Assembly (NCBI GenBank): GCA_014653355.1
Contig: JACWEO010000001.1
Coordinates: forward strand, 138,912 to 202,911
From: Pelagibacterales bacterium SAG-MED47
GTDB lineage: Bacteria > Pseudomonadota > Alphaproteobacteria > Pelagibacterales > Pelagibacteraceae
DNA: 64,000 bases
Reading direction: 5' to 3'
Under the pieces are notes generated by a model. It had not been told where the DNA came from and did no database searches. It saw only the letters and a list, made by a program, of their open reading frames with translations. A program made the translations under genes and the position numbers. Of the stretch, positions 1 through 64,000 are shown piece by piece. Numbering within the stretch: the first letter of the stretch is position 1; the number at the start of each line of letters is the position of its first letter.

Positions 1-52
1 AATTGGCAATATTTCCACAGCCAATAATAGCTAAACTTAAATTTTTCTTCAT
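1..52 (-). CDS. Gfo/Idh/MocA-type oxidoreductase, N-terminal fragment (cut by window edge)
   Basis: Only the first 17 codons are present; the gene runs off the left edge on the minus strand. The translated start (MKKNLSLAIIGCGNIAN) is the beta-strand plus GxGxxA-like dinucleotide-binding loop that opens Gfo/Idh/MocA family NAD(P)-dependent sugar dehydrogenases. It starts 10 bases after the stop of the methyltransferase gene and is read in the same direction, so it probably belongs to the same transcript. The substrate cannot be inferred from so little sequence, and another Rossmann-fold enzyme is possible. Confidence 0.6.
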   Translation of the reverse strand, partial: MKKNLSLAIIGCGNIAN

Positions 53-62
53 AAAAATTTTT

Positions 63-869
63 TTAAACTTTTTTTTTTGCTATTACAAAATAATGTTGAG
101 CCCAACTTTTTTTTTTATCAAATCTATCCAAATAAAAAAGCAATATATTAATTAAAAAAGTTATGATTCTAAATATAATTCCTATGGGAAAAACAATGCA
201 TTTTATAAACATATTTTTTTTGTTTGTATCAAAGATTGATGCAACCAATTTATTTAATATGGTACCAATCAAATGAAAACCTCCTCCAGACTTGGTTAAT
301 GATTCTGAAATCATACCATTTTCTTTTAAAAGGTATTCAAGGCCTGGACCAAGGTAATTAAAATAATTGTGAGGCAACATATGTTCACCTCCACATTGTG
401 GTACAGTAATTATAAAAATACCATCATCTTTTAAAATTCTACTTACTTCTTTAATAACATTTTTTGGGTCATAAACATGCTCTAAAACATCTGAACAAAG
501 TATAAGATCATAGGATTTATCTTCTCTAGGTATTTTTTCATTAATATTACAATAAAAATCGTGTTTTACATCTAAAACATCATATTTCATTTCTTTTATA
601 ACTTCATCACTGTCACAGCTTTCATATTTTACTTTGTTAAAATAGGCTCTATATGGTTGATGTCCTGCACCTACATCAAGTAGAGTTTTACCCTCAATAT
701 CATACTTCTTAGCTATCTCTTTAACAAATTTAGTAACAAAGTATCTCCCATATCCTGATGGAGGAAACTGTAAAAGATAATTAATCTTATTTATCGCTCT
801 ATCTGGTATCTCATCATATGAGTTGAGTTTTCTTTTTAATTTTGAATTAATTAATTTTAATATCATCAA
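63..869 (-). CDS. Class I SAM-dependent methyltransferase
   Basis: This 268-residue protein has a Methyltransf_11-like core. Motif I (LLDVGAGH, residues 63-70) binds the SAM carboxypropyl part, an acidic strand end lies near residues 86-89, and the motif DVLEHV (127-132) is typical of small-molecule and sugar methyltransferases. A hydrophobic segment near residues 225-245 may associate with membrane. It is read away from the convergent phosphoramidate genes on the same strand as three of them. In Campylobacter the Cj1415-1418 set is also accompanied by methyltransferases, so methylation of the phosphoramidate is a reasonable inference. A sugar O-methyltransferase is the alternative. Confidence 0.75.
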   Translation of the reverse strand: MMILKLINSKLKRKLNSYDEIPDRAINKINYLLQFPPSGYGRYFVTKFVKEIAKKYDIEGKTLLDVGAGHQPYRAYFNKVKYESCDSDEVIKEMKYDVLDVKHDFYCNINEKIPREDKSYDLILCSDVLEHVYDPKNVIKEVSRILKDDGIFIITVPQCGGEHMLPHNYFNYLGPGLEYLLKENGMISESLTKSGGGFHLIGTILNKLVASIFDTNKKNMFIKCIVFPIGIIFRIITFLINILLFYLDRFDKKKSWAQHYFVIAKKKV

Positions 870-918
870 ATAAATTGTTTGTGGGTATATTTTAATTACA
901 TAATAGTGAAAATATTGA

Positions 919-937
919 TAAATAAAACCTTTATTTA
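919..937. promoter_or_regulatory. AT-rich inverted repeat between divergent genes
   Basis: TAAATAAA-ACC-TTTATTTA is a perfect 8-bp inverted repeat in the 96-bp gap between the divergent methyltransferase (start 869) and CysC-like kinase (start 966). Its position would suit an operator or overlapping divergent promoters. At this base composition such palindromes also arise by chance, so support is weak. Confidence 0.2.
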
Positions 938-965
938 GACATTTATAAAATTTAAAAAAATTATT

Positions 966-1499
966 TTGAAAAAATTGAATAAAAAAAAAGGGATTTTGTT
1001 TTGGATTACTGGACTTTCTGGTTCGGGAAAATCAACCTTAGCTAAAAGAATATTTCCGTATATAAAAAAAAAATGTGGCCCCAGCGTTTATCTTGATGGA
1101 GATACTATGAGAAAGATTTTAGAACTTTATGATTATTCATATAGAGGAAGAGCGTCTAATTTAAAAAAATTTAATAGAATTGTTAAACTTTTAACTGACC
1201 AAGGAATAAATGTAGTTTTTTCTTTGATTGGACTGATGAACAAACCCAGGGCTTGGAATAGAAAGAATATAAAAAAGTACGTAGAGATTTTTATAATGTC
1301 AAATGTAAAAAAAATAATTTCAATTGATAAAAAAAATATATATAAAAAAAACAAAAATGTTGTAGGCGTTACAATTAAGCCTCAATTTCCAAAAAAACCA
1401 GATATAATAATTAACAACACTTTTGACAAAAGTTTTAAATCTTTGGAAACTGAATTACTTATGAAAATTAAAAAACTGTTAATAAAAAAAAGATATTAA
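966..1499 (+). CDS. CysC-like kinase, probable cytidine diphosphoramidate kinase
   Basis: This 177-residue P-loop kinase of the APS kinase (CysC) family has a Walker A motif GLSGSGKST (residues 16-24) and LDGDxxR (43-49), the nucleotide-substrate hinge of CysC. The start is TTG at 966. Its neighbours are homologues of Campylobacter Cj1416, Cj1417 and Cj1418. Cj1415, the CysC-like member of that set, phosphorylates the 3'-OH of cytidine diphosphoramidate rather than APS. No ATP sulfurylase is present, so the phosphoramidate role is preferred over sulfate activation. The gene is convergent with the other three and overlaps the cytidylyltransferase 3' end by four bases, unlike the co-directional Campylobacter arrangement. 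Confidence 0.8.
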   Translation: MKKLNKKKGILFWITGLSGSGKSTLAKRIFPYIKKKCGPSVYLDGDTMRKILELYDYSYRGRASNLKKFNRIVKLLTDQGINVVFSLIGLMNKPRAWNRKNIKKYVEIFIMSNVKKIISIDKKNIYKKNKNVVGVTIKPQFPKKPDIIINNTFDKSFKSLETELLMKIKKLLIKKRY

Positions 1500-2209
1500 A
1501 TTAGTTTATTAGCTGCTTTTATATCTTGAACGGTATCTATTTCATGCCAAAAACTTTTATATTTTTGATATCTTAATTTCAAAAAATTTTTGTTAATTGC
1601 TAGATTTAAAAAAGAGGTCATATCAATACTAGGTTGTTTTAATTTTTTATAAAATCTAAAAAGCCTAAAAAAGGTTTCCCTTCTTAATTTTATCAATCCC
1701 ATGAATTGATATTTTGGAAGCTTTTTAGAATTTAATTTAGTACCAATTTTATATATATAATCTTTTTTTATAATGATATTTTCGGCATCTAATATCATTC
1801 TTGAAAATGACATTCTCTTAAGCCAATTTTTTTTCCAATTTATATTCAGGGGTAAAAAATCAATATTTTTTTTTAACATTTTATAAATTTTATCATCAAA
1901 AATTATATCTCCATAACAAATAACCACACTAGCTTTTACCTTTTTGTTTGCCAAAAACATACTATGAACCATATTTGATTTTTTGTAATTTTTATTGAAA
2001 ATCATTTTAAATTTTTTGTTTGTTACAATATTAGAAATTAATTTCTTTTTGTATCCAGTTATAACTATCTTTTTTTTAAATTTATCAAAAAATTTTTCAT
2101 TATGTTCAAATATAGTTTTATCTTTTATTTTTGTAAGGCATTTTGGTTTATTTCTATTTATCTTTGGTAGTCTCGAACCACGACCTGCAGCTAAAAGTAT
2201 TAATTGCAT
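1496..2209 (-). CDS. Nucleotidyltransferase, probable CTP:phosphoglutamine cytidylyltransferase
   Basis: This 237-residue LicC/RfbA-type nucleotidyltransferase has the N-terminal loop LAAGRGSRL (about residues 6-14), followed by NKPKCL (20-25) with the catalytic lysine, GD at 100-101, and a C-terminal HEIDT (222-226) with metal-binding acids. In Campylobacter, Cj1416 transfers CMP from CTP to the amide phosphate of L-glutamine phosphate. The identity here rests on gene context: it lies between a Cj1417-like amidotransferase (10-base overlap) and a Cj1415-like kinase. The family also includes choline-phosphate cytidylyltransferases, which is the main alternative. Confidence 0.8.
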   Translation of the reverse strand: MQLILLAAGRGSRLPKINRNKPKCLTKIKDKTIFEHNEKFFDKFKKKIVITGYKKKLISNIVTNKKFKMIFNKNYKKSNMVHSMFLANKKVKASVVICYGDIIFDDKIYKMLKKNIDFLPLNINWKKNWLKRMSFSRMILDAENIIIKKDYIYKIGTKLNSKKLPKYQFMGLIKLRRETFFRLFRFYKKLKQPSIDMTSFLNLAINKNFLKLRYQKYKSFWHEIDTVQDIKAANKLI

Positions 2210-2811
2210 TTAAAAAATTTTTTTAATATTTTTTTTTCAAAGTCCCTTAAATGTGTATATCTCTCGGGATGCCACATTATTCCCATTAATTTTTTATTAT
2301 TACTTAAAAAACATTCTACAAAATCATCTTGAGTTTTTGCAAGAATATTAAAAGTTTTAGGGAGATCTGAAACTTCAATTCCAAAGTTATGATAAGAATT
2401 TACTTTAATAATTTTTTTTTTAGTTAAGGATCCAAAAATTGAATGATTTTTTCTTACGTGATTTTTAACTCTTTTTATTTTTCCACCAAAAAATAAATTA
2501 ATTTTTTGAGCACCTCTACAAATGCCAAGCAATGGAATTTTTCTTTTTTTTGAAAATTTAATTAATTTATCCTCAACCCTGGATCTATCATCATTAATCT
2601 TTGGATTTCCACCAGGTGATAAAATAATTCCTTTTATTCTAATCTTGTTTTTTAAAATATTGTTTACTATTTTAAGATTATTCGGAATAAGCAACGGTAT
2701 CATTTTTAAATTCAAAATTAATTTTATAAATCTTACATCTAAATTGTCTCTTAATTCTTTAAATTTACCAATTCTATCCAAACGTTGATTGATCAAAATT
2801 AAATTTTTCAT
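2200..2811 (-). CDS. Class I glutamine amidotransferase-like hydrolase, probable gamma-glutamyl-CDP-amidate hydrolase
   Basis: This 203-residue single-domain class I glutamine amidotransferase fold is related to PuuD. The nucleophile elbow GICRGAQ places Cys at residue 98, and MWHPE gives His181 and Glu183, completing the triad; SPGG (65-68) fits the oxyanion loop. No synthetase domain is attached, so it acts as a hydrolase. In Campylobacter, Cj1417 cleaves CDP-L-glutamine to cytidine diphosphoramidate and glutamate. The start codon overlaps the stop of the upstream kinase gene by one base, indicating translational coupling. A generic gamma-glutamyl hydrolase is possible but less likely in this setting. 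Confidence 0.85.
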   Translation of the reverse strand: MKNLILINQRLDRIGKFKELRDNLDVRFIKLILNLKMIPLLIPNNLKIVNNILKNKIRIKGIILSPGGNPKINDDRSRVEDKLIKFSKKRKIPLLGICRGAQKINLFFGGKIKRVKNHVRKNHSIFGSLTKKKIIKVNSYHNFGIEVSDLPKTFNILAKTQDDFVECFLSNNKKLMGIMWHPERYTHLRDFEKKILKKFFKCN

Positions 2812-5093
2812 TAATTTATAAAATCTACTTTTTTGTCTTTACAATTTATATTTAAAATTTTGTGACTAATAATTCTATTAAAATTTTTTTCACCAACACC
2901 TATAAGTGCTGGTAGATTAAGTTCAGAACATCTTATTGCCATATGAGAGTTTAGACCACCATATTTAGTAACAAGACCTTTTATATTTTTATTAAACAAA
3001 AAATCAAAACCTGGATCTGCATTTTCAACACAAACAATTCCCTCATAATTTAATTTTATTTTATTTTTATCAAATACAATAATTTTAGATGTAATTGATT
3101 TATCTGATAAAAAGTTAATTTTATCGTAATTTTTTATTTGTACGAATAAGTCTTCTGTATCCCTAATTACATCTGGAAGATATATATCTTTAGTAGAATA
3201 ATAATCGTCTTTATTTTCCTTTATATGTCTTTTCAATGATAAAATATTTTTGTCAGTAGTTAAGTTGAAATACATTTCCATAATACGACTTATTTTTATA
3301 TAAGAAAGTTCATTAATTTTGAGGTTATACCTTTTTCCTAATTTGGTTAAATTTTTAAAAATTAAATCTATACTTTTACTAAACACAAATTTTGAATACT
3401 CTCTATTTACTATTGAATTTTTTATGAAATCAAAAAGCTCCTTATTTGATTTGTATATATTGATTCTTTTTATTGGTGCACTTAACCTCACATTTTTATT
3501 TGAACTTTGAGTAGCGGTCTTTTTTAATTTTTTACCAAAATACTTATTAAAACCATCTTTATAATTTAAGGATGTTATTTCATATGTTCCGGGTCTTAAA
3601 TGACCATACTTTTCAAGAAACTTATTCTTTGATAATTTCGATAGATCATATTTCATCTTAGAAGTTATAGTGTTAATTGAAGAAAGAAATTTAATTTTTT
3701 CCTTCTCAGAAATTGCTTTAATTTCTTCTAATGAATTTAATAATTCCATCGCTATAAAACCACATCTTGCAAGTCCAGCAAAAGCAAAAGTTCCATATTT
3801 TTTACAATCCTCAATTAGCCAATAAATTTTATCAATTTCATAAAGATTTGAATTTTGAATCAATTTTTGTCTTTTTTTTAAAATTTCTATTTTTTTTATG
3901 TCCTCATCTTTTTTAAAAAGAGCAATTTTATTTATTTTAGCTAATTCATTATAAAATTGAGATATTTCTTTTTTTGTAAGGATATTTGCCAATTTCTCTT
4001 TCATTTTTTTTTTCGATGAAAAAGTAATGCACGTAAATAATAATTGAAATTCAATTTTGTCATGAAGAGAACTATCTAAGTTAAATCTATTTAAATAATA
4101 ATTTACAATCTTGTTTGCAATTTTATTATCTAAATTTTTAGGTAACCAGGAATTAAAATCAATTCTTATATCCACGTAAGGAGTGCCATAAAAAGTTGTC
4201 ATCAAGTGAAATTGATCCAGTTCTCTGTAACCATAATTCGCTCTGTTTTGTGACCAGACATGGTCAGTAATAAGTTCTTGATATAGAGATAATGATAATG
4301 GTTTTGGTTTTGACCCAATTATTTCTGCAGGGTTCCAATCTGGCATTACTCCAAAAAAAGTAGTTTTACCCATTAGATCGGGATGTTTTTGTTTTAATTT
4401 ATCTATTTTTTTTTTTAGACTAAAAAAATAATTCGTATCAAATTTTTTATTAACTTTTGCCTTTGGAACAATAAGTTTTCTTACCTGAAGTATATATACC
4501 TCTTTTTTTTTCCCAATAGCAAACTCTATATCTAAATCATTTTCTTTTGTTAAATTTCTAATTTCAAGAAAAGCTTTGTAAAGTTTGAGAAATTTGTTAG
4601 GTAAATTATAATTTTTATTTTCATAAAATTCTATAGAATTAGAACCACCCTTTCCTGATGTTACTACATCTGTTTCATTTCCATCATAGTAATTTATATT
4701 GATAGTTTTTGAGTAGTTTTCTAAGTTTCTTGTAAGCAAAACTCCAGAAAATTTAATTTTTCTTATCATTTTTTGAACAAAAAAAACTTCATTTCTTAAT
4801 TTTTTTTTACCTTTTATTAATTCGTCAATTGATTTTTTAATTGAAAAGTAATCATTAGCTTTGACATTTAAAAAACTTTTATATTTACCAGCATTTGATT
4901 TTAGTTTTGTATCTTCGTTTTTAAATGATGATCTAATAGCTATTAAATTTTTTTTAAATTTTTTAGAAATTTTAAAAATTATTTTTTTCTCATTATTCAG
5001 ATAGTCCCTACAGTTAAAGATAATTAATTCAGGAATAATAGATTTTTTTAACCTTAAGTTTTTAAGCGTTTCAGATTTAGATTTAAATTTCAT
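2811..5093 (-). CDS. PEP-synthase-like dikinase, probable L-glutamine kinase
   Basis: This 760-residue relative of PEP synthase and pyruvate phosphate dikinase has an N-terminal ATP-grasp domain with RSS at 54-56, ED at 60-61, a glycine-containing loop at 67-77, and DIE...LQVR at 188-205. The C-terminal swivelling domain carries GGLNSHMAIR with the phosphoryl-carrier histidine near residue 717. It lacks the PEP/pyruvate TIM-barrel domain. That is the layout of Campylobacter Cj1418, which phosphorylates the amide nitrogen of L-glutamine using ATP and releases AMP and phosphate. It is first in a three-gene minus-strand operon, so this would be the committed step of phosphoramidate synthesis. 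Confidence 0.85.
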   Translation of the reverse strand: MKFKSKSETLKNLRLKKSIIPELIIFNCRDYLNNEKKIIFKISKKFKKNLIAIRSSFKNEDTKLKSNAGKYKSFLNVKANDYFSIKKSIDELIKGKKKLRNEVFFVQKMIRKIKFSGVLLTRNLENYSKTININYYDGNETDVVTSGKGGSNSIEFYENKNYNLPNKFLKLYKAFLEIRNLTKENDLDIEFAIGKKKEVYILQVRKLIVPKAKVNKKFDTNYFFSLKKKIDKLKQKHPDLMGKTTFFGVMPDWNPAEIIGSKPKPLSLSLYQELITDHVWSQNRANYGYRELDQFHLMTTFYGTPYVDIRIDFNSWLPKNLDNKIANKIVNYYLNRFNLDSSLHDKIEFQLLFTCITFSSKKKMKEKLANILTKKEISQFYNELAKINKIALFKKDEDIKKIEILKKRQKLIQNSNLYEIDKIYWLIEDCKKYGTFAFAGLARCGFIAMELLNSLEEIKAISEKEKIKFLSSINTITSKMKYDLSKLSKNKFLEKYGHLRPGTYEITSLNYKDGFNKYFGKKLKKTATQSSNKNVRLSAPIKRINIYKSNKELFDFIKNSIVNREYSKFVFSKSIDLIFKNLTKLGKRYNLKINELSYIKISRIMEMYFNLTTDKNILSLKRHIKENKDDYYSTKDIYLPDVIRDTEDLFVQIKNYDKINFLSDKSITSKIIVFDKNKIKLNYEGIVCVENADPGFDFLFNKNIKGLVTKYGGLNSHMAIRCSELNLPALIGVGEKNFNRIISHKILNINCKDKKVDFIN

Positions 5094-5159
5094 AAAGCAT
5101 CTTCTTTTCTATAAAAAATTATAATAATGTCAAAAATATTAAGCATCTACAATCAGAAA

Positions 5160-5227
5160 AGAGATATTCATCAGTATAATAATATGCTTTTAATTACTAA
5201 TGACGATTTTTATCTCTAAGATTTTTT
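5160..5227 (+). other. Predicted stem-loop followed by a T run in the largest gene-free gap
   Basis: The 277-bp gap 5094-5370 separates the divergent glutamine-kinase and AlkP-superfamily genes. It contains a two-part stem: AGAGATA (5160-5166) with TATCTCT (5211-5217), and inside it TCATCAGTA (5168-5176) with TACTAATGA (5195-5203, one mismatch). Six T residues follow at 5222-5227. It could be a leader attenuator, a terminator of a short transcript or part of a small RNA. I see no ORF or tRNA-like structure elsewhere in the gap. Confidence 0.3.
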
Positions 5228-5370
5228 AACTATTTTTTATCCAAAATAAGATGGCATAGAATAATTTTATTAATGGGTATTGTATATTGTAAGAATTAAT
5301 TTATAAGATGATTTAGATGATTTACCAGATCCCCACAGAATACTAAAAATTATTTAAATAAAATTTTTTT

Positions 5371-6726
5371 ATGAAAATAATTTATCTAATACTTGATGCA
5401 ATTTCTTATCAAGACTCATGGCTTAAAAAAGATACGAAAATGAAATACTTAAGAAATATTTCCTTTGAAAGTTTAAATTTTCATAATCATTATGCAGTTA
5501 CTCATAATACAATTGGTAATTGTGCAGCTTTATTAAGTGGGTTAAGTCCAACTCTAACAAATGCTGTTGGAAGATTGCAGAGTTATGATGAAAACCAATA
5601 TGGATATTTACAAAATGTTTTAAAAGAAAATGGTTGCTCCACTCATTTTATGACACCTTGTAAATTCATTTACTCTCCTGACCCTAATTATAAATTTGAA
5701 TTTGATTCATTTTCTGTTTTATCTCCATCACTTGCAGAATACAGAGTCTCTGCAGAACAATTGAATAACCAACAATTTTTTAAAAAAGTAAAAGAGTTAA
5801 GTTCAGTAAAAGACTACTTTTTAGGATTACATTATGTCGATTGTCATGAGCCTTACGAGACCCCTTTAAATAATAAATTAAAAAATAGATTTTTATTTCC
5901 TAATATTCGAAAATTTCTTTTTACGTATGAAAATATTTTTTATAGAATCCCAAGGAGAATATTAAGATTGTATCTCAAACCATCAACTATTCTAAAAAAT
6001 ATTTATATGTATAAAGAGTACCCACATCTAAAAAATCTAAAGTCTAACCCTCTCGGTCCTCTCTTAAGTCCAGAAAGATACAGTAATTTTTACCAAAAAT
6101 GTTGGGAGGATGAAGATTTATACAAAGAATTTGTTGAAATGAAGTTGTTAGCTACAGAATATCTAGATGAACAAATTTCCAAATTTTTAAATTATATTAA
6201 AGAAAACTCTCCTAAGGATACAATTATATTTTTTTCATCTGATCATGGAAATAATGGAGTTTTATCCCCTAATTTTATAAAAAAAAATGGTCCATTAAAT
6301 GAATTGAGTACTCATATTCCACTTTCAATAATAACCTTTGACGATGAGCTTAAAAAAAAATTTAATGTTAAGGGGGATATAAATATTTTTAGTTCACACA
6401 CTGATTTTTATAATACTGCACTTAGGTTATACAATATACCAGTAGAAGAAAATGAATTCGAAAAAAATTTACTAAATATGTCTGATCAAGAAAGATTTAT
6501 CCTTTCGGAGATACATGATAATAGAAAAAAACATGTTCAAACAAGGCTTGTTTCTCAAAATCAGATAATTGATTTAAGAATTAAGCCAATAAAAAACCCT
6601 GAAAACTGGCTTTTATATAAGAAAGAAGATTTATTAAATAATCCCTCGAGTGAAGAATTTAATATATATGAAAATTATAAAAAAAAATATAATGATTATT
6701 TTAGTCGAAGAAAAAAACAAAATTAA
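5371..6726 (+). CDS. Alkaline-phosphatase-superfamily (sulfatase / phosphotransferase-like) enzyme
   Basis: This 451-residue protein has the sulfatase/phospho-transferase fold. D9 in the first strand (IYLILDA) is a metal ligand, and the THNTIGNCAALLSG segment (44-57) supplies a Thr nucleophile (T44 or T47) in place of the sulfatase formylglycine cysteine. SSDHG (D291, H292) and a later SHTDFYNTALRLYNIP segment provide the remaining metal-site and fold signatures. There is no signal peptide and no N-terminal membrane domain of the EptA or LtaS type. It starts a plus-strand gene run and is divergent from the glutamine kinase, which makes a phospho-group transferase on the glycan possible. A phosphatase or sulfatase is the alternative. 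Confidence 0.7.
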   Translation: MKIIYLILDAISYQDSWLKKDTKMKYLRNISFESLNFHNHYAVTHNTIGNCAALLSGLSPTLTNAVGRLQSYDENQYGYLQNVLKENGCSTHFMTPCKFIYSPDPNYKFEFDSFSVLSPSLAEYRVSAEQLNNQQFFKKVKELSSVKDYFLGLHYVDCHEPYETPLNNKLKNRFLFPNIRKFLFTYENIFYRIPRRILRLYLKPSTILKNIYMYKEYPHLKNLKSNPLGPLLSPERYSNFYQKCWEDEDLYKEFVEMKLLATEYLDEQISKFLNYIKENSPKDTIIFFSSDHGNNGVLSPNFIKKNGPLNELSTHIPLSIITFDDELKKKFNVKGDINIFSSHTDFYNTALRLYNIPVEENEFEKNLLNMSDQERFILSEIHDNRKKHVQTRLVSQNQIIDLRIKPIKNPENWLLYKKEDLLNNPSSEEFNIYENYKKKYNDYFSRRKKQN

Positions 6727-6756
6727 ATTTTAGTTTCACTTCACGAAGAGTATTGA

Positions 6757-7737
6757 ATGAAAAAAAAAGTTCTTATCACCGGTTGTGCTGGATTTATTGG
6801 CAGTAAGTTGGCTGAAAAATTATTAGAAATTAAAAAATTTAAGATTTATGGAATTGATAATCTAAATGATTATTATGATAAAAAACTTAAGAAAAAAAGA
6901 TTATCTAATTTAGACTATAAATCAAATTTTAAGTTTTACAAATTGGACCTAAATAATAAAAAACTACTATCAAAAAATTTTAAGAGAAATAAGTATGACT
7001 ATGTTATTAATTTAGCTGCACAGGCTGGGGTAAGATATTCTATAACTAATCCAAGAAAATATTTTGACTCTAATTTATCAGGATATTTCAATATTTTAGA
7101 AGAATGTAGGCTTAACAAAGTTAAGTTTCTTTTTTTTGCTTCATCTAGTTCAGTTTATGGAGATCAGAAAAAAATGCCTCTTAAAGAAACAATGAATACT
7201 GATACTCCAAAATCATTTTATGCAGCAACAAAAAAATCTAATGAAATTATGTCGTATAGCTATAGCAAGATATATAAAATGAATATCGTTGGACTTCGTT
7301 TTTTCACTGTTTATGGTCCATACGGTAGACCCGATATGACACCATTTAGTTTTGTTAAAAACTTTTATAAAAAATTACCTATTAAAATTTTTAGTTTTGG
7401 AAAACACAAGAGAGATTTTACTTATATCGATGATGCTGTAATTACAGTAGTAGATTTATTTACTACTTTAATCGGAAAAAAACATAAATCTTTTTATGAA
7501 GTTTATAATATTGCAAAAGGAAAATCAGAAAAATTGTCAGATTATATAAAATATTTGGAATATGAATTAAAATCCAAATTTAAAAAAATTTATATAAAAG
7601 AACAACTAGGTGATGTAAAGAACACATTCGCTGATACAAATAAAATAAGAAAAATAATTAAGTATAAGTCAAAAGTTAATTTAAAAAGTGGAGTTTCAAA
7701 GTTCGTTTCTTGGTATAAAAAATATTATAACAATTGA
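6757..7737 (+). CDS. UDP-glucuronate 4-epimerase-like SDR
   Basis: This 326-residue extended SDR has the NAD-binding TGCAGFIG (8-15), the YGIDNLNDYYD signature (31-41) characteristic of UDP-glucuronic acid 4-epimerases, SSSVYG (130-135) and the YxxxK pair Y155/K159. The family converts UDP-GlcA to UDP-GalA in the cytoplasm for capsule and LPS. It lies between the AlkP-superfamily gene and an ABC exporter on the same strand. No UDP-glucose dehydrogenase is seen in the window, so the substrate must come from elsewhere. Related UDP-hexose epimerases cannot be excluded. Confidence 0.8.
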   Translation: MKKKVLITGCAGFIGSKLAEKLLEIKKFKIYGIDNLNDYYDKKLKKKRLSNLDYKSNFKFYKLDLNNKKLLSKNFKRNKYDYVINLAAQAGVRYSITNPRKYFDSNLSGYFNILEECRLNKVKFLFFASSSSVYGDQKKMPLKETMNTDTPKSFYAATKKSNEIMSYSYSKIYKMNIVGLRFFTVYGPYGRPDMTPFSFVKNFYKKLPIKIFSFGKHKRDFTYIDDAVITVVDLFTTLIGKKHKSFYEVYNIAKGKSEKLSDYIKYLEYELKSKFKKIYIKEQLGDVKNTFADTNKIRKIIKYKSKVNLKSGVSKFVSWYKKYYNN

Positions 7738-7744
7738 TACAAAA

Positions 7745-9490
7745 ATGACCGAATATATAAACTATATTAAGAAAATCTTAAAATTAGGCAACTTAGGGTT
7801 CAAATTTTATTTAATAGTTTTTTTTAGTTTATTGTCTACTTTATTTGACATTTTAAGTATAATTTTGGTAATTCCAATAGCCACAATAATTTTTGATGCT
7901 TCTTCCTCAGGTGTTTTGAGTAATTTATTAGTAAGTTTAGAAAATTTTCAGATTTTTAGTGATAAAAAAAATTTTTTACTCGTATTTATAATAATTTTTG
8001 TCATCAAAACATTTCTAACAATTTTTATTTATCGTTATATTTCTAAAATAAGACTCGACTTAAAAGCCAAGCTTAGAATAGATCTAATAAACAAGTATAA
8101 TTTAACAGAATATAACACATTTCGACAAAAACTTAGCTCACATCATATTCAGACTATTACTAGCGCTGTCTCAGTATTTTCTAATTGTCTAATGAGTTTT
8201 TTAAGAATTATTTCTGAAAGTATAATTATTTTATTTATCATTTTGTATCTAGTTTTTTTAGACTCAAAATTAATTTTAACAGTTCTTCCAATCTTTATTT
8301 TATTTGTTTTAATTAATCATATTATTTTTAAAAAAAGATTAATTAATTTGGGTAATTTTGTTAATAAGACCTCAAAAGATGTAATACAAATAGTCACCGA
8401 TTTTGTTAAGGGAATAAAAGAAATAAAGATTTCAAAAAAAGAATCGTTTTTTATTTCAGTCTTTAAAAAAAAAGCTGACGATTTGGCTAAAAATGAATTA
8501 TCTTTTGAGGTAATACTTTTTACACCAAGATACTTTTTAGAGGTATTTTTTATTATTTTAATTATAGGTTTTCTTTTTGTTAATTTTAATATTTTATCTA
8601 CTGGTGAAAGCGAAAAATATATTATACTTTTAGCCTCTTACCTTTATGCAACATTAAGATTGTTACCCTCTATTTCAATTATTGCTCGAATGACAAGTAT
8701 ACTAAATAATGGGGTAAATTTTGTAGAATCTTTATATAATGATTTAGTCAGTGAAAGTCCAAAAGACGTTATAAGTCGTCTATCTAATGATGAAAATATA
8801 AAAAAATGGCAATTTAAAAATTTGGAATTTAAAGATGTGAGTTTTTCATATAACAAAAAAGACTTAGTTTTAAATAAATTAAATTTAGAAATTAATTCAG
8901 CAGAAAGCATATTAATTACTGGGCCATCAGGATCTGGAAAATCTACAACCGTTGACCTTATACTTGGTTTTTTTAAACCAGTTTCAGGAGAAATTTTAGT
9001 AAACAAAAACAATACTGATATTATAAAATTTATAAATAATTCTTATTATATATCTCAAAATAAATTCCTATTTAATGGGACAATATTCAATAACATAGTC
9101 CTAGATAAAAATAAATCGAGTTATAAAGATTTAAATGACGAAGAAAAAGTAATTTTTGACAAGGCTCTTAAAATTTCAAGATTAGAAGAAATAGTAAACA
9201 ACAAGATTGAAAAATTAGATTTTTATATAGGAGAAGGAGGTAACAATTTATCAGGAGGTCAAAGACAAAGAATTTCAATTGCACGATCTTTATATTCAAA
9301 CAGAGAAATTTTAATATTTGATGAAGCTACATCAGAATTAGACAAAAACTTAGAGGAAGAGATATTCTTTGAATTATCTAAATTATCCAAAATTGGAAAA
9401 ACTATAATTGTGATTTCCCATAGTAATGTAATTGGAAAATATTTTAATAAGATATTCAAACTTCAGAATGGCTCTATAAACAATTATTAA
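7745..9490 (+). CDS. ABC exporter, fused membrane and ATPase domains (glycolipid flippase-like)
   Basis: From the ATG at 7745 this is a 581-residue half-transporter of the MsbA/PglK type. About six membrane segments lie in the first 320 residues. The ATPase domain has Walker A GPSGSGKST (393-401), the signature LSGGQ (about 502-506), Walker B ILIFDE (D526, E527) and an H-loop ISHS. The frame stays open upstream to 7688, but that overlaps the epimerase and adds a non-typical N-terminus, so the internal ATG is preferred. Its likely job is moving a lipid-linked saccharide across the inner membrane, parallel to the Wzx flippase later in the window. Confidence 0.85.
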   Translation: MTEYINYIKKILKLGNLGFKFYLIVFFSLLSTLFDILSIILVIPIATIIFDASSSGVLSNLLVSLENFQIFSDKKNFLLVFIIIFVIKTFLTIFIYRYISKIRLDLKAKLRIDLINKYNLTEYNTFRQKLSSHHIQTITSAVSVFSNCLMSFLRIISESIIILFIILYLVFLDSKLILTVLPIFILFVLINHIIFKKRLINLGNFVNKTSKDVIQIVTDFVKGIKEIKISKKESFFISVFKKKADDLAKNELSFEVILFTPRYFLEVFFIILIIGFLFVNFNILSTGESEKYIILLASYLYATLRLLPSISIIARMTSILNNGVNFVESLYNDLVSESPKDVISRLSNDENIKKWQFKNLEFKDVSFSYNKKDLVLNKLNLEINSAESILITGPSGSGKSTTVDLILGFFKPVSGEILVNKNNTDIIKFINNSYYISQNKFLFNGTIFNNIVLDKNKSSYKDLNDEEKVIFDKALKISRLEEIVNNKIEKLDFYIGEGGNNLSGGQRQRISIARSLYSNREILIFDEATSELDKNLEEEIFFELSKLSKIGKTIIVISHSNVIGKYFNKIFKLQNGSINNY

Positions 9491-9520
9491 GGAAATTCCT
9501 CAAATTTTTTTATTTATATC

Positions 9521-9548
9521 TTTACACCAAAAATTATAAGGTTATATT
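9521..9548 (+). promoter_or_regulatory. Putative sigma-70 promoter of the regulator gene
   Basis: TTTACA (9521-9526) and TATATT (9543-9548) are separated by 16 bases and end just before the palindrome at 9549-9563. Transcription would start inside that palindrome. The site lies in the short gap after the ABC exporter and would give the regulator pair its own promoter. Prediction by eye only. Confidence 0.45.
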
Positions 9549-9563
9549 GTTCAATATTTGAAC
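9549..9563. promoter_or_regulatory. Perfect palindrome, candidate autoregulatory operator
   Basis: GTTCAA-TAT-TTGAAC is a perfect 6-bp inverted repeat with a 3-base spacer. It sits directly downstream of a promoter-like -10 box and three bases before the regulator ATG. The geometry matches a dimeric winged-helix repressor blocking its own promoter at +1. The binding protein is inferred from adjacency. Confidence 0.45.
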
Positions 9564-9566
9564 ACT

Positions 9567-9872
9567 ATGAAAAATCTTTTAGATCACTTTAATGTGATGA
9601 GAAAAATAAAGTCAAATCCAAACTCTTCGCAAAGAGATATGGCTAAAGAACTAGGTTTCAGTTTAGGAAAACTAAATTATTGTTTAAACGCTTTAAAAAA
9701 CAAAGGTCTTATTAAAATTCATAATTTTAAAAAAAATCCAAACAAGCTTGGTTATAGATATATTTTAACCCCAAAAGGAATCACTAAAAAAACAGAATTA
9801 ACAATAAATTTTATGAAGAGAAAACTTAACGAATATGATGAACTGTATTCAGAAATAAAAGATGAGAAATAG
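9567..9872 (+). CDS. MarR-type EPS-associated transcriptional regulator
   Basis: This 101-residue winged-helix protein has an HTH at SSQRDMAKELGFSLGKLNYC, followed by a wing with RYILTPKG, matching the small MarR family found at exopolysaccharide loci. The ATG at 9567 is chosen; a TTG at 9558 in frame lies inside the palindrome and, if the predicted promoter is right, almost at the transcript start. The gene abuts the NusG paralogue (next gene begins at the following base). The pair probably sets transcription of the glycan operon: initiation by this protein, elongation by the NusG paralogue. Confidence 0.8.
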   Translation: MKNLLDHFNVMRKIKSNPNSSQRDMAKELGFSLGKLNYCLNALKNKGLIKIHNFKKNPNKLGYRYILTPKGITKKTELTINFMKRKLNEYDELYSEIKDEK

Positions 9873-10370
9873 ATGTGGGTAATTCTAAAATTTAATAAAA
9901 AAAATTTATCATTTTTAAAAAAAGACTTTCTAAAATATTTAGGAAATGATGTAAAATTTTATTTACCAAAACTTAAACTTCAAAAAAAAATTAAAAATAG
10001 ACTCCAAGATATTGAAAGTTTTCTTTTAGGCGATTATTTATTATGTTTTCATAAAAGTTTTGAAAATAAAAACGTCATTAATTCATTAAAATATTGTAAG
10101 GGTCTTAAATATTTTTTAAATAATTTTCAAGAAGCACAAGATGAAATCAAAAGTTTTGTTCAAAAATGCAAAACGAATGAAGATGAAAATGGTTTTATTA
10201 AACAATGTTTTTTTGAATTTAAAGAAAATGGAATTTTTCAATTTCTTAGTGGACCCTTTATAAATACTAAATTTAGAATAATAGATAGGCAAAACACTAG
10301 GATAAAAATTTTAATTGGAAAGTTAACTACAACAGTATCTAAAGAAAATTATTTATTTAGACCTGTTTAA
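9873..10370 (+). CDS. Specialised NusG paralogue (RfaH/LoaP-like antitermination factor)
   Basis: The 165-residue protein begins MWVILKF and follows the NusG plan: an N-terminal RNA-polymerase-binding domain (about 1-105) and a C-terminal KOW-type domain with GPFINTKFRIID near residues 127-138 (NusG: GPF...G.V...). Paralogues such as RfaH keep RNA polymerase from pausing or terminating in long, AT-rich polysaccharide operons and are recruited at an element in the 5' leader. Here about 8 kb of nonulosonate genes follow directly, after two overlapping hairpins. The sequence is strongly divergent from housekeeping NusG, and no ribosomal protein L11 or secE genes are nearby, which argues against it being the main NusG. 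Confidence 0.75.
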   Translation: MWVILKFNKKNLSFLKKDFLKYLGNDVKFYLPKLKLQKKIKNRLQDIESFLLGDYLLCFHKSFENKNVINSLKYCKGLKYFLNNFQEAQDEIKSFVQKCKTNEDENGFIKQCFFEFKENGIFQFLSGPFINTKFRIIDRQNTRIKILIGKLTTTVSKENYLFRPV

Positions 10371-10388
10371 AATTATTATTTATGCAGA

Positions 10389-10425
10389 TTGTAAAAAATG
10401 AATTTTTACAAAGTGCGGAGCTTTG
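10389..10425 (+). promoter_or_regulatory. Two mutually exclusive hairpins upstream of the nonulosonate operon (candidate antiterminator recruitment site)
   Basis: Hairpin A is TTGTAAAAA (10389-10397) with TTTTTACAA (10403-10411), a perfect 9-bp stem with a 5-base loop. Hairpin B is CAAAG (10409-10413) with CTTTG (10421-10425), enclosing the loop TGCGGAG. They share bases 10409-10411, so only one can form. A GC-rich loop of this kind is unusual in this DNA and resembles in layout the RfaH ops element, a short hairpin with an exposed G-rich loop. It lies between the NusG paralogue and the first sugar gene. Function is inferred. Confidence 0.45.
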
Positions 10426-10455
10426 CCTACAAAAAACTGATTAATTTTTTTAAAA

Positions 10456-11451
10456 ATGAATAGAAAAAAACCTGATTTAATAATTATTGGAGGAGCTGGA
10501 TATATAGGCACTGTAGTTTCTGATTTTTTTTTGAGTAAAAATTATTTTGTTAAAAGTATAGATAATTTAATTTATAACCAAAAAAAACCAGAAAGAAAAA
10601 AAAATTTAGATTTTTATAAATTAGATATTTCTAAAATTGAGAAGTTAAATAAAATAATAAGTAAGAATGCTATAGTAGTTCTATTAGCAGGGTTGGTAGG
10701 AGACCCAATCACTAAAAAATACTCAAAAATTTCCAAAAAAATTAACGAAACTTATATTACTCGAGTTATTAATATTTGTTTAAAAAAAAAAGTTAATCAT
10801 CTAATTTTTGTTTCCACATGTTCGAATTATGGTATTACAAAAAATAATCGGATGGTAAATGAAAAATCAAAATTGAATCCACTTTCACTATATGCCAAAT
10901 CTAAGATTAGAATTGAAAAGTATTTAAAAAAAAAATCTAGAAATCATAAAATAAAGATTACTATTTTAAGATTTGCAACTGCCTTTGGGTTATCAAAAAG
11001 AATGAGATTTGATTTGACAGTAAATCAATTTGTTAGAGAAATATTTTTAAAAAATAGATTAGAAGTTTACGACACGGGTACATGGAGACCTTATTGTCAT
11101 GTAAAAGATTTTGCTGGAGCTATTTATAGGGCTATTAGTGTTAAACAAAGGAGCCTATTTAACATCTATAATGTAGGCTCTAATAAAAACAATTTTACAA
11201 AAGAGAGAATAATCCAAAAAATTCAAAGATATATCAAAAGTGATAACATAAGTTTTGTTAACAAGAATACTGACTTTAGAAATTATAAAGTAGATTTTTC
11301 AAAGATGAAAAAAGAACTAGGCTTTGTTCCTAAATATAGTGTTGAATATGGAATTAAAGAAATTATTCGTTCAATGAAAAAAAATTTTTTTTTAAATCTT
11401 AAGAAGTCAAAAGATAAATTTGGTAATTATACAATTAAAAAAACATCATGA
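10456..11451 (+). CDS. Extended SDR, NAD-dependent sugar epimerase/reductase
   Basis: This 331-residue Rossmann SDR has GGAGYIG (12-18) and the catalytic YxxxK at Y146/K150. The central motif is STCSNYG (120-126), not the T-D-E/K motif of 4,6-dehydratases, so this is not a LegB-type dehydratase even though it stands where legB would be expected. It overlaps the following aminotransferase by four bases and opens the nonulosonate operon. It may epimerise or reduce an intermediate sugar nucleotide; the substrate is unknown. Confidence 0.75.
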   Translation: MNRKKPDLIIIGGAGYIGTVVSDFFLSKNYFVKSIDNLIYNQKKPERKKNLDFYKLDISKIEKLNKIISKNAIVVLLAGLVGDPITKKYSKISKKINETYITRVINICLKKKVNHLIFVSTCSNYGITKNNRMVNEKSKLNPLSLYAKSKIRIEKYLKKKSRNHKIKITILRFATAFGLSKRMRFDLTVNQFVREIFLKNRLEVYDTGTWRPYCHVKDFAGAIYRAISVKQRSLFNIYNVGSNKNNFTKERIIQKIQRYIKSDNISFVNKNTDFRNYKVDFSKMKKELGFVPKYSVEYGIKEIIRSMKKNFFLNLKKSKDKFGNYTIKKTS

Positions 11452-12608
11452 AATCAGTCAGAAAAACAATTCAATTGCACACACCAAATATTTTTGGAAA
11501 TGAAACTAAATATCTTAAAGAATGCATTAAATCTAACTATTTAACTTTTGGTAAGCATTCAGAGTTATTTCTAAAAAAAATTAAGAATGTGACAAATTCA
11601 AAATATCCAGCTCTTGTGCATAATTGTACTTCAGGTTTGTACATGTGTTTAAAAATTGCAGATACTAAGAAAGATGATGAGGTTATTGTTCCAAGTATCA
11701 CATTCATAGCAAGTATTAACGTTGTAAAGTATTGTAGTGCCAATCCTATTTTTATGGATGTTGATGAGTATTGTAATATTGACTTGAAGAAAACAAAAGA
11801 ATTTATATTAAAAGAAACTTTTTATAAAAATGGAAAGACATTCAACAAAAAAACAAAAAAAAAAATATCTTCTATAATCATTGTTCACACTTTTGGAAAT
11901 ATTGTAAATTTAGAAAAAAGCTTCATAGAACTTTGTAAAAAAAGATCAATTATAATTATTGAGGATGCAGCAGAGAGCTTAGGAAGTTTCTATGTTAAAA
12001 ATAATAGAAAATATCACGCAGGAACTATTGGTTCATTAGGCTCAATATCATTTAATGGAAACAAGATTATTACTTCAGCTGGAGGTGGAGTAGTTTTAAC
12101 AAATAATAAGAGTTTAAAAAAAAAGGTAGTTTATCTATCCAATCAGGCTAAAGATGATGACGTCAATTTTATTCATAATGAAGTTGGATACAACTTCAGA
12201 TTATCAAATATTCATGCAGCTATAGGATTAGCTCAAATAGAAAATTTAAAAAAAATTATTTTTTTGAAAAAAAAAATTCACAATGAATATAAAAAAAGAA
12301 TTAATAAAATAAGTGGTCTAAGTTTGATTAATCCACCTATTTATTCCAAAAGTAATTATTGGATAAATATTCTCAAAATTGATAACAAATATAAATTTAC
12401 AAAAAAATTTTTACTAAAAAAATTGATTTCAAAAAAAATTCAAGTAAGGTCGGTCTGGTTCCCAAACCATCTGCAAAAACCTTATAATAAATGTCAAACT
12501 TATAAAATTAAAATGGCTAATAAGATTTTCAAAAATTATATGTGTCTTCCATCAAGCTCATCCTTAAAACTACAAGAGATTAAATATATAGTAGATAACT
12601 TAAAATGA
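11448..12608 (+). CDS. DegT/DnrJ/EryC1 aminotransferase, LegC-like
   Basis: This 386-residue PLP enzyme of the sugar aminotransferase family carries the PLP lysine in SFNGNK (K206), the conserved VHTFGN loop, the IEDAAESLGS segment that holds the cofactor aspartate, and the GYNFRLSNIHAAIGLAQ segment. LegC transaminates the 4-keto group of a 4,6-dideoxy-4-keto-GlcNAc nucleotide sugar. The order that follows (acetyltransferase, LegI, LegG, PtmE, PtmF, LegF, PtmA) is that of the Campylobacter legionaminic acid genes, which supports LegC. Overlaps of four bases on both sides suggest translational coupling. Confidence 0.8.
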   Translation: MKSVRKTIQLHTPNIFGNETKYLKECIKSNYLTFGKHSELFLKKIKNVTNSKYPALVHNCTSGLYMCLKIADTKKDDEVIVPSITFIASINVVKYCSANPIFMDVDEYCNIDLKKTKEFILKETFYKNGKTFNKKTKKKISSIIIVHTFGNIVNLEKSFIELCKKRSIIIIEDAAESLGSFYVKNNRKYHAGTIGSLGSISFNGNKIITSAGGGVVLTNNKSLKKKVVYLSNQAKDDDVNFIHNEVGYNFRLSNIHAAIGLAQIENLKKIIFLKKKIHNEYKKRINKISGLSLINPPIYSKSNYWINILKIDNKYKFTKKFLLKKLISKKIQVRSVWFPNHLQKPYNKCQTYKIKMANKIFKNYMCLPSSSSLKLQEIKYIVDNLK

Positions 12609-13183
12609 AAAAAATTATTTTAATTGGGGCTGGAGGACATGCTAGGTCATGTATAGACATTATAACAAATACTAAAAAGTATAAAATTGAATATTTATTT
12701 GAAAAAAAAGAGAGCAAAAATCTAATTAGTTATAAAAAACTTGTTTATAATAAAGAGAATTTATCAAGAATAAAAAAAAAGATTCAATTAGCTTTTATTT
12801 GTTTTGGTCAAATTAAAAATAGAGTTGGTAGACAAAATGTTTATGAAGAATTAAAAAAAATAGGCTTTAATTTCCCAGTTATTATTTCAAAGAGTTCATA
12901 TGTATCAAAAAACTCAAAAATTTTAGGTGGAACAATTATAATGCATAAAACTGTAATAAATTCTAACGTCAAAATTGGTCATAATAATATCATCAATACT
13001 GGATCTATTATTGAACATGATGTTTCAGTTGGAAACCACAATCATATCGCTCCTGGTGCAATAGTTAATGGTGGAGTTACCATTGGAAATAATTGCTTTA
13101 TAGGTAGTGGAAGTGTTATTAAGCAAGGATTAAATATCAAAGATAATAGCTTTATACAAGCTGGTAAGATTATTTTAAGATAA
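12605..13183 (+). CDS. Sugar O/N-acetyltransferase, NeuD/PglD family (LegH-like)
   Basis: This 192-residue protein begins with a Rossmann-like GAGGHA (8-13), followed by left-handed beta-helix hexapeptide repeats from about residue 95 to the end. That is the NeuD/PglD layout with an acetyl-CoA site. In the legionaminic route this step acetylates the 4-amino group made by LegC. It lies between the LegC-like and LegI-like genes. O-acetylation of the finished nonulosonate is the alternative role. Confidence 0.8.
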   Translation: MKKIILIGAGGHARSCIDIITNTKKYKIEYLFEKKESKNLISYKKLVYNKENLSRIKKKIQLAFICFGQIKNRVGRQNVYEELKKIGFNFPVIISKSSYVSKNSKILGGTIIMHKTVINSNVKIGHNNIINTGSIIEHDVSVGNHNHIAPGAIVNGGVTIGNNCFIGSGSVIKQGLNIKDNSFIQAGKIILR

Positions 13184-13202
13184 TATTTGAACTCTACAAT
13201 TT

Positions 13203-14207
13203 ATGAAAAATAGTAATCCAATAATTATTGCTGAAGTTGGAGTTAATCACAATGGTAGTAAAAAATTATTAAGACAAATTATTAAAAAAGTCTCTAACAC
13301 AGGTGTGAATTATATTAAATTTCAAGCTTTTATAACTGAAAATATCGTAATCAAAAATTCACCTAAAGCAAATTATCAAAGAAAAATAAAATCAAGTCAG
13401 TTTAATATGCTTAAAAAATATGAATTAAATTTCAGTGACTATGATTTGATTCATAAGACTTGCAAAAAAAAAAGATTAAAACCATTATTTTCTGTTTTTG
13501 ATATTGATAGTTTGAATTTTCTAAAAAAATATAAAATTGATACAATCAAAATTCCCTCAGGAGAAATAACAAACAAACCACTATTAAGTGAAATTGGTAA
13601 GCTCAAACTAAAAATTATTTTATCTACAGGAATGTCAACTATTAAAGAAATAAAAAATGCAATAGATACATTAATTAAAAATGGATCTTCAAGAAAAAAA
13701 ATATCTATTCTTCACTGTCATTCTAATTATCCAAGTAAATTTGTTGATCTTAACTTGAATAATATATTAACATTTAAAAAAAAATTTAAATGTAAAGTAG
13801 GATTTTCAGATCACTCTTTAGGAGGATTAGCTTCAATTGTAGCAGCATCTTTAGGCGCTCAAGTTATAGAAAAACATATTACCTTAGATAATAAGTTGTA
13901 TGGCCCAGATCATTCATCAAGTTTAGAGATAAAAAAATTAAAAGGTTTTGTTAAGAATATTCGGAATACAAAAATAATTTTAGGTAAAAATAAGATTAAG
14001 AGAACTAATATTGAAAATTTAAATAAAAAAATTGTTAGAAAATCTCTTGTAGCAAAAAAAAATATTAAAAAAGGTGAGGTTTTTTCTAAAATTAATATAA
14101 CATCTAAAAGACCAGGAACAGGTCTTTCCCCATTTCTTTATGATAAAGTACTTGGTTTAAAATCTAAATTTAACTTTAAAACCGACCAATTAATTCGTAT
14201 TAAATGA
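13203..14207 (+). CDS. legI: N-acylneuraminate/legionaminate synthase
   Basis: This 334-residue NeuB family enzyme condenses PEP with a 6-carbon amino sugar to give a nine-carbon sugar acid. AEVGVNHNG (10-18) is the family N-terminal signature; KFQAF and KANYQ follow, then IKIPSGE, STGMST, HCHSNYPS and GFSDHS of the TIM barrel. The last 60 residues are an SAF (antifreeze-like) domain (RKSLVAKKNIKKGE). Length is standard. A 4-base overlap joins it to the hydrolysing epimerase. NeuB, LegI and PseI are similar; neighbours favour LegI, so the symbol is by context. Confidence 0.88.
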   Translation: MKNSNPIIIAEVGVNHNGSKKLLRQIIKKVSNTGVNYIKFQAFITENIVIKNSPKANYQRKIKSSQFNMLKKYELNFSDYDLIHKTCKKKRLKPLFSVFDIDSLNFLKKYKIDTIKIPSGEITNKPLLSEIGKLKLKIILSTGMSTIKEIKNAIDTLIKNGSSRKKISILHCHSNYPSKFVDLNLNNILTFKKKFKCKVGFSDHSLGGLASIVAASLGAQVIEKHITLDNKLYGPDHSSSLEIKKLKGFVKNIRNTKIILGKNKIKRTNIENLNKKIVRKSLVAKKNIKKGEVFSKINITSKRPGTGLSPFLYDKVLGLKSKFNFKTDQLIRIK

Positions 14208-15355
14208 ATTTATTAATCTCCACTGTAAGTAGATCTGATTTTGGTATTTTGTCTAACTTGATTAAAAATTTAAAAAATAAAAAAAAATATAAACTCAAAA
14301 TAATTGCTACCGGAGAGCATTATTCAGTAAAAATGGGTAACACTTATCAAGAAATATTAAATCGAAAAATTTTTATAAATAATAAAATAAAGTTAAAAGA
14401 ATACACCTCAAGTCCACTTTCTGTTCTCAAAAAATCTTCTGAAATAATTCTTAAATTATCAAATTATCTAAAAAGATATAAACCAGATTTACTTCTGATT
14501 TTAGGAGACAAGTACGAAACTTTGATGGTAGCTTATTGTGCATTTATAAATAAAATTCCTATAGCTCATATTCATGGTGGAGAAAAAACAATAGGTTCTT
14601 TAGACGACACGTTCAGACATCAGATATCAAAAATGTCAAATATTCATTATGTGGAAAAGAAAATCTATAAGAAAAGATTGATACAATTAGGAGAAACAGC
14701 AGAAAATATAATCGTTTGTGGTTCTTTATCAAAGGAAAGTCTTAAAAATCATGATTTTCACACAAAAGAAGTCATTGCAAAAAAATTCAAAATTAATTTT
14801 TTTAAGAAAAACATGATTTTTACATATCACCCTGAAACAGCTATAAAAATTAATAAAAAAAAAATAAATGAAATTTTTTCAATTTTTAAAAACAATCCAG
14901 AAATAATGTTTATAGTAACAGCACCGAATTTAGATATTGGTTCTGATTATTTAAGAGTATTAATTAAAAAAAGAAAAAAACTTAAAAATGTAAAATATAT
15001 TAAATCTTTTGGTCAAGATTATTATTTTTCTATATTAAATATTGTAGATGGAATTATTGGAAATTCCTCTAGTGGTATTATCGAGGCACCTGCTTTGAAA
15101 AAATTTACAATTAATATTGGAAAAAGACAAACCGGCAGATTTTTTGAAAAAACTGTTATTAATTGTTTGGATAACCTTAAAGATATTGAAAAAGCAATTA
15201 AATTTGCTTACTCTAAAAAGTTCAGAAAAATTCAAAAAAATTTGAAAATTAAAGATGATTTAATTGCTTCTAAAGTAATTGAAAAATCTATAAGAAACTT
15301 TAATTTTAAACAACACCAATACAAGGTATTTAAAGATATAAATTTTAATTATTAA
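14204..15355 (+). CDS. legG: Hydrolysing UDP-sugar 2-epimerase, NeuC/LegG family
   Basis: This 383-residue GT-B-fold enzyme of the UDP-GlcNAc 2-epimerase family removes the nucleotide while inverting C2, giving the free sugar for LegI. GDKYET (101-106), AHIHGGE, a following DD and FRHQISKMS are the diagnostic NeuC/LegG loops; GNSSSGIIEAP binds the nucleotide diphosphate. It overlaps legI by four bases and ends on the first base of the PtmE-like gene. LegG is preferred over NeuC because an aminotransferase and acetyltransferase precede it. Confidence 0.85.
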   Translation: MNLLISTVSRSDFGILSNLIKNLKNKKKYKLKIIATGEHYSVKMGNTYQEILNRKIFINNKIKLKEYTSSPLSVLKKSSEIILKLSNYLKRYKPDLLLILGDKYETLMVAYCAFINKIPIAHIHGGEKTIGSLDDTFRHQISKMSNIHYVEKKIYKKRLIQLGETAENIIVCGSLSKESLKNHDFHTKEVIAKKFKINFFKKNMIFTYHPETAIKINKKKINEIFSIFKNNPEIMFIVTAPNLDIGSDYLRVLIKKRKKLKNVKYIKSFGQDYYFSILNIVDGIIGNSSSGIIEAPALKKFTINIGKRQTGRFFEKTVINCLDNLKDIEKAIKFAYSKKFRKIQKNLKIKDDLIASKVIEKSIRNFNFKQHQYKVFKDINFNY

Positions 15356-16419
15356 TGAAAAAAAACCAAAATACAATTAGTAAAAATTTTACAATTACAA
15401 AAGCTCTAGAACGACTGTCTAAAGTAAAAACAAAATGTCTATTAATTTTGGATCAAAAAGGATTAGTAGTTGGGACACTTACAGATGGAGATATAAGAAG
15501 GAGTTTAATAGAGTCAAAAGATTTAAACAATAAAGTTGGAAATATTTGTAATAAAGAATTTTTATATTTTAAAAATAATATATCAAAATCAAAAATATAT
15601 GAAACTTTTAATAAAACTAAAACACCTTTGATACCTTTATTAAAAGGTAAAAAAATTGTTAAGGTTTTTTTTATTGATGAAATTTTAAATGACAAAAAAA
15701 CTAATATTAATAATGGTCAGTTTAAAAATTTAGAAGTGGCTATTATGGCAGGTGGTAGAGGTCAAAGACTAAATCCATTTTCAGAACTTCTTCCAAAACC
15801 TCTTATTCCAATAAATGGAAAACCAGTAATTGATCATATAATTGAAAAATTTTTAAACATTGGTATTAAAAAAATTTATGTAACAATAAATTATAAGAGA
15901 AATATAATTAAATCCTATCTTCAGGATCAATTTAAAAGTTCAAAAATAAGTTACTTAGAAGAAAAAAAACCTCTGGGTACTGCTTCAAGTTTAAATTTGA
16001 TAAAATCTAGTATGAATAAAAATTTATTAGTAATTAATTGTGACACCATTCTTAACATAAATTTTGATAAACTTTTTGATTACCATATTAAGCAGAAAAA
16101 TGATTTTACTCTGGTTGCTGCTTTTAAAAAAATAATAGTTCCGTATGGAATTTGTGAAATCAATAAAAAACAAAATCTTAAAAATATAATTGAAAAACCT
16201 ACCACAAATAGTCTGGTTGTAGTTGGAGCTTATTGTTTTAAAAAGAATTTATTAAAATACATTCCAAGAAGAAAATTTTTTGATATGAACGATTTTATTA
16301 AAAAGCTTATCTCAAAAAAATATAAGGTAGGAATTTATCCAATTTCTGACTTAGATTGGCAAGATATTGGGGAGTGGCCAGAATATTATAAGACTATTTC
16401 GAATTTTGAAAAAAAATGA
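15355..16419 (+). CDS. ptmE: CBS-domain nucleotidyltransferase, PtmE-like
   Basis: The 354-residue protein joins a pair of CBS modules (about 1-115, with VGTLTDGDIRRSL) to a sugar nucleotidyltransferase (about 125-354, with GGRGQRL at 133-139 and LLPKPLIPI). In Campylobacter, PtmE is a glucosamine-1-phosphate guanylyltransferase that makes legionaminic acid synthesis run through GDP rather than UDP sugars. The fused CBS pair and place in the cluster support this assignment. CBS modules usually sense adenine nucleotides, so feedback control is likely. Confidence 0.8.
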   Translation: MKKNQNTISKNFTITKALERLSKVKTKCLLILDQKGLVVGTLTDGDIRRSLIESKDLNNKVGNICNKEFLYFKNNISKSKIYETFNKTKTPLIPLLKGKKIVKVFFIDEILNDKKTNINNGQFKNLEVAIMAGGRGQRLNPFSELLPKPLIPINGKPVIDHIIEKFLNIGIKKIYVTINYKRNIIKSYLQDQFKSSKISYLEEKKPLGTASSLNLIKSSMNKNLLVINCDTILNINFDKLFDYHIKQKNDFTLVAAFKKIIVPYGICEINKKQNLKNIIEKPTTNSLVVVGAYCFKKNLLKYIPRRKFFDMNDFIKKLISKKYKVGIYPISDLDWQDIGEWPEYYKTISNFEKK

Positions 16420-17363
16420 AGATCAAAAAAATTCTGATTATTGGATTAGGAAGTATAGGAAAAAAACATTCTCAGGTCTTAAAAAAAATAAATAATAAGA
16501 TAAAAATTTTTAATATAAAAAAAAATGACTCTATTAATTATATCAATGAATTAATTGATAAAAATAGATTGAAATTAGCTTTAATTTCTTCACCTGCAGA
16601 TACTCATTTAAAATATATGAATTTTTTAAAAAAAAAAAATATAAATTATTTAGTCGAAAAACCAATCATTAAAGATAATCAGTTGAAGTTGTTTAAAAGA
16701 ACTTATAACAAAAATTCTAATATTATTGAATTAGTAGGATATCAGTTAAGATTTAGTAAGATTCTAAATAAATTAAAAAAAGTTCTGTATTCAGGAAAAA
16801 TTGGAAAAATTTATAATATTAGAATTTTTGTTAATAGTTATTTGCCTAATTGGAGAAAAGATAACTATAAAAATTCATTATCAATCTCTAAAAAAAAAGG
16901 AGGAGGTGTTCTTCTAGAGCTCAGCCACGAAATAGACTATATGATATGGCTTTTTGGTAAACCTAAATATTTAAAGGCAATCATAGATAAAAATAATATT
17001 TTTAAAAAAAACATTGAAGAAAAAGTTTGTATTTTTTTTTATTATCCTCAAAAAACTATTCAAATGGATATGAGTTTTAATTCAAGAATTGAAGAAAGAG
17101 GGATAATCATAAACGCTTTAAAAGGATCCTTAAAAGTTGATTTAATTAAAAAGAAGATTACTCATTATCAAAATAATCAATCAAAAGTGCTTTATAAGTC
17201 TAATCAAAACAATCTTGATATGTTAAATGAACAGATGAATTTTTTTTTAAATTTAGTAAAATATAATAGAAAAAAAAATGAGATTAAAAAATCTATAGAA
17301 GTAATTAGGATTATATCTTTAATCAAAAAATCAAATCTTAGTAACAAAAAAATTAGAGTCTAA
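16416..17363 (+). CDS. ptmF: Gfo/Idh/MocA oxidoreductase, PtmF-like
   Basis: This 315-residue protein has the NAD-binding GLGSIGKKH (10-18), VEKPI carrying the family lysine, and the GGGVLLELSHEIDY segment carrying the active-site histidine. In Campylobacter, PtmF is encoded between PtmE and PtmB and is required to supply the glucosamine precursor for legionaminic acid; its exact reaction is not settled to my knowledge. It overlaps both neighbours (four bases upstream, one base downstream). Confidence 0.75.
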   Translation: MKIKKILIIGLGSIGKKHSQVLKKINNKIKIFNIKKNDSINYINELIDKNRLKLALISSPADTHLKYMNFLKKKNINYLVEKPIIKDNQLKLFKRTYNKNSNIIELVGYQLRFSKILNKLKKVLYSGKIGKIYNIRIFVNSYLPNWRKDNYKNSLSISKKKGGGVLLELSHEIDYMIWLFGKPKYLKAIIDKNNIFKKNIEEKVCIFFYYPQKTIQMDMSFNSRIEERGIIINALKGSLKVDLIKKKITHYQNNQSKVLYKSNQNNLDMLNEQMNFFLNLVKYNRKKNEIKKSIEVIRIISLIKKSNLSNKKIRV

Positions 17364-18070
17364 TGTCCTTAAATTATGCATTTATTTTTGCTCGTGGGGG
17401 ATCAAAAGGTATAAAAAATAAAAATATAAGATTATTTAATGGTAAACCATTAATTTATTATTCAATCAAATTGGCAAAAAAAATTTCAAGCATTAAAAAA
17501 GTTTTTGTTTCATCAGATAATAAAAAAATTTTAGATATTGCAAAAAAATTTGGTGCAGAAACTATTTTAAGACCTAAGTCAATTGCTAAAGATAATTCTC
17601 CAGAGATTGAGGCGTGGAAACATGCAGTAAATTATTTGAAAAAAAAAAAAGATTATTTTGATAATTTTATTTGTCTTCCTTGTACTTCACCTTTAAGAAT
17701 TTCAAAAGATATTATCTTAGCACTAAAAAAAATTAAGAATAACAATGATATTGTTTTGGGTATATCTGCAACTAACAAATCCCCTAATTTTAATATGGTT
17801 AAAAAATTTAGAAAGAGGGTGAAGTTATTATCTAAAAAGAAAATATTACATAGTAGACAAGAAGCTGACAAAACTTACAATTTAACTACTATAATATATG
17901 CTTGCAGGTATAAATATATTTTGAATATAAGAAAATCTTTTTGGGATGGTAATGTTAAGTATATTGAAATACCTAAAATTAGATCTATAGATATAGATGA
18001 TATTATCGATTTTAGAATTGCAGAATTTATTTATAAAAATAAAAAAAAAATGAAATTAAAATTAAATTAA
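17363..18070 (+). CDS. legF: CMP-nonulosonate (legionaminate-type) cytidylyltransferase
   Basis: This 235-residue NeuA/LegF family protein has the N-terminal signature ARGGSKGIKNKN (10-21) for CTP binding, SSDNKKI, LRPKSIA and CTSPLR. It activates the nine-carbon acid as a CMP sugar for the glycosyltransferase. It shares its first base with the PtmF-like stop, and the SDR gene starts immediately after it. The specific sugar (legionaminic, neuraminic or pseudaminic) cannot be read from sequence; the cluster favours legionaminic. Confidence 0.85.
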   Translation: MSLNYAFIFARGGSKGIKNKNIRLFNGKPLIYYSIKLAKKISSIKKVFVSSDNKKILDIAKKFGAETILRPKSIAKDNSPEIEAWKHAVNYLKKKKDYFDNFICLPCTSPLRISKDIILALKKIKNNNDIVLGISATNKSPNFNMVKKFRKRVKLLSKKKILHSRQEADKTYNLTTIIYACRYKYILNIRKSFWDGNVKYIEIPKIRSIDIDDIIDFRIAEFIYKNKKKMKLKLN

Positions 18071-18823
18071 ATGTTTAAAAATAAAGTTTATATTATTACA
18101 GGTGCTAACGGAAGAATCGGTTTAGAATTATCTAAGCATTTAATTAAGATAGGTGCCAAGATCGTAATGACTGATATAAAAACAAATAATATTAAATCTT
18201 TAAATAATAACAATAATCACTTAATTAAAAAAATTGATATTATAAATGAAAAAAATATCCAACATTTGATTAAAATGACACATAAAAAATTTAATAAAAT
18301 TGATGGTATTGTGCATTGTGCTTATCCAGTAACTAAAGATTGGGGTCAGATTTTTGAAAAGTTAAGTCCGAAAAGTCTAAAAGAAAATTTATTTAATCAA
18401 CTAGGAGTCTCTATTCTTATTTCAAAGCAGATAATTAAGTATTTTATAAAAAATAAAATCTCAGGTAAGATAATTTATATTTCATCTATTCAAGGTGTAA
18501 GACCGCCAAAATTTGAGCACTATAGAGGTCTTAAAATGTCTTCACCAATCGAGTATAGTGTAATTAAAACAGGAATAATTTCTTTGACATCTTATTTAGC
18601 AAAACTATATAAAAAAAATAAGATTTCGATAAATTGTGTTAGTCCAGGCGGGATTAAAGACAAGCAACCTAAAAAGTTCATGAAAAGATATCTTCAAACA
18701 TGTGGATTAAAGGGATTATTAAATCCAAAGGATATTGTTGGAACAATTATATTTCTGTTATCAAAAAACTCGGAGTATATAAATGGTCAAAACATAATTA
18801 TTGATGATGGATGGAGTCTGTAA
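18071..18823 (+). CDS. ptmA: Classical SDR oxidoreductase, PtmA-like
   Basis: This 250-residue classical SDR has TGANGRIG (10-17), the ISSIQG strand before the active site, YSVIK with Y162/K166, and the CVSPGGI loop. Length is standard. In Campylobacter the ptmA gene ends the same run (ptmE, ptmF, ptmB, ptmA). Its precise role in forming the glucosamine precursor is not established. It is the last gene of the nonulosonate operon; a 74-bp gap with a promoter-like sequence follows. Confidence 0.78.
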   Translation: MFKNKVYIITGANGRIGLELSKHLIKIGAKIVMTDIKTNNIKSLNNNNNHLIKKIDIINEKNIQHLIKMTHKKFNKIDGIVHCAYPVTKDWGQIFEKLSPKSLKENLFNQLGVSILISKQIIKYFIKNKISGKIIYISSIQGVRPPKFEHYRGLKMSSPIEYSVIKTGIISLTSYLAKLYKKNKISINCVSPGGIKDKQPKKFMKRYLQTCGLKGLLNPKDIVGTIIFLLSKNSEYINGQNIIIDDGWSL

Positions 18824-18858
18824 AAAAACAAAACTATTGCTTATTAGGATTTTAAAAG

Positions 18859-18887
18859 TTAACACAATTAGATTAACGATATATAAA
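18859..18887 (+). promoter_or_regulatory. Putative sigma-70 promoter
   Basis: TTAACA (18859-18864) and TATAAA (18882-18887) with 17-base spacing lie in the gap after the ptmA-like gene. Transcription would start a few bases before the next ATG (18898), giving a very short leader. Read by eye only. Confidence 0.35.
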
Positions 18888-18897
18888 ATATGATAGT

Positions 18898-19749
18898 ATG
18901 AAAATTGGCCTTGTAAATATCGCTTTAGAGTTATTCAAGAATAAAAAATTTAGTTCTATTGATAACATGCTAGATATGGGATCTAAAGAAATGAGAGTTT
19001 CTTATGCCCAATTAAAATATGCATTTAATCAAGTTGGAATTAAATTCAATAAAAAAAGATTTGAAAAATTAAAGATATTTCCAAAAGGTAAAAGAATATC
19101 AACCAAAAACTTTTGGCAAGAACTTGGAGTTAAAAATTACAAGTGTTCAGATATAAATAAGAGTCATGATAGTGTTTATATAGATTTAAATAAACCTCTT
19201 ACGAATAAAAAATTATTAAAAAAATTTGATTTAGTTACCGATTATGGAAATAACGAGCATGTATTCAATGTTGGTGAAGCATATAAATCAATGTATAACT
19301 TGACAAAAAAAAATGGATATATTTGGATTTTTCAAGCAGTTTTTGGAGGTAATGGTTTTTTTAATTTTGATAGTAGTTTCTTCGAAGGCTATGCAGCAGC
19401 AAATAATCTATCAATAGTTCATTCTTGTTATATTGTTTGTCCATCTGAATATGAACAAATTATAGTTCCATGTAACAAAGATTTATTCAATCTTTTTGAT
19501 TTAACCAAAATTAAAAAAATTGACATTTCTTATATTTTTAGAAAAAAAACTGACAGAGAATTTAGCTATCATTACCAATATGGATTAAATGACAAACAAT
19601 CAAAATATTTGGTAAGCTTTTTAAATTCAGAATATCCACCTGAAAAATTATATATTCCAACCAACTCAATTAGTGAGTTGAAAAAAAAAGCAAAAAAAGG
19701 TGATAAGGCGTCAATAAATTGGCTCAGAGCAATAGGTATCAAATATTAA
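18898..19749 (+). CDS. Methyltransferase-like protein of unknown specificity
   Basis: This 283-residue protein has a degenerate class I methyltransferase pattern: DNMLDMGSKEM (about 22-32) resembles motif I, YKCSDIN the second acidic strand, and FDLVTDYGNNEHVFN the post-motif region. The glycine-rich motif I is weak, so SAM binding is uncertain. It is followed by a GT-like gene and precedes the SGNH protein, suggesting glycan decoration. I do not recognise a characterised close relative. Confidence 0.5.
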   Translation: MKIGLVNIALELFKNKKFSSIDNMLDMGSKEMRVSYAQLKYAFNQVGIKFNKKRFEKLKIFPKGKRISTKNFWQELGVKNYKCSDINKSHDSVYIDLNKPLTNKKLLKKFDLVTDYGNNEHVFNVGEAYKSMYNLTKKNGYIWIFQAVFGGNGFFNFDSSFFEGYAAANNLSIVHSCYIVCPSEYEQIIVPCNKDLFNLFDLTKIKKIDISYIFRKKTDREFSYHYQYGLNDKQSKYLVSFLNSEYPPEKLYIPTNSISELKKKAKKGDKASINWLRAIGIKY

Positions 19750-19796
19750 TCTTCACATTTGAAAAAAAATAGTTCTAAAAATATTAAACAAATTTT

Positions 19797-20750
19797 ATGA
19801 ATAAAGCATTTAAGATTATCTTAAACTCAAAAAATAAAAAAAATTATCTTGTTACAGTTGCAATTGGAAAAAAATGTTTAAATGATTGGACAGACTATGC
19901 AAAACCGTTATGGATTAAATATTGTAAAAAAAATTCTTTGGGTTTAATTGTAATAGTAGATAATTTGATAAGTATAGATCATCCATTTTGGAAAAAACCA
20001 ACTTGGCAAAAAATGTTAATTGGTAATTTCCTTAAGGAATCTGGTTTAAAAATCAACAATATTTGTTACCTAGATACAGATATTTTGATAAATCCTAATT
20101 CACCTAACATTTTTGATCATCATGATGATAAAAAAATTTCACTTGTTTCTTTAGTAAAGAATTTGCCATATGATTTGGATTTTATAAGAAGAAGAATTTC
20201 ATTCAATAGGAACAGATTCTATTCAAAAAGATATAGTTTAGACTCCGCACTTTTTATGAGTATTAAACAAATTTATAAACATCACAAACTTAAAGCTCAG
20301 AAAGACTGGGCATGTGCTGGTTTGATTGTATTTAATAGCAAGAAATTTTCAATGATAATGAAAAAATGGTTTTTTAAGTATAAAAAAAATGTCAAGACTT
20401 ATACTGGTGGCGGAGATCAACCAATTTTCAATTACGAAATGTTTAAATTGGGTAGAGTAAAAATAATTGATTATAAATTTCAAGCTATCTGGATGTATGA
20501 AATGGCCTTTAAGTTCCCTTTTTTATATGAGTATGGATTAAAGAAAAATAAAATTATAAAAAAATGCATTGAAACGTCTTTAGAAGATAATTATTTTTTA
20601 CATTTTGCTGGTAGTTGGTATGAGGGGCAAATGTGGAAAATTAAAAATTTTTTAAAAAGTAAAATTAACCTCGAACAAAATGTATCATTTCAAAGATATC
20701 TTAAAAAAAAAATTTATGGGAAATCTAAAGGTAGAATTTTACCAAAATAG
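19797..20750 (+). CDS. GT-A-fold glycosyltransferase-like protein
   Basis: In this 317-residue protein CYLDTDILIN carries a DxD motif (93-95) typical of metal-dependent GT-A transferases such as GT8 and GT34 types. A later WACAGLIVFN segment and GGGDQPIFN (acceptor or retaining-type region) strengthen this. There is no signal peptide or membrane segment, so it acts in the cytoplasm. It lies just after the CMP-nonulosonate operon but has no sialyltransferase motifs; donor and acceptor are unknown. Confidence 0.6.
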   Translation: MNKAFKIILNSKNKKNYLVTVAIGKKCLNDWTDYAKPLWIKYCKKNSLGLIVIVDNLISIDHPFWKKPTWQKMLIGNFLKESGLKINNICYLDTDILINPNSPNIFDHHDDKKISLVSLVKNLPYDLDFIRRRISFNRNRFYSKRYSLDSALFMSIKQIYKHHKLKAQKDWACAGLIVFNSKKFSMIMKKWFFKYKKNVKTYTGGGDQPIFNYEMFKLGRVKIIDYKFQAIWMYEMAFKFPFLYEYGLKKNKIIKKCIETSLEDNYFLHFAGSWYEGQMWKIKNFLKSKINLEQNVSFQRYLKKKIYGKSKGRILPK

Positions 20751-20784
20751 TTAAAGTAAAATTTTTAGAAAAAACTTCTTTTAA

Positions 20785-22539
20785 ATGCAAAAAAAAATAA
20801 AAATTTTTGACAAATTAACTATATTTAATGTTATTAAAAACTTTAACAACAAAATAAATATCTTTTATTTAAGAAAAAGTTTTTTTTTAAACATACTTAC
20901 TAATTTTTTAAATTTTAAAAATATAAAAAAATTAAGCTGGAATTATATAGATTTGATAGGACCAATAATTGATAATCATGAAAGAGATAAATTTATATCT
21001 GATTTTTTAGAGGATTTAGAAAAAAAAAGTAAAATTGAAAATTGTTTTTATCATTATTTAGTAACTCATCTAAGATTAAATAAAATTATTGGTTTTATGT
21101 CTCTTGAACAATTTCTTATTTTTATAAATTATTGTAATTCAAATTTTAAAGATTGTAGGATTATTTATTATATTGAAAAAAGTGAATTTAATCAAACAAT
21201 AAAAAAAAAGTTTCAAGATGAAAAAAATTGTTTTATTTTTTATTTTAATCCATTTCGATCTTCTTTTAAAGAAAATCTGAAATATTTGATAAAGAATTTT
21301 TTATACTTATTTAAAAAAAAAGATTTCAAAACTCACGAAAAAAAAGATATTTGCGTTATGGATGCATTTGATATGAATAATCCGGATATCTTTTTTTGTG
21401 ACAAAAATTTTTATGAAAAAATATTGTTTATAACAAGAGATAAAGATGAATTTTTAGAAAAATGTATAAATATAAATTATTATATAAATTTAAAAAATTT
21501 TTGTTACCTTATAAAACTTTATTTAAAAAAAAATATATTTTTTAGAACATATAAAATAATAAACTTTTGTTATGTAAATTATGAATTTGAAAAAAAAATT
21601 TATTATAATCTTTTCAAAAAGAATAATATCAAAATTTTATTAAGTTCACATATTCATCAAGCCTATAATGTGAGTGCGGTTGCTGCTATTAATGAATTAG
21701 GTGGGGAAGCGGTTGGGTACACTATGTCTTTTCAAGAAATTTATGAGTCACCTTATAATATTGACTCCGTTAACTATTTTTTTAGTTTTAATAATTCAAA
21801 ATATACAGAATTTAAACATTCAAACTTAAAAAAGATTTTACCTCTAGGCTATATTAATGATTACAAATTTTTAGAACGTAAACTAGAAGCAGAAAAAATT
21901 AGAAAAAAACTTTTAGCATCAGGAGCAAAATATATTATTGGCCTTTTTGATCAAGGTTCGGTTAAGAATAAAATGTGGGAAATAGGACATGATATTTCTA
22001 GCACTTCTTATAAATTCTTATTAGAAAAAATAATAAATGATAAAAATTTTGCATTAATAATAAAGCCTAAGAAACCAAAGTTTTTGAAATATAAATTGGG
22101 AAATATTTATGATTTATTAAATAAAGCTAAAGAAACGGGGCGTTGCTTAGTATTTGAAAATCATTCCAAACATCACTCAAAAAATTTTGACGACATTCCC
22201 GCAAAAGTAGCTATGGCTTCGGATTTAACTATTCATGAATCTTTAGCAGCTGGCACAGCAGGTTTAGAGTCTGCGCTCACAGGAACAAAATCGATTTATT
22301 TTGATTATTTTGGATTAAAAAAAAGCCAGTTTGACGATAATAATTTAGATATTGTTTATCGTGACTGGAACATTCTTTGGGAAAGCATAAAAAAAGACTC
22401 TGAGGAGAAATTAAACTCCTTAGGAAATTGGCATAAAATAATAGATAAGTTTGATAGTTATAGAGATGGACAAACAAATATTAGAATGATGAATTTCGTG
22501 AATAAATTAATTGAAGAAAAAAATTCTAATTTAAATTAA
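20785..22539 (+). CDS. Large GT-B-like protein of unknown function
   Basis: This 584-residue protein has an N-terminal half rich in K, N, F and I without recognisable motifs. In the C-terminal half, LLSSHIHQAYN begins one Rossmann-like unit, and MASDLTIHESLAAGTAGLES (about 487-506) resembles the nucleotide-binding region of CDP-glycerol or capsule GT-B transferases, where a small residue run and a Glu follow a Thr/His. There are no membrane segments. Two later proteins in the window (30655-32379 and 34090-35475) share this plan. Donor and acceptor are unknown; a capsule-type glycosyltransferase is my best guess. Confidence 0.4.
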   Translation: MQKKIKIFDKLTIFNVIKNFNNKINIFYLRKSFFLNILTNFLNFKNIKKLSWNYIDLIGPIIDNHERDKFISDFLEDLEKKSKIENCFYHYLVTHLRLNKIIGFMSLEQFLIFINYCNSNFKDCRIIYYIEKSEFNQTIKKKFQDEKNCFIFYFNPFRSSFKENLKYLIKNFLYLFKKKDFKTHEKKDICVMDAFDMNNPDIFFCDKNFYEKILFITRDKDEFLEKCININYYINLKNFCYLIKLYLKKNIFFRTYKIINFCYVNYEFEKKIYYNLFKKNNIKILLSSHIHQAYNVSAVAAINELGGEAVGYTMSFQEIYESPYNIDSVNYFFSFNNSKYTEFKHSNLKKILPLGYINDYKFLERKLEAEKIRKKLLASGAKYIIGLFDQGSVKNKMWEIGHDISSTSYKFLLEKIINDKNFALIIKPKKPKFLKYKLGNIYDLLNKAKETGRCLVFENHSKHHSKNFDDIPAKVAMASDLTIHESLAAGTAGLESALTGTKSIYFDYFGLKKSQFDDNNLDIVYRDWNILWESIKKDSEEKLNSLGNWHKIIDKFDSYRDGQTNIRMMNFVNKLIEEKNSNLN

Positions 22540-22557
22540 TGTTTATAAAAAAAAATC

Positions 22558-23511
22558 ATGTTTAATTATATTAAAAAATTATTTGAGAATAAAAAACCTT
22601 TTTTTTATGGAAATTCAAATTTAAAGGATGATTTTTTTTCAAAATTATTTTACTGTCCACATCCATTTACTAATTGGTCTCTTAACCCTCACTCTAGAAA
22701 TAATAAAAAATTTATTCACACAAAGGAGGGTTTTAGAAAAACTTCAGAGTCCAATTCTATTTTAGATGAACTTAAATTATTTGGAAATACATGCGATATT
22801 TATTGTTTAGGTGGTAGCACAACATATTGTGATGGTCTAAAGGATTATTCAGAAACATGGCCATATAAATTAAGAAATTTAATTAGTCAGAAAAAGAAAA
22901 GTTTTCTAGTTAATGGTGGTGTTGGTGGATGGTCAACTATACAAAGTTTAATTAGATTTTCTACATGGGGAGCAGTTTTAAAACCAAAAGTAACAATTTT
23001 TTACCAGTCTAAAAATGACCTCACGCCATTAGTAAATGGTAGGGAGATTGAAAAAGAAATTTATCCTTTATTAGAAAATATAATGTTACAGTACGATACT
23101 TCTTTAAATAGTGACCCTAGAAAATATAAAAAAAATAATTTTGGTTTAGCTAGTGTTTATGGAAATGATATTTTTGCTAGCGAGGAAGGACTTAATAGAT
23201 TTACACATGAATGGAAAAGTTTATATGCTATAAGGTGTAAAATGGCTATTGAACTTGCTAAAATGTGGAATGGAAAAATTGTTTTTGTACCAGAATTAAT
23301 TTCAAATAAATCTATTTATTATACTCCAATGTTAGAAATGCATAAAATAATGCAAGAAGTATCTGCGAGTGATAAAAGTAGTATTTTCTTAGATTTAAGA
23401 GGAAAAATTGAAATAGATTCAAATAACTTTATTGATTTTTTACACTTCAATGAGCTTGGTAGTGAAAAATTTTCTAATTTATTGTATAATGAAATTTATA
23501 AAATTTTATGA
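22558..23511 (+). CDS. SGNH/GDSL-family hydrolase or acyltransferase-like protein
   Basis: In this 317-residue protein LGGSTT (S87) is the nucleophile block, a glycine-rich GGVGGWST follows, SKND gives the block III asparagine (N153), and DFLHFNE gives the Asp293/His296 pair. All four SGNH catalytic positions are therefore present. No signal peptide is visible. The family removes or transfers acyl groups on sugars; in a glycan locus a carbohydrate esterase role is likely. The start of a tiny membrane protein overlaps its stop. Confidence 0.7.
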   Translation: MFNYIKKLFENKKPFFYGNSNLKDDFFSKLFYCPHPFTNWSLNPHSRNNKKFIHTKEGFRKTSESNSILDELKLFGNTCDIYCLGGSTTYCDGLKDYSETWPYKLRNLISQKKKSFLVNGGVGGWSTIQSLIRFSTWGAVLKPKVTIFYQSKNDLTPLVNGREIEKEIYPLLENIMLQYDTSLNSDPRKYKKNNFGLASVYGNDIFASEEGLNRFTHEWKSLYAIRCKMAIELAKMWNGKIVFVPELISNKSIYYTPMLEMHKIMQEVSASDKSSIFLDLRGKIEIDSNNFIDFLHFNELGSEKFSNLLYNEIYKIL

Positions 23512-23651
23512 AATTGGGTTTGATACTATCATTAATCATATTAACTTTAATTGTATCAATTTTAATAATAATTAAATTTTATAATAAAAAAAAAAATCAA
23601 AAAAAAAATAAAAAAAAACCTCTTCAAGAAGACATATACCCATTATTTTAA
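23508..23651 (+). CDS. 47-residue single-pass membrane protein
   Basis: The ATG at 23508 overlaps the TGA of the SGNH gene. The protein has one hydrophobic helix (about residues 4-22), then a lysine/asparagine-rich stretch (23-37) and a short C-terminal tail with PLQEDIYPLF. The positive-inside rule suggests N-out/C-in. Translational overlap with the SGNH gene suggests a partner or anchor for it. No known family recognised; chance ORF is possible given the base composition, but the helix plus basic stop-transfer pattern is orderly. Confidence 0.45.
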   Translation: MKLGLILSLIILTLIVSILIIIKFYNKKKNQKKNKKKPLQEDIYPLF

Positions 23652-23668
23652 TTTGATCTGGCAAAACG

Positions 23669-24367
23669 ATGAAAAAAAAAATTTTTGCAATAATACCAGC
23701 TAGAATTGGTAGTCAAAGATTAAAAAAGAAAAATCTAGCTTTAATAAATAAAAAACCTTTGATTGAGTATGTTGTTGATACTGCAAAAAAAACTAAAATT
23801 TTCGATAAAATTTATATTAATTCTGATAGTCAAATTTTTAATAAGATAGCTTTCAATAATGGAGTTGATTTTTATCTTAGAGATGTAAAATTTGGCTCCT
23901 CAAATACAAAATCAGATGATGTTGTTTATGATTTTCTAAAAAAAAAAAAGTGCGATATTGTTGTATGGGTTAATCCAATAGCACCATTACAAGACTCAGG
24001 TGAAATTAAAAAAGTAATAAATTTTTTTATACAAAAAAAATTGAATAGCCTCATTACAACTAATAAACTGAAAAATCATGTGATTTATCAAAAAAAACCA
24101 CTTAACTTCAAAGTTAAAGAAAGATTTGCAAAAACACAACAATTGGAACCGATAGAGATAATGGTTTATTCAATTATGATGTGGAATTCAAAGACATTTA
24201 TTAAAGCATATGAAAAAGATAGGAAGGCCATTTTACATGGTAAAGTTGGTTATTATCCTGTAAGTAAATTTTCTGGAATTATAGTTAAAGACAAAATAGA
24301 CTTAGAAATTGTCTCAACAATTTTAAAAGTCTCTAAAAAAAAAAATTTAATAAAATATTTTAAATAA
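23669..24367 (+). CDS. CMP-sugar-type cytidylyltransferase
   Basis: This 232-residue NeuA/KdsB-superfamily nucleotidyltransferase begins IPARIGSQRLKKKN (9-22), the CTP loop, then has YINSDS and NPIAPLQD. It differs clearly from the legF-like gene in this window, so it is not a recent duplicate. One base separates its stop from the aminotransferase TTG start. With the next six genes it forms an unassigned pathway; the activated acid is unknown. Confidence 0.75.
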   Translation: MKKKIFAIIPARIGSQRLKKKNLALINKKPLIEYVVDTAKKTKIFDKIYINSDSQIFNKIAFNNGVDFYLRDVKFGSSNTKSDDVVYDFLKKKKCDIVVWVNPIAPLQDSGEIKKVINFFIQKKLNSLITTNKLKNHVIYQKKPLNFKVKERFAKTQQLEPIEIMVYSIMMWNSKTFIKAYEKDRKAILHGKVGYYPVSKFSGIIVKDKIDLEIVSTILKVSKKKNLIKYFK

Positions 24368-24368
24368 A

Positions 24369-25433
24369 TTGTTTAAATTTAAAAAAAGTTTAGAAAGAGT
24401 AAATAGGGTTTCAAATGATGAAGATAGATCCTTTTTTAAACTAAGACTTGATAGAAATGAAAAAATTTTTTCATTTAATCAAAAATACAAAAAAAAGTTT
24501 AGCAAATATGTCGAAAAACTTGATTTAAATCTATATCCGAATTTTAACAAAACTTACATCAAATTATCGAAATATATAAAATTTGATAGAAAGAATATTC
24601 TTATTACCGAGGGAGTCTCTGGAGCCATTAAAAGTATTTTAGACTCTACTTTGATTGAAAAAAAAACTGAAATTATTGTACCTAAGCCAAGTTTTGCCTT
24701 ATACAATATTTATTCAAAAATTTACGATTTAAAAGTAAAAAGTTATAATTATGACAAGAATCTTAATTTAAAAAAAAATGATATTTTTAAACTTGTTTCA
24801 AAAAATACTTCAATAGTTTTTATAACTTTCCCAAATATTCCAGTAGAAGGTGATATTGATCTAGTTTTTATAAAAAAACTTGCTAAATTTTTAGATAAAA
24901 AAAAAATATTATTAGTTATTGATGAAGTTTATTTTCCATTCAACCCATCATCATCGATTAAACTTGTAAAACAATTTAAAAACTTAGTTGTAATGAGATC
25001 GTTTTCAAAAGCTTTCGGATTAGCAGGTGCACGAATTGGATTTATTGTTTCAGAACAGAGTAAAATAAAAGTCTTTTCTAATACTAGAGGAGGTTATGAG
25101 ACAAATATGCTGTCAGCAACAGCAATCAATTTCGTTTTAGACAATTATTCTCTTACAAAAAAATATATGAATGAAGTAAAGAATGGTTTTAAATTTTTAA
25201 AAAAAAAACTAAAAGAATTAAAAATAGATTATTATGGTGGAACTAATAGTAATTTTATATTTATTAATTTTAGAGATAAATTTTTTGCAAAAAAAATTTT
25301 TACTAAATTAAAACAAAACAAAATTGCAGTGAGGTATGGATATCCAAAACCTTTTGATAAAGGAATATTGTTGACAGGTTGTCCTCCTAAAGAGATGAAA
25401 ATTTTTTTTTCTGTATTTATTAAAATTTTTTAA
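24369..25433 (+). CDS. HisC-like class I/II aminotransferase
   Basis: This 354-residue fold-type I PLP enzyme has the PLP lysine in RSFSKAFGLAGARIG (K214), VIDEVYF with the cofactor aspartate, and LYPNF near the N-terminus as in histidinol-phosphate aminotransferases. The start codon is TTG, one base after the previous stop, and the stop overlaps the next ATG. No other histidine genes are near. An amino- or phosphono-acid substrate for the neighbouring cytidylyltransferase is a possible inference. Confidence 0.72.
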   Translation: MFKFKKSLERVNRVSNDEDRSFFKLRLDRNEKIFSFNQKYKKKFSKYVEKLDLNLYPNFNKTYIKLSKYIKFDRKNILITEGVSGAIKSILDSTLIEKKTEIIVPKPSFALYNIYSKIYDLKVKSYNYDKNLNLKKNDIFKLVSKNTSIVFITFPNIPVEGDIDLVFIKKLAKFLDKKKILLVIDEVYFPFNPSSSIKLVKQFKNLVVMRSFSKAFGLAGARIGFIVSEQSKIKVFSNTRGGYETNMLSATAINFVLDNYSLTKKYMNEVKNGFKFLKKKLKELKIDYYGGTNSNFIFINFRDKFFAKKIFTKLKQNKIAVRYGYPKPFDKGILLTGCPPKEMKIFFSVFIKIF

Positions 25434-26500
25434 TGAAAAGAATAGTTATAATTGGTGCAGGTGTAATTGGCTTATCTATAGCTTATGAATTATCTAAAGT
25501 AAAAAAATTTAAGATTATTCTTGTGGAAAGAAAAAAAAAATTTGGTCTAGAAAATACTTCAAAAAATTCCCAAGTTATTCACTCAGGGGTTTATTATAAA
25601 AAAAATTCCTTAAAAAATATTTTATGTATTAAAGGAAAAAAATTAATTTATAAATTTTGTAAAAAATATAAAATTAAGAATATTAAAACAGGAAAATTAT
25701 TTTTAGCTTGTACAAAAGAAGAAGAAAAATATTTAAATATTTTAAAAAAAAATGCGTTTAAAAATGGTGTAAAAGATGTAAGAATAATTAATTTCAAAGA
25801 ACTACGACGTATAGAGCCAACAATAATAGCAAAAAAAGCTTTGTTGTCTCCTTCATCAGGGATTTTTGATGTTCAAGCTTTTATAAAAAAATTATTTCTA
25901 ATTTCAAGGAAAAATGGAGTGAATTTTAGATTCAATTTCAAAAATTTTATTTTAAAAAAAAATGATAATAAATTCTATTTTAACAACTCCAAAGAGGATT
26001 TGTTTGATTATGTAATTAATAGCGCTGGTATGGATGCAATTAAAATTGCAAGACAAAGCTTTCCTAACCAAAAATTTCCTGACAATAATTTTGTAAAAGG
26101 CATTTATTTTATGACAAAAGAAAAATTAAAAGTTAAAAAAATAATTTATAGAGCTATGTTACCAGGTGATACTAAAGAAAGAATAGATATTACACCACTT
26201 TTAACTGGAGGGTATATTTTTGGACCGAGTGTTGAAAAATCAAAATTTACCGACAAAAACAAGTTAAAAAGTAAATTTATTAATGGTATTAAAAATTATT
26301 TACCAAAAGTAAATGAAAAAAAAATTTCGTATTACAAGGAAGGTGTTAGACCTAAAATAATGTATAAAAAGATAAAATCAAACGAGGATTTTTATATAAA
26401 AAAATTAAAAAATCATAATTGGATAAATTTGTTTGGTATGGAGTCCCCTGGATTAACATCTGCACTTTCAATAGCAAAGTATATAAAAAGGATTATGTAA
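25433..26500 (+). CDS. FAD-dependent oxidoreductase, LhgO / DAO-like
   Basis: This 355-residue protein has an FAD-binding GAGVIG (8-13), followed by the NSQVIHSGVYYK and LCIKGKKL segments typical of L-2-hydroxyglutarate oxidase (LhgO) and GlpD/DAO relatives. The C-terminal MESPGLTSALSIAKYI is the second FAD-binding segment. Such enzymes oxidise alpha-hydroxy or alpha-amino acids to 2-oxo acids. Its start overlaps the aminotransferase stop by one base. Pairing with an aminotransferase suggests hydroxy- to keto- to amino-acid chemistry. Confidence 0.75.
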   Translation: MKRIVIIGAGVIGLSIAYELSKVKKFKIILVERKKKFGLENTSKNSQVIHSGVYYKKNSLKNILCIKGKKLIYKFCKKYKIKNIKTGKLFLACTKEEEKYLNILKKNAFKNGVKDVRIINFKELRRIEPTIIAKKALLSPSSGIFDVQAFIKKLFLISRKNGVNFRFNFKNFILKKNDNKFYFNNSKEDLFDYVINSAGMDAIKIARQSFPNQKFPDNNFVKGIYFMTKEKLKVKKIIYRAMLPGDTKERIDITPLLTGGYIFGPSVEKSKFTDKNKLKSKFINGIKNYLPKVNEKKISYYKEGVRPKIMYKKIKSNEDFYIKKLKNHNWINLFGMESPGLTSALSIAKYIKRIM

Positions 26501-26503
26501 TTT

Positions 26504-27649
26504 ATGAAATTGTTGATTATTGGAGGAGGTATGTACGTAAAAGGTTCTCAATTTAATGAAAATGGAACAATTATACCATCTATAATAGAGTCAATTAAAG
26601 AAAAAAATATTGATCAAGTAGGTTTTGTTACAACATCAAACAAATCTGCTGATGAATGTATCAAAATTTCTAAAAAATTATCTAGGTTTTTAAAAGTTAA
26701 GATTAATCCTAAAACTTTTTTAAAATTTAAATCTAATTCAAAAGTAAGTTATAAAAAAGCTATTAAAGAATTTAAACCAGATGCAACTATAGTGGTAACC
26801 CCAGATCATACCCATTACAAAATATGTAAAGATGTAATTTTATCGAACTCAAACTTATTAGTTGTAAAACCTTTATCTAATAAAGCTAAGGAAGTAAAAA
26901 AGTTAGTTAATTTGATAAAAAATAGAAGAAAGATTTATCAAGTTGAATTTCACAAACGACTAGATGAGGCAAATCTTACATTAAAAAAATTTATCTTTGA
27001 AAAAAAACTTGGTGACCTGAAATATTGTGTTATTGAATACAGTCAAAAAAAAATTATACCTGAAACATTTTTCAAAAATTGGGCAGATAAATCTAATAGT
27101 TTCCAATATCTAGGTGTTCACTATATTGATTTAATTTATTTTATGACAAAATTTAAACCTGTTCGGGTTTGGGCGTGGGGTCAAAAGGGATATTTAAAAA
27201 AAAAGGGTATCAATACATGGGATGCTGTTCAAGCGACAGTTGAATGGAGAAGCAAAAGTAAAAAATTTTTTTCATATATAATAACAAATTGGATTGATCC
27301 AAATAATTCATCTGCAACATCTGATCAAAAAATAAATTTTGTTGGCGATAAAGGTAGATTTTATTCTGATCAAAAAAATAGAGGAATATTTACAGTGTCC
27401 GATCAGAATAACTTTTCACATTTAAATCCCTATTTTACAAATTTAAATTTATCAGAAAGATATTTTTTTGATGGATACGGAGTTAAAAATATAAAAAATT
27501 TCATAAAAAATTCCAAAGAAAATAAAAATATAAATTTCAATTTAAAAACTTTGAACTCAACTTTTTACGAGTCAATTATATCTACTAAAGTGATAGAGGC
27601 TGTAAATAAAAGTTTAAAAAATAAAAGCAAGGTCATAGATATTAAATGA
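26504..27649 (+). CDS. Gfo/Idh/MocA-type oxidoreductase
   Basis: In this 381-residue protein the N-terminal glycine loop is unusual (GGGMYVKGS), but VVTPDHTHYKICK and VVKPLSNKA match the family's VxTP.xxH and KP motifs. VEFHKRLDEAN and YLGVHYIDLIYFM provide the second domain and the catalytic-type histidine. It overlaps the next gene by four bases. The substrate is probably a sugar or polyol-like acid intermediate, not identifiable from sequence. Confidence 0.68.
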   Translation: MKLLIIGGGMYVKGSQFNENGTIIPSIIESIKEKNIDQVGFVTTSNKSADECIKISKKLSRFLKVKINPKTFLKFKSNSKVSYKKAIKEFKPDATIVVTPDHTHYKICKDVILSNSNLLVVKPLSNKAKEVKKLVNLIKNRRKIYQVEFHKRLDEANLTLKKFIFEKKLGDLKYCVIEYSQKKIIPETFFKNWADKSNSFQYLGVHYIDLIYFMTKFKPVRVWAWGQKGYLKKKGINTWDAVQATVEWRSKSKKFFSYIITNWIDPNNSSATSDQKINFVGDKGRFYSDQKNRGIFTVSDQNNFSHLNPYFTNLNLSERYFFDGYGVKNIKNFIKNSKENKNINFNLKTLNSTFYESIISTKVIEAVNKSLKNKSKVIDIK

Positions 27650-28677
27650 TTAAAATAAGTTATAATAAACTAGTAAACTTTACATATAAAATTTTAAGAA
27701 AGATAAATCTAAATGAGTTTAGTGCTAAAGCTGTTAGCTTAGGAATTTGTGAAGCCTCACTTAGGGGGGTGGATTCTCATGGGGTAAAATTATTTCCTCA
27801 TTATGTTAAATCAGGTATTTTTGGTAGAAAAAACCTTAATCCTAAATTTAAATTTTACAAAAAATTTGAGAGCGCTTATCTTCTAGATGCCGATAATGGA
27901 TTTGGTCTAGCTGCAGGAGCTAAAGCAATCGATAAAGGTATGAAAATTGCAAAAAAAAAGGGAATTTGCATGGTTGGGGTCAAAAACTCTAGTCATCCAG
28001 GTGCTTTAGCTAGTATAGCATTACCAGCTGCAAAAAAAGGTTTTATTGTTTTTGCTTTCACACACGCAGACTCTTTACAATTAACTTATGGAGGCAAAAC
28101 TCCTTTTTTTGGAACTAATCCGATTTGTTTTGTAGCTCCCAGGTATAAAAAGGAGCCATTTTGCCTAGATATGGCCACAACACAGATTTCATGGAATAAG
28201 CTTTTAAATTATAAAAGATTAAAAAAAAAATTACCTGTTTACACTGCAGCAGACAAAAATGGCAATATAACTAATAATCCAAATTTAGCTAATAGTTTAT
28301 TGTCTATTGGTGAATATAAAGGTTACGGTTTAGCTGCCATGATTGAAATTTTGTGTTCAGTTTTTTTAGGGATGAATTTTGGAAAAGATATTCCTCCAAT
28401 GTACAAAAGTTCTATGTCTAAACCTAGAAAATTAGGACAGTTTTATATAATTTTAAGATCTGATGCTTTTGTTAGAAAAAATCAATTTATTAAAGATTTA
28501 AGTAAGATGTGTAATAGAGTTAAAAACCAAAAAAAAAAGAAAAATGAAAAAATTTATTTACCAAATGACAAAGAGATAATTATTTCAAAAGAAAGATTAA
28601 AAAATGGAATTCCTATTGATAAAATTTTATATGATGAAATTGAGCAAATTTCAAATAATTACAAAATTAGCATATGA
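27646..28677 (+). CDS. Malate/L-lactate dehydrogenase (LDH2/MDH2) family oxidoreductase
   Basis: This 343-residue protein has the signatures RGVDSHGV near residue 40, a central GVKNSSHPGALA, and FGTNPICF with LDMATT. This NAD(P)-dependent family reduces 2-oxo or imine groups (malate, sulfolactate, ureidoglycolate, piperideine-2-carboxylate). It is unusual inside a glycan locus and links a 2-oxo/2-hydroxy acid to the neighbouring oxidase and aminotransferase. Four-base overlaps join it on both sides. Confidence 0.78.
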   Translation: MIKISYNKLVNFTYKILRKINLNEFSAKAVSLGICEASLRGVDSHGVKLFPHYVKSGIFGRKNLNPKFKFYKKFESAYLLDADNGFGLAAGAKAIDKGMKIAKKKGICMVGVKNSSHPGALASIALPAAKKGFIVFAFTHADSLQLTYGGKTPFFGTNPICFVAPRYKKEPFCLDMATTQISWNKLLNYKRLKKKLPVYTAADKNGNITNNPNLANSLLSIGEYKGYGLAAMIEILCSVFLGMNFGKDIPPMYKSSMSKPRKLGQFYIILRSDAFVRKNQFIKDLSKMCNRVKNQKKKKNEKIYLPNDKEIIISKERLKNGIPIDKILYDEIEQISNNYKISI

Positions 28678-30023
28678 AACCAAAAATTTCAATTATTATT
28701 AGAACAAAAAATGAAGAAAGATGGATTTCAAAATGTATTGATGCCATTCAGACTCAAAAGTTTAAAAATTTTGAAATTATAATTGTAGATAATAAAAGTA
28801 CTGACAAAACAATTAAAAAAGCAAAATTATGTGGTGTAAGAAAAATAATATCAATAGAAAACTATCTTCCTGGCTTGGCATTGAATACAGGTATAAGAAA
28901 GAGTTCTGGAGATTTTATTGTTTGTTTGTCCGCACACTGTATCCCCAAAAATAATAGCTGGCTTACAGAATTATTAAAAAATTTTAAAGATGAAAAGGTG
29001 GCTGGTGTGTATGGAAGACAAATTCCCATGGAATTTTCTAAGGATGCTGACAAGAGAGATTTATTTTTAGTTTTTGGTTTAGATAAAAAAATTCAAATTA
29101 AAGATAGTTTCTTTCATAATGCAAATTCTATGATAAGAAAAAAAATTTGGAATAAGATAAATTTTGATAATAAAATTTCGAATATTGAGGATAGAATCTG
29201 GGGCCAAGAGGTAATTAAAAAAAAATATAAACTTATCTATGAGCCAGAAGCAAGTGTATATCATTATCATGGTATTCATCAAGATGGGAACTTAACAAGA
29301 TTGAAAAATGTAGTTAATATAATTCAGTCCCAAGACAAAAATTTTAGTCAGGGGAATATTGATCCAAATTCTCTAAATATTGTTGCCTTAATACCATCAA
29401 AAGGTAAACCTAAAAAATTTAAAAAGGACAATTTACTTTTATATACTTTAAATGCTGCAAAAAAATCAAAATATATAAAAAAAATAATTGTATCAACGGA
29501 TAATTATGAAACAAAAAAACTTTCTATTAATGAGGGGGCAGAATGTCCATTTATCAGACCCAAAAAACTTTCATCAGAAAAAATTAATTTGGAAGAAGTT
29601 CAAAAATTTTCTTTGAAAGAACTAGAAAAAAAAAAAATTATACCAGATTTAATTATTCATTTAGAAGAAACATTTCCTTTTAGGGACAGTGGACTAATTG
29701 ATGAAATAATCGAAACTTTATTAAAAAATGGTCATGATACTGTCATTGCTGCCAAGGAAGAAAATGGCTGGCTATGGAAAGAAAATAATAAAAAAGTTTT
29801 TTTGAGGTTAGATGAAGGTGACGTGCCTAGAAAATACAAAAAAAAATCTTATATCGGTTTACATGGTGTATGCTGCGCAACATATCCTGAATATTTGAGA
29901 AAAGGGTCTTTATTAGGAGAAAATGTTGGTCTATTTCCTATAAAGAATAATTTAAGCTCACTAGAGATTAGAGATGTTAAAAGTCATAAAAAATTTTATC
30001 AATTTTTAAAAAAAAATAAATGA
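28674..30023 (+). CDS. Fusion of GT2 glycosyltransferase and CMP-sugar-type cytidylyltransferase
   Basis: In this 449-residue protein, residues 1 to about 225 are GT2 (IRTKNEERWISKCI, IIVDNKSTDKT, then an internal acidic segment and a YHYHGIHQDG region). Residues about 236-449 resemble NeuA-type cytidylyltransferases (ALIPSKGKPKKFKKDN, IVSTDNYET, LEETFPFRDSGL). The fusion suggests that the product of the cluster is activated and transferred by one polypeptide. The NTP domain has SKGKPKKF where classical ones have RxGSKR, so its activity needs testing. Four-base overlaps on both sides. Confidence 0.7.
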   Translation: MKPKISIIIRTKNEERWISKCIDAIQTQKFKNFEIIIVDNKSTDKTIKKAKLCGVRKIISIENYLPGLALNTGIRKSSGDFIVCLSAHCIPKNNSWLTELLKNFKDEKVAGVYGRQIPMEFSKDADKRDLFLVFGLDKKIQIKDSFFHNANSMIRKKIWNKINFDNKISNIEDRIWGQEVIKKKYKLIYEPEASVYHYHGIHQDGNLTRLKNVVNIIQSQDKNFSQGNIDPNSLNIVALIPSKGKPKKFKKDNLLLYTLNAAKKSKYIKKIIVSTDNYETKKLSINEGAECPFIRPKKLSSEKINLEEVQKFSLKELEKKKIIPDLIIHLEETFPFRDSGLIDEIIETLLKNGHDTVIAAKEENGWLWKENNKKVFLRLDEGDVPRKYKKKSYIGLHGVCCATYPEYLRKGSLLGENVGLFPIKNNLSSLEIRDVKSHKKFYQFLKKNK

Positions 30024-30640
30024 AATTTAAAAAAAAAATTATTCTAATTGGAACCGAAGAGGATATGATTTTTGAATTGAAAAATGCAAATTATGATCTA
30101 GCAGGATATTTTGGAAATAAAAAAAAACACTCACTTAAATATTTAGGCAAAATCACTCAAATCTCAAATTATTTAAAAAAAAATTCTAAAGTAAAGATCT
30201 GTATAGCAATGGGACCATTAAATATTAGAAAAATACTTCTTAAAAAGTATAAAAAAAATATATTAACCTATGTTTCAAAAAATTCCATTATTTCGAAATT
30301 GACCAAAGTAAGCACAGGCTCTTTTATACAAAATAGTTGTTTTATAGGTAATAACAGCAAAATAGGTGAAGCTTGTAAAATAAATGTTGGGGCAAAAATA
30401 CATCATAATTCTACAATTGGATCTTTTTCAGATATAGCTCCAAACTCTACAATTCTCGGTAATGTTAAAATAGGTAATGAATGTTACATAGGAGCAGGAA
30501 CAACTGTTAGAGAGAAAGTTAAAATCTCAAATAATATAATGACAGGTATAAATTCAGCTGTAGTCAAAAATTTGAATAAAAGTGGATTGTATATTGGTAT
30601 ACCTGCAAAAAAAATAAAAGATTCCTACGAAAGACCTTAA
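30020..30640 (+). CDS. Sugar acyltransferase, NeuD/PglD family
   Basis: In this 206-residue protein a Rossmann-like N-terminal region (LIGTEEDM) is followed by left-handed beta-helix repeats (about 100-195, including GNNSKIGEACKINVGAKI and GNECYIGAGT). It closes the tightly coupled cluster 23669-30640 and probably acetylates an amino group added by the HisC-like enzyme. It is only distantly similar to the acetyltransferase at 12605-13183. Confidence 0.72.
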   Translation: MKFKKKIILIGTEEDMIFELKNANYDLAGYFGNKKKHSLKYLGKITQISNYLKKNSKVKICIAMGPLNIRKILLKKYKKNILTYVSKNSIISKLTKVSTGSFIQNSCFIGNNSKIGEACKINVGAKIHHNSTIGSFSDIAPNSTILGNVKIGNECYIGAGTTVREKVKISNNIMTGINSAVVKNLNKSGLYIGIPAKKIKDSYERP

Positions 30641-30654
30641 ATTTTAAAAAATAA

Positions 30655-32379
30655 ATGAATAAAAAAGATATCATTGTATTATATGATAAAGATGATGTAC
30701 TGGAGTTTAATTTATTAAATAAAGAATATAAAAAAGTTTTTTTATTTTCTCCCGGATTGGAAATTTTTTTAAAAGAAAAAAATGAAATAGATGTTTATAA
30801 ACCTGATCCAAAATTAAATTATTCAACACAAAAAAAAATAATTGAGGAGTCTAAAAAAATTTGTGAAGAATATAAAAAAAATTTCCATTATTTAGAAAAA
30901 TTAGATAAGGGTATTGTAGAAAATATTCATAATATATTTTTTGCGACTACTTTTTCCTCTTTATATTTGATTGAAAATTTAAGAGATTATAAGAATTTAA
31001 GCTTATTATATAAAAAAGACTTTCATAATTTTGATAATTTTGAAGATTTTATATCTATGTTTTTAGAAAAAATGTTCTTTAAAAATAATCAGGGTTTTTT
31101 TAAATATTTGCGTTCTACAAAACTCTCAAAAATAAAAAAATTTTTTATTAAAATAAATAATCAGATTTGTAGAATAGGAAAAAAACAAAACAACAAATTG
31201 ATTAGTGGTTCACTCTTAAGCAAGAAAATTTTAGAAAAAAGCCAAAAAGAATTAACTATTTTTGAATTGAAACCTTATCATGATTTCAAAAAATATCATA
31301 TTATTTTGAATTTGTTATCTTTGTTAAATGTAGTAAAAAAAAAAAAAATATTTTTTTTATTTCCAGTGCAGGATAGTCATTTCAGTAATAACAATATAAA
31401 AAAAGATTTGAATAAATTTTTTAACTCTTTAAAGGATAAAAATTTTGACTATTTTAAAAAAATTATTGTAAAACCAATTATAAAGTATTGTGAAAATCAA
31501 GAGACTTTTAAAAAAAGTGTTTCAAGTTTCGTTGATTTCTTAGACCCAAAATGTGTTTTCGTTGATCAATTGAGATTTGATGTATCTACACTTTTGGCCT
31601 CAATCTGTTCTAAAAGAAATAAAGATGTTATTCTTGTTCCTCATGGCTCAATATCAATTCCTAGTGATGAATTTTCAGAGTTTGTTCTACCAATAGTTGC
31701 AAGAGGATTAATTTATTCAAAAATAGCAAATTACTCAGTAGCGCAATCCAAAATATCATATGAGGCGATAAAATATTATGACAGTAAAATAAAGATTCTT
31801 AAATCAAATCCTATTTTATTTGGAAAAATAATTTTAATAAAAAATTCACTTAAAAGAGGCAAATTTAGATTTCTTCACGCAAGTACTCCAAAAACATTAT
31901 CTGCATGGCCATGGATTTATGAAAATTATAACGAATATATGGATAATATAATGCAATTAGTACAAAGCTTAAAATCCTTTAAAAATATTGAATTAGTCAT
32001 AAGGTTTAGAGAAGGTCCCGAGTGTGATTTAAATACCTTTAAAAAGTTAATTAAATTTGAAAAAAATAAATTTGTAAAAATATCTGAAAATAAAGATTTC
32101 TTTGATGATATTAGTAACACTGATTGTTTAATAAGTTTTTCATCAACATCGATAGAGGAAGCTATTTTTCTAAACAAAAAAGTTTTAATTCATTCTAATA
32201 ATAAAATTTATAAACATATTAATTATAAATTTGAGGAAAAAAGTGATATTATTTATTCAAATCAAAAAAATATCAATGAAAAACTTAAACTAATTATGAA
32301 TGATGGTATTTCAAGAAATTATGATGTTCTATGGAACAACACTTTTTCTAAAAAAGAAGATTTGCAGGAATTTATTTAG
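30655..32379 (+). CDS. Large GT-B-like protein of unknown function
   Basis: This 574-residue soluble protein has a central SKRNKDVILVPHGS segment and a C-terminal NTDCLISFSSTSIEEAIFLNKKV (about 500-522), which resemble the two halves of a capsule-type GT-B transferase. The same plan recurs in the proteins at 20785-22539 and 34090-35475. A 14-A run lies at 31335-31348 inside the frame. No donor or acceptor can be assigned. Confidence 0.4.
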   Translation: MNKKDIIVLYDKDDVLEFNLLNKEYKKVFLFSPGLEIFLKEKNEIDVYKPDPKLNYSTQKKIIEESKKICEEYKKNFHYLEKLDKGIVENIHNIFFATTFSSLYLIENLRDYKNLSLLYKKDFHNFDNFEDFISMFLEKMFFKNNQGFFKYLRSTKLSKIKKFFIKINNQICRIGKKQNNKLISGSLLSKKILEKSQKELTIFELKPYHDFKKYHIILNLLSLLNVVKKKKIFFLFPVQDSHFSNNNIKKDLNKFFNSLKDKNFDYFKKIIVKPIIKYCENQETFKKSVSSFVDFLDPKCVFVDQLRFDVSTLLASICSKRNKDVILVPHGSISIPSDEFSEFVLPIVARGLIYSKIANYSVAQSKISYEAIKYYDSKIKILKSNPILFGKIILIKNSLKRGKFRFLHASTPKTLSAWPWIYENYNEYMDNIMQLVQSLKSFKNIELVIRFREGPECDLNTFKKLIKFEKNKFVKISENKDFFDDISNTDCLISFSSTSIEEAIFLNKKVLIHSNNKIYKHINYKFEEKSDIIYSNQKNINEKLKLIMNDGISRNYDVLWNNTFSKKEDLQEFI

Positions 32380-32384
32380 AGTAA

Positions 32385-33011
32385 ATGAACTATAAAATTT
32401 TAGATAACTTTTTGGACCAAACTAGCTTTGATTATTTATCTTCACTTAAATTGAAAAATGTCAGTCCTAATGAAGTTTTAAATCATCACAATAGAGTTTA
32501 TAAAAATGGTGAAATTGAAAGCCATTGTATCAGTTCAGAAATTTTAAAAAACCTTCAAAATTCTTGTCATAAAATTGCAATAAATTTACTTAATGAGTTG
32601 GCTCCTCATAAAACAAGTTTATACGAATACACAGATTTTAATATAATTGAAACAGGTAAAGATTATACTTTTCCAATCCATAGAGATCATGTTAATAAAT
32701 TATTAAGTGGTGTTATATATCTAAAACCTGAAAAAAATACTGGAACTATAATATACAAAAATAAAAAAGGGGATAATCCTTGTGAGATTCCGTGGAAAGA
32801 AAATAGGGCATTATTCTTTTCAAGAACAGAAAAAAATTCTTGGCACAATTATAAAGGAGATGGAAAAAATAATAGAATTGTACTTGTGTATAATTTAATG
32901 ACAACTGACACCAAAGCAATTTGTAAATTAGAAAAAATCAATTATAATTTTATAAAATTTAGAGAATTTATAAATCCATATTTTTATAGAATTTTTAAGA
33001 AAGTTTTATAA
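32385..33011 (+). CDS. 2-oxoglutarate/Fe(II) oxygenase-like protein
   Basis: In this 208-residue protein the facial triad is visible as H99-x-D101 (PIHRDHVNK) and H154 (SWHNYKG), with R164 (NNRIVLVYNL) placed for the 2-oxoglutarate carboxylate. It resembles the prolyl-4-hydroxylase / SM-20 type double-stranded beta-helix. In a glycan locus it could hydroxylate a sugar, lipid carrier or glycolipid. It lies just after a GT-like gene and before a radical SAM gene. Confidence 0.65.
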   Translation: MNYKILDNFLDQTSFDYLSSLKLKNVSPNEVLNHHNRVYKNGEIESHCISSEILKNLQNSCHKIAINLLNELAPHKTSLYEYTDFNIIETGKDYTFPIHRDHVNKLLSGVIYLKPEKNTGTIIYKNKKGDNPCEIPWKENRALFFSRTEKNSWHNYKGDGKNNRIVLVYNLMTTDTKAICKLEKINYNFIKFREFINPYFYRIFKKVL

Positions 33012-33080
33012 TATGAATAAAAATATTTCTTTACTCTTAATAAACAAAGTTATAGCACATATGATCTAAGATTTTAATAT

Positions 33081-34088
33081 ATGGAAAAAAAAATAAATTT
33101 AAAAAGAATAGTTATGGAGGTTTTTGGGGGGTGTAATTATACTTGCCAAATGTGTCCACAGACCAACCCTGGAAGAGGAAAAAGTTTTACCAGAAAAATG
33201 CCTTTAAAAGAATTCGAGAGAATTTTAGATGAAATAGTGCCTAAGCATGGAAAACCTCAAATTAATTTAGAGGGCAGTGGGGAACCTACTATGGCAAAAG
33301 ATTTACCTGAATATATTAAAGCTGTAAAAAAAAGAAATTTAAAATGTTTCATGTATTGTAATGGTGCTCGTTTAAATGGACAGTTTATGAAAGATGTTGT
33401 TGATGCAGGTATAGATTTTATCAGATTTAGTGTTATTGGCTATAACAGAGAATTATATAAAAAGTGGATGAATATAGATAATTTTGATTTGATATTAAAA
33501 AATTTAAGTGAACTTAAATCTTATGTTAAATCTTCAAACGCTGATACAAAAGTTAGTACTTATCATCTAATCACAGACAACGACAATATAAATAAAGAAA
33601 TAGAACTTTATAAAAACAATGTTATTAATGTTGTGAATTCTATTGCTTACATATGGAAAATGCATAATTGGAGCGGCAATCACGACAATATTAACCCTAG
33701 AGAAAAAACAAAAAGAAGGACTTGTGGAAGACCATTTGCTCCAGAATTAACAGTTAGAGCTGGTGGTAAAACTGGCAGAACCGGGAGCGTTGTTCCTTGT
33801 TGTCAAACATTAGGACCACCAAATGAGGAAAAAAGTATTTTAGGTCATTTAGATAAAAGCAGTTTTGAGGAAGTTTATTTTGGGAAAGAATATGAAGATT
33901 TAAGGAATGCTCATGAAAAAAAAGATTTTGATAGAATAGATTACTGTAAAAATTGTGATTTTTTATATGAGGATCCAGAAGCTATTGTATGGACTAACGA
34001 CAAAGATCATCAATTATACAATATGTTAGGTACAGGAGAAGATTTTATTCTCACAGACTATAAAGATAGAAATAAACATCCTAAATAA
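33081..34088 (+). CDS. Radical SAM protein with SPASM-like C-terminus
   Basis: In this 335-residue protein GGCNYTCQMC gives the CxxxCxxC iron-sulfur motif (C18, C22, C25). The C-terminal part has further cysteines (RTCGRPF, VPCCQTLG, DYCKNCDF) as in SPASM domains that bind auxiliary clusters. The substrate is not evident; a sugar epimerisation or deoxygenation, or a peptide modification, would fit. It is separated from the oxygenase by 69 bases and followed at once by a GT-like gene starting with TTG. Confidence 0.75.
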   Translation: MEKKINLKRIVMEVFGGCNYTCQMCPQTNPGRGKSFTRKMPLKEFERILDEIVPKHGKPQINLEGSGEPTMAKDLPEYIKAVKKRNLKCFMYCNGARLNGQFMKDVVDAGIDFIRFSVIGYNRELYKKWMNIDNFDLILKNLSELKSYVKSSNADTKVSTYHLITDNDNINKEIELYKNNVINVVNSIAYIWKMHNWSGNHDNINPREKTKRRTCGRPFAPELTVRAGGKTGRTGSVVPCCQTLGPPNEEKSILGHLDKSSFEEVYFGKEYEDLRNAHEKKDFDRIDYCKNCDFLYEDPEAIVWTNDKDHQLYNMLGTGEDFILTDYKDRNKHPK

Positions 34089-34089
34089 A

Positions 34090-35475
34090 TTGAAGATTAA
34101 AGAGATAAGAGAATTTTATAAAAAGACTAACAACTTTTTAAAACAAAACCAATCAAAAGAGCTGATTGGTGCTCCTTATTTAAACCCACAAATTCCTAGG
34201 TCTCTTTTAGTTGAGGATAATAAAATTAACTTAAACATTTATAAAAGAATTTTTAATTTTATTTTTAAATTTTTTAGTCAAAGTAAAAACTATAATTCTT
34301 TTTTAGACAAAGATTATAAACATTTAATTTTATCACATTTAGTCTCCTATAATTATTTGAATTATAGTAACGATTTTTATTTTGGTGATCTGGCTCAAAA
34401 ATTAAATAACAATCAAGTGTTATTTGTTTTAATCGATCATATAGGTTTCAAAAAAAAAAATATCAAAAGAAAAATTAATGGAAATTACATTATTCTTTCA
34501 AATAAATTGAATTTTTTTTCAGAAATTAAATTAATTTTAAAAACTTTTACAAAATTTTTTTATCACAGTTTTTTTATTCGAAATTTGGAATTATTTACTT
34601 TAACAAATGTTTTTAGATCTGTTGATAACCAAAGAATATCGATTCAATTAAAAGAAATTTTGGAAAAACATAAATTCCAAAACCTTTTTTTTACCTATGA
34701 GGGGTATCCTTACGAAAAGCTAGTTTGTCATGAAGCAAATAAAACTGATAAAAATTTAAGAAAAATAGGTTATCAATTTAGTGTTATAAGAAAATTTCAA
34801 TATTCACTATTTTCATTTATAAATAGAAAATTTGATCCAGATGTAATTTTTACGATCGGTAAGTATAATGAAAAATTATTAAAATCAAAATTAAAGAAAC
34901 GACTCGATGTTCATAATTTTGGACTATTAAAAAAAGATAGAATTAATTCGTTACAGAAAAAGAAACTGAATTCGAAAAAAATCAAAGTTTTAGTTATGCC
35001 AGAAGGAATAATTAATGAGATCAAAATATTTTTGAATTTTTGTGTAAAAAACCAAAATAAAGAAATTGAATTTAATTTTAGATTACATCCTATTTATTTA
35101 AAGAATAAACTTATTTATAATAGGATTGATAATAGTTCATCAAATATAAAAATTTCAAAAAATAAACTTGAGTACGATATTAAAAATAATGATTTTTTAC
35201 TTTACAGAGGTACGGCCGGAGTATTAGATGCAGTAAAATCAGGATTGATTCCAATTTATCTACATAAGAAAAATCAAATCAGTGTTGATCCCTTGTTTGA
35301 CGTCAATAAAAAACATATCATTGAGGATAATCATAAATTACTAGATTTCATCAAGACATCTTTTAATAAAAAAAAAGAATTACAAAAGGAATTACCTAAA
35401 ATTAAAAAATTTTCTCAAATTTTTTATGATAAACCTAAGCACTTAAGAATATCAAAATTTTTGAAAAAAAAATAA
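34090..35475 (+). CDS. GT-B-like protein of unknown function
   Basis: In this 461-residue protein FFTYEGYPYEKLVCHEANK and NDFLLYRGTAGVLDAVKSGLIPIYL resemble acceptor and nucleotide-binding regions of GT-B capsule transferases. No membrane segments. It starts at TTG 34090, two bases after the radical SAM stop (33-90 leader absent), implying coupling. Third member of the window's set of large, poorly recognised GT-like proteins. Confidence 0.4.
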   Translation: MKIKEIREFYKKTNNFLKQNQSKELIGAPYLNPQIPRSLLVEDNKINLNIYKRIFNFIFKFFSQSKNYNSFLDKDYKHLILSHLVSYNYLNYSNDFYFGDLAQKLNNNQVLFVLIDHIGFKKKNIKRKINGNYIILSNKLNFFSEIKLILKTFTKFFYHSFFIRNLELFTLTNVFRSVDNQRISIQLKEILEKHKFQNLFFTYEGYPYEKLVCHEANKTDKNLRKIGYQFSVIRKFQYSLFSFINRKFDPDVIFTIGKYNEKLLKSKLKKRLDVHNFGLLKKDRINSLQKKKLNSKKIKVLVMPEGIINEIKIFLNFCVKNQNKEIEFNFRLHPIYLKNKLIYNRIDNSSSNIKISKNKLEYDIKNNDFLLYRGTAGVLDAVKSGLIPIYLHKKNQISVDPLFDVNKKHIIEDNHKLLDFIKTSFNKKKELQKELPKIKKFSQIFYDKPKHLRISKFLKKK

Positions 35476-35476
35476 A

Positions 35477-36565
35477 ATGGAAATAAAAAAGATAAATAGT
35501 TTTTATAAAAATAAAAAAGTTTTGGTAATTGGACATACAGGTTTTAAAGGCTCGTGGTTATCAATTTCACTAAAAAAACTGGGCTCTAAAGTTTATGGGA
35601 TTTCTCTAAATGTTCCAACCAAGTTATCACATTTTAAAATGTTAAATTTCAAGAATTCCATAAAGGATTTTAGATTAGATATTAGGAATTATGATAGATT
35701 AAAAAGAAAAATATTATTTATTAAGCCAGATATTATTTTTCACTTAGCAGCACAATCCCTAGTAAAAAAATCTTACTCAAACCCCTATGAAACATGGACA
35801 ACAAATTTGTTAGGAACACTAAATTTATTTGATATCTTAAAAAATTTGAAATTAAAAAAAAAGATGAGTGTAATTGTGATTACAAGTGACAAATGTTATA
35901 AAAATTTGAATCAAAAAAAAAAATATTTAGAAACAGATTTGTTGGGAGATAGTGAGCCATATGGTGCATCTAAAGCAGCAGTAGAAGTTGCTTTTAGATC
36001 TTATTTTGACTCTTTTTTTTACAAAAAAAAGAAATTAAATATTGCATCCGCAAGAGCTGGAAATGTGATTGGGGGAGGAGATTGGTCTGATGATAGAATT
36101 ATTCCTGATTTAATTAAATCTATTAAAAATAAAAAAGTTTTAAAAATTAGATATCCTAATTCTACTAGACCATGGCAGCATGTATTAGAACCAATTTATG
36201 GATATTTATTTCTAGGATATAACCTGCATCTTAGAAAATCTTCTGTGAACGGCGAATCATTTAATTTCGGACCTAACTTTACAAAAAATTATAGTGTTAT
36301 TGAATTACTTAAAACGTTTAAAAATTACCTACCTTTAATCAAATGGAAAATTGAAAAAAAAAAAATAAAAGTTAAAGAAGCAAATTTGTTAAATCTAAAT
36401 TCCAATAAAGCTAAAAAGATTTTAAAATGGAAAAATATATTATCCTTTAAAGAAACAGTGAAAATGACTGCATCATGGTATCTCAAATATTTCAAAAAAA
36501 AAGATATGAACATTGTTACTAATAATCAAATTGAAGATTATTTGATAAAATTAAAAAAAATTTGA
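35477..36565 (+). CDS. rfbG: CDP-glucose 4,6-dehydratase
   Basis: This 362-residue extended SDR has GHTGFKGSW (19-27), the characteristic opening of CDP-glucose dehydratases; TSDKCY (136-141) provides the Thr-Ser-Asp-Lys catalytic set, and Y162/K166 (YGASK) complete the active site. ARAGNVIGGGDWSDDRIIPD is the family substrate loop. It converts CDP-glucose to CDP-4-keto-6-deoxyglucose. The cytidylyltransferase follows four bases later. No RfbH-type 3-dehydrase is seen in the window. Confidence 0.9.
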   Translation: MEIKKINSFYKNKKVLVIGHTGFKGSWLSISLKKLGSKVYGISLNVPTKLSHFKMLNFKNSIKDFRLDIRNYDRLKRKILFIKPDIIFHLAAQSLVKKSYSNPYETWTTNLLGTLNLFDILKNLKLKKKMSVIVITSDKCYKNLNQKKKYLETDLLGDSEPYGASKAAVEVAFRSYFDSFFYKKKKLNIASARAGNVIGGGDWSDDRIIPDLIKSIKNKKVLKIRYPNSTRPWQHVLEPIYGYLFLGYNLHLRKSSVNGESFNFGPNFTKNYSVIELLKTFKNYLPLIKWKIEKKKIKVKEANLLNLNSNKAKKILKWKNILSFKETVKMTASWYLKYFKKKDMNIVTNNQIEDYLIKLKKI

Positions 36566-36569
36566 TAAT

Positions 36570-37250
36570 ATGAAAGTTGTAATTTTAGCCGGAGGGTTCG
36601 GTACAAGATTATCGGAATATACAAAAACTATACCAAAACCAATGGTTAAAGTTGCTGGACAGCCTTTAATACTTCATATTATGAATCATTATTATAAGTA
36701 TGGTTTCAATGATTTTTATATTGCTGTTGGTTATAAAGGAGAAATAATTAAAGATTATTTTAAAAAGAACCAATCAAAATGGAATGTTAATTTTATTCAA
36801 ACTGGTCTCAAAACAATGACTGGTGGAAGACTAAAAAGGTTAAAAAAATTTATTGGTAAAGAAACCTTTATGATGACTTATGGAGATGGGGTATCTAATG
36901 TTAATATAAAAAGTCTCTTACAATTTCATAAAAAAAATAGCAAATCTGTCACACTTACAGCAGTAAGACCACCTGCGAGGTTTGGTGCGATAAAAATTAA
37001 AGGAAATAAGGTTTCATACTTTAAAGAAAAATCGAAACTAGATGAGGGTTGGATCAATGGAGGTTTTTTTGTTATGGAGCCAAAATTTTTAGATTTAATC
37101 AAAGATGACAAAACTTTCTTAGAGAAAGAGCCTTTGGAAAAAGTTGCCAAAAAAGGTCAATTATGTGCATTTAAGCATACTGGATTTTGGCAATGCATGG
37201 ATACTAAAAGGGATAAGGATAAACTTGAAGAAATCCTAAAAAAATTTTGA
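36570..37250 (+). CDS. rfbF: Glucose-1-phosphate cytidylyltransferase
   Basis: This 226-residue protein has LAGGFGTRLSEYT near the start, NFIQTGLKTMTGGRLKR carrying the family signature TGG, MTYGDGVSN and WINGGFFVMEP. It makes CDP-glucose from CTP and glucose-1-phosphate for the preceding dehydratase. Slightly shorter than the usual 255-260 residues, with all motifs intact. The next gene overlaps its stop. Confidence 0.9.
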   Translation: MKVVILAGGFGTRLSEYTKTIPKPMVKVAGQPLILHIMNHYYKYGFNDFYIAVGYKGEIIKDYFKKNQSKWNVNFIQTGLKTMTGGRLKRLKKFIGKETFMMTYGDGVSNVNIKSLLQFHKKNSKSVTLTAVRPPARFGAIKIKGNKVSYFKEKSKLDEGWINGGFFVMEPKFLDLIKDDKTFLEKEPLEKVAKKGQLCAFKHTGFWQCMDTKRDKDKLEEILKKF

Positions 37251-38164
37251 AAAATAAAAAAAAGTTATTAGTAGTTGGTGGAACAGGATTTTTGGGGTTT
37301 CATTTAAGTAAAGAAGCTTTAAAAAAAGGATGGTCAGTAACAAGTTTATCATCAAATAAACCAAAAAAAATCAGATATTTAAAAAAGGTAAAATATTTAG
37401 TCTGTAATATAAGTAAAAAAAAAGAAATCGATAAAATTAAATTGAATTTTGACCATGTTGTAAACTTTGGGGGTTATGTAGATCATAAAGATAAAAGCAA
37501 AACTTACAAAAGTCATTTTGTAGGATGTAAAAATTTAGCAAATCATTTTTGCAAAAAAAAAATTTTTTCTTTTATCCAAATAGGAAGCTGTATTGAATAT
37601 GGATTTACAAAGTCTCCACAAAATGAAAATTCATCTACATCTATTAATAAATTGAATTCAGTTTATGGTAAATCAAAATTAATGGCTTCAAATTACTTGA
37701 TGAGTTTATATAAAAAAAAAAAATTTCCAGTTATAATTCTAAGGCCTTACCTTATTTATGGTCCATTTCAAGATATAAATAGATTTATACCAATTATAAT
37801 TAATGGATGTTTAAAAGATCAAAGTTTTAAAACTTCTAATGGAAAACAAAAAAGGGATTTTTTATATGTTACTGATTTTATTAATTTGATATTTAAAGTT
37901 TTAAAAAATCAAAATTTTATAGGTGAAATATTTAATGTTGGTTCAGGGAAACCACAAGTTTTAAAAAAAATTATCAGTTTGATTAAAAAAAATATTAAAA
38001 AAGGGAACCCGAAATTTGGTAAAATTAAATTGAGAAAAGATGAAATTTTAAATTTATATCCAAATATTTCTAAGGTAAAAAAGAAATTTAATTGGAGCCC
38101 AAAAATAAATTTTAATACTGGATTGAAGAAAACAATTAAATTTTACAAAACAAAAAGGATTTAA
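37247..38164 (+). CDS. NAD-dependent epimerase/reductase of the CDP-sugar branch
   Basis: In this 305-residue extended SDR (TTG start), GGTGFLG binds the nucleotide near residue 12, IGSCIEYG replaces the usual active strand, and SVYGKSKLM carries YxxxK. RPYLIYGPFQDINRFIP and RDFLYVTDF are family loops of RfbJ-like (CDP-abequose synthase) and related 4-ketoreductases. It overlaps rfbF by four bases, so it probably reduces or epimerises CDP-4-keto-6-deoxyglucose to a 6-deoxyhexose. Confidence 0.7.
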   Translation: MKNKKKLLVVGGTGFLGFHLSKEALKKGWSVTSLSSNKPKKIRYLKKVKYLVCNISKKKEIDKIKLNFDHVVNFGGYVDHKDKSKTYKSHFVGCKNLANHFCKKKIFSFIQIGSCIEYGFTKSPQNENSSTSINKLNSVYGKSKLMASNYLMSLYKKKKFPVIILRPYLIYGPFQDINRFIPIIINGCLKDQSFKTSNGKQKRDFLYVTDFINLIFKVLKNQNFIGEIFNVGSGKPQVLKKIISLIKKNIKKGNPKFGKIKLRKDEILNLYPNISKVKKKFNWSPKINFNTGLKKTIKFYKTKRI

Positions 38165-38165
38165 C

Positions 38166-39098
38166 GTGGAACCTTTAGTTAGTATTATTATGAATTGTAA
38201 AAATGGTGAGAGTTTTTTAAAAGAAAGTCTAGACTCTATTTTAGTTCAAACTTATAAAAATTGGGAATTAATATTTGTTGATAATGCATCAAAGGATAAG
38301 AGTAAAAAAATTTTTGATAATTATAATGATGAACGGTTTAAATATTTTAATATAAAAGAAGAAGTAAATTTAGGAACTGCAAGACAAGTTGCTTTACGAA
38401 ATTGTTCAGGAGAATTTATATCTTTTTTAGATACTGATGATCTTTGGCTTCAAAATAAGTTAGAAAGTCAGATTGTATTATTTAGAGAGAGCGATATTGG
38501 AATGGTAATATCGAACACAATTTTTTTTTCAGGTAAAAAAGAAAAAATTTTTTATTTAAAAGCACCACCTACCGGTGAAGTATTTTATGATCTGTTAAAA
38601 AAATATTATATTAGCCTTGAGACATTGATCTGTAGAAAAAAATATTTGGATCAACTATATTTTGAATTTGATGAGGAATATTCAATGATAAGTGATATGG
38701 ATTTAACACTAAGGTTGAGTTTAATTTGTAAGCTTGCCTATTGCCCTAAAATTTTATCTAAATGGAGAGTACACAATAAAAGTGATACTTGGAATAAAAA
38801 AGATTTATTTTTTTATGAGCAAATAAGCTTAATAGAAAAACTTACTTATATTGATGGAAATAATAAAAATATCAAATTTTTAAAAAACAAAAAAAATTTT
38901 TTAAATAATATTCATTTTTCTTTGATTCTTAATCAAATAGAGAATGGAAAATCATTAAATAGAATAGAAATCATTAAGGAAATTTTAAAAAAGAAAATGA
39001 GATTTAAAAATTTTATAATATTATTTTTATTAACTTTATTGCCATTTAAAAATTTATTTTTTAAATTTTACAGATTTACTTTTTCAATTAATCCTTAA
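38166..39098 (+). CDS. GT2 family glycosyltransferase
   Basis: In this 310-residue protein (GTG start) SIIMNCKNGESFLKESLDSI and FVDNASKDKS form the GT2 nucleotide-binding unit, and DTDDLW is the metal-binding DxD-type motif. It starts one base after the CDP-sugar reductase, and may transfer the 6-deoxyhexose made by that trio. A C-terminal hydrophobic patch suggests peripheral membrane contact. Confidence 0.78.
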   Translation: MEPLVSIIMNCKNGESFLKESLDSILVQTYKNWELIFVDNASKDKSKKIFDNYNDERFKYFNIKEEVNLGTARQVALRNCSGEFISFLDTDDLWLQNKLESQIVLFRESDIGMVISNTIFFSGKKEKIFYLKAPPTGEVFYDLLKKYYISLETLICRKKYLDQLYFEFDEEYSMISDMDLTLRLSLICKLAYCPKILSKWRVHNKSDTWNKKDLFFYEQISLIEKLTYIDGNNKNIKFLKNKKNFLNNIHFSLILNQIENGKSLNRIEIIKEILKKKMRFKNFIILFLLTLLPFKNLFFKFYRFTFSINP

Positions 39099-40082
39099 AT
39101 GAAAAATTTTATTTATTTATATAATGGAAGAAGCGCGTTAAACTGTGCGTTAAATAATATTAATCTTAAAGTTGATGATGAAATATTATACCCTGAATTT
39201 AGTTGTGATGTAATTTTTCAATATAAACCCGAAAATAATTACAATTATAAGTTTTATCAAATTAAAGATAATTTTTATCTTTCCATTAATTTATTAAAAA
39301 AAAAAATAACAAAAAGAACTAAAGTTATAATTGTTATAAATTTTTTTGGAATTAAACAAAAATTAAAAAAACTTTATGAATTATGTAAAAGAAAAAAAAT
39401 TTTATTATTTGTTGATGAATGCCACACATTTTATAACTTGAAAAAAAGTAGTTCAAATGACTGCGATATTAAATTTTTTTCTCCTTCTAAAATTTTTGAT
39501 AAAATTTTATTTGGTGGAATATTACAAATTAATAATAATAGTATAAATATTAAAGAATTACCTTCGTCTACATTTGGTTTTAATTTTACTAAGGCCTTAA
39601 AAAAAAAGATTAAAAGTTTAACATTGTATGAAAAAATGAAGTTTTATAATAAAAGACCTTTATTTGAAAATGAAAATTTTTTTAAATCGAAATTTATAGT
39701 AAAAAGAGAAAAATTAAATAATATTCTTGTTAATCAAATTAAATCAATTAATTCGTCAAATGAAAGTAAGTTGAGATTAAAAAATTATAAATATTGGAAT
39801 AAAATATGTAAAAAATTAAAAATAAAACCACTACTTGGGATCGATGATATTAATCATGGTTGCCCTCTTTACTTCCCAGCACTTTGTAAATCTAAAAATC
39901 AAGCTTCTAAAATATTTGATATAGGTTGGAAAAACAAACTAGAAATTGTATCATGGCCCACTCTTCATCCAATTCAAAAAAAGAATAAAAGATTAATAAA
40001 TTATTGGAAAAAAATTGTTTATTTTCCAATGAATAAAAAATACTTTAATAATCAAAGCTTTATAAGAAATTGTCAGAATTAG
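39099..40082 (+). CDS. DegT/DnrJ-like aminotransferase, short and divergent
   Basis: In this 327-residue protein VDECHTFYN holds the likely cofactor aspartate and FFSPSKIFDKILFGG the likely PLP lysine (SPSK), followed by an atypical F-G-G instead of EGG. It is shorter than the usual 370-430 residues and lacks clear LegC-type substrate loops, so activity is uncertain. Its 3' end overlaps the GNAT-like gene, which begins with TTG at 40070. Confidence 0.5.
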   Translation: MKNFIYLYNGRSALNCALNNINLKVDDEILYPEFSCDVIFQYKPENNYNYKFYQIKDNFYLSINLLKKKITKRTKVIIVINFFGIKQKLKKLYELCKRKKILLFVDECHTFYNLKKSSSNDCDIKFFSPSKIFDKILFGGILQINNNSINIKELPSSTFGFNFTKALKKKIKSLTLYEKMKFYNKRPLFENENFFKSKFIVKREKLNNILVNQIKSINSSNESKLRLKNYKYWNKICKKLKIKPLLGIDDINHGCPLYFPALCKSKNQASKIFDIGWKNKLEIVSWPTLHPIQKKNKRLINYWKKIVYFPMNKKYFNNQSFIRNCQN

Positions 40083-41149
40083 AATTTAAAATAAGAGATA
40101 GTTTTACCAAAGAATTGGAAAATGAGTGGCTTGATTTATCTAAATTATCTGAAGTTTCTATATTTCAAAATTTTTCTTGGCAACATTGTTGGTTTGAAAA
40201 TATAAATAAAAAAGAAGCTAAAAATTCATTATTTATCATTAGTATCTATTTCAAAAAAAAAATTATAGGTATTTTACCATTTGAAAAAAAAAAATATTTA
40301 AATCTAAATATACTTGGTCTTACTGGTGCTCCATTTGCAGATTATTGTGATTTCATAATTGATTCAAAATTTTTAAAATCAAATGACAATATTAAAAAAC
40401 TGATTAGAGAATTTGTATTTAATATTGAAGGTATAGATTTAGTTATTTTTGATAAAGTTAAAGAAAGTAGTAATCTTCATATCTTATTTGATAACTTAAC
40501 ATTAAATCAAAGAAATTATAATTCTTATCAATTAAAAAAAGAAAATGGTAATAATAATTTAATACCAAAAAAATTTTTGTCGGATACAAATAGACAAATT
40601 AAAAAGTTAAATTTAAGAGGAACTATATCCTATAAGATAGCTTCAACTACCCTTGAAAAAGAAAGAGTCTTAGAATTTTTTCTTACAAATAAAGCTAAAC
40701 AACTTGAGATTACAAAAAGTTGGAATTATTTAAAAAAAGAAATATATAAAAATTTTTTGATTAAAATGTTTGAACTAAATGATGCACACTTATCTTTTTT
40801 ATCCTTAAATGATAAAATAATAGCTGTTCATTTAGGATATTTAAAAGAAAACAAACTTATATATCTGTTTCCAACCTATGACAGGGAATATGCAAATTTT
40901 TCTCCTGGGAACATATTGATAATAAAAATGATAAATAATTTTTTTAAAAATAATGGTTTAGAGTTTGATTTTACAACTGGTGATGAAAATTATAAAATAA
41001 GATTATCAAATAGAAAACAAAGAATTTTTTACAAAATTATAAGTTTAAATTTTAAAAGTAATTTTGTAAAGGTACTAATTGAACTTTTCAATTATATTAA
41101 ACAAATAAAATATTTGAGGTTAGTGATCCAAAAAATCAATCATTTATGA
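40070..41149 (+). CDS. GNAT/CelD-like acyltransferase (FemAB-type fold)
   Basis: This 359-residue protein matches the acetyltransferase-6 / CelD-BcsL pattern: SIFQNFSWQHCWFENI near the start, LPFEKKK with a middle region, and a C-terminal DAHLSFLSLNDKIIAVHLGY ... PTYDREYANFSPGNILI segment. This family N-acylates surface glycans or modifies exopolysaccharide. The start TTG lies inside the preceding gene, giving a 13-base overlap. Confidence 0.65.
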   Translation: MSELEFKIRDSFTKELENEWLDLSKLSEVSIFQNFSWQHCWFENINKKEAKNSLFIISIYFKKKIIGILPFEKKKYLNLNILGLTGAPFADYCDFIIDSKFLKSNDNIKKLIREFVFNIEGIDLVIFDKVKESSNLHILFDNLTLNQRNYNSYQLKKENGNNNLIPKKFLSDTNRQIKKLNLRGTISYKIASTTLEKERVLEFFLTNKAKQLEITKSWNYLKKEIYKNFLIKMFELNDAHLSFLSLNDKIIAVHLGYLKENKLIYLFPTYDREYANFSPGNILIIKMINNFFKNNGLEFDFTTGDENYKIRLSNRKQRIFYKIISLNFKSNFVKVLIELFNYIKQIKYLRLVIQKINHL

Positions 41150-41976
41150 AATTTATTAAAAAGATAATTAATATTGTAATTTATATTTTAATTAAGTTCA
41201 AATTACTTAAGTTACCAAAAAAGAGTTTAAGAGTTTTAATGTTTCATAATATTGATGATTTTGAAACTTTTAAAAATCAAATATACTTACTCAAAAAAAA
41301 ATGGAAGATTTTAAGTCCAAAAGATTTTTATAAAATTATTAATGGAAAAAAAAAAATTACCAAAAGATGTTTACTTTTAACTTTTGATGATGGATTCAAG
41401 AGTAATATAACTGTTGCTGATAAAATTCTTAGAAATGAAAACTTAAAAGCAATTATCTTTGTGCCTCTCAAATTCATCTTATTAAAAAAAAAATCAGATA
41501 AAAAAAATTTTATAAGAAATAATTTAAAAGTAAAATCAATCTCTTCTAATATGGATAGTCTAGATATTAAAGATTTGAAAAAATTTAAAAAGTTAGATTT
41601 TGTAATTGGTTCACATACATTTTCTCATGCAAATCTAAAAAAATTAAGCAATAAAAAAAAACTTAAATTCGAGATCGTAGATAGTGCTAATAGATTACAA
41701 AAATTATTAAAAATAAATATAAATAATTTTTCTTTTACTTTCGGAAGACTAGATGATATTTCTCAAAAGTCTCTAAAAATTTCTAAAAACAGATTTAATT
41801 ATATCTTTACAGGTATTAGAGGAGAAAATTTAAATAAATCTAAACTGATTTTTAGAGATAATGTTCTACCAAATGATAGGATTTATGATTTATACGCTTA
41901 TTTAAGTGGATATTATGATTTTCTTTATTCAAATGAAAGAAAAATTATTAAAAAAAATTTTAGAAAAATTGTTTAA
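41146..41976 (+). CDS. Polysaccharide deacetylase (NodB homology)
   Basis: In this 276-residue protein LTFDDGF is the catalytic and metal-binding motif 1, and GSHTFSHANL is motif 2 with HxxxH. A hydrophobic stretch near the N-terminus (residues 5-20) suggests membrane association. CE4 enzymes de-N-acetylate glycans such as GlcNAc polymers or lipid-linked sugars. It overlaps both neighbours by four bases and one base respectively. Confidence 0.82.
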   Translation: MKFIKKIINIVIYILIKFKLLKLPKKSLRVLMFHNIDDFETFKNQIYLLKKKWKILSPKDFYKIINGKKKITKRCLLLTFDDGFKSNITVADKILRNENLKAIIFVPLKFILLKKKSDKKNFIRNNLKVKSISSNMDSLDIKDLKKFKKLDFVIGSHTFSHANLKKLSNKKKLKFEIVDSANRLQKLLKININNFSFTFGRLDDISQKSLKISKNRFNYIFTGIRGENLNKSKLIFRDNVLPNDRIYDLYAYLSGYYDFLYSNERKIIKKNFRKIV

Positions 41977-43106
41977 TGCTAACAGCAATTGACATGGTTG
42001 GGACCAATCTTAATAGTGGAAGTAAAACTTATAATTTAAATTTTTATAAATATTTATCCAAAAAAAAGTTAAATAATCCTATTTATATATTTATATCTAA
42101 TAAAACTCTAAAAAAAATAAAAATAAATCAGAATGAAAATATAAAATTTATATCAAAATCAAATATTCTTCAGATAACTTTTTTAAGGATTCTATGGATG
42201 CAATTTATATTGCCATTTGAATTGAAATTTTTAAAAGTTAAACAATTATATTCTCCAATGAATTTTACACCTTTAATTTTAAAATTATTTAAAATACGTA
42301 CAATTTTATGTTTACACTCTAATTTACCTTGGATCTTCTTTTCTAAAATGCCAGGAAATATAATTAGAAATTATATTACAAAATTAATGATGCAATTTTC
42401 AATTAATGTATGTGATCATTTGATTGTTACGTCGAATACTGCAAAAGATGAAATCATTAAAATTTTGTCTTTAAATCCAGAAAAAGTATCTTCTATTTAT
42501 TTAGGTATAGACGAAAAATTTTTAAAAAACGAGGGTAAGGAAAAAAATTTAATTTCAGATTTTAATTATAAAAATTATATTTTAACAGTTGCATCTTGCG
42601 TTAAATATCACAATATAATAAATATTTTAAAAGCTTTTAAAAAGTTGCAAACTCGTAACAATTTTGACTTAAAATTTGTTCTAGTGATGCAAATATTAGA
42701 CAAAGGTTATTATAAACAAATATTTAGTTATATTAAAAAAAATTTTGAAAAAGATAAAATTCTTATTTTTTCAAATTTAGATAATAGTTATTTAATTGAT
42801 TTATATAAGAATGCTCATTTTTACGTTTTCTCTTCTTATTGTGAGGTATTTGGTCTAACTAGTTTGGAGGCAATGTCACAAAATTGTCCAGTATTAATTT
42901 CTAATAGGTCTGCTTTACCTGAAATAAATTCGAAGGCAGCTGAATATTTTGATCCAGACGATCAAAATCAAATTGAAGAGCTAATGAATAATATATTATT
43001 AAATAAAAGCTTTAGAGAAGATTTAATAAATCGTGGTAATAATCATTTTAAAAAATTTAGTTGGGAAAAAACAGTTTTAGAAACAACTAAAATTTTAAAC
43101 ATCTAA
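41976..43106 (+). CDS. GT4 family glycosyltransferase
   Basis: In this 376-residue GT-B protein SSYCEVFGLTSLEAMSQNCPV is the classic GT4 donor-binding motif with the E-x7-E type pair; LGIDEKF and ILTVASCVKYHN precede it. It ends the long plus-strand run begun at 5371 and faces the acetyltransferase gene on the other strand 15 bases later. Donor unknown. Confidence 0.85.
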   Translation: MLTAIDMVGTNLNSGSKTYNLNFYKYLSKKKLNNPIYIFISNKTLKKIKINQNENIKFISKSNILQITFLRILWMQFILPFELKFLKVKQLYSPMNFTPLILKLFKIRTILCLHSNLPWIFFSKMPGNIIRNYITKLMMQFSINVCDHLIVTSNTAKDEIIKILSLNPEKVSSIYLGIDEKFLKNEGKEKNLISDFNYKNYILTVASCVKYHNIINILKAFKKLQTRNNFDLKFVLVMQILDKGYYKQIFSYIKKNFEKDKILIFSNLDNSYLIDLYKNAHFYVFSSYCEVFGLTSLEAMSQNCPVLISNRSALPEINSKAAEYFDPDDQNQIEELMNNILLNKSFREDLINRGNNHFKKFSWEKTVLETTKILNI

Positions 43107-43121
43107 CTCTTTTAAGTTAAA

Positions 43122-43601
43122 TTAATTTTTCTTTTTAACAAGTGTATTTACTTTAATAATTGAGTTTGCTTCTAAGTTTACTCCAGGTGCTAAAATTGAT
43201 TTAGCTCCAATCCAGCAATTATTACTTATAATAATTTCTTCACTTATTAAATCAAATTCTTCTTTTTTAAAATTATGATTTCCTGTGCAAAAATAAACAT
43301 CTTGAGATATGCAACAATTATCACCAATTTTTACATTGGCGATATTATCTATCCAAACTCTTGCTCCAATCCAACAATTATCGCCAATTTCTAATTTCCA
43401 AGGGTACTTAATGTTAGTATAGGGATGTATAATAATATTAATACCAATTTTAGCTCCAAAAATTTTAAGAAGTAAAACTCTCATTTTAGATGAAGGTATA
43501 AAACTATAAATAATTAAATTATTTATCAAATACCACAGGCTAAGTTTTAAAAAATAAAGTTTGTTAATTTTTTCTTTTTTAAAATTTTTCAGTTTAAACA
43601 T
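43122..43601 (-). CDS. WcaF-like acetyltransferase
   Basis: In this 159-residue left-handed beta-helix acetyltransferase, ILEIGDNCWIGARVWID, GDNCCISQDVYFCTGNHNF and ISNNCWIGAKS are hexapeptide repeats with the histidine of the colanic acid acetyltransferase WcaF type. A hydrophobic N-terminal region (residues 18-45) likely helps membrane docking. It is the last gene of a minus-strand set with two glycosyltransferases. Confidence 0.8.
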   Translation of the reverse strand: MFKLKNFKKEKINKLYFLKLSLWYLINNLIIYSFIPSSKMRVLLLKIFGAKIGINIIIHPYTNIKYPWKLEIGDNCWIGARVWIDNIANVKIGDNCCISQDVYFCTGNHNFKKEEFDLISEEIIISNNCWIGAKSILAPGVNLEANSIIKVNTLVKKKN

Positions 43602-43689
43602 AAGATCTAATCTTTAATTTCTTATAGATTAATTTATAAATAAATCAATATTATCATAATTGATTTTATTAAAAATAATTTTTTTTTCA

Positions 43690-44571
43690 TTACAATTTTT
43701 TTAATTTTTTTAAATCACTTATTTTATTATAGTTTAAAGTAATAATTTTATTTTTTAAAAATTTAAAATTATATGTTTGATTTTTGTCAATAACTACTTT
43801 TACATTATTTGATAAACACTCAATTATAAAAAAACTATAAAAGTTCTCACCTGAAGGAACAGTATAATTTGCAATAGATTGTAATTTTAAGACCTTTTTA
43901 TTTGATATCCTTCCATGATTTTTTAAAGATGGTATATTTAATTTATCTCCAATAATCTGAACTTTATATTTATTTTCTATTAATTTTTTAATGAAATTAT
44001 ATGGAAAAAAACTCTTCTTGTTTTTGTGTTTTCTATAATAAATTAAAAAATCAATTTTCTTCTTCCGTCTTTTATTTGAAGAGTAGCTTTTGAAGATATA
44101 ATTGAATTTACTTTTTTTAATAGTTTGCAAAAATAGGTATTTTTTAAGAAGATCTGTAGAAAATATAATTTCATTATTTCTAAAAATTAATGAAAACTCA
44201 CTTATTTTGTAAAAAATAGGAAAAATTATACCTCTTATAAAAAAGTTAAATATGTTAGATTTTGAAAATTTCGAACCCCCAGTAATTGGTCCTAAAATAG
44301 TTTTTGGTGGTAAAAGAGAAAAAATTAGAAAATTCCAAAAAGGTAAATAATTTAAATAGCAAACTTTTTGATTATTCAAATATTTTTTCCAACAATAAAA
44401 TATTCCTTGTATCGTCGAAGTATACTTATTTTTAAGTATTTTTGATTGATTTAACTCAATTTTGTAATTTTTTTTATATTTAAAATTTTTAAGAAATAAT
44501 CTTGCAAGTTTTCCTTCCCCAGATGTCTGCGAATAATCACAAACCCAAATGAATAATTTTTTTTTAATCAA
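43690..44571 (-). CDS. Glycosyltransferase-like protein (GT4-type C-terminus)
   Basis: This 293-residue protein opens with LFIWVCDYSQTSGEGKLARLF, like GT-B acceptor domains. Near its C-terminus YTVPSGENFYSFFIIECLSNNVKV matches the PS...E.f.....EcL..g..V donor region. It is somewhat short for GT-B (usually 350-400), so an interior part may be reduced. It overlaps the preceding GT2-GT26 fusion by eight bases. Confidence 0.55.
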   Translation of the reverse strand: MIKKKLFIWVCDYSQTSGEGKLARLFLKNFKYKKNYKIELNQSKILKNKYTSTIQGIFYCWKKYLNNQKVCYLNYLPFWNFLIFSLLPPKTILGPITGGSKFSKSNIFNFFIRGIIFPIFYKISEFSLIFRNNEIIFSTDLLKKYLFLQTIKKSKFNYIFKSYSSNKRRKKKIDFLIYYRKHKNKKSFFPYNFIKKLIENKYKVQIIGDKLNIPSLKNHGRISNKKVLKLQSIANYTVPSGENFYSFFIIECLSNNVKVVIDKNQTYNFKFLKNKIITLNYNKISDLKKLKKL

Positions 44572-46039
44572 TTTTAATAAATCTTACTTTGTGAAATATT
44601 TTGTCAATATATTTGCCTTTTAAATAATAAATAAACGTCTCAAAAATTCTCTTAGATCTTCTAAAAAAATCATTTCTCAATCTCCACAAAAATTCATAGT
44701 TTTTAAGAATATTTGGCACAATTTTTTCTTCTCCAGAAGCCATGGCAATGGAAGCACCAATACAAACAATTTTGTAATTTTTATTTTTTTTGGCTAAAAA
44801 ATACGCTAACTTTTCTTGTTTTGGTGTAGGTAAAGTAATGAACGTAATTTCATCTTTAGATAGTGATAGTTTTGTTTTTATAATTTTATCAATACTTCCA
44901 AAAGGAAGATTGGTATTTTTTACCTTAATTCTGAATTTCTTTATAAGAAAATTTTTAGAGTTTTGTGATAAATTACCCAAAACAGAAATTTTTTTAATAT
45001 TACTTGGTAATTTCATTGTTTTTATCAGATCTCTTCCAGGAATTTTCTTTACATCGATATGTCTTTTTAACCAAATACCATCTGGCCAATGATATAAAGT
45101 TTTTTTTGGATAGAGTTCTCTATTTGCATAATAACCAAGAAAAGCTAAATTCATTCCTGAAAGAATAAAATTTTTATTATAGGGGATTTCATATGTCCTT
45201 CTCAATATTTTAAAACAGTTATCCAAATAATAATCTTTATCAAAGTTAATTTTAAACAGTTTAAATTTGTTGTTAATTTGAGAATTACTGTAAAAAAATA
45301 ATTGACTAATTTTTGCTGGAATTCTCATTATTATAAAAAAAAGGTTAGATGATAAATTATTAATCGAAAAGGATCTAAAAATTTCTAATGTTGAGATCCA
45401 ATAACTTTGTAAATTTTTTCCAGAAATACCACCTGATCGCATCCTTATAATTGTATTATTAATAACCTTATATTTTTCCTTATTTATATAAAATAATCTA
45501 AGAAAAAATTCAAAATCGCCAGCAATCTTGAAATTTTCATTATACATCTTATTTTTTTTATAGATTCCTCTTTTTATAATTGTAGCTGGGTGAGGAGGCA
45601 TTAACCCAAATTTCATTTTCCATCTTTGAAAATTTTTTGAAGGATAGAATCTTGTTATTTTGTAATAATCTAACTTATTAAAATACGCAACATTACCCAA
45701 AAAAATTTCAAAAGACTTATTTTTGGATATAATAACAGATAATTCTTTAACTGTTTCATTAGATTGAAAAATATCATCTGAGTGTAATATACAAATAAAA
45801 TCTCCAGTTGCTTTTGAGATTCCAAAATTTATTGATTTATATATACCAAAATTTTTTTTAATATAATATTTTCTTTTTTTGTCTGAATATTTTTTTAATA
45901 TAGGAATAGTTTGATCTCTCGAACCACCATCAACAATAATATGTTCTATGTTTTTATACGACTGTGAATTTACTGAATTAAGAGTATCTCTTAGAGTCGT
46001 TGAACTGTTTAATGTGACTGTAATTATTGAAAATTTCAT
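44564..46039 (-). CDS. Fused GT2 glycosyltransferase and WecG/TagA/CpsF (GT26) domain
   Basis: This 491-residue protein starts with GT2 (FSIITVTLNSSTTLRDTL, HIIVDGGSRD; about 1-220). From about residue 297 it carries a WecG/TagA-like domain: TFITLPTPKQEKLA, CIGASIAMASGEE and EFLWRLRNDFFRRSKR match the GT26 pattern. GT26 enzymes add the second sugar to a lipid carrier in ManNAcA or teichoic linkages. Domains together suggest consecutive transfers by one polypeptide. First gene of a minus-strand operon diverging from gmd. Confidence 0.75.
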   Translation of the reverse strand: MKFSIITVTLNSSTTLRDTLNSVNSQSYKNIEHIIVDGGSRDQTIPILKKYSDKKRKYYIKKNFGIYKSINFGISKATGDFICILHSDDIFQSNETVKELSVIISKNKSFEIFLGNVAYFNKLDYYKITRFYPSKNFQRWKMKFGLMPPHPATIIKRGIYKKNKMYNENFKIAGDFEFFLRLFYINKEKYKVINNTIIRMRSGGISGKNLQSYWISTLEIFRSFSINNLSSNLFFIIMRIPAKISQLFFYSNSQINNKFKLFKINFDKDYYLDNCFKILRRTYEIPYNKNFILSGMNLAFLGYYANRELYPKKTLYHWPDGIWLKRHIDVKKIPGRDLIKTMKLPSNIKKISVLGNLSQNSKNFLIKKFRIKVKNTNLPFGSIDKIIKTKLSLSKDEITFITLPTPKQEKLAYFLAKKNKNYKIVCIGASIAMASGEEKIVPNILKNYEFLWRLRNDFFRRSKRIFETFIYYLKGKYIDKIFHKVRFIKID

Positions 46040-46097
46040 TTTTTATAAAATTATTGCATATTAAAACTTTTGATATAATAAGGATATATTATATTTT

Positions 46098-47180
46098 ATG
46101 AAATTTAAAAAGGCGATAATAACTGGAGTTACTGGACAAGATGGTTCTTATCTAGCTGAATTCTTATTAAAAAAAAATTATATAGTTCATGGAATTAAAA
46201 GAAAGTCGTCATCGTTCAATACTTCTAGAATTGACCATATTTATGAAAACAAACATTTAAGAAATAAATTTTTTTTACACTATGGTGATCTTCTAGATTC
46301 AAATACTTTAACAAAAATAATTAAAGAAGTTAAGCCAGATGAGATTTATAATTTTGCTGCCCAAAGCCATGTTGGAGTTAGTTTTGATCTTCCAAATTAT
46401 ACATCTCAAGTAAATTCAATAGGGACACTGAATTTATTGCAAGCCATCAAGGACTGCGGCCTTGAAAAAAAAACTAAATTTTATCAGGCTTCAACTTCGG
46501 AGCTCTTCGGAGAAATACAAGAAAAAAAACAATCAGAAAAAACTAAATTTTACCCAAAAAGTCCTTATGCTACATCAAAATTATTTGCATACTGGATAAC
46601 AAAAAATTTTAGAGAGTCATATAACATTTTTGCATCTAATGGAATTCTTTTTAATCATGAATCTCCTAGAAGAGGAGAAACTTTTGTGACAAGGAAAATT
46701 ACAATAGGTTTAAGCAAAATTATTTATGGTTTAGAAAAAAGTATATACTTAGGGAATATATATTCATTAAGAGATTGGGGACATGCTAAAGATTATGTTC
46801 AAATGTGTTGGAAAGTTTTGCAATATAAAAAGCCTGATGATTTTGTTATAGCTACAGAAAAACAGTATTCTGTGAAATTTTTTATTGAAAATTGTTTTAA
46901 ATATCTTGGTATAAAAATCAAGTGGTTTGGAAAAGGAATTAATGAATTTGCTAAAATAATAAAATTTGATGATAAAAAGTATCCTAAATTAAAAAAAGGG
47001 ATGATTGTAGTCAAAATTAATAAAAAATATTTTAGACCGAATGAAGTTGATAATCTAGTAGGTAATGCTACAAAAGCAAAAAAATTATTGAAATGGAAAC
47101 CAAAAATAAACATTTATCAGTTAATTAAAGAAATGATAGATGCAGATTTAGAAATTGTTAGAAAATCAACTCTAATTTAA
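46098..47180 (+). CDS. gmd: GDP-mannose 4,6-dehydratase
   Basis: This 360-residue protein has the NADP-binding GVTGQDGSY near residues 10-18, KRKSSSFNTSRIDHI, FNFAAQSHVGVSF, the catalytic STSELFG, and SPYATSKLFAYW with YxxxK. These are all Gmd signatures. It turns GDP-mannose into GDP-4-keto-6-deoxymannose, which the next gene converts to GDP-L-fucose. A short spacer of five bases links the two. Upstream TATAAT at 46074-46079 may be its promoter -10. Confidence 0.93.
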   Translation: MKFKKAIITGVTGQDGSYLAEFLLKKNYIVHGIKRKSSSFNTSRIDHIYENKHLRNKFFLHYGDLLDSNTLTKIIKEVKPDEIYNFAAQSHVGVSFDLPNYTSQVNSIGTLNLLQAIKDCGLEKKTKFYQASTSELFGEIQEKKQSEKTKFYPKSPYATSKLFAYWITKNFRESYNIFASNGILFNHESPRRGETFVTRKITIGLSKIIYGLEKSIYLGNIYSLRDWGHAKDYVQMCWKVLQYKKPDDFVIATEKQYSVKFFIENCFKYLGIKIKWFGKGINEFAKIIKFDDKKYPKLKKGMIVVKINKKYFRPNEVDNLVGNATKAKKLLKWKPKINIYQLIKEMIDADLEIVRKSTLI

Positions 47181-47185
47181 TAATA

Positions 47186-48160
47186 TTGAAATCTAAAGTC
47201 TTAATTGCTGGACAAGAGGGAATGGTTGGTTCTTCATTGTATAGATTTTTAAAAAAAAAAAATTTTAAAATTATCGAGTGTAAAAGAAAAGACTTAGATT
47301 TTACAAATCAGCTTGCTGTAGAAAAATGGTTTAAAAAAAATAGACCAAATATAGTCATTAATGCTGCTGGTCGAGTTGGGGGGATTTTAGATAATAAAAA
47401 TTTTCAGCCTGATTTTCTTTATATTAATTCAATTATTGGTTTAAATATTATTCATTCGGCTGCGAAATTTAATGTGAATAAGCTTATAAATCTTGGTTCT
47501 GCTTGTATTTATCCAAAAAAAACCACACAACCAATTAAAGAAAAAAAATTACTTTCTTCTAATCTTGAGGAAACTAATGAAGGTTATGCCTTAGCTAAAA
47601 TTCTAGCTTTAAAATATTCTCAACACCTAAGAAGAAAGGATAATAAAAATTTTATCTCATTAATGCCAGCAAATTTATATGGAGAGGGGGATAACTTTGA
47701 TCTCAAATCAAGTCATGTTTTACCTGCCCTTGTTAAAAAATTCGCTTTAGCAAAACTTAATAATATCCCAATTGTTGAAGTTTGGGGAACAGGTAGAGCA
47801 AAAAGAGAATTCTTAAACGTAGAAGATTTGTCTTCAGCTATTTATTTTGTATTAAAAAAAAAAATCAATCAAGATTATTTAAATATTGGTGGAGGTGAGC
47901 ATGTCTCAATCAAAAAAATCGCACTCATGTTAAAAAAAATAATTGGTTATAAGGGTAAAATTATCTTCAATAAAAAATATCCTGATGGTGTAAAGAGACG
48001 TCAATTAGATTCAAGTATCATAAAAAAATTAGGTTGGAGACCAAAAATTGATTTAAAAGCAGGATTAGAAAAATATTATAACTATTATTTAAATAAAATT
48101 TATCCAAATGAAAGACCTACCTATTCTTATATAGGTCAATTATCAAAACAAAATAAATAA
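47186..48160 (+). CDS. fcl: GDP-L-fucose synthase
   Basis: In this 324-residue epimerase-reductase (TTG start) the glycine motif GQEGMVGSS, GRVGGI, SACIYPKK with the catalytic cysteine, and NEGYALAKI with YxxxK match GDP-fucose synthases (Fcl/WcaG). It epimerises C3 and C5 and reduces C4 of the Gmd product. Its last 44 bases overlap the WecA-like gene on the opposite strand. Confidence 0.92.
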   Translation: MKSKVLIAGQEGMVGSSLYRFLKKKNFKIIECKRKDLDFTNQLAVEKWFKKNRPNIVINAAGRVGGILDNKNFQPDFLYINSIIGLNIIHSAAKFNVNKLINLGSACIYPKKTTQPIKEKKLLSSNLEETNEGYALAKILALKYSQHLRRKDNKNFISLMPANLYGEGDNFDLKSSHVLPALVKKFALAKLNNIPIVEVWGTGRAKREFLNVEDLSSAIYFVLKKKINQDYLNIGGGEHVSIKKIALMLKKIIGYKGKIIFNKKYPDGVKRRQLDSSIIKKLGWRPKIDLKAGLEKYYNYYLNKIYPNERPTYSYIGQLSKQNK

Positions 48161-49127
48161 TAACTGTGATCAAAATAGCATACAAATTATTAATATTATA
48201 ATAATTAAGTATTATTGGAAAACTTATAAGAGCAATCATGATAAAAAGTGTTTTATTCAAAGGGTATTTGGATATTAAGAGATGATGAAAATGTTGCCTA
48301 TCAGAACTTAATGGATTTTTTTTTTTTAAAATTCTATATATAAATAATCTTGTTAGATCTAAACCTGGAACTAACATGTAAAGAACTATTTCATCAGCAA
48401 ATTCTATGTTATTAAAATTATATAATCTGATAAAAAAATAACTTATTATGAATGCAAGTAATAGTGATCCACTATCTCCTAAAAAAGCCATATTTTTGTA
48501 GTTTAGATAAGAGAAAGATATTAAAGAGATAATTAAAATTTTTATAAAAAATGAGTCTGAAAAAAAAAACATCATACAAAAAAAAATAAAAAGTGAATAA
48601 GTACTTGATTGCAGATTAATGCCATCAAACATATTAAAGGCATTAATGAATACCAAAAAACAAAAAATCGTAAAAATAAAGTCAGTTCTATCAAGAATGA
48701 AGTTTCTATCTATAAAGGAAAATTTAATATCGTTTATTAACAAATTATAATCTATTACTAACAATAAAAATATTGTTATTGACAAAATTAAAAATTTAAA
48801 ATTAGCCCTTAAATTATATTTATCATCTAAATAACCTAAACAAAATATTATTAAACAAATAGTAAAAAAATAATTTAATGAATTTAAATCTTGAAAAATT
48901 GTCTCAACTTTAAAAAGGTTTTCAGATAAATTAAGAAATATAAAGTAAAGAAATATATTTAGAAAAATAATTTGACCACCCGCTAGAGGAGTAGGTTTGG
49001 AATGAAACTTTCTTAATTTATCAGGTTTATCCATAATTAAATGAAAAAATTTAATTTTAGAGAAATTTAATACTAGTATAAAATTAAATATTATAAAAAA
49101 AATTAATATTAAATTAAGATTTATCAT
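48117..49127 (-). CDS. Undecaprenyl-phosphate sugar-1-phosphate transferase (WecA/TagO-like)
   Basis: In this 336-residue multi-pass membrane protein the DGIN motif, LGDSGSLLLAF and DRQHFHHLL (HxHHL type) are those of the WecA/MraY superfamily that load a HexNAc-1-phosphate onto undecaprenyl phosphate. It would start repeat-unit synthesis at the inner membrane. It is the last gene of a minus-strand set with two O-antigen polymerase-type proteins and a flippase. Its 3' end overlaps fcl. Confidence 0.85.
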   Translation of the reverse strand: MINLNLILIFFIIFNFILVLNFSKIKFFHLIMDKPDKLRKFHSKPTPLAGGQIIFLNIFLYFIFLNLSENLFKVETIFQDLNSLNYFFTICLIIFCLGYLDDKYNLRANFKFLILSITIFLLLVIDYNLLINDIKFSFIDRNFILDRTDFIFTIFCFLVFINAFNMFDGINLQSSTYSLFIFFCMMFFFSDSFFIKILIISLISFSYLNYKNMAFLGDSGSLLLAFIISYFFIRLYNFNNIEFADEIVLYMLVPGLDLTRLFIYRILKKKNPLSSDRQHFHHLLISKYPLNKTLFIMIALISFPIILNYYNINNLYAILITVIIYFVLIIDLYKNR

Positions 49128-50496
49128 TTAAAAATTTATTTTTAATTTTTCTTATATTAATTTTATTTTCATTTATTATACCCAGAAGAGTAATCAAAAT
49201 TATAAAATCAATACTGAAAACTGTATAAGAAGTTTCTAGGATTGACCTTAAAAGAATTACTAAAACCATTAAGCTATAAATATAAAAATCTTTATGACTT
49301 TTATAATTATAAGCCATTACCTTTATTGAACGAAATAATACAAAAGTTGAAAATGATATAAGAATAATTAATCCAAAAATTCCAGAGGACGAATATGCAT
49401 AAATTAAACCATTTGAGGCTGATTGATTTATTAAATATCTATCACCTTGAGACCCATAACCAAAGAAAAAACCTTTTCCTGAAACACTTTTCAAAATTCC
49501 TGTCCAATCCTGAATTCTTCCAGATGAAGCGTCAGGACTCAAAGATCTTAATTTTCTTGGAGAGTTTTTTTCATTAGAATATTTCATAAATTCTGTAAAT
49601 TTCTTTGTCATAGTTTCATTTAACAAGATAGAATTTTGAATTTTCTTGTCTTGATATTGCTTATATTGATTTACATAAGATAAAAATAACATAAAGATTA
49701 TGGGAATTATTAAAAACGTAAATAAAAATTTTGATATATTCTTTAAGGAAAATTTATATTCAAATAAAAAAATAAAGAAATATGAAAATACTGTTAAAAA
49801 AATTATTGTTCTACTTTGAAGAAGAAGGATACAAGTTAATAAAAGTATTTTTAAAATAGTAAAAAAAAATATTTTCTTTTTAAATAAATTTACCTCAAAA
49901 ACATATAAAAAAAGTAAAAGTATTAACGAAGTCCTTGCAAGTCCAGAAGACCTTGGTGATAATTTATCCAAAAAAATTGGCGACTGGTTTAAAAATCCAT
50001 AAAAATAATCTCCGCCTTTTAAAAATCCAAAAAAATGTGGAATAAAAGTTACAGCAAATACAACTGATAATAAAATAAAGGATATAATAATAAATATTAT
50101 TTTTTCTTTTGATAAAAAAAAGTGATCTTTTAAAGTAATTATAAAAACAACCGTTAAAGAGCTTACAACGTAAGAAATATTTTTAATTGAATTTTCTGAA
50201 AAAAATAATCCCGGTAATTGAAAAAATAAATAAATTATGAAAAGGAGAAAAATAAAATTTTTTTTTGAAAAAAAAATTTTTTTATAAAAAAAAATTATTA
50301 AAAATAAAAAAAATAAGCTTGCATAAACTGAGGCATGTCTTAAAAAATTTATCAAAATTTTAGGGTTAAAATCAAATTCAGCCCCAATAATCAACAAGTC
50401 ATCAGCAGAAGTGGAAATTGACAGCCAACAAGTTATATAAGAAAAAATTAGAAAAAGTTTTATTATCTTTTTTTTAAAAATTGTTTCAGAAAACAT
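49114..50496 (-). CDS. O-antigen polymerase/ligase-type membrane protein
   Basis: In this 460-residue protein about ten to twelve hydrophobic helices flank a periplasmic loop containing RSSGLARTS and SGRIQDW, followed by NGLIYAYSSSGIFGL, the Wzy/WaaL C-terminal pattern. It overlaps the WecA-like start by 14 bases and shares its first base with the previous gene. Polymerase and ligase cannot be separated by sequence; both types are probably represented by this and the next gene. Confidence 0.75.
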   Translation of the reverse strand: MFSETIFKKKIIKLFLIFSYITCWLSISTSADDLLIIGAEFDFNPKILINFLRHASVYASLFFLFLIIFFYKKIFFSKKNFIFLLFIIYLFFQLPGLFFSENSIKNISYVVSSLTVVFIITLKDHFFLSKEKIIFIIISFILLSVVFAVTFIPHFFGFLKGGDYFYGFLNQSPIFLDKLSPRSSGLARTSLILLLFLYVFEVNLFKKKIFFFTILKILLLTCILLLQSRTIIFLTVFSYFFIFLFEYKFSLKNISKFLFTFLIIPIIFMLFLSYVNQYKQYQDKKIQNSILLNETMTKKFTEFMKYSNEKNSPRKLRSLSPDASSGRIQDWTGILKSVSGKGFFFGYGSQGDRYLINQSASNGLIYAYSSSGIFGLIILISFSTFVLFRSIKVMAYNYKSHKDFYIYSLMVLVILLRSILETSYTVFSIDFIILITLLGIINENKINIRKIKNKFLNDKS

Positions 50497-51812
50497 TATT
50501 TCAAATCTTTATTATTTATGTATAACCAAAAACCAAGAGGAAAAAACATTATTAAACTCATCCAATTGTTATAAAAACTTCCAGAAGGAATAAAGGGCAT
50601 TAGATTAATTATCACAGATAAATTAATAAAAAAAACAGATTTATTGAGATAATTATTCTTTTTTAAAAAAAGAATCTTCAGATTATTAAATAAAGTTTTA
50701 GCAAAAACAAAAAATATTAAAAAGAATGCAAAAACACCCGTTTCTGATAATATTTGAACATATAGGTTATGAGGGTGAGTTGAGCAAGTTAATCGATTAT
50801 TCCTTTTGTTAATTTTAAATTGATATTTTGGTTCAATACTTTTGCACTCTTGAAAAAAAGTTTTAACTCCTGAACCAAAAAAGGGATTATTATTAAAATT
50901 TACAATTCCAGTATATGTCAAATTTTCATGTTCATAAGAATAATATCTCATAAAATCTTTATCTATAGGACGAGGACTTTCTTTAAATAAATAAATTAAT
51001 CCTATTTGTTTTAAAGTTCCCTTTGTATATTTTGTAAAAAAATTTTTATTTTGAGAAAATAGTAAAGTAAAGAGTATTATTAATGAAATAAAAATGTAAA
51101 TTTTATATTTTGAGAAAATTATATAAAAAAAATAGACAATAAACAAAAGGAATAAAGCAATACGTTCTGATGAAAAAAAAACTATAATACCTAGAATTAA
51201 AAGTGTACTTAATTCGTATTTAAAATGAATTTTTTTCCTATAAAGGTATCTTAAGCCGATCAATAAAGGAAGAAATCTGACAAGATAACTTCCAAGTTTT
51301 TTTTCTGTATTAAAAAAACCAGTTAAATGTTGGAAACCATAATCTTCAATACCAATAAGTTGATAACCAAATGAATTGTAATTAAATAAATATTGAATAA
51401 TCGAGTCAGCTAGTACTATGAAAATTGAAATTAAAAAAAACAAATAAAAAAAATCTTTAAAGAATTTGTATTTTTTTAAAAGATAAAAAATTGACAATGA
51501 TAACAAAAAATATCTAAAATAAAAAAAAGAGGCTAAAAAAGATTGTTCTTTATAATTAGATAAAAATAGACTGATAATAATTATAGTATAGAAAAATAGG
51601 AAATAAATTATTTCCTTCTTAATTGAAGAAAAAATTTGCAAATTTTTTTTTTTGAAAAGAATTATGATTAAAATTAAACCACTTAATGATGCTAAAAAAT
51701 CAGCAGCAAATATACTCATCGCTAGCATCAATGGAATTAAAGAGATAAAAATTATTAGAAATTTATCGATTGACTCTATTTCTTTTTTAAATCGATTTAT
51801 TGTTTCTTCCAT
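50496..51812 (-). CDS. O-antigen ligase/polymerase-type membrane protein
   Basis: In this 438-residue multi-pass protein the large periplasmic loop has GSGVKTFFQEC and STHPHNLYVQILSETG, the H-xx-y-q-l-x-E-x-G motif of the Wzy_C/WaaL family. It is coupled to the next gene by a one-base overlap. Together with the Wzx-type gene upstream it forms a Wzy-dependent assembly set; ligase is my preferred call for one of the two. Confidence 0.78.
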   Translation of the reverse strand: MEETINRFKKEIESIDKFLIIFISLIPLMLAMSIFAADFLASLSGLILIIILFKKKNLQIFSSIKKEIIYFLFFYTIIIISLFLSNYKEQSFLASFFYFRYFLLSLSIFYLLKKYKFFKDFFYLFFLISIFIVLADSIIQYLFNYNSFGYQLIGIEDYGFQHLTGFFNTEKKLGSYLVRFLPLLIGLRYLYRKKIHFKYELSTLLILGIIVFFSSERIALFLLFIVYFFYIIFSKYKIYIFISLIILFTLLFSQNKNFFTKYTKGTLKQIGLIYLFKESPRPIDKDFMRYYSYEHENLTYTGIVNFNNNPFFGSGVKTFFQECKSIEPKYQFKINKRNNRLTCSTHPHNLYVQILSETGVFAFFLIFFVFAKTLFNNLKILFLKKNNYLNKSVFFINLSVIINLMPFIPSGSFYNNWMSLIMFFPLGFWLYINNKDLK

Positions 51813-51884
51813 AGTTTAGTATAATGATTAATTATAGAATAATTTTTGAATAACAATAAAAAAGTTTTCATATATAAATTTTTC

Positions 51885-53300
51885 TTATTTATAACTAAAC
51901 CTACTGCTCATTAAAAACTCATTAATTATTAATTTATATGGAGTTTTAATTAACAGAACTATTAAAAAAATTAGAGATGCTAAGTAAGAAAAAACGTCTA
52001 GATTTAAAATAGAAAGAATAAATGCAAAAGTAAAACTTACAATATAAAAAATCAAATATTTAAAATTTGTAATATAATTTTTTATACTTAAAATTCTAAT
52101 AAAAATTAAAATTAATTCTTTTAAAAAAAGTAAAGTAGCAAAATAAAAAACATTTTTAAAATAAACACACATTATTAAGCCTAAAACAAAAGGAAATATT
52201 GTTAAAGTTTCATATTTTGTATTTTTTTTAGATATTAGTGTTGCTTCATAAAAAGACACAATAATATTTGAAAGGCATCCTATAAAGGTCAAAAGAATAA
52301 AAATTTTAAATAACTTTAAGATTGATAATGAATAAGAACTTTTTAACCACCAGCTTAATATCTCATCATAAAATGGTAGTGTGATCAGTAGTGTAAAACT
52401 TATCATCGAAAAAAATAGATAAAGATTTGCACTTAAGGTATTTCTTTTATCTAAATTATTTTTTTGTTTTGAAATTTGAGGGAGCAAAACTGCAATAATA
52501 GCTTGAGAAAAAATTGTTAGTTTTGCCGCTATTTGTTGGGGTACAGAGTAAGTAACAAGCATCAAAGATCCTAAATAAATCTTGATTAAATATTTATCAA
52601 TATAATCATAAATTTGATTATAAAAACTTGTTAGGGTCATCCATTTTGAATGAATTTTAAAATCTTCAAATAACTTAAAATTAATTTTTGTGAAAATTAA
52701 GTTACCTTTTTTAATTAAAATTAAAACCAAACATATTAGAGAAAAAAACTTAATCGTTAAGGAAATGTTAAATAAGTTATCTAATAATAAAAAATTTTGA
52801 CTATCAATCAATAATAAAAATGCTGGTAAGGATAAAGACAAGCTATAGAATAAAAAATTTGAAAAACTACATATTCTAAAATGGCCTAATCCTTTAATTA
52901 TGTGCTCAGTATTTATGTAAAATATTGTAACAGATAATCCATAAAACAAGGAAACTGAAATTTCAAAAAAATTCTTATTTTCAAAGAAAAATTGAATAAT
53001 TAAAAAAGTAAAACCAGATAAAATAATTCCAATAAAAATACTTCCAATAATACTTGTAAATATTACCTCTTTTTGAAGTTTCGATTTGAGTTTTTGTAAT
53101 TTTATCGCTGCAAGTTTCCCTAGGTTTAAATTAAGTATCATGCCTATAGTTAGTATCGAATGTTGTATTATATAATTTGCATAAAGTTCTGGTGTTAATT
53201 GACTCAAAAAAATTGGGATAGAAATAAAAGATAATATAATAGACAATATCCCTGGTAATCCTGAAATTATTATATTACCAAGGTAATTTTTATTGTACAA
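51885..53300 (-). CDS. Wzx-type polysaccharide flippase (MATE/MOP superfamily)
   Basis: This 471-residue protein with about 12-14 hydrophobic helices has the sequence NIIISGLPGILSIILSFISIPIFLSQLTPE at the start of the membrane region, typical of Wzx/RfbX. TTG at 53300 is used here. The frame is open upstream to an ATG at 53363, but that would overlap the WavE-like gene by 74 bases; GTG at 53309 is a third option. It moves lipid-linked repeat units to the periplasm. Confidence 0.8.
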   Translation of the reverse strand: MYNKNYLGNIIISGLPGILSIILSFISIPIFLSQLTPELYANYIIQHSILTIGMILNLNLGKLAAIKLQKLKSKLQKEVIFTSIIGSIFIGIILSGFTFLIIQFFFENKNFFEISVSLFYGLSVTIFYINTEHIIKGLGHFRICSFSNFLFYSLSLSLPAFLLLIDSQNFLLLDNLFNISLTIKFFSLICLVLILIKKGNLIFTKINFKLFEDFKIHSKWMTLTSFYNQIYDYIDKYLIKIYLGSLMLVTYSVPQQIAAKLTIFSQAIIAVLLPQISKQKNNLDKRNTLSANLYLFFSMISFTLLITLPFYDEILSWWLKSSYSLSILKLFKIFILLTFIGCLSNIIVSFYEATLISKKNTKYETLTIFPFVLGLIMCVYFKNVFYFATLLFLKELILIFIRILSIKNYITNFKYLIFYIVSFTFAFILSILNLDVFSYLASLIFLIVLLIKTPYKLIINEFLMSSRFSYK

Positions 53301-54423
53301 ATAAACCACCTTCAACTTTCCACTTTTCTTTTTTAGTTTCGTCAAATTTGTAGTCCTTATCATAATATAGATTTAACCAATCAGAAAATTGAAGAGACTG
53401 AGTAAAATCTGATGTATAATTTGTTAAAAATCTTTGCTCAAATTTCCAATGAAATTTAAACCAAAATAAATCTATGGTTGATGGGTCAACTACACAAAAT
53501 AAATGTCTACATTTATTCCACCAATCTTGGAGAGTCCAATCAATTTTAATGTTAGAATTCATTAAAAATCTTGCACATAAAAAGATTTCATGGACCACAG
53601 CAGTGTCATTAATCGTAGAGGGATATTCCCCAAATTTATGTTTTTTAATTCCAATTTCAAAAGGTTCATCGGAAAAATAATTTGCTATATTATCTGTAGT
53701 TCCAAAAAGCATTATATCACTAAAACCATAAATTCTGTATTTTCTTGTATCAACAGAACAAGATATAATTCTGGAATTTAAATTTTTATAGTCACCATTT
53801 ATTGGAAATAATTTTTGAATATTTTTCAAAAATGTAATGGTATTTTTTTTGTAAATTCTACAATCAGTTCTAGTTTTTAAACAATATTTAAGATTTAAAT
53901 CCTTTGCATATTTTACAGCTGAATAAGTTGAAATAGTTTGTAAGTCAGTACTATGGATTATATTTTTAGGTTTTTTATTTATTATGATTTTAATTTTATC
54001 TTTATAAGTATTAAAAAAATTTTCATCAATATCTGTATCCCAAGTTGAAAGAATTATTACTGAATTTTGGAAAAGTTTGAGATAAATTTCAACTGTCTCT
54101 TTCACAAAACTTCTTAGACCGTCAAGATTTCCTTGTATTATAATTGCTGTATCCTTGTTAGAATAAATCTCGTTTTCTATAACTAAATTAGCTGAATTTT
54201 TTGGTCTTAAATTGTAAGAAACAAAATTATCTAATGTAAAATCAAATAAGAAACCCTTTTCTTTAGATACTATTTTTTTACCGTGGATATTTTTTTTGAG
54301 ATTTATAAAAAAAAAATTTTTTAAATATCTCATCAAATTAGAGCTATCTCTCATAATTATTAATTTTTTGACAAATTTCGGAGATTGCTTTTTTAAGAGA
54401 CTTTTTAAATAGTTGTAAAACAT
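53290..54423 (-). CDS. WavE-family LPS/glycan biosynthesis protein
   Basis: In this 377-residue protein AIIIQGNLDGLRSFVKETVEIYLKLF, IILSTWDTD and CLKTRTDCRIY form the WavE family's GT-A-like unit. The family adds sugars in the LPS core of Vibrio. First gene of the minus-strand assembly set; it diverges from the GDPD-like gene 43 bases away. Donor unknown. Its stop region holds the start of the flippase. Confidence 0.72.
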   Translation of the reverse strand: MFYNYLKSLLKKQSPKFVKKLIIMRDSSNLMRYLKNFFFINLKKNIHGKKIVSKEKGFLFDFTLDNFVSYNLRPKNSANLVIENEIYSNKDTAIIIQGNLDGLRSFVKETVEIYLKLFQNSVIILSTWDTDIDENFFNTYKDKIKIIINKKPKNIIHSTDLQTISTYSAVKYAKDLNLKYCLKTRTDCRIYKKNTITFLKNIQKLFPINGDYKNLNSRIISCSVDTRKYRIYGFSDIMLFGTTDNIANYFSDEPFEIGIKKHKFGEYPSTINDTAVVHEIFLCARFLMNSNIKIDWTLQDWWNKCRHLFCVVDPSTIDLFWFKFHWKFEQRFLTNYTSDFTQSLQFSDWLNLYYDKDYKFDETKKEKWKVEGGLFVQ

Positions 54424-54466
54424 TTTGTTTTTTAATATTATTTACATATAAAATTATTAATTCTCA

Positions 54467-54895
54467 ATGATATATATCTCTCACAGAGGAAATACTTCAG
54501 GAAAAAATGTAAATAACGAGAATCATCCTGACTTTATTTCAAAAGCAATGGAAAAAGGATTTGATGTAGAGATTGATGTTTGGTTTGTTAACAATACTTT
54601 TTCTTTAGGTCACGATAAGCCAGAGTATGAAATTAACTCAGAGTATCTTAATAATACAAAATTTTGGTGTCATGCAAAAAATCCTGAAGCTTTAGAGGCT
54701 ATGAAAAATATTAATTGCCATTTTTTTTGGCATGAGGAGGATAAATTTACTTTAACTTCAAAAGGTTATATATGGTCATATCCTGGAAATTTAGCAGGTA
54801 AAAATTCAATTTTTTTGTTTCCAGAAAATTATCCTAAAATTGATTTTAAATTTTGTGCAGGTATTTGTTCAGATTTTGTAGAAAAGTATGTATAA
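54467..54895 (+). CDS. Short GDPD-like (glycerophosphodiester phosphodiesterase family) protein
   Basis: This 142-residue protein has the GDPD catalytic residues in order: H6-R7 (ISHRG), E35/D37 (VEIDV) and H49 (LGHDK). It is only about 60 percent of a normal GDPD barrel (230-250 residues) and ends cleanly with GICSDFVEKY, so it is either a reduced stand-alone form or a truncated domain. It opens the RuBisCO-like cassette and diverges from the WavE-like gene. A phosphodiester or phosphosugar substrate is the inference. Confidence 0.65.
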   Translation: MIYISHRGNTSGKNVNNENHPDFISKAMEKGFDVEIDVWFVNNTFSLGHDKPEYEINSEYLNNTKFWCHAKNPEALEAMKNINCHFFWHEEDKFTLTSKGYIWSYPGNLAGKNSIFLFPENYPKIDFKFCAGICSDFVEKYV

Positions 54896-54955
54896 GTCTG
54901 ATAAATTTTTTATTATTAAAATTTTAATTTAATAAATATTTTTATAAATAATATC

Positions 54956-55669
54956 ATGAATATTGTTATACCAATGGCAGGAGCAGGAAGCAGATTCCAG
55001 GAAGCAGGGTATACATTTCCAAAACCATTGATTGAAGTCAATGGTCAACCAATGATACAAACAGTTGTTTCAAATCTTAATATTGATGGCTCTTATATCT
55101 TTTTAGTTCAAAAAAATCATTTTGAGAAATACAATTTGAAAAGTTTGTTAGAGGTAATTTCACCTAATTGTAAAATTATTCAAATAGATGGTTTGACTGA
55201 GGGTGCAGCTTGCACGGTTTTAAAAGCTGAAAATTTAATTGATAACGATGAACCTTTGATTATTGCTAATTCAGATCAATATATCAAATGGAATAGTTTC
55301 GAAACGATTTCATTTTTTAATCATGATGATTCAGATGGAGGAATACTTACCTTTGAAAGCTTACATCCAAAACACAGTTTTGCAAAAGTAGATGGAAATG
55401 GAGTTGTTAAAGAGGTTGCTGAAAAAAAACCAATTTCTAACTCTGCTACAGTAGGTATCTATCATTGGAAAAAAGGTTCAGATTTTGTTTTTTATGCAAA
55501 CCAAATGATTGAAAAAAATATAAGAACGAACAATGAATTTTATATTTGTCCAGTCTATAATGAGGCAATAAAAGACGGTAAAATTATAAAGGCAAGTGCT
55601 GTTGATGAAATGTGGGGAATGGGTACTCCAGAGGAGTTGGATAAGTTTCTAAAAGATTTTAAAAAATAA
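54956..55669 (+). CDS. Sugar-phosphate nucleotidyltransferase
   Basis: In this 237-residue protein IPMAGAGSRFQEAGYTFPKPLI (about 4-25) provides the nucleotide loop and catalytic lysine; IIANSDQYI gives the metal-binding Asp, and the end has VDEMWGMGTPEEL. It belongs to the RfbA/GlmU-like superfamily with no left-handed helix domain. Its stop overlaps the RuBisCO-like start (TAATG), so the two are translationally coupled. Its substrate is possibly the product or substrate of that enzyme. Confidence 0.8.
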   Translation: MNIVIPMAGAGSRFQEAGYTFPKPLIEVNGQPMIQTVVSNLNIDGSYIFLVQKNHFEKYNLKSLLEVISPNCKIIQIDGLTEGAACTVLKAENLIDNDEPLIIANSDQYIKWNSFETISFFNHDDSDGGILTFESLHPKHSFAKVDGNGVVKEVAEKKPISNSATVGIYHWKKGSDFVFYANQMIEKNIRTNNEFYICPVYNEAIKDGKIIKASAVDEMWGMGTPEELDKFLKDFKK

Positions 55670-56859
55670 TGCTTTTCTATAATCCAAAAATAGATCAAGA
55701 AAAATATGTAATTGCTAAGTATCTTATAGCGTGCAAAAAAGAAGATTTATCAAAAGCAGCTTGGAGCCTTGCGATTGGTCAAAGTGTTGGTAATCCTGAT
55801 GTAAGAAATAAATGGGAGACTAATGAAATCTTTGAACAAAGTAGTTGTGTAATTCTACATGAGAGAAATGAACTACAAAAAATAAAAAAAGGATATGTAA
55901 AAATAGGTTTCCCGATAATAAATACTGATTGGGAAGGTGACGGTACTAGTCACCTTTTGTGTCAACTTATGGGTGGTCAAATGGACATTGATATTTTTGA
56001 AACTTGTAGATTAGTTAATATTGATTTTCCAAAAGAAGTTTTAAAAAATTATCTTAAACCTAAGTATGGCATAAGCGGGTTAAGAAAAATTTCAGGACAA
56101 GTAAATAAACCTTTTAGTGGGGCAATTATAAAACCTAAAACAGGCATGAGTCCTAAGATACTTTTAGAAATGGTAAAAGAATTAATTGATGGAGGAGTTG
56201 ACTTTATCAAAGAAGACGAAATATTAAGCAACCCATCGTTTTGTAAAATTGAGGATAGAGTTCCATTAATTTCAAATTATATAAGTAAACAAAAAAATAA
56301 AGTAATTTACGCTGTATGTATCAATGGTGATCATCACCATATTATTACTAGAGCAAAGTTAGTAAGTAAGCTTGGAGGAAATGCTATTCATATTAATCAC
56401 TGGTCTGGTTTGGGGGTTTATAATGCTGTTAGAAAATTGGACTTACCATTATTTATTCATTTTCAAAAATCAGGTGATCGAGTATTCACAAATCCTGAAC
56501 ACAAATTTGGAATAAATTGGAGTGTTATTTGTCAACTTGCTGGAATAATGGGGGTGGATTCTATTCATGCTGGTATGTGGGGAGGGTATCTTAGCGAAAC
56601 TGAAGAGGAATTAAAAAAATCACTTAAAATTTTAAGAAATTTAAATGTAGTTCCAGCGTTAAGTTGTGGGATGCATCCTGGCTTAGTTCAAGCAAATGCA
56701 AAAAGATTTGGTAACGATTTTATTGCAAATGTTGGTGGTGCTATTCATGGTCACCCAAGTGGAACTTTAGCGGGTGCTAAAGCAATGAGACAAGCTATAG
56801 ACAAAAACCATGAAATTGAATATGAGCAAGCTATTGCAAAATGGGGATATGTAAAGTAA
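55669..56859 (+). CDS. RuBisCO-like protein (form IV)
   Basis: In this 396-residue protein the RuBisCO large-subunit barrel is clear: GAIIKPKTG (151-159; K155 matches K175), GGVDFIKEDE (175-184) with K181, D183 and E184 matching the carbamate lysine and metal ligands K201/D203/E204, DSIHAG with a histidine at the H327 position, and VGGAIHGHPSGTLAGA. The loop-6 lysine (GKLEG) is replaced by GMWGGYLS. It is therefore not a CO2-fixing RuBisCO; RuBisCO-like enzymes do enolisation, isomerisation or decarboxylation. The setting (nucleotidyltransferase before, GDP-mannose 3,5-epimerase after) points to sugar nucleotide synthesis, a role I do not know to be described. Confidence 0.9.
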   Translation: MLFYNPKIDQEKYVIAKYLIACKKEDLSKAAWSLAIGQSVGNPDVRNKWETNEIFEQSSCVILHERNELQKIKKGYVKIGFPIINTDWEGDGTSHLLCQLMGGQMDIDIFETCRLVNIDFPKEVLKNYLKPKYGISGLRKISGQVNKPFSGAIIKPKTGMSPKILLEMVKELIDGGVDFIKEDEILSNPSFCKIEDRVPLISNYISKQKNKVIYAVCINGDHHHIITRAKLVSKLGGNAIHINHWSGLGVYNAVRKLDLPLFIHFQKSGDRVFTNPEHKFGINWSVICQLAGIMGVDSIHAGMWGGYLSETEEELKKSLKILRNLNVVPALSCGMHPGLVQANAKRFGNDFIANVGGAIHGHPSGTLAGAKAMRQAIDKNHEIEYEQAIAKWGYVK

Positions 56860-56872
56860 TTCAACTATAAAG

Positions 56873-57883
56873 ATGAAAAAAAAAATTTTAATTTGTGGTG
56901 CTGGTGGATTTATTGGAGGACATTTAGCATCAAGGTTTCTCAAAGAAAATAAGTATGATTTAGTATGTGCAGATGTTAAGCCAAAAGAATATTGGTTTCA
57001 GATTTTTGATGAAGCTGAAAACCACAGCCTTGATCTTAAAGAATATGAAAATACTTCAAAGGTCACAAAAAATGTAGACTATATTTTTAATTTTGCATGC
57101 AATATGGGTGGCATGGGTTTTATTGAAAATAATAAAGCAGAATGTATGTTGTCTGTGTTAGTAAATACTAATTTACTAAGATCTGCTGTAAAAAATAGTT
57201 GTAAAAAATATTTTTTTTCTTCAAGTGCATGTGTTTATAATGGATCAAAACAAAATCAAACTTTTATATCTGGCTTAAAAGAGACAGATGCGTACCCAGC
57301 AGATCCAGAAGATGGATACGGTTGGGAAAAATTATTTAGTGAAAGAATGTGTCGTCATTTTAACGAAGATTTTGGAATAGATACAAGAGTAGTTAGATAC
57401 CATAACATTTATGGTCCATTAGGAACTTTTGATGGTGGAAGAGAAAAAGCTCCAGCTGCATTGTGTAGAAAAATTATATTAGCAAAAAAAAATAATTTTA
57501 AGGAAATTGATGTTTGGGGAGACGGTGAACAGACAAGAAGTTTTTTATATATTGATGATTGTATTCAAGGAACTTTAGATGTTTTTAATAGTAATTCTAA
57601 TGAAGTATTCAATGTTGGTAGTGAAGAACAGGTTTCAATAAATCAAATGATAGAAATAATCGAAGATATCGCAAATTATAAGGTTAATAAAAACTATCAA
57701 ATTGATAAGCCAAAAGGAGTAAGAGGAAGATCAAGTGATAATTCATTTATACAAAAACAGATTGGTTGGAAACACACTCATACTCTTAAAGAAGGTTTAA
57801 TAAAAACTTATAATTGGATAAACAATCAGATTGAAAGTGGGACGAATATAAGTAAATTTTCAAAAAGTACTATTGAAAAATAA
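56873..57883 (+). CDS. gme: GDP-mannose 3,5-epimerase
   Basis: This 336-residue protein has NMGGMGFIENNKA (77-89), SSSACVYN with Cys120, DGYGWEKLF with Y149/K153, and YHNIYGPLGTFDGGREKAPAA with Lys192, all as in plant GDP-mannose 3,5-epimerase. C120/Y149/K153/K192 sit at exactly the spacing of the plant C145/Y174/K178/K217. It yields GDP-L-galactose and GDP-L-gulose. Coming 13 bases after the RuBisCO-like gene, it is the best-identified member of the cassette. GDP-mannose is also used by Gmd in this window. Confidence 0.88.
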   Translation: MKKKILICGAGGFIGGHLASRFLKENKYDLVCADVKPKEYWFQIFDEAENHSLDLKEYENTSKVTKNVDYIFNFACNMGGMGFIENNKAECMLSVLVNTNLLRSAVKNSCKKYFFSSSACVYNGSKQNQTFISGLKETDAYPADPEDGYGWEKLFSERMCRHFNEDFGIDTRVVRYHNIYGPLGTFDGGREKAPAALCRKIILAKKNNFKEIDVWGDGEQTRSFLYIDDCIQGTLDVFNSNSNEVFNVGSEEQVSINQMIEIIEDIANYKVNKNYQIDKPKGVRGRSSDNSFIQKQIGWKHTHTLKEGLIKTYNWINNQIESGTNISKFSKSTIEK

Positions 57884-57897
57884 AATTTGAAAAATTC

Positions 57898-58770
57898 ATG
57901 AAAGCTCTTTGGCTAGTATCTTTTAGGCCTATTGGAAAATCAAAATTAAATGATTTTTATCAAAGTTTATTTGTTGATTCTGTTAAAAGTACTAATTTTG
58001 ATATAACATTTAGTTTAACTCAATTTAACGAGGAAAATGTAGAAGAATTTATAAATAAAAAAAATATAAAAAATTTTTTTGTAAATATTCCAAAAAGTGA
58101 TTTACCGCAGGGTAAAAAATATTCTAACAAGATCATGTTGGACAATTCTTTGGACCAATTTTTAGAAAATGAATTTGATTATTTGATTTATTCTACTGCA
58201 GATATTATTGTTCCTAATAATCTATTTAAAGTATTAGCAAAAATTAATTATGATGAATTTTGTGCGCTAGTTTATCCAAACACACATATTACAAATGGAA
58301 ATATAAAAAATACTTATTGGCCACATTATGGAATTGATTTAATTGTTTTTAAGATATCAAAATCAAAAGCACAAGAATTTAAAAAAATAATTAAAGAATT
58401 TAATCAGTATGATTGGGGAATTATTGAAAATTTTTATATTGCAGCCAGTGAAGCTTTAAAACTTAAAGTATTAAATTTATTTAAATACTTAAATGTTTTA
58501 AAATTTGAAAATGATTTTGAGGCATTTACAGAGGATAGAGTATGGCAAATAAAATCTTGGAAAGAAAATCAAACATATTTATTAAATTTTCTTAAATCAG
58601 TAAAATTAAGTAATCTTTATGCTTATGGATCTTATTATTATCTTCTGTACAAGATTTTTAATTTTAAAGACCTTAATTTTAAATTAATATTATCTTATTT
58701 AATATTTTATCCATTTAATTTGATAAAAAAAATTATAAATGTGGTTTTTAGAAAAAATAAACAGATATAA
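57898..58770 (+). CDS. Glycosyltransferase-like protein, unknown specificity
   Basis: In this 290-residue protein DYLIYSTADIIVPNNLF has an acidic pocket like a GT-A DxD site (here T-A-D), with ALVYPNTHITNGN and a hydrophobic C-terminal tail (about 255-285) suited to membrane docking. Immediately follows gme on the same strand. It could use GDP-L-galactose or a related donor made by the cassette. Otherwise unrecognised. Confidence 0.45.
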   Translation: MKALWLVSFRPIGKSKLNDFYQSLFVDSVKSTNFDITFSLTQFNEENVEEFINKKNIKNFFVNIPKSDLPQGKKYSNKIMLDNSLDQFLENEFDYLIYSTADIIVPNNLFKVLAKINYDEFCALVYPNTHITNGNIKNTYWPHYGIDLIVFKISKSKAQEFKKIIKEFNQYDWGIIENFYIAASEALKLKVLNLFKYLNVLKFENDFEAFTEDRVWQIKSWKENQTYLLNFLKSVKLSNLYAYGSYYYLLYKIFNFKDLNFKLILSYLIFYPFNLIKKIINVVFRKNKQI

Positions 58771-58832
58771 AAAAATTGTGAAATAAAAATTGATCAAGGA
58801 ATTGAAAAGATAATAAAATATTATTAAAAAAT

Positions 58833-59921
58833 TTAGAATAAATTTGAATATTCTTTAATAAAGTTTTTTGTAATATTTTTCATTGAGTAAAGATTTTTGT
58901 AATAAATTTTATCTTTCATTGATTTACTTCTAATAATTTTATTTTTTTTTATTATTTTACAAATTGTTCTAACAAAGTTTTTTCTATCAGTTTCTATAAA
59001 TGGTGGTTTCAAATTTTTTAATTTAATTCCCTCTATACCTTTTTTTGTAGATAAAACTATTGCTCCGATTGAAAGAGACTCAATAATCTTAATTCTTGTT
59101 CCTGATCCAAATGTTAAAGGCACACACATTAATTTAGAATGATAAATGAAATTATAGAGATTATTTTTTGAAACTATCCCTTTATTGATTAACCATGGAT
59201 ATTTTTTATCTAGTCCACCACCAGTTAAAAGTAATTTTACATGAGGCATTTTCTTAACTAGTTGGGGCATAATTTTTGTATTTAAGTAATCTATTGCCTC
59301 CTTGTTGGGTTTAAAATAATACGATCCACTGTAAATAATATAATCATTTTTAATTTTGTTTTTATTTAATCGAAAATCGAGCGATATAGCATTTGGATAA
59401 ATAATTGGACTTAAATTATAAAGTTTTTTAATTTTTTTTTTATCTTTATCTGAAACGACTGTTGATAGATTGGAATATTTAAAAACCAATTTCTCTAAAA
59501 TTTTAGTTAACAAGTAAATAAATTTATTAGAAAATTCTTTTCTAATTTCAGATTCAACATTATGAGAAATATAAATTATTTTGGTATTTGGTAGCAGTAA
59601 TTTAAAAGTAATTAAAATTGTAAAAGTATAAAATATCCAGCTGGAACCTTCTATGATGATAAGTTTTCTTTTTGAATTTTTTAGATAGTTAAAAACATTA
59701 AAAATAATTTTAGGAAGTTTAAAAATTTTATTTAATGGAGTTTCTTTTCCAATAAATATAGAGCAAGTATTTTTTGTATTTTTTTTTCTTAAATGAGATA
59801 GCTGAAATAATTTTTTTTCATAAGGCCAATTTTTAAAACGATAATTTGTCATTGAAGCTGATCCACTTGTGTTAGGTATTATTGAAAAAAAACTTACAAA
59901 AGCTGTCTTGAATTTATTCAT
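58833..59921 (-). CDS. GT4 family glycosyltransferase
   Basis: In this 362-residue GT-B protein VPLTFGSGTRIKIIESLSIG is the GT4 donor region and YSGSYYFKPNKEAIDYL precedes it, as in the group of hexosyl transferases with an F-P-N motif. It is convergent with the preceding gene. Last glycan gene on the left of the 5S gene. Confidence 0.85.
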   Translation of the reverse strand: MNKFKTAFVSFFSIIPNTSGSASMTNYRFKNWPYEKKLFQLSHLRKKNTKNTCSIFIGKETPLNKIFKLPKIIFNVFNYLKNSKRKLIIIEGSSWIFYTFTILITFKLLLPNTKIIYISHNVESEIRKEFSNKFIYLLTKILEKLVFKYSNLSTVVSDKDKKKIKKLYNLSPIIYPNAISLDFRLNKNKIKNDYIIYSGSYYFKPNKEAIDYLNTKIMPQLVKKMPHVKLLLTGGGLDKKYPWLINKGIVSKNNLYNFIYHSKLMCVPLTFGSGTRIKIIESLSIGAIVLSTKKGIEGIKLKNLKPPFIETDRKNFVRTICKIIKKNKIIRSKSMKDKIYYKNLYSMKNITKNFIKEYSNLF

Positions 59922-59998
59922 TTAAATAAAGCCTATAAACTATAATTATAATCTTAAATAATTATCTTTTTTATATATCTATAAAAATTATTATAGGC

Positions 59999-60018
59999 CA
60001 TTTTTTCATGAAAAAATG
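59999..60018. repeat. 20-bp perfect palindrome upstream of 5S rRNA
   Basis: CATTTTTTCATGAAAAAATG is its own reverse complement over 20 bases. It lies in the 144-bp gap between the GT4 start and the 5S gene. It could be a binding site, part of a terminator or a chance AT-rich repeat. The GC clamp is only two C-G pairs at the ends plus a central CATG. Confidence 0.4.
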
Positions 60019-60032
60019 AAACAAATTATAAT

Positions 60033-60060
60033 TTGCCTTTTTTTTTAAAATCAATATAAG
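60033..60060 (+). promoter_or_regulatory. Putative promoter of isolated 5S rRNA gene
   Basis: TTGCCT (60033-60038) and TATAAG (60055-60060) are separated by 16 bases, and the -10 box ends five bases before the 5S start. A 5S gene detached from 16S-23S must have its own promoter, which gives this weak match some weight. Confidence 0.4.
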
Positions 60061-60065
60061 TCTGA

Positions 60066-60184
60066 TGCCTGGTAATTATTGCGAAAGGGTCATACCCGAT
60101 CCCATTCCGAACTCGGAAGTCAAGCCTTTCAGCGCCGATGGTACTTTGTCTTAAGACATGGAAGAGTAGGACATTGCCAGGCAT
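60066..60184 (+). rRNA. rrf: 5S ribosomal RNA
   Basis: About 119 bases. TGCCTGG at the start pairs with CCAGGCA at the end (helix I). Conserved loops are present: the CCCGATCCCATTCCGAACTCGGAAG segment of helix III/loop B-C, followed by GCCGATGGTA and the GAGAGTAGGAC-like end (here GAAGAGTAGGAC). No 23S or 16S gene is close. SAR11 genomes are known for 5S being separated from 16S-23S by a hypervariable region. The following ORF starts nine bases later. Confidence 0.95.
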
Positions 60185-60192
60185 AATCTATA

Positions 60193-61080
60193 ATGAAAAA
60201 TCTAATTATTGTAACTGGAGGTGCTGGATTTGTTGGTTCAAATTTAATTAGATTACTTATAAAAAAAACTAATAAAAATATCTTAAGTATTGATAACTAT
60301 TCATCAGGATCAAAAAAAAATCATATTATCAACAGTAGAGTAAAATATATACGGTCAAATACATCTGAAATAATTATAAAATTAGACAGATATAAAAAAA
60401 AAATACATTCTTTGTTTCACTTTGGGGAATTTGCAAGAATCTATCAGAGTTTCAAAAATTTTGATGAATGCATCAAGTCAAATTCAATAGGAACAAATGC
60501 AGTATTTAAATTTTGTTTAAAAAATAAAATCAAATTAATTTACTCGGCTACCTCTGCAACTTTAGGGAATAAAGGTAGAGATAAAAATTTATCTCCTTAT
60601 GCTTTTACAAAATCTAAAAATTTAGAATTATTAGAAAATTTAAAAAAGTGGTTTAAATTTCAATTTGAAGTGATTTATTTTTATAATGTTTATGGTCCAG
60701 GCCAAATAAAAAAAGGACCCATGGCAACAGTTATAGGTATATTTGAAGATAAATTTAAAAATGGAAAAGCTTTGTCAGTAGTAAAACCTGGTAGTCAATC
60801 AAGGAGATTCACTCATATTTTTGATACAGTTAACGTTTGTTATGAAGCATGGAAAAAGAATAAATGTTCTCATTATTCAATATCACATAAAAAATCGTAC
60901 ACTATAAAGGAAGTTGCACAAATGTTTAATACCAAGATAATTTACTTAAAAAAAAGACCTGGTGAAAGATATGCTTCTGCTTTAACAAAAATTTCTTTAA
61001 ATAATAAGGTATTTAGAAGATTCGGAAAAATAAATTTGAAAGATTATATATCTTCGTTTATTAAGGAGAAAAATTTATGA
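60193..61080 (+). CDS. UDP-glucose 4-epimerase-like SDR between 5S rRNA and rpmJ
   Basis: This 295-residue extended SDR has GGAGFVGSN (9-17), SATSATLG for the active strand, [10 protein letters not shown] with the YxxxK, and [17 protein letters not shown]. The ATG lies nine bases after the 5S end, with no space for a promoter or hairpin terminator, so it is probably transcribed from the 5S promoter. Its stop overlaps the rpmJ start (ATGA). Sugar specificity unknown. Confidence 0.8.
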
Positions 61081-61202
61081 AAATTAAAAGTTCACTTAAA
61101 TCTATTAAAAAAAGAGATCTTAACTCGAAACTTGTGAGAAGACGAGGAAGAGTTTATGTAATTAACAAAACTAATCCTAAATTTAAAGCAAGACAAAAAT
61201 AG
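61077..61202 (+). CDS. rpmJ: 50S ribosomal protein L36, cysteine-free form
   Basis: This 41-residue protein begins [14 protein letters not shown] and continues [21 protein letters not shown], the alphaproteobacterial L36 pattern lacking the zinc-binding cysteines. Translationally coupled to the epimerase by ATGA. It marks the return to core genome. Confidence 0.93.
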
Positions 61203-61207
61203 TCTTA

Positions 61208-61318
61208 ATGGATAATCAGAACCACAAAAATACCTGGAATAATTTCACAAAATTTGTCTTGTGGGGAACTGTCGCGGTCATATTAGTTTTAGTGCTAATG
61301 GCTATTTTCTTATTATAA
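61208..61318 (+). CDS. aa3-type cytochrome c oxidase subunit IV-like small membrane protein
   Basis: This 36-residue protein has a hydrophilic start (MDNQNHKNTWNNFTKF) and one transmembrane helix. It matches the pattern of the bacterial aa3 oxidase subunit IV family: short, N-terminal polar, W and F before a single helix. It sits five bases after rpmJ. Typical neighbours in Alphaproteobacteria include pntA. Assignment rests on size, pattern and place. Confidence 0.7.
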   Translation: MDNQNHKNTWNNFTKFVLWGTVAVILVLVLMAIFLL

Positions 61319-61327
61319 ATATATATT

Positions 61328-62416
61328 ATGAAAATTGTTTCTATAAAAGAAAATATTGAAGTTGAGAAGAGAATAGCTATCACCCCAGAAATTGCAAAAA
61401 AGTATATATCTCAGGGTATTGAAATTTTTTTGTCAGAAAATTATGGTGTTCACTTAGGAATCTTAGATGAAGAATACATTAAAATGGGAGTTAAAATTTC
61501 AAAAGATCAAAATGAAATTTTAAATACTGCTGATATTGTAATTCAATTAAGATTGTTGCTAGATGAACAAAAAAATATTTTAAAAGAAAATCAAACGTTA
61601 ATTGGTGTTTTAGACCCCTACAATAATAAAGAAAAAATAGATAGTCTCATTAAAAAGAAGGTTAATGTTTTTTCTTTGGAGCTACTTCCTAGAATAACAA
61701 GAGCTCAATCTATGGATATACTTTCTTCTCAAGCCAATCTTGCAGGATATAAAGCAGTTATAGAAGCTTTTGCAAATTTTGAAAAAGCAGTTCCTATGAT
61801 GATGACTGCAGCAGGCACTATCCCGGCTGCTAAAGTATTAGTTGTAGGTGCAGGAGTTGCAGGTCTACAAGCTATAGCAACTGCCAAAAGAATGGGTGCA
61901 ATTGTTTTTGCTACTGATGTAAGGATGGCTTCAAAGGAGCAAGTTGAAAGTCTAGGAGGTAAATTTTTAGTTGTTGAAGGATCTGAAAATCTTGAGACTG
62001 CAGGCGGTTATGCAAAAGAAGTATCAGATGAGTTCAAAAAAAAACAAGAAGATCTATTACAAGAAACTTTAAAAAAGATTGATATTGTAATTTGTACTGC
62101 TTTAATTCCTGGAAAAAAAGCACCAATTATAATTAAGGAAGAAATGATAATTAATATGAAACCAGGTTCAGTAATATACGATTTAGCTGCAGTTCAAGGG
62201 GGAAACGCTGCATTTACAGAGGCTGATCAAATAGTTAATAAAGGTGGAATAAAAATTATGGGAGAAACTAATATTTTAAACAAATTACCAGTATCAGCTT
62301 CAAGTTTATATGCAAAAAATTTATTTAACTTTGTCTCTAATTTATTAGATAAAGAAAATAAAAAGATTAATATTAATTTGGAAGATGAAATTATAAAAAA
62401 CACTTTAATAAAATAA
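61328..62416 (+). CDS. pntAA: NAD(P) transhydrogenase subunit alpha, part 1 (soluble NAD(H)-binding domain)
   Basis: In this 362-residue protein RIAITPEIAKKY, DIVIQLRL, AQSMDILSSQANLAGYKAV and VVGAGVAGLQAIATAKRMGA are the domain I signatures. The split alpha subunit (domain I here, membrane domain in the next gene) is usual in Alphaproteobacteria. It transfers hydride between NADH and NADP+ coupled to proton movement across the inner membrane. Core metabolism, not part of the glycan locus. Confidence 0.95.
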   Translation: MKIVSIKENIEVEKRIAITPEIAKKYISQGIEIFLSENYGVHLGILDEEYIKMGVKISKDQNEILNTADIVIQLRLLLDEQKNILKENQTLIGVLDPYNNKEKIDSLIKKKVNVFSLELLPRITRAQSMDILSSQANLAGYKAVIEAFANFEKAVPMMMTAAGTIPAAKVLVVGAGVAGLQAIATAKRMGAIVFATDVRMASKEQVESLGGKFLVVEGSENLETAGGYAKEVSDEFKKKQEDLLQETLKKIDIVICTALIPGKKAPIIIKEEMIINMKPGSVIYDLAAVQGGNAAFTEADQIVNKGGIKIMGETNILNKLPVSASSLYAKNLFNFVSNLLDKENKKININLEDEIIKNTLIK

Positions 62417-62420
62417 AATT

Positions 62421-62729
62421 ATGGAAATAGATCCTTTTATATTTAGATTAAGCATATTTATCCTTTCAATTTTTATCGGATATTATGTTGTTTGGAGTGT
62501 AACTCCATCTCTTCATACCCCCTTAATGTCTGTTACAAATGCTATTTCATCTGTTATTATAGTTGGTGCAATTATTGCTGGATTAGCAAGTAACTCAGAA
62601 AGTATTTTTAATATATCAAGCATTTTTGGATTTTTAGCAATATCACTTGCTGCAATAAATATTTTTGGTGGGTTTTTAGTGACGCAAAGAATGCTTGCAA
62701 TGTATAAGAAGAAAAAAAAGGATAAATAA
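62421..62729 (+). CDS. pntAB: NAD(P) transhydrogenase subunit alpha, part 2 (membrane domain)
   Basis: This 102-residue protein has about three transmembrane helices and the sequence TPSLHTPLMSVTNAISSVIIVGA, diagnostic of PntAB. It starts four bases after pntAA and its stop overlaps the pntB start (TAATG). Confidence 0.95.
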   Translation: MEIDPFIFRLSIFILSIFIGYYVVWSVTPSLHTPLMSVTNAISSVIIVGAIIAGLASNSESIFNISSIFGFLAISLAAINIFGGFLVTQRMLAMYKKKKKDK

Positions 62730-64000
62730 TGATATCAGCGAATTTATCTGCACTTTTTTATTTAGTTTCAGGTGTATTGTTCATTTTAGCTTTAAGAGGG
62801 CTTTCTTCCCCAGAAACATCAAGACAGGGAAACTTGTTTGGAATTTTAGGAATGATAATTGCCATTACTGTTACTTTTTTTTCTATTGGAAACTTTTCAA
62901 CTGGTCTTATTTTAGTTTTAATTTTTATTACATTGGGAGGTTCATTAGGCGCTTTTATTGCATACAAGATACCAATGACTGCAATGCCAGAGCTTGTTGC
63001 GGGGTTTCACAGTCTTGTTGGGCTTGCAGCGGTATTTGTCGCAATCTCAGCCTTTTTGAACCCAAATGCATTTAATCTTGGTTCTCCAGGAAATATTAAG
63101 CTTGGAAGTTTGATTGAAATGTCGATTGGAGCTGCAGTTGGCGCTATAACTTTTTCAGGTTCGATAATAGCCTTTTTAAAGTTGCAAGGGATAATGTCTG
63201 GTTCGCCAATAACCTTTAAAGGCCAACACCCTTTAAATGGCTTAATTTTAGTTTCAATTGTAATGTTAATTTTTTTATTATGTAAAACACAGTCTACAAA
63301 TTTATTTTGGGCACTATTAATTGTTTCTTTCTTAATAGGTTTTTTGATAATAATTCCAATAGGTGGAGCAGATATGCCAGTAGTAATTTCAATGCTGAAT
63401 TCTTATTCTGGATGGGCTGCGGCAGGTATTGGTTTTACTTTAGAAAATACTGCATTAATAATTACTGGTGCTTTGGTAGGTTCATCTGGAGCAATTTTGT
63501 CTTATATAATGTGCAAAGGTATGAACCGTTCTTTCTTTAATGTAATATTGGGTGGATTTGGAGCTACTGATCAGTCATCCAGTTCTCGAAATAAAGAACA
63601 AAGACCAGTCAAAAGTGGAAATGCTGATGATGCTGCTTTTTTAATGAAAAATGCTTCATCAGTTATAATTGTACCTGGTTATGGAATGGCGGTGGCTCAA
63701 GCACAACATGCTCTAAGAGAAATGGTTGACACATTAAAAAAAAATGACATTAAAGTATCGTATGCAATACATCCAGTTGCTGGAAGAATGCCTGGACATA
63801 TGAATGTATTATTGGCAGAAGCAAACGTGCCTTATGATGAAGTATTTGAATTGGAGGAAATTAATAATGATTTTGCTAATGCCGATGTTGCTTTTGTTAT
63901 CGGAGCAAATGACGTTACAAACCCAGTAGCGAAAACAGATCCACAAAGCCCAATTTATGGTATGCCTGTTTTAGATGTTGAAAAATGTAAATCTGTATTA
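62729..64000 (+). CDS. pntB: NAD(P) transhydrogenase subunit beta, 3' end outside window
   Basis: An open frame of 424 codons runs from ATG 62729 to the window end without a stop. The first 260 residues hold eight or so membrane helices (MTAMPELVAGFHSLVGLAA, GQHPLNG-type loops, IGGADMPVVISMLNSYSGWAAA). From about residue 310 the NADP(H)-binding domain III starts, with PGYGMAVAQAQHAL and HPVAGRMPGHMNVLLAEA. About 35-40 C-terminal residues are expected beyond 64000. Confidence 0.95.
   Translation, partial: MISANLSALFYLVSGVLFILALRGLSSPETSRQGNLFGILGMIIAITVTFFSIGNFSTGLILVLIFITLGGSLGAFIAYKIPMTAMPELVAGFHSLVGLAAVFVAISAFLNPNAFNLGSPGNIKLGSLIEMSIGAAVGAITFSGSIIAFLKLQGIMSGSPITFKGQHPLNGLILVSIVMLIFLLCKTQSTNLFWALLIVSFLIGFLIIIPIGGADMPVVISMLNSYSGWAAAGIGFTLENTALIITGALVGSSGAILSYIMCKGMNRSFFNVILGGFGATDQSSSSRNKEQRPVKSGNADDAAFLMKNASSVIIVPGYGMAVAQAQHALREMVDTLKKNDIKVSYAIHPVAGRMPGHMNVLLAEANVPYDEVFELEEINNDFANADVAFVIGANDVTNPVAKTDPQSPIYGMPVLDVEKCKSVL

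Follow-up and report, generated by a model that had tools for sequence, protein, structure and literature searches.

A RuBisCO-like protein clade of phages, SAR11 bacteria and distant phyla, tied to a sugar nucleotidyltransferase and a candidate for activated-sugar biosynthesis

Introduction

To our knowledge, the RuBisCO-like proteins (RLPs) that have been characterized act in salvage or catabolism. For instance, MtnW (YkrW), a form IV protein, is a 2,3-diketo-5-methylthiopentyl-1-phosphate enolase, and the RLP of R. rubrum, which serves sulfur salvage, converts 5-methylthioribulose-1-phosphate to 1-methylthioxylulose-5-phosphate. OiaX and the RLPs that lie beside four-carbon acid sugar kinases belong to the same superfamily and act on phosphorylated C4-C5 acids or sugars. 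In the GOS paper (PMC1821046), 65 RuBisCO homologs were left unplaced. In viruses, one study presented an rbcL as a gene for carbon fixation and showed RuBP activity for it (PMC12615777), and RbcL-like proteins of landfill phages, which group with RbcL-like proteins, have been listed under CO2 fixation (PMC12607003). Here, we describe a clade of RLPs whose genes travel with that of a sugar-phosphate nucleotidyltransferase (NT). No earlier description of this RLP-NT clade was found in the open-licence literature, of which coverage was limited.

The locus and its genomic setting

The window, as the whole stretch of DNA under analysis is called here, comprises 64,000 nucleotides of contig JACWEO010000001.1 from Pelagibacterales bacterium SAG-MED47. 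On its forward strand, a gene for a GDPD-like protein of 142 aa (54467..54895), with the motif HRG...E-x-D...GHD...H-x-K, is followed by those for the NT (54956..55669; 237 aa; PF00483, E=6e-12), an RLP of a distinct form IV-type clade (55669..56859; 396 aa; PF00016, E=3e-40), and a GDP-mannose 3,5-epimerase (GME; 56873..57883; 336 aa). The NT stop and the RLP start have 1 nt in common. These coordinates bear out an earlier note on this DNA, which had described four consecutive genes with an overlap between the second and third. The RLP is the sole PF00016 protein of the 1.13 Mb genome, which is about 91% complete.

The window is itself a large surface-glycan locus. It encodes a GDP-mannose 4,6-dehydratase and a relative of CDP-glucose 4,6-dehydratase, both above their curated cut-offs, together with relatives of GDP-fucose synthase, WecA, and LegC. 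A radical SAM/SPASM-like protein is also encoded within the glycan gene cluster (33081-34085).

Placement among RuBisCO-like proteins

The phylogenetic position of the RLP was taken, after an earlier quick tree, from a bootstrap tree that included MtnW, OiaX, the four-carbon-acid RLPs, and RuBisCOs of forms I and III. The window RLP and its relatives make up a single clade (bootstrap/SH-aLRT 100/99) that falls outside all of these groups and is sister to MtnW in rooted trees. MtnW, the nearest clade, resembles it in fold, in the metal ligands K201, D203, and E204 (RuBisCO numbering), in K175, and in having a glycine at the position of E60. Nevertheless, the two form separate supported groups; position N123 is lysine in MtnW but glycine in the RLP clade, which also keeps K177, and salvage genes accompany MtnW whereas the partner here is the NT. 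Thus, the tree sets the window RLP, with its own clade (100/99), apart from the MtnW clade. Membership in the OiaX/four-carbon-acid group is likewise unsupported, as the window RLP branches outside it and scores 140 against NF042437, where the cut-off is 700; no NCBIfam RLP model reached its cut-off for this protein. Proteins of that group, which have catabolic neighbors, keep H294, R295, and K334, all of them lost or altered in the RLP clade.

It is therefore very improbable that the protein is an RLP of the methionine-salvage or apionate/four-carbon-acid type and came to lie in a glycan island by chance. The separate clade (100/99) argues against it, as do the lack of any match to MtnD (ARD, PF03079) in the ~91% complete genome, the lack of neighboring kinases or transporters of the four-carbon-acid type, and an NT partner that recurs in phages and distant phyla, even if the shared superfamily, the sister relationship with MtnW, and an IF-2B (MtnA-type) match in the genome would fit such a role. 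The IF-2B matches occur on both strands within 600 bases (contig C23:112684-113275), perhaps through an assembly fault.

Active site and fold

In the window RLP, K155, K181, D183, and E184 correspond to RuBisCO K175, K201, D203, and E204, and the loop-6 lysine has become Tyr307; the retention of the former and the loss of the latter had both been read correctly from the sequence. The pattern extends to the whole clade. In the active-site alignment of 39 members, K175, K177, and the carbamate/metal triad K201, D203, and E204 are conserved in 39/39, the triad and K175 being the residues by which membership of the superfamily was judged. In every clade sequence that has a residue there, by contrast with RuBisCO, E60, T65, W66, and N123 are replaced by G, N, P, and G, and H294, K334, and G380 by Q, Y, and C, so that the carboxylation set (E60, N123, H294, and K334) reads G, G, Q, and Y. 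R295 is replaced by Lys, or by Ser in 4/34, and H327 is variable (H/Q); these two changes indicate that one RuBisCO phosphate site is altered, while the phosphate-site glycines are conserved.

With the metal ligands and K175/K177 kept and the substitutions elsewhere fixed, metal-dependent enolization is plausible from the residue pattern, and RuBP carboxylation is not. The earlier suggestion of such an enolization is upheld to this extent, through K201, D203, E204, and K175. However, the loss of E60, T65, and N123 makes any analogy with known RLPs a loose one.

The AlphaFold model of the RLP (pLDDT 89) has form III RuBisCO as its best fold match (TM 0.86; Foldseek E=2e-31). Form III enzymes (2cwx/2d69, 1geh) are also the best sequence match, at about 25% identity, but the residues of CO2 addition are replaced in the RLP. 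That the gene is a RuBisCO-type auxiliary metabolic gene with which phages fix carbon is hardly credible, although carbon fixation has been ascribed to a viral rbcL (PMC12615777) and the protein does match PF00016: the substitutions at E60, T65, W66, N123, H294, and loop-6 K334 are fixed, the context is one of glycan genes, and no small-subunit or Calvin-cycle partner was found among the typed recurrent neighbors.

Distribution in phages and cells

The RLP clade is mainly viral. Relatives of the window RLP are encoded on 217 IMG/VR stretches, of which the best 80 (56-72% identity) were examined as viral loci; the records are mostly fragments, and the counts given here are of contigs with common ancestry. 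A T4-type gp23 capsid gene is present on 5 of the 37 contig records tested, including ones of 172-197 kb, and phage-type families, DnaB and DUF6433 among them, occur as neighbors of the viral RLPs. For instance, the DUF6433 protein of one subset is 75% identical to that of cyanophage S-SRM01, and the DnaB of another is nearest to that of jumbo phage PA5oct. Isolated phages yielded no RLP among 50,697 annotated phage records, although NT, HAD, and GDPD-like genes do occur in such records without an RLP.

Cellular members of the clade come from two lineages of Pelagibacteraceae and from Legionella, Azospirillum, Elusimicrobia, and Verrucomicrobiia, as well as from DPANN archaea. The closest cellular relatives of the window RLP are from Pelagibacteraceae single cells, and the host is accordingly regarded as SAR11. 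A search of 200 related genomes returned only two RLP matches, both weak and distant (26-27% identity), and the gene is consequently regarded as accessory. The NT-RLP DNA of the window is 73% identical over 1.9 kb to a phage contig (L006) whose flanks are dissimilar, and the G+C content of the cassette is 0.28-0.32 against 0.24 for the window. Together, these two features of the sequence point to transfer of the cassette between phage and host. The NT tree, obtained by a fast method and with several unsupported joins, was kept out of the transfer counts.

Two further bacterial records are likely to be phage contigs that were binned into MAGs. The RLP on a Crocinitomicaceae MAG contig (L088) is identical to that of a phage contig (L015), and a T4 gp23 is encoded in the Sphingobacteriales MAG from which locus L102 comes.

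Conserved partners of the RLP

Gene association was measured in 29 viral loci that were sampled by the RLP alone, dereplicated at 90% identity, and flanked by at least 2.5 kb at either end. Pooled counts are biased when the scans are led by the NT or the cupin, and RLP-led counts were relied on except for loci that lack the RLP. Within 2.5 kb of the RLP, an NT was observed in 29/29 loci, a cupin of about 108 aa in 23/29, and a GDPD-like gene in 20/29, whereas neither HAD (0/29) nor PMM (0/29) genes were found there. In cells, the NT adjoins the RLP in 19 of 21 loci in a six-frame profile search, the remaining two being contigs of 3-4 kb. This search also recovered the NT, GDPD, and cupin genes of the GC-rich Azospirillum and Elusimicrobia loci, which simple ORF picking had missed; both have the order GDPD-RLP-cupin-NT. 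The cupin, common to most RLP loci, is absent from the window.

By contrast, the proposal that all four genes of the window, GME included, form a unit was not borne out, since what is conserved is the NT, the GDPD-like protein, and mostly the cupin. The GME itself was correctly named in the earlier note, scoring 317 bits against plant GDP-mannose 3,5-epimerase (8sg0) and 107 bits against the next best family. Its C120, Y149, and K192 are spaced like the plant catalytic residues, which we take to be numbered C145, Y174, and K217. However, it adjoins the RLP only in two close SAR11 relatives, the window and AG-447-J13 (L086; 85% identical), and it was rejected as a conserved fourth member of the cassette; it is better seen as a glycan-locus neighbor outside the RLP module. 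Elsewhere, GME relatives (39-44% identity) occur apart from the RLP in wider glycan regions of some phages, and a cyanophage GME has been reported earlier (PMC9602691).

The NT has no close relative among enzymes whose specificity is proven. Its closest match in the PDB, 4evw, is named only as a nucleoside-diphosphate-sugar pyrophosphorylase. The GDPD-like protein shares a locus with the RLP in 69 of the 80 best viral loci (of 217). Its alignment retains the catalytic motif and has ten invariant residues (H6, R7, E18, N19, E35, D37, G48, H49, H69, and K71). The window protein has no Pfam match of its own, and the family profile weakly matches a GDPD protein (PF03009) from a locus of Nanoarchaeia (L091). 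Its AlphaFold model (142 aa, pLDDT 96) matched no PDB fold at E<0.001 and may represent an unusually small barrel.

Other neighbors are confined to particular groups. In three Legionella species, a conserved LicD, of a phosphotransferase family, lies beside the RLP and NT; as a candidate transferase, LicD has no counterpart in the window genome. In one RLP locus from SAR11, a gene for a ThyX family protein (L093:3-938) immediately precedes that for the GDPD-like protein, and several sister loci have related genes in the equivalent position. In eight phage loci (L051:3549-7875; also L029, L049, and others), the RLP cassette is followed by genes for an APH/fructosamine-kinase-like protein, an AroB-related cyclase, an SDR, and a radical SAM protein, possibly a cyclitol pathway.

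Exchange of the RLP for other enzymes

Viral NT loci that lack the RLP (n=93) have a HAD protein in 83 cases and a PMM in four. In the NT-led scan, the HAD is fused to the NT in 79/85. A TIGR02009 match (E=1.7e-25) links the HAD domain to the beta-phosphoglucomutase family, and HAD proteins include phosphatases as well as mutases. The PMM version is known from four loci only (L280, L282, L285, and L341), with three NT types. In these, the order is NT-cupin-PMM-GDPD; the very slot of the RLP is taken by a protein of phosphomannomutase type (PF03332, up to 2e-20), and no RLP lies elsewhere on the contig records. A further combination is found in cyanophage S-SKS1 (L113:7001-8428), where the NT is fused to a DHBP synthase (RibB), an enzyme whose substrate is ribulose-5-phosphate.

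This exchange bears on whether the tie to the NT might be mainly hitchhiking within mobile glycan cassettes, with the RLP making an unrelated metabolite. The cassettes are indeed mobile (73% DNA identity to a phage contig with unlike flanks; G+C 0.28-0.32 against 0.24), but an NT association of 29/29 over deep divergence and in several gene orders, together with the near-complete exchange for HAD, renders this explanation improbable.

Proposed function

The reading that best accounts for these observations, and that is probably correct, places the RLP in activated-sugar biosynthesis, where it would provide the NT with a sugar phosphate through metal-dependent enolization. This reading is preferred because the clade lies outside MtnW and OiaX, the enolization machinery is kept, and the NT tie holds across phages, SAR11, Legionella, Azospirillum, Elusimicrobia, and DPANN archaea. 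That the RLP of the window helps to make an activated sugar had been proposed earlier; the NT tie in phages and distant phyla makes it the best reading, but the share given to GME did not stand.

The clade, the residue pattern, the gene association, and the exchange of partners are observed; from these, we infer the substrate, product, nucleotide, and direction, as well as the role of the GDPD-like protein, as follows. With its K201/D203/E204 metal site and K175, the RLP would enolize a sugar phosphate, and reprotonation would then shift the carbonyl or the stereochemistry. The adjacent NT would turn the product into an NDP-sugar destined for a surface or virion glycan. The RLP would thus hold the place that a sugar-phosphate mutase-type enzyme, either a HAD fused to the NT or a PMM-like protein, has in the other versions, the step common to all three being one that furnishes the NT with a sugar phosphate. 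In a more specific form of the model, a ketose with a distal phosphate would become a ketose-1-phosphate by movement of the carbonyl, with the phosphate staying put. The precedent is the 5-methylthioribulose-1-phosphate isomerase of R. rubrum, the closest known chemistry in that a carbonyl is moved along a sugar phosphate. It is likened to the RLP by reaction and not by sequence, it differs in serving sulfur salvage, and the proposed reaction would run in the reverse sense. The GDPD-like protein occurs with the NT in the RLP version as well as in the HAD version, which is why we assign it to the NT step or a later one.

An alternative is that the RLP acts after or in parallel to the NT, isomerizing or epimerizing a nucleotide-activated or other phosphorylated sugar, in which case the HAD and PMM versions would lead to alternative sugars. 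This seems rather unlikely, since known members of the RuBisCO superfamily take small phosphorylated substrates, the phosphate-site glycines are kept, and the PMM lies exactly in the RLP slot. Nevertheless, a constant RLP-NT pair in variable gene order would also suit it, as would the AroB-type cyclase, SDR, kinase-like, and radical SAM proteins added in a subset of loci, which indicate that end products differ. As for supply of the NT by the RLP, its boldest form, in which an enzyme of the RuBisCO superfamily stands in for a phosphosugar mutase by a carbonyl shift and phages and their hosts gain a new glycan sugar, is put forward only tentatively.

Implications

The misreading of such genes deserves some caution. 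In virome surveys, phage genes of the RLP clade could be miscounted as carbon-fixation genes. Since RuBP activity was shown for the viral gene in PMC12615777, this caution is limited to members of the RLP clade. The landfill phage proteins of PMC12607003 are also phage RuBisCO homologs, set beside the RLP clade by description only, and unlike it they have been filed under CO2 fixation.

In general, the findings would connect an RLP clade, found mostly in phages but also in bacteria and DPANN archaea, with the biosynthesis of nucleotide sugars. With an NT at hand and enzymes that are interchangeable, the proposed reaction should be testable with few purified proteins.
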